From positions 2,309 through 8,402 of the forward strand of contig DNYJ01000005.1 of NCBI GenBank assembly GCA_003505155.1: a DNA stretch of 6,094 nucleotides, written 5' to 3'. The DNA comes from Candidatus Uhrbacteria bacterium. Its GTDB lineage: Bacteria; Patescibacteriota; Patescibacteriia; UBA9934; UBA10169. Numbering within the stretch: the first letter of the stretch is position 1; every line of letters begins with the position of its first letter. This document shows positions 1-6,094 of the stretch, one piece after another. The position numbers were made by a program, and so were the translations under genes. Below the pieces are notes generated by a model that was not told the origin of the DNA, made no database searches, and saw nothing but the letters and a program-made list of their open reading frames with translations.

Positions 1-2
1 AC

Positions 3-92
3 TTGATCGGATCTTTCCCTCGTGATAGGCTCATGGACGAATTCTTGAAACTATTTCTATGGGACTCAATTCCGCCACTCGAGCGCGCATGA
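3..92 (+). CDS. C-terminal end of an unidentified protein (gene runs off left edge)
   Basis: A frame open from the left edge codes for 29 residues ending DSIPPLERA and stops at TGA 90-92. The translated tail has an amphipathic look (LMDEFLKLFLW). Its stop overlaps the ATG of the following small ORF in an ATGA arrangement, typical of translationally coupled genes, and a hairpin terminator lies downstream at 189-213. A 29-codon open frame can easily occur by chance in GC-rich DNA, so the support is mainly the arrangement. I do not recognise the family. A competing minus-strand frame (ATG at 33-35, reading off the left edge) cannot be excluded. Confidence 0.35.
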   Translation: MIGSFPRDRLMDEFLKLFLWDSIPPLERA

Positions 93-172
93 GGCATGCA
101 AAGAAAAATACGCCAAAAGGACGCGCCGCCAAACGCAACAATCGCCGCCTCCGCGCGGGGAAAATCAGATGA
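89..172 (+). CDS. Possible small basic peptide, 27 aa
   Basis: ATG at 89-91 overlaps the stop of the upstream frame (ATGA) and the ORF ends with TGA at 170-172, 16 bp before the hairpin at 189-213. The product starts MRHAKKNTPKGR and ends RRLRAGKIR. Nearly half of its residues are Lys or Arg and it has no acidic residue, as in short ribosomal or nucleic-acid-binding peptides. An alternative in-frame ATG lies at 59-61. No Shine-Dalgarno sequence precedes either start, so translation would depend on coupling. I do not recognise a family; it does not match the ribosomal THX pattern. It could be noncoding. Confidence 0.27.
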   Translation: MRHAKKNTPKGRAAKRNNRRLRAGKIR

Positions 173-188
173 AGATCCTGCGGATGCG

Positions 189-213
189 AAAACCGAGGCT
201 TGACCTCGGTTTT
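189..213. terminator. Bidirectional intrinsic terminator
   Basis: A perfect 10-bp inverted repeat (AAAACCGAGG at 189-198, CCTCGGTTTT at 204-213) encloses the 5-nt loop CTTGA. The A/T ends give a short U-tract on either strand. It sits 21 bp after the stop of the minus-strand SpoIID-like gene and 16 bp after the stop of the small plus-strand ORF, so it can serve convergent transcription from both sides. The U-tract is only four residues, so efficiency may be moderate. Confidence 0.75.
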
Positions 214-214
214 G

Positions 215-241
215 TAATCCGTGCAATCCGTGATTAATCCG
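215..241. repeat. Short near-tandem repeat next to the terminator
   Basis: Three successive 9-mers, TAATCCGTG (215-223), CAATCCGTG (224-232) and ATTAATCCG (233-241), share the core AATCCG. The third overlaps the TAA stop codon (complement of 234-236) of the SpoIID-like gene, so the last codons of that gene lie in the repeat. From memory, motifs of the type 'CACGGATTACACGGATT' are dispersed between genes in many bacterial genomes. Copy number in this genome cannot be judged from one window. Confidence 0.5.
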
Positions 242-2150
242 CGACATCTCCTTCCCAGTCCCTCCTCAAGTCCACCCCCGTATAAAAGTGCTTCAAAATC
301 TCCCGATACCCGATCCCATCGCTCGCCATGCAAATCGCCCCGCGAGCGGACATACCTACCCCGTGGCCGAAGAGGTTGCGACCCGCGTCGCAGGGCACGG
401 AAACGCTTTTGAGCCATGCGATGTCTCCGTTCCATACCTCGCTCCACGCGCGCGTACGTCCGTCGGAATGCCCGAAGTAAGGAGTGATTGCGGTTTGTCC
501 GTCGTACGTAACTGTCACGCCGTAGGTTTCTTCCACGGCCGAGACGACGCTCGATAACCGCGCCTCCGATCCGTAGCCTTTATAAACTTGGTCGCGCCAG
601 GCATCCACCATGAATCCTTCCGCCGCGTGTTTTGTTTGGCGCAAGAAGTGGTAGTACGCATAGGTGCGCGCGGCGGTTACGATCGCTTTTTGATACTCGA
701 TCGGGGAGCTGTTGGACGTCTCCGCCAGCCCTCGAAGATACATCTCCATGGGAAGCTCGTTGATGAGCCATGCGCGGTCTTTCTTTGTGTTGTGCCGAAG
801 CTCGAGCACGTTTCTGAATTGATTGTCGGCGTTTTCCGAATCGCGCGTCGCGCGCCGGTCGAAATTCGTAATGGTGAGAATCGCGCCTAACGTATCCGGC
901 ACGAATCGAATCGGGAAGCTCGTCATCTCGAGTCCGCGCCCTGCATCATAAAAATATTTTCCCTCGTCGTAGTACGCGCTTGCGACAACCCCGCGCGGCA
1001 CGTCAGCAAGCGGATTGCCGTTCTCGTCCTTCATCGCCATCACCTCGCAATCGCAAACAATTTGCACCTTGCCATCCGTTTCCTCGTCCACAATAAGCAC
1101 GCCGACGCGCATGACGGGTTCTGGAATCATCTCCGCCCGATCCATCACGCCGTCACGCAAGGGCGAGACAACCGCGTCCGGCGCATTTGATGTTACATCC
1201 ACGGGGATTAAGATCTCGCCGCCTTCGACACGTTCACCGTTGGCCGTAAACGTAAACACGACAAGATGTTCGCCGATGATACGCGGCGCCGTAAACGTGA
1301 AGGTAACAAAGTCGAGCTCGCCCGGTTTCACTTCCCCGCGATCGTTCAAGGCAAGAAGCGACGAGGAGAGCCATGACGCATGCGCAAGATCGGCGCCGGA
1401 CGCCGCCAGCTTGAAATCGGGCAACTCCACGCGCCGACTCGACCAAACGGCCGTTCCGGCGTTCTTCACTCCCGCCGTATACGTTACCGACGCTCCGCCC
1501 GGCGTTGCAATTTTCTTTGAACTGCGGAGAAGAACCGCCGCGTCATATCCGGGAGCCCCAACGCGAGGTTTCTTTTCTTCATCGAGAAGCCCAGAAATAT
1601 CCGTCCCGCCAGAAGATTCGCCATCTTCGATCACTTCAGCCACTTCACTCACCTCGGCCACGTTGATCCTCAATGTAAACTCCCCTCCCGGAATCCACGC
1701 GACATCCTCCGCCGCCAGATGAAACGTCTCTGCATATTCGCCTCCCTCTTCCGGAGCACGAAGCTCAAAACGCATCGTCCCGATTCCTCCGACCTCGACG
1801 CGCGGCTCGATCAAACGTTTGACGCGAGACGGACCAAGCCATGTGCCAGGATCAAATGAGCTCCGACGATATTTGGGATCATACGTGTAGATCGAAACAT
1901 AGCCCTTGCCGTCATTCACCCACGCCTTCTCGCCGATATTTTGAAACGCTACCTCGACCTCCATCTTCTCGCCTGGAGAGAGCTCTAACTGTGCCGCACT
2001 GGGTATCTTCGTCATCAAAGCCTCATACCCGCGCTTGGGAGCCGCATCAGCCGTCTGCCACAACAACAAAAAACCAAAAAGCGCCACAACCATGCAGGCG
2101 CCAACAATCTTGAATCTATTTGTACATTTGGAGAAACCTCCTTGGCTCAT
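234..2150 (-). CDS. Secreted SpoIID/LytB-domain protein with two NBR1-like Ig domains
   Basis: This 638-aa protein is probably exported or membrane-anchored and acts on peptidoglycan. SpoIID-family proteins are lytic transglycosylases that cut glycan strands lacking stem peptides; the LytB branch modulates amidases. Residues 1-14 are basic (K8, R12, K14), 15-31 are hydrophobic, and an ADA site ends at residue 36. Two Ig-like domains follow, at about 52-165 and 204-319, each with an NBR1-type N-x-G-x-x-x-W signature (FQNIGEKAW 69-77; VKNAGTAVW 228-236). An acidic linker (about 166-195) joins them. The SpoIID domain covers about 340-630: LPMEMYLRGLAE with E477 as likely catalytic Glu, AARTYAYYHF 493-502, DQVYKGYG 520-527, YFGHSDGRTR 558-567, GHGVGMSARGA 595-605. 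The Cys/His metal ligands seen before QVY in sporulation SpoIID appear absent. Start ATG at 2150 lies 30 bp after the ATPase stop. Sporulation itself is unlikely; a wall-remodelling role is inferred. Confidence 0.93.
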   Translation of the reverse strand: MSQGGFSKCTNRFKIVGACMVVALFGFLLLWQTADAAPKRGYEALMTKIPSAAQLELSPGEKMEVEVAFQNIGEKAWVNDGKGYVSIYTYDPKYRRSSFDPGTWLGPSRVKRLIEPRVEVGGIGTMRFELRAPEEGGEYAETFHLAAEDVAWIPGGEFTLRINVAEVSEVAEVIEDGESSGGTDISGLLDEEKKPRVGAPGYDAAVLLRSSKKIATPGGASVTYTAGVKNAGTAVWSSRRVELPDFKLAASGADLAHASWLSSSLLALNDRGEVKPGELDFVTFTFTAPRIIGEHLVVFTFTANGERVEGGEILIPVDVTSNAPDAVVSPLRDGVMDRAEMIPEPVMRVGVLIVDEETDGKVQIVCDCEVMAMKDENGNPLADVPRGVVASAYYDEGKYFYDAGRGLEMTSFPIRFVPDTLGAILTITNFDRRATRDSENADNQFRNVLELRHNTKKDRAWLINELPMEMYLRGLAETSNSSPIEYQKAIVTAARTYAYYHFLRQTKHAAEGFMVDAWRDQVYKGYGSEARLSSVVSAVEETYGVTVTYDGQTAITPYFGHSDGRTRAWSEVWNGDIAWLKSVSVPCDAGRNLFGHGVGMSARGAICMASDGIGYREILKHFYTGVDLRRDWEGDVAD

Positions 2151-2160
2151 AACAAAAACC

Positions 2161-2169
2161 AGTATACCA
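2161..2169 (-). promoter_or_regulatory. Extended -10 promoter element for the SpoIID-like gene
   Basis: On the minus strand the 30-bp gap after the ATPase gene contains TGGTATACT, a TGn extended -10 with five of six matches to TATAAT. No good -35 hexamer is seen at 16-18 bp. Only 10 nt separate this box from the ATG at 2150, so a transcript started here would be leaderless or nearly so. It would let the SpoIID-like gene be expressed independently of the ATPase. Confidence 0.4.
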
Positions 2170-2180
2170 CCATCTGTCGC

Positions 2181-3323
2181 TTAGAGCAGAAATGGGAAAT
2201 AATTATCCCGACCAATTGTTGTGTACGTTGCCTCCGGATAGGAAGTGCTCCATTGCGAAGGTGGGGATTGTGGTTTCTTTGACCACTTGAATTCAAAGGC
2301 GCGAATTTCTCCGTCTCCTTCTTCGATCAAATCAATTTCTTGCCCTTCGTATGTGCGCCAAAAATAGGAAGTGGCGTAGATTTCCCGATAGGCGCGTTTC
2401 TTCAGACGTTCCACGAACAAAAAGTTTTCCCACAACTCACCCACGTCAGAACGATGATCTAATTCGTTAAATTGAGCAATGAGAGCGTTGCGCAATCCCG
2501 TATCATAAAAATAGTATTTGCTTTTGCGCGCCACTTCATTGCGCAAGTTCCGGCTGAATCCTCCGACACGAATCACAACGAACGCCTTTTCAAGCAGATC
2601 AACGTATCGCTGAACCGTCTTCACGGAAAGCCCGAGCTGGCGACTCAACTCCTGAAAGGAAACCTCCTTGCCAATCTGAAACGCAAGGAGCTTGAGAAGA
2701 TCAAGCAGATACTTGGAACCCTTGATCTGCTCCAGAGCCAAGATATCTTTCAATAAGTAAGCATGCGCCAACTCGGTCAGGAGTTCCTGTTTCCGCTTGT
2801 GGCTGTCGATCGTCAAAACTTCAGGATAACTTCCGTACACCAAGAAATCAGGCAACTTCTCGCGTAATTCATACTCGTTCATCTCCAAACGGAGTTCGCT
2901 TTGAGAAACGGGGTACAACGTCAACGTGCGTTTTCTTCCGGTCAGCGGTTCTCCAATTTGATTTGCGAGATCAAAAGATGAAGACCCCGTGGCTATCACA
3001 CGAATGTCTGGCCGGTGATCTACGATGATTTTAAGACCTCGCCCAATATTTGGGATTTGTTGTGCTTCATCAATAACCAGCAATTCATAGCCTTCGACAT
3101 AAGCCAAGATGGAAGAAAAATCCTGTGAAGAAAGTATTTGTTGCGTACGAATATTATCCCCGGAGTCGAGTTTGTATTTCCATGAAGTTTTTTTGAGATA
3201 TTCCTGAAGCAGGGTGGTCTTACCTACACGCCGAGGACCATAAATAACAAGAACTCTTCCAGCTTGTATAAATGGCTCTAAATCGGAATAAATCCTTTGA
3301 ATCATATAAAAAGAAGGTAGCAT
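2181..3323 (-). CDS. AAA-family ATPase with C-terminal DUF4143 domain
   Basis: This is a 380-aa cytoplasmic ATPase, of typical length for the AAA_14/DUF4143 family, whose cellular role is not established. Visible motifs: Walker A GPRRVGKT at 29-36; Walker B LLVIDEAQ at 81-88 (D85, E86); a sensor-like IATGSSS at 110-116; GSYPEVL at 164-170 and LLKDI at 190-194, both typical of the family. A winged-helix-like segment lies at about 218-250 (FQELSRQLGLSVKTVQRYV). The C-terminus has a nuclease-fold-like D331...E344-F-K346 pattern resembling PD-(D/E)XK; catalysis by it is unproven. ATG at 3323 is preceded by GGAG only 2 nt away; an alternative ATG at 3305 (M7) aligns better with the usual family start. 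The gene is clearly AT-richer than its neighbours (one 60-base line, 3061-3120, has 23 G/C; the flippase line 4381-4440 has 40), which suggests acquisition by transfer. Confidence 0.93.
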   Translation of the reverse strand: MLPSFYMIQRIYSDLEPFIQAGRVLVIYGPRRVGKTTLLQEYLKKTSWKYKLDSGDNIRTQQILSSQDFSSILAYVEGYELLVIDEAQQIPNIGRGLKIIVDHRPDIRVIATGSSSFDLANQIGEPLTGRKRTLTLYPVSQSELRLEMNEYELREKLPDFLVYGSYPEVLTIDSHKRKQELLTELAHAYLLKDILALEQIKGSKYLLDLLKLLAFQIGKEVSFQELSRQLGLSVKTVQRYVDLLEKAFVVIRVGGFSRNLRNEVARKSKYYFYDTGLRNALIAQFNELDHRSDVGELWENFLFVERLKKRAYREIYATSYFWRTYEGQEIDLIEEGDGEIRAFEFKWSKKPQSPPSQWSTSYPEATYTTIGRDNYFPFLL

Positions 3324-3327
3324 GACT

Positions 3328-3351
3328 CCACAAATTAGTCAAAATTTGTGG
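3328..3351. promoter_or_regulatory. 9-bp perfect inverted repeat in the divergent intergenic region
   Basis: CCACAAATT (3328-3336) and AATTTGTGG (3343-3351) are exact reverse complements separated by 6 nt (AGTCAA). Read on the minus strand, the spacer is TTGACT, a good -35-like hexamer, and the repeat ends 4 nt before the ATPase ATG at 3323. It may be an operator for a dimeric regulator, or an RNA hairpin at the 5' end of the ATPase message whose right arm supplies the first G residues of the GGAG Shine-Dalgarno. On the plus strand it lies 34 bp upstream of the flippase ATG, so it could affect both genes. Confidence 0.5.
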
Positions 3352-3385
3352 ATTCTTTGTTAACGTGGCACAATACGGACATTCT

Positions 3386-4801
3386 ATGGAGACAAAGGCG
3401 ATTGCGAGGAATTATCTTGTGCAATTCGGTAGCCGAGTTGTGGCCGTAACGCTTGGGCTGTTGACGCTCGCCGTCATGACACGCGCTTTGGGCGACACGG
3501 GGTTTGGACAATTTACGACGGCGGTTACCTATCTTCAGGTCGTCGCCGTCTTGGTTGATCTCGGTCTCACGCTTGTGTTCATTCAGATGATCTCCACTCC
3601 GGGCGCCGACGAGGATCGAATTTCAAGCGCGCTCCTCGGACTGCGGCTCCTCTCAAACGCGCTCGTGTTTGCCATCGCCGTCTTCTTCGCCTTCCTCACA
3701 CCCTACGAGCTTGTCATCCGACTTGCCATCGCCGTGGGCGCCGTAGGTTACCTCGCGCTCTCGACGACCGGCATGCTCACGGGCTTTTTCCAGAAACATC
3801 TCGCCATGTGGCGTGCGGCTAGTGCTGAAATCATCAATCGAGTTCTCACTCTCATCTTTATCATCCTCGCGGCTTGGGCGGACTACGGCGTCGTCGCGAT
3901 GGTCTCCGTCATCGCCTTTTCCAACCTCGTGCAAATGTTGATCCTCATCGTGCTCGCTCAACGCTTTGTTCGCTTGCGCCCAACTATTGATGTTGCAATC
4001 TGGAAGTCGGCCGTTTCCGTGAGCTGGCCGATCGGCCTTTCCATCTTCTTCAACCTCCTCTATCTCAAAAGCGATGTGCTTATCCTGGGCCTCTATTATC
4101 CACAGTCGGAGGTCGGCGTCTACGGCGCGGCGTATCGCGTGCTCGACGTCTTCACCGCGCTTCCCGTCATGTATATGGGGCTCGTTCTCCCGCACCTCGT
4201 GGCTTCCTGGGCAAACCGCCTCAAGGACGAATTCAACCGCACGCTTCAGCAGACCTTCGACTTTTTCTCCGTCGCCGTCCTGCCTATTCTCTTTGGCACC
4301 CCGCTAGTGGCCGTCCCTTTGATGATTCTCGTGGCCGGCGGCGAGTTCGAACGCTCGGGCGCGGTTCTTCCCATTCTCATGCTCGCCATGCTCCCGATCT
4401 TCACCGGCGCCATGACGGGGCACGCGATCGTCGCTCTCAACAAACAGCGCGTGATGCTCTGGGGCTACGCTTTCACGGCCGCCGTCGCTCTCGCCGGCTA
4501 CTTCATCTTCATCCCTCTCTTTGGCATCACGGGCGCGGCATGGATGACGGTCGCAAGTGAAATCCTCATCAACACGCTCACGGCCTTCGTTGTGATGCGC
4601 ACTTCCGGCTGGCGCCCGCGCCTCACGATACCCGCCAAAGCCCTCATTGCGAGCGTCCTCATGACTCTTGTCCTCCTCGCTCTCCCATCCCTTCACGTCC
4701 TCATCACGATCCTCCTCGCCGCCGTCTTCTACTCTGCGGCAATCGTCGCGCTTGGAGGAATAAAATTAAAATTGGTACAAGACCTGTTGGAGCGACGATA
4801 A
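3386..4801 (+). CDS. Wzx-type polysaccharide flippase (MATE/MOP superfamily)
   Basis: This 471-aa integral membrane protein of the polysaccharide-synthesis (MVF/PST) group would flip undecaprenyl-linked oligosaccharides from the cytoplasmic to the outer face of the membrane. The sequence is a series of hydrophobic segments, about 12-14 by eye. Family landmarks: IARNYLVQFGSR at 6-17, TRALGDTGFGQF at 32-43, VDLGL at 57-61, and the charged mid-protein block YLKSDVLILGLYY from 226, followed by VGVYGAAYRVLDVF. The start is set at ATG 3386 because METKAIARNYLVQFG matches the usual N-terminus; an in-frame GTG at 3365 would add seven residues with no homology feel. Only a weak purine run (CGGAC) precedes the ATG. 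It is divergent from the ATPase and followed after 60 bp by the ligase-family gene, probably in one operon. No glycosyltransferase is visible, so the glycan is unknown. Confidence 0.92.
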   Translation: METKAIARNYLVQFGSRVVAVTLGLLTLAVMTRALGDTGFGQFTTAVTYLQVVAVLVDLGLTLVFIQMISTPGADEDRISSALLGLRLLSNALVFAIAVFFAFLTPYELVIRLAIAVGAVGYLALSTTGMLTGFFQKHLAMWRAASAEIINRVLTLIFIILAAWADYGVVAMVSVIAFSNLVQMLILIVLAQRFVRLRPTIDVAIWKSAVSVSWPIGLSIFFNLLYLKSDVLILGLYYPQSEVGVYGAAYRVLDVFTALPVMYMGLVLPHLVASWANRLKDEFNRTLQQTFDFFSVAVLPILFGTPLVAVPLMILVAGGEFERSGAVLPILMLAMLPIFTGAMTGHAIVALNKQRVMLWGYAFTAAVALAGYFIFIPLFGITGAAWMTVASEILINTLTAFVVMRTSGWRPRLTIPAKALIASVLMTLVLLALPSLHVLITILLAAVFYSAAIVALGGIKLKLVQDLLERR

Positions 4802-4861
4802 AGCCATCTCAAAACACCGACCAGATTCAAACCAGAACCCACAGCAACCAAGATTCATTCT

Positions 4862-6094
4862 ATGAGCATCTTTGCACTCGTTCTCGCCATCCTCTTCGCC
4901 ATACTCGCCTGGCGTGACTTGAAGCTCGCCACGCTCGTCCTCGTCGGCGTATTGCCGATCTACCTCCTCCGCCTCGACTTCCTCGGCGTGCCATCAACCA
5001 TGCTCGAGGTTTTGGTGTGGGTGTTGGTGGTCGTGTGGGTGGTAAGGGGGTGGAGGGAGCATCAATGGAAGATGGGGAGATTCAGGATTCAGGATTTAGG
5101 ATTTAAGAGATTGCGAGTGCCGATCACGATTCTCCTCATCGCGGCTGTCATCTCAACCTTCACAGCATCTGATACAACCGCCGCGCTCGGAATTCTTAAA
5201 GCTTATTTCGTGGAGCCGCTTCTCGTGTTCGTTCTTGTTGTGAGCCTCTTCGAGCGCGACGATGTCTCCAAACTCTTCACGGCGCTCGGAGCCGCCGCTC
5301 TCGTTTTGAGCCTCTATGCCATCTTCCAAAAACTCACCGGCTTTGGCATCCCAGAACCCTGGGACACGGCGCGGCGTGTGACAAGTGTCTTTGCATATCC
5401 CAACGCCCTCGGTCTTTTCCTTGCGCCAATCATCGCGACGGTGCCGTTTGTTTTGAACTTCCCTCTTTTTTCAAGAATACCCCTCCACCCTTCGGGCACC
5501 TCCCCTAGATTAGGGGAGGGGGCGAGAAACGAAACCCATGTGCACGCGTTGGAACCCGTCACGAGGCTCCAGAGTATGTCTGCAACCCAGGACAAATTTG
5601 GAGAGCCTGCGGTTCCAAATTTCGTCGTGGGTTGCCTCGTTAGATACAGCATTTCCACATTCAGAAAAACATTTTGGATTCTTGTCTTCACGCTCGGCGT
5701 GATCGCCATCATCTTCTCGGAAACCCACGCCGCATGGATCGCCGTTCCCGTCGCGATTTTCCTCACAACCCTCACCCCCGCCTCCAAAAAATCCCGCCGA
5801 CTCACCCTCGGCCTCACCGCTCTTCTTGCCATTTTTCTCTTCGCAACCTCTACCACTTCCATCACTTCCATTACCTCTACCACCTCCCTCCAAGTTCGCC
5901 TCTCCCAAGGGCAAGAGACGTGGAGCTACCTCAAAGACGACAATCACTGGATTCTGGGAGCAGGCCTTTCGGGATACCCGAGCGCCATCGTGCCATACCA
6001 CGCAGCGACGCAATACGAAATCTTCCAATACCCGCATAACATTTTTTTGAATGTGTGGGTCGAACTCGGGATTATAGGTCTTATGGGGCTTATA
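4862..6094 (+). CDS. O-antigen ligase/polymerase-family membrane protein (Wzy_C type), 3' end missing
   Basis: An open frame of 411 codons runs from ATG 4862 to the right edge without a stop. It is a multi-spanning membrane protein expected to polymerise or transfer a lipid-linked glycan on the outer face of the membrane, downstream of the flippase. Landmarks: hydrophobic segments at about 3-17, 22-36, 48-61, 86-100, 117-130, 138-155, 183-200, 271-286 and 313-328; [20 protein letters not shown] at 170-189; a large outer loop with [19 protein letters not shown] and PHNIFLN (H392 is the probable conserved loop histidine), then [10 protein letters not shown]. Residues about 203-269 are not family-like: they translate a palindromic repeat (5480-5640 and flanks). 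Residues 73-82 come from a 7-bp repeat, and 329-342 are a Ser/Thr tract. No Shine-Dalgarno sequence precedes the ATG, which is the first after the flippase stop 60 bp upstream. The frame is intact, so I call it a gene and not a pseudogene. Confidence 0.88.
5080..5107. repeat. Four tandem 7-bp repeats inside the ligase gene
   Basis: ATTCAGG, ATTCAGG, ATTTAGG and ATTTAAG lie head to tail (4 x 7 = 28 bp). They fall in the hydrophilic stretch after the third hydrophobic segment of the ligase-family protein and encode [10 protein letters not shown] 7-bp unit shifts frame with each copy, so copy-number change by slippage would switch the gene off unless three units change together. From memory, 'ATTCAGGATTTAGG' runs are common as intergenic repeats in several bacterial groups. 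Confidence 0.85.
5499..5519. repeat. G/C-rich REP-like hairpin
   Basis: CCTCCCCTA (5499-5507) and TAGGGGAGG (5511-5519) form a perfect 9-bp stem around the 3-nt loop GAT. Upstream CCCCTCC (5480-5486) can compete for the same right arm, giving an alternative fold. The layout, short GC-rich arms with a nearby partial duplicate, is typical of REP sequences. No U-tract follows, so it is not a standard terminator. Confidence 0.85.
5582..5635. repeat. 54-nt interrupted hairpin
   Basis: GCAACCCA (5582-5589) pairs with TGGGTTGC (5628-5635). Inside it GAC (5591-5593) pairs with GTC (5624-5626), and AAATTTGGA (5594-5602) pairs with TCCAAATTT (5614-5622), leaving the 11-nt loop 5603-5613. There is one G-G mismatch (5590/5627) and one unpaired C (5623). 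Twenty base pairs in 54 nt are far beyond what a membrane-protein coding stretch needs, and support an inserted palindrome. Confidence 0.85.
5846..5887 (+). repeat. Low-complexity Ser/Thr-coding tract
   Basis: Fourteen codons made almost only of ACC, ACT, TCC and TCT with two ATY codons encode [14 protein letters not shown] (residues 329-342 of the ligase-family protein). The unit ACTTCCAT(C/T) occurs twice in tandem. It lies directly after a hydrophobic segment, at the start of the large loop that carries the catalytic-type motifs, so it is probably a flexible linker exposed outside the membrane. Confidence 0.6.

Follow-up and report, generated by a model that had tools for sequence, protein, structure and literature searches.

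Genomic context of the insert

The window (the whole 6,094-bp stretch of DNA analysed here) belongs to a genome of 976 kb in 43 contigs, whose mnmA gene has its best named relatives in Candidatus Uhrbacteria and other Patescibacteria, which makes Patescibacteria its likely group. The last gene of the window encodes an O-antigen ligase family protein with a Wzy_C domain above the curated cut-off (59.2 bits vs 31.7). The features referred to below are as follows.

3389..4801, + strand: polysaccharide flippase gene (PF01943, E 1e-25), neighbour, context only
4862..6094, + strand: O-antigen ligase family (Wzy_C) gene, host of the insert (PF04932, E 5e-16, residues 275-410)
5463..5670, + strand: in-frame insert occupying a loop that joins two predicted membrane helices (loop length against homologues; low-confidence linker in the model)
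5494..5533, + strand: element A, palindrome CCTCCCCTAGATTAGGGGAGG (5499-5519) with flank (90% match at C19:4602-4641)
5561..5566, + strand: left arm of the outer stem, ACGAGG, complement of CCTCGT at 5635-5640
5568..5639, + strand: element B, 72-bp dispersed palindromic repeat (covariance model R1, 83.3 bits)
5582..5602, + strand: 5' arm of the element B stem, pairing with 5614-5635 with one bulged base
5614..5635, + strand: 3' arm of the element B stem, pairing with 5582-5602

An ordinary AAA_14/DUF4143 ATPase gene (2181-3323) lies between a SpoIID-domain gene and the flippase gene. Within the Wzy_C gene, the heptamer-like run GATTCAGGATTCAGGATTTAGGATTT (5079-5104) encodes a short peptide and resembles another repeat-derived stretch; record P0003 has a similar peptide at the same place.

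Just beyond the window end (window position 6094; 2156-2157 of locus L001), a scaffold gap of 2 Ns interrupts the Wzy_C gene. A near-identical full-length Wzy_C record of 476 aa, P0001, differs in one residue and carries the same insert. The contig given for this record has a length of 5,059 bases, and the window's contig has 13,942 bases. The shared insert speaks against an assembly artefact, an objection raised in a preliminary description of this locus, with the qualification that the listing does not give the degree of independence of P0001. Gaps of 2 Ns also break pheT (L056, 2171-2172) and a second Wzy_C gene (L017, 2019-2020); full-length records exist across the gaps for the window Wzy_C gene (P0001) and pheT (P0241).

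Anatomy of the insert

The preliminary description had read three palindromic structures from the sequence, all of which are present: a 9-bp G/C hairpin at 5499-5519, a 54-nt hairpin at 5582-5635, in which 20 of the 21 family stem pairs are formed, and an outer ACGAGG/CCTCGT stem at 5561-5566/5635-5640. The outer left arm falls outside the modelled element B, and the left flanks of other element B copies are unlike that of the window. The gene frame is open through the insert and TAG codons at 5506 and 5511 close the two other forward frames, in agreement with the same description. RNA folding of 5463-5670 gave −71.3 kcal/mol, compared with −57.4 ± 4.6 kcal/mol for shuffled controls (z −3.05); none of 200 shuffles was as low, which rules out chance folding. 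Among known RNA families, the sole match was to a CRISPR repeat; it was below threshold and lay outside the insert.

In P0001 the Wzy loop is 75 residues long, compared with a median of 16 over 59 homologues (next longest 71, 51 and 49), indicating an insertion and bearing out the earlier view that the segment is foreign to the family. In the AlphaFold2 model, the insert links helices 180-198 and 254-286 as a low-confidence segment, with pLDDT blocks of 42-53 over residues 201-250.

Copies of elements A and B in the genome

Element A has one other copy in the genome, at C19:4602-4641, located between ORFs after an ORF that we named DnaK-like by eye. Of 72 genomes of the order, two contain its palindrome pattern: the one studied here and G011. 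At 1390-1500 of locus L006, the intergenic element A copy adjoins a second, similar palindrome (CCTCCCCTCCTAATCTAGGAGGGGA).

Element B was searched for with a covariance model, R1, built from 13 copies. R1 identified 18 distinct places in the genome at E < 1e-6, and BLAST added a half copy at C7:18786, giving at least 19 places; this number is a lower bound because R1 scored 150 of the 604 first-look candidates. Reverse-strand matches of the same palindromes and a weak match at C27:10479 (E 0.33) are excluded from the R1 count. As elements A and B each have separate copies elsewhere, a single composite palindrome is ruled out. The insert consists of two unrelated palindromic repeats, side by side and in frame, in one Wzy_C loop.

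The modelled element B copies are not all 72 bp long: they span 71-74 bp without a nested hairpin and 105-108 bp in the five copies that have one in the loop. This nested hairpin adds 33 or 36 bp, both multiples of three. Ten of the 19 copies are in frame inside nine ORFs, as listed below.

Window: Wzy_C gene
C7:15598: second Wzy_C gene, named by Pfam match
C5:98348: 761-aa membrane protein
C15: MFS transporter, named by Pfam match
C9: mnmA, two copies
C12:34180: pheT
C42: RNA uracil methyltransferase
Half copy: PriA-like protein
C12:108: 409-aa ORF open to the contig end

The other nine copies are intergenic, such as those that follow ORFs named ruvA-like, ligA-like and rplU-like by eye, and none was seen by eye to break a gene. 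The preliminary description, in which one dispersed intergenic repeat had entered a permissive loop, is largely supported: both elements recur elsewhere in the genome, the loop is an insertion against homologues, and the fold exceeds that of shuffled controls. It is amended in two respects: two repeat families occupy the loop instead of one, and element B is not mainly intergenic. Plasmid and phage collections gave no match to element B. In the C5 membrane protein, CTTCGACTTCGCTCAGGGCAGG follows soon after element B in frame (L010, 1576-1675), and this insert may be composite; we take CTTCGACTTCGCTCAGGGCAGG to be a common repeat type.

Conservation of the stem and use of reading frames

The stem of element B is conserved in pairing. 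Across 18 copies, 95% of 377 cells are paired and 12 of the 21 stem pairs have changed on both sides; neither value was reached in any of 500 shuffles, a comparison that by itself overstates the support because the copies are related. A slid-partner control is better suited, and in this control pairing fell to 29-55%.

The ten genic copies are read in five of the six possible frames, namely three top-strand and two bottom-strand phases. Three host genes share the peptide motif RQI(L/W)(R/K)A or a near variant of it. With five of the six frames in use, and with the stem preserved despite a changing peptide, the spreading unit appears to be the DNA (or RNA) hairpin and not the peptide.

Each of the nine full genic copies is in frame and has no stop in the frame used. 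The chance of this under free frame and length is about 8e-7 (open frames among six for each copy, multiplied by 1/3 for length), a rough and partly circular figure because copies were called genic by a spanning ORF, except at the homologue-checked sites, and because copies share ancestry. The open, in-frame copies favour reading through the insert over skipping it.

Insertion sites in other host proteins

Insertion was checked at five sites in four genes. Homologues served as the reference for Wzy, pheT and the two mnmA sites; for the methyltransferase, the reference was one solved structure. Of the other host genes, the MFS transporter and the second Wzy_C gene are identified by their Pfam matches, and the C5, C12:108 and PriA-like copies are placed in genes by the ORF that runs through them.

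The 19 Uhrbacteria-group orthologues of mnmA that were aligned lack both element B inserts; in some of them, loop 1 carries other, shorter additional segments. Compared with E. coli MnmA (2der), residues 132-183 and 338-380 are unaligned. The pheT insert is absent in 11 of 11 homologues. In the methyltransferase, residues 265-337 are unaligned against 11 residues of 2jjq, and the insert adjoins what we take to be the SAM-binding motif. The AlphaFold2 models show the extra loops at the inserts with low confidence and the folds otherwise mostly with confidence.

Distribution in relatives

Scans with R1 of 59 genomes, and of 380 genomes of the class, detected element B in its own genome only. Sensitivity was limited: the two scans scored no more than 67 and 10 candidates in each genome, respectively, under stricter filters and E-value limits, and regained just 22 and 10 of the 31 own-genome R1 matches, so absence in relatives is not proof. 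Protein records of close relatives beyond these genomes do show element B, as read by eye at the peptide level.

P0002, a Wzy protein with 63% identity, carries in the same loop a peptide of element B in another frame. Among the mnmA records, P0122 shares the loop-1 copy with the mnmA of the genome studied here, minus the nested hairpin of about 12 aa, and is without the loop-2 copy. In loop 1, P0123 carries a peptide from a further frame of element B, and P0125 one that resembles element A. The closest PheT record of another organism, P0242, is without element B. The copies in the same loop but in other frames may be separate insertions, or one insertion followed by indels.

Recurrent palindromes in Wzy_C and mnmA loops

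We examined the corresponding loops in other genomes. The Wzy_C sample, taken within the order, comprised 65 loci representing 64 genes (L164 and L187 are one gene) from 66 other genomes with a match, leaving out G406 and G048, which gave weak partial matches. An earlier look at the 12 best matches to the insert-bearing query was biased for that reason and was not used for the counts. Loop lengths ranged from 5 to 45 aa, and 21 of the 64 genes had a loop of 20 aa or more. A hairpin at shuffle p ≤ 0.01 was found in 10 of these 21 long loops, compared with none of 42 segments of the same length from the same genes. Seven of the 21 reached p ≤ 0.005; L217, L228 and L196 were marginal, at p 0.01. 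The Wzy stretch of the window itself gave p 0.045 in this ungapped test, with a longest perfect stem of 9 (element A), because a bulge and a mismatch interrupt the stem of element B.

For mnmA, the loop pattern was located in 78 of 80 loci, mostly Patescibacteria by title, with 44 loops of 20 aa or more. Hairpins at p ≤ 0.01 (200 mononucleotide shuffles) occurred in 8 of the 44, against 0 of 88 controls; this result supersedes a first scan with 100 shuffles and another loop limit, in which 10 of the 30 longest loops had p ≤ 0.01. When both genes were pooled, hairpins were present in 18 of 65 long loops and 0 of 130 control segments.

By eye, the loop palindromes of relatives are unrelated to element B and mostly to each other. 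Three of their inserts were tested, and all were dispersed repeats of their own genomes. The L100 insert has 2 further places in its genome. The L110 insert, from a Nomurabacteria mnmA (3382-3516), is an in-frame ATTCCCG...CGGGAAT palindrome with 85 genome matches, and the L155 insert has 28 matches in G024 and 26 in G034 (both strands, the insert itself counted, in each case).

These results suggest that, across Patescibacteria, unrelated palindromes have repeatedly used the Wzy_C loop and mnmA loop 1 as landing sites. A wider reading, that such loops are standing landing pads, the same exposed loops being colonised repeatedly by unrelated lineage-specific palindromes in any open frame throughout the radiation, is one that we lean towards slightly. 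If so, such pads would keep supplying new protein segments to housekeeping and envelope proteins across Patescibacteria. Because the same Wzy_C and MnmA loops hold unrelated palindromes in many relatives, tolerance, retention, loss and the moving process become testable.

Comparison with known palindromic repeats

Rickettsia palindromic elements were reportedly described by Ogata et al. in 2000 and 2002. Two later papers present them as palindromes of approximately 100-150 bp in a reduced genome, located in frame in conserved protein genes and also between genes (PMC10969869, PMC2229807), and a review states that each encodes a conserved peptide (PMC10969869). Element B is similarly dispersed and palindromic, with a modelled span of 71-108 bp and at least 19 places; it is in frame in nine ORFs that still look whole, and 9 of its 19 copies are between genes. 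It differs in having no conserved peptide or frame, as five of six frames are used, and in a host of another phylum.

Wolbachia palindromic elements lie in frame in addA, addB and priA, with no stops except in one strain group (PMC4224334). As compared by description, they share in-frame palindromes with element B, and the phylum differs. GTAG- and CGTC-tagged REPs are reported inside genes, sometimes twice per gene, and two Xanthomonas carry different REPs at roughly the same position of recB (PMC3733652). Element B is likewise a palindromic repeat inside genes, and occurs twice in mnmA. Unlike tagged REPs, it has no constant CGTC in the 3' arm (CGTC in 7 and CGGC in 8 of 18 copies), and unlike RAYT-mobilised REPs, its copies do not flank the Y1 transposase genes (8 loci). 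Intragenic bacterial MITEs are described as small non-autonomous repeats, some fused in frame, such as ERIC/RU-1 and Correia (PMC2229807) and QMITE (PMC5896051); element B is 72-108 bp, one long hairpin with long inverted arms present.

By analogy, element B appears to work like Rickettsia and Wolbachia palindromic elements and intragenic REPs, without a conserved peptide or tag. The reports cited describe in-frame palindromes chiefly in Rickettsia and Wolbachia, and in some other genomes (PMC10969869, PMC2229807, PMC4224334, PMC3733652, PMC2996958). Our search of the open-licence literature returned no paper pairing Uhrbacteria with palindromic, none pairing Patescibacteria with repetitive extragenic palindromic, and none joining Candidate Phyla Radiation, MITE and in-frame. 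The present case extends this behaviour to small Patescibacteria genomes, with a frame-free family.

Persistence of element B in genes

We consider with considerable confidence that the loop holds two in-frame repeats, and that element B is a likely mobile hairpin that persists within genes in surface loops, with the frame kept and no stop. A selfish or neutral hairpin repeat would land both in genes and between genes, and genic copies would survive only in loops and in frame. The hairpin itself would spread, presumably by transposition, and its peptide would be read in whichever frame is open. Judging from the sequences, the inserts would be translated and the host proteins would still work, with no benefit to the host needed. 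In this way, likely mobile hairpin repeats probably supply working proteins of this group with new segments. Annotators of these genomes should allow for real proteins that include translated repeat peptides.

Element B could instead be kept for an RNA-level role in the host, such as translation pausing or mRNA stabilisation between protein segments. The paired changes that keep the stem and the position of the inserts between ordered elements in the Wzy and MnmA models are consistent with such a role, but presence varies among close relatives in pheT and mnmA loop 2, nine copies lie between different genes, and no other genome among the 380 of the class showed element B (at limited sensitivity); we regard this explanation as unlikely.

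It is very improbable that the insert is untranslated, being cut from the mRNA or skipped by the ribosome. The hairpin anatomy would suit such a process, but skipping needs no open frame, whereas the nine full genic copies are open (about 8e-7, partly circular) and the five nested hairpins add multiples of three. Selection and spread of the peptide, with the palindrome as a by-product, can be given very little credence: the motif shared by three genes points in this direction, but the use of five of six frames on both strands and the nine of 19 copies that are intergenic argue against it. An ordinary family-specific variable loop, with repeats arising from chance or assembly noise, is hardly tenable. 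Family members do differ in the length of this loop (64 relatives span 5-45 aa, and the 59 homologues reach 71 aa), but this reading is contradicted by the 18 R1 matches, the stem covariation, the near-identical P0001 and the hairpins in long loops vs controls.

The genome has eight Y1_Tnp (IS200/RAYT-type) matches (L035-L042), six of which are over the cut-off. No element B was found beside these genes in the 8 loci with approximately 1.5 kb of flank, where single half-motif matches (≤ 3 mismatches) occurred and no paired halves; mobilisation by resident Y1 transposases is thus unsupported. Five of the eight Y1_Tnp loci have perfect palindromes of their own (e.g. with 15-21 bp arms at L040), which are unrelated to element B.
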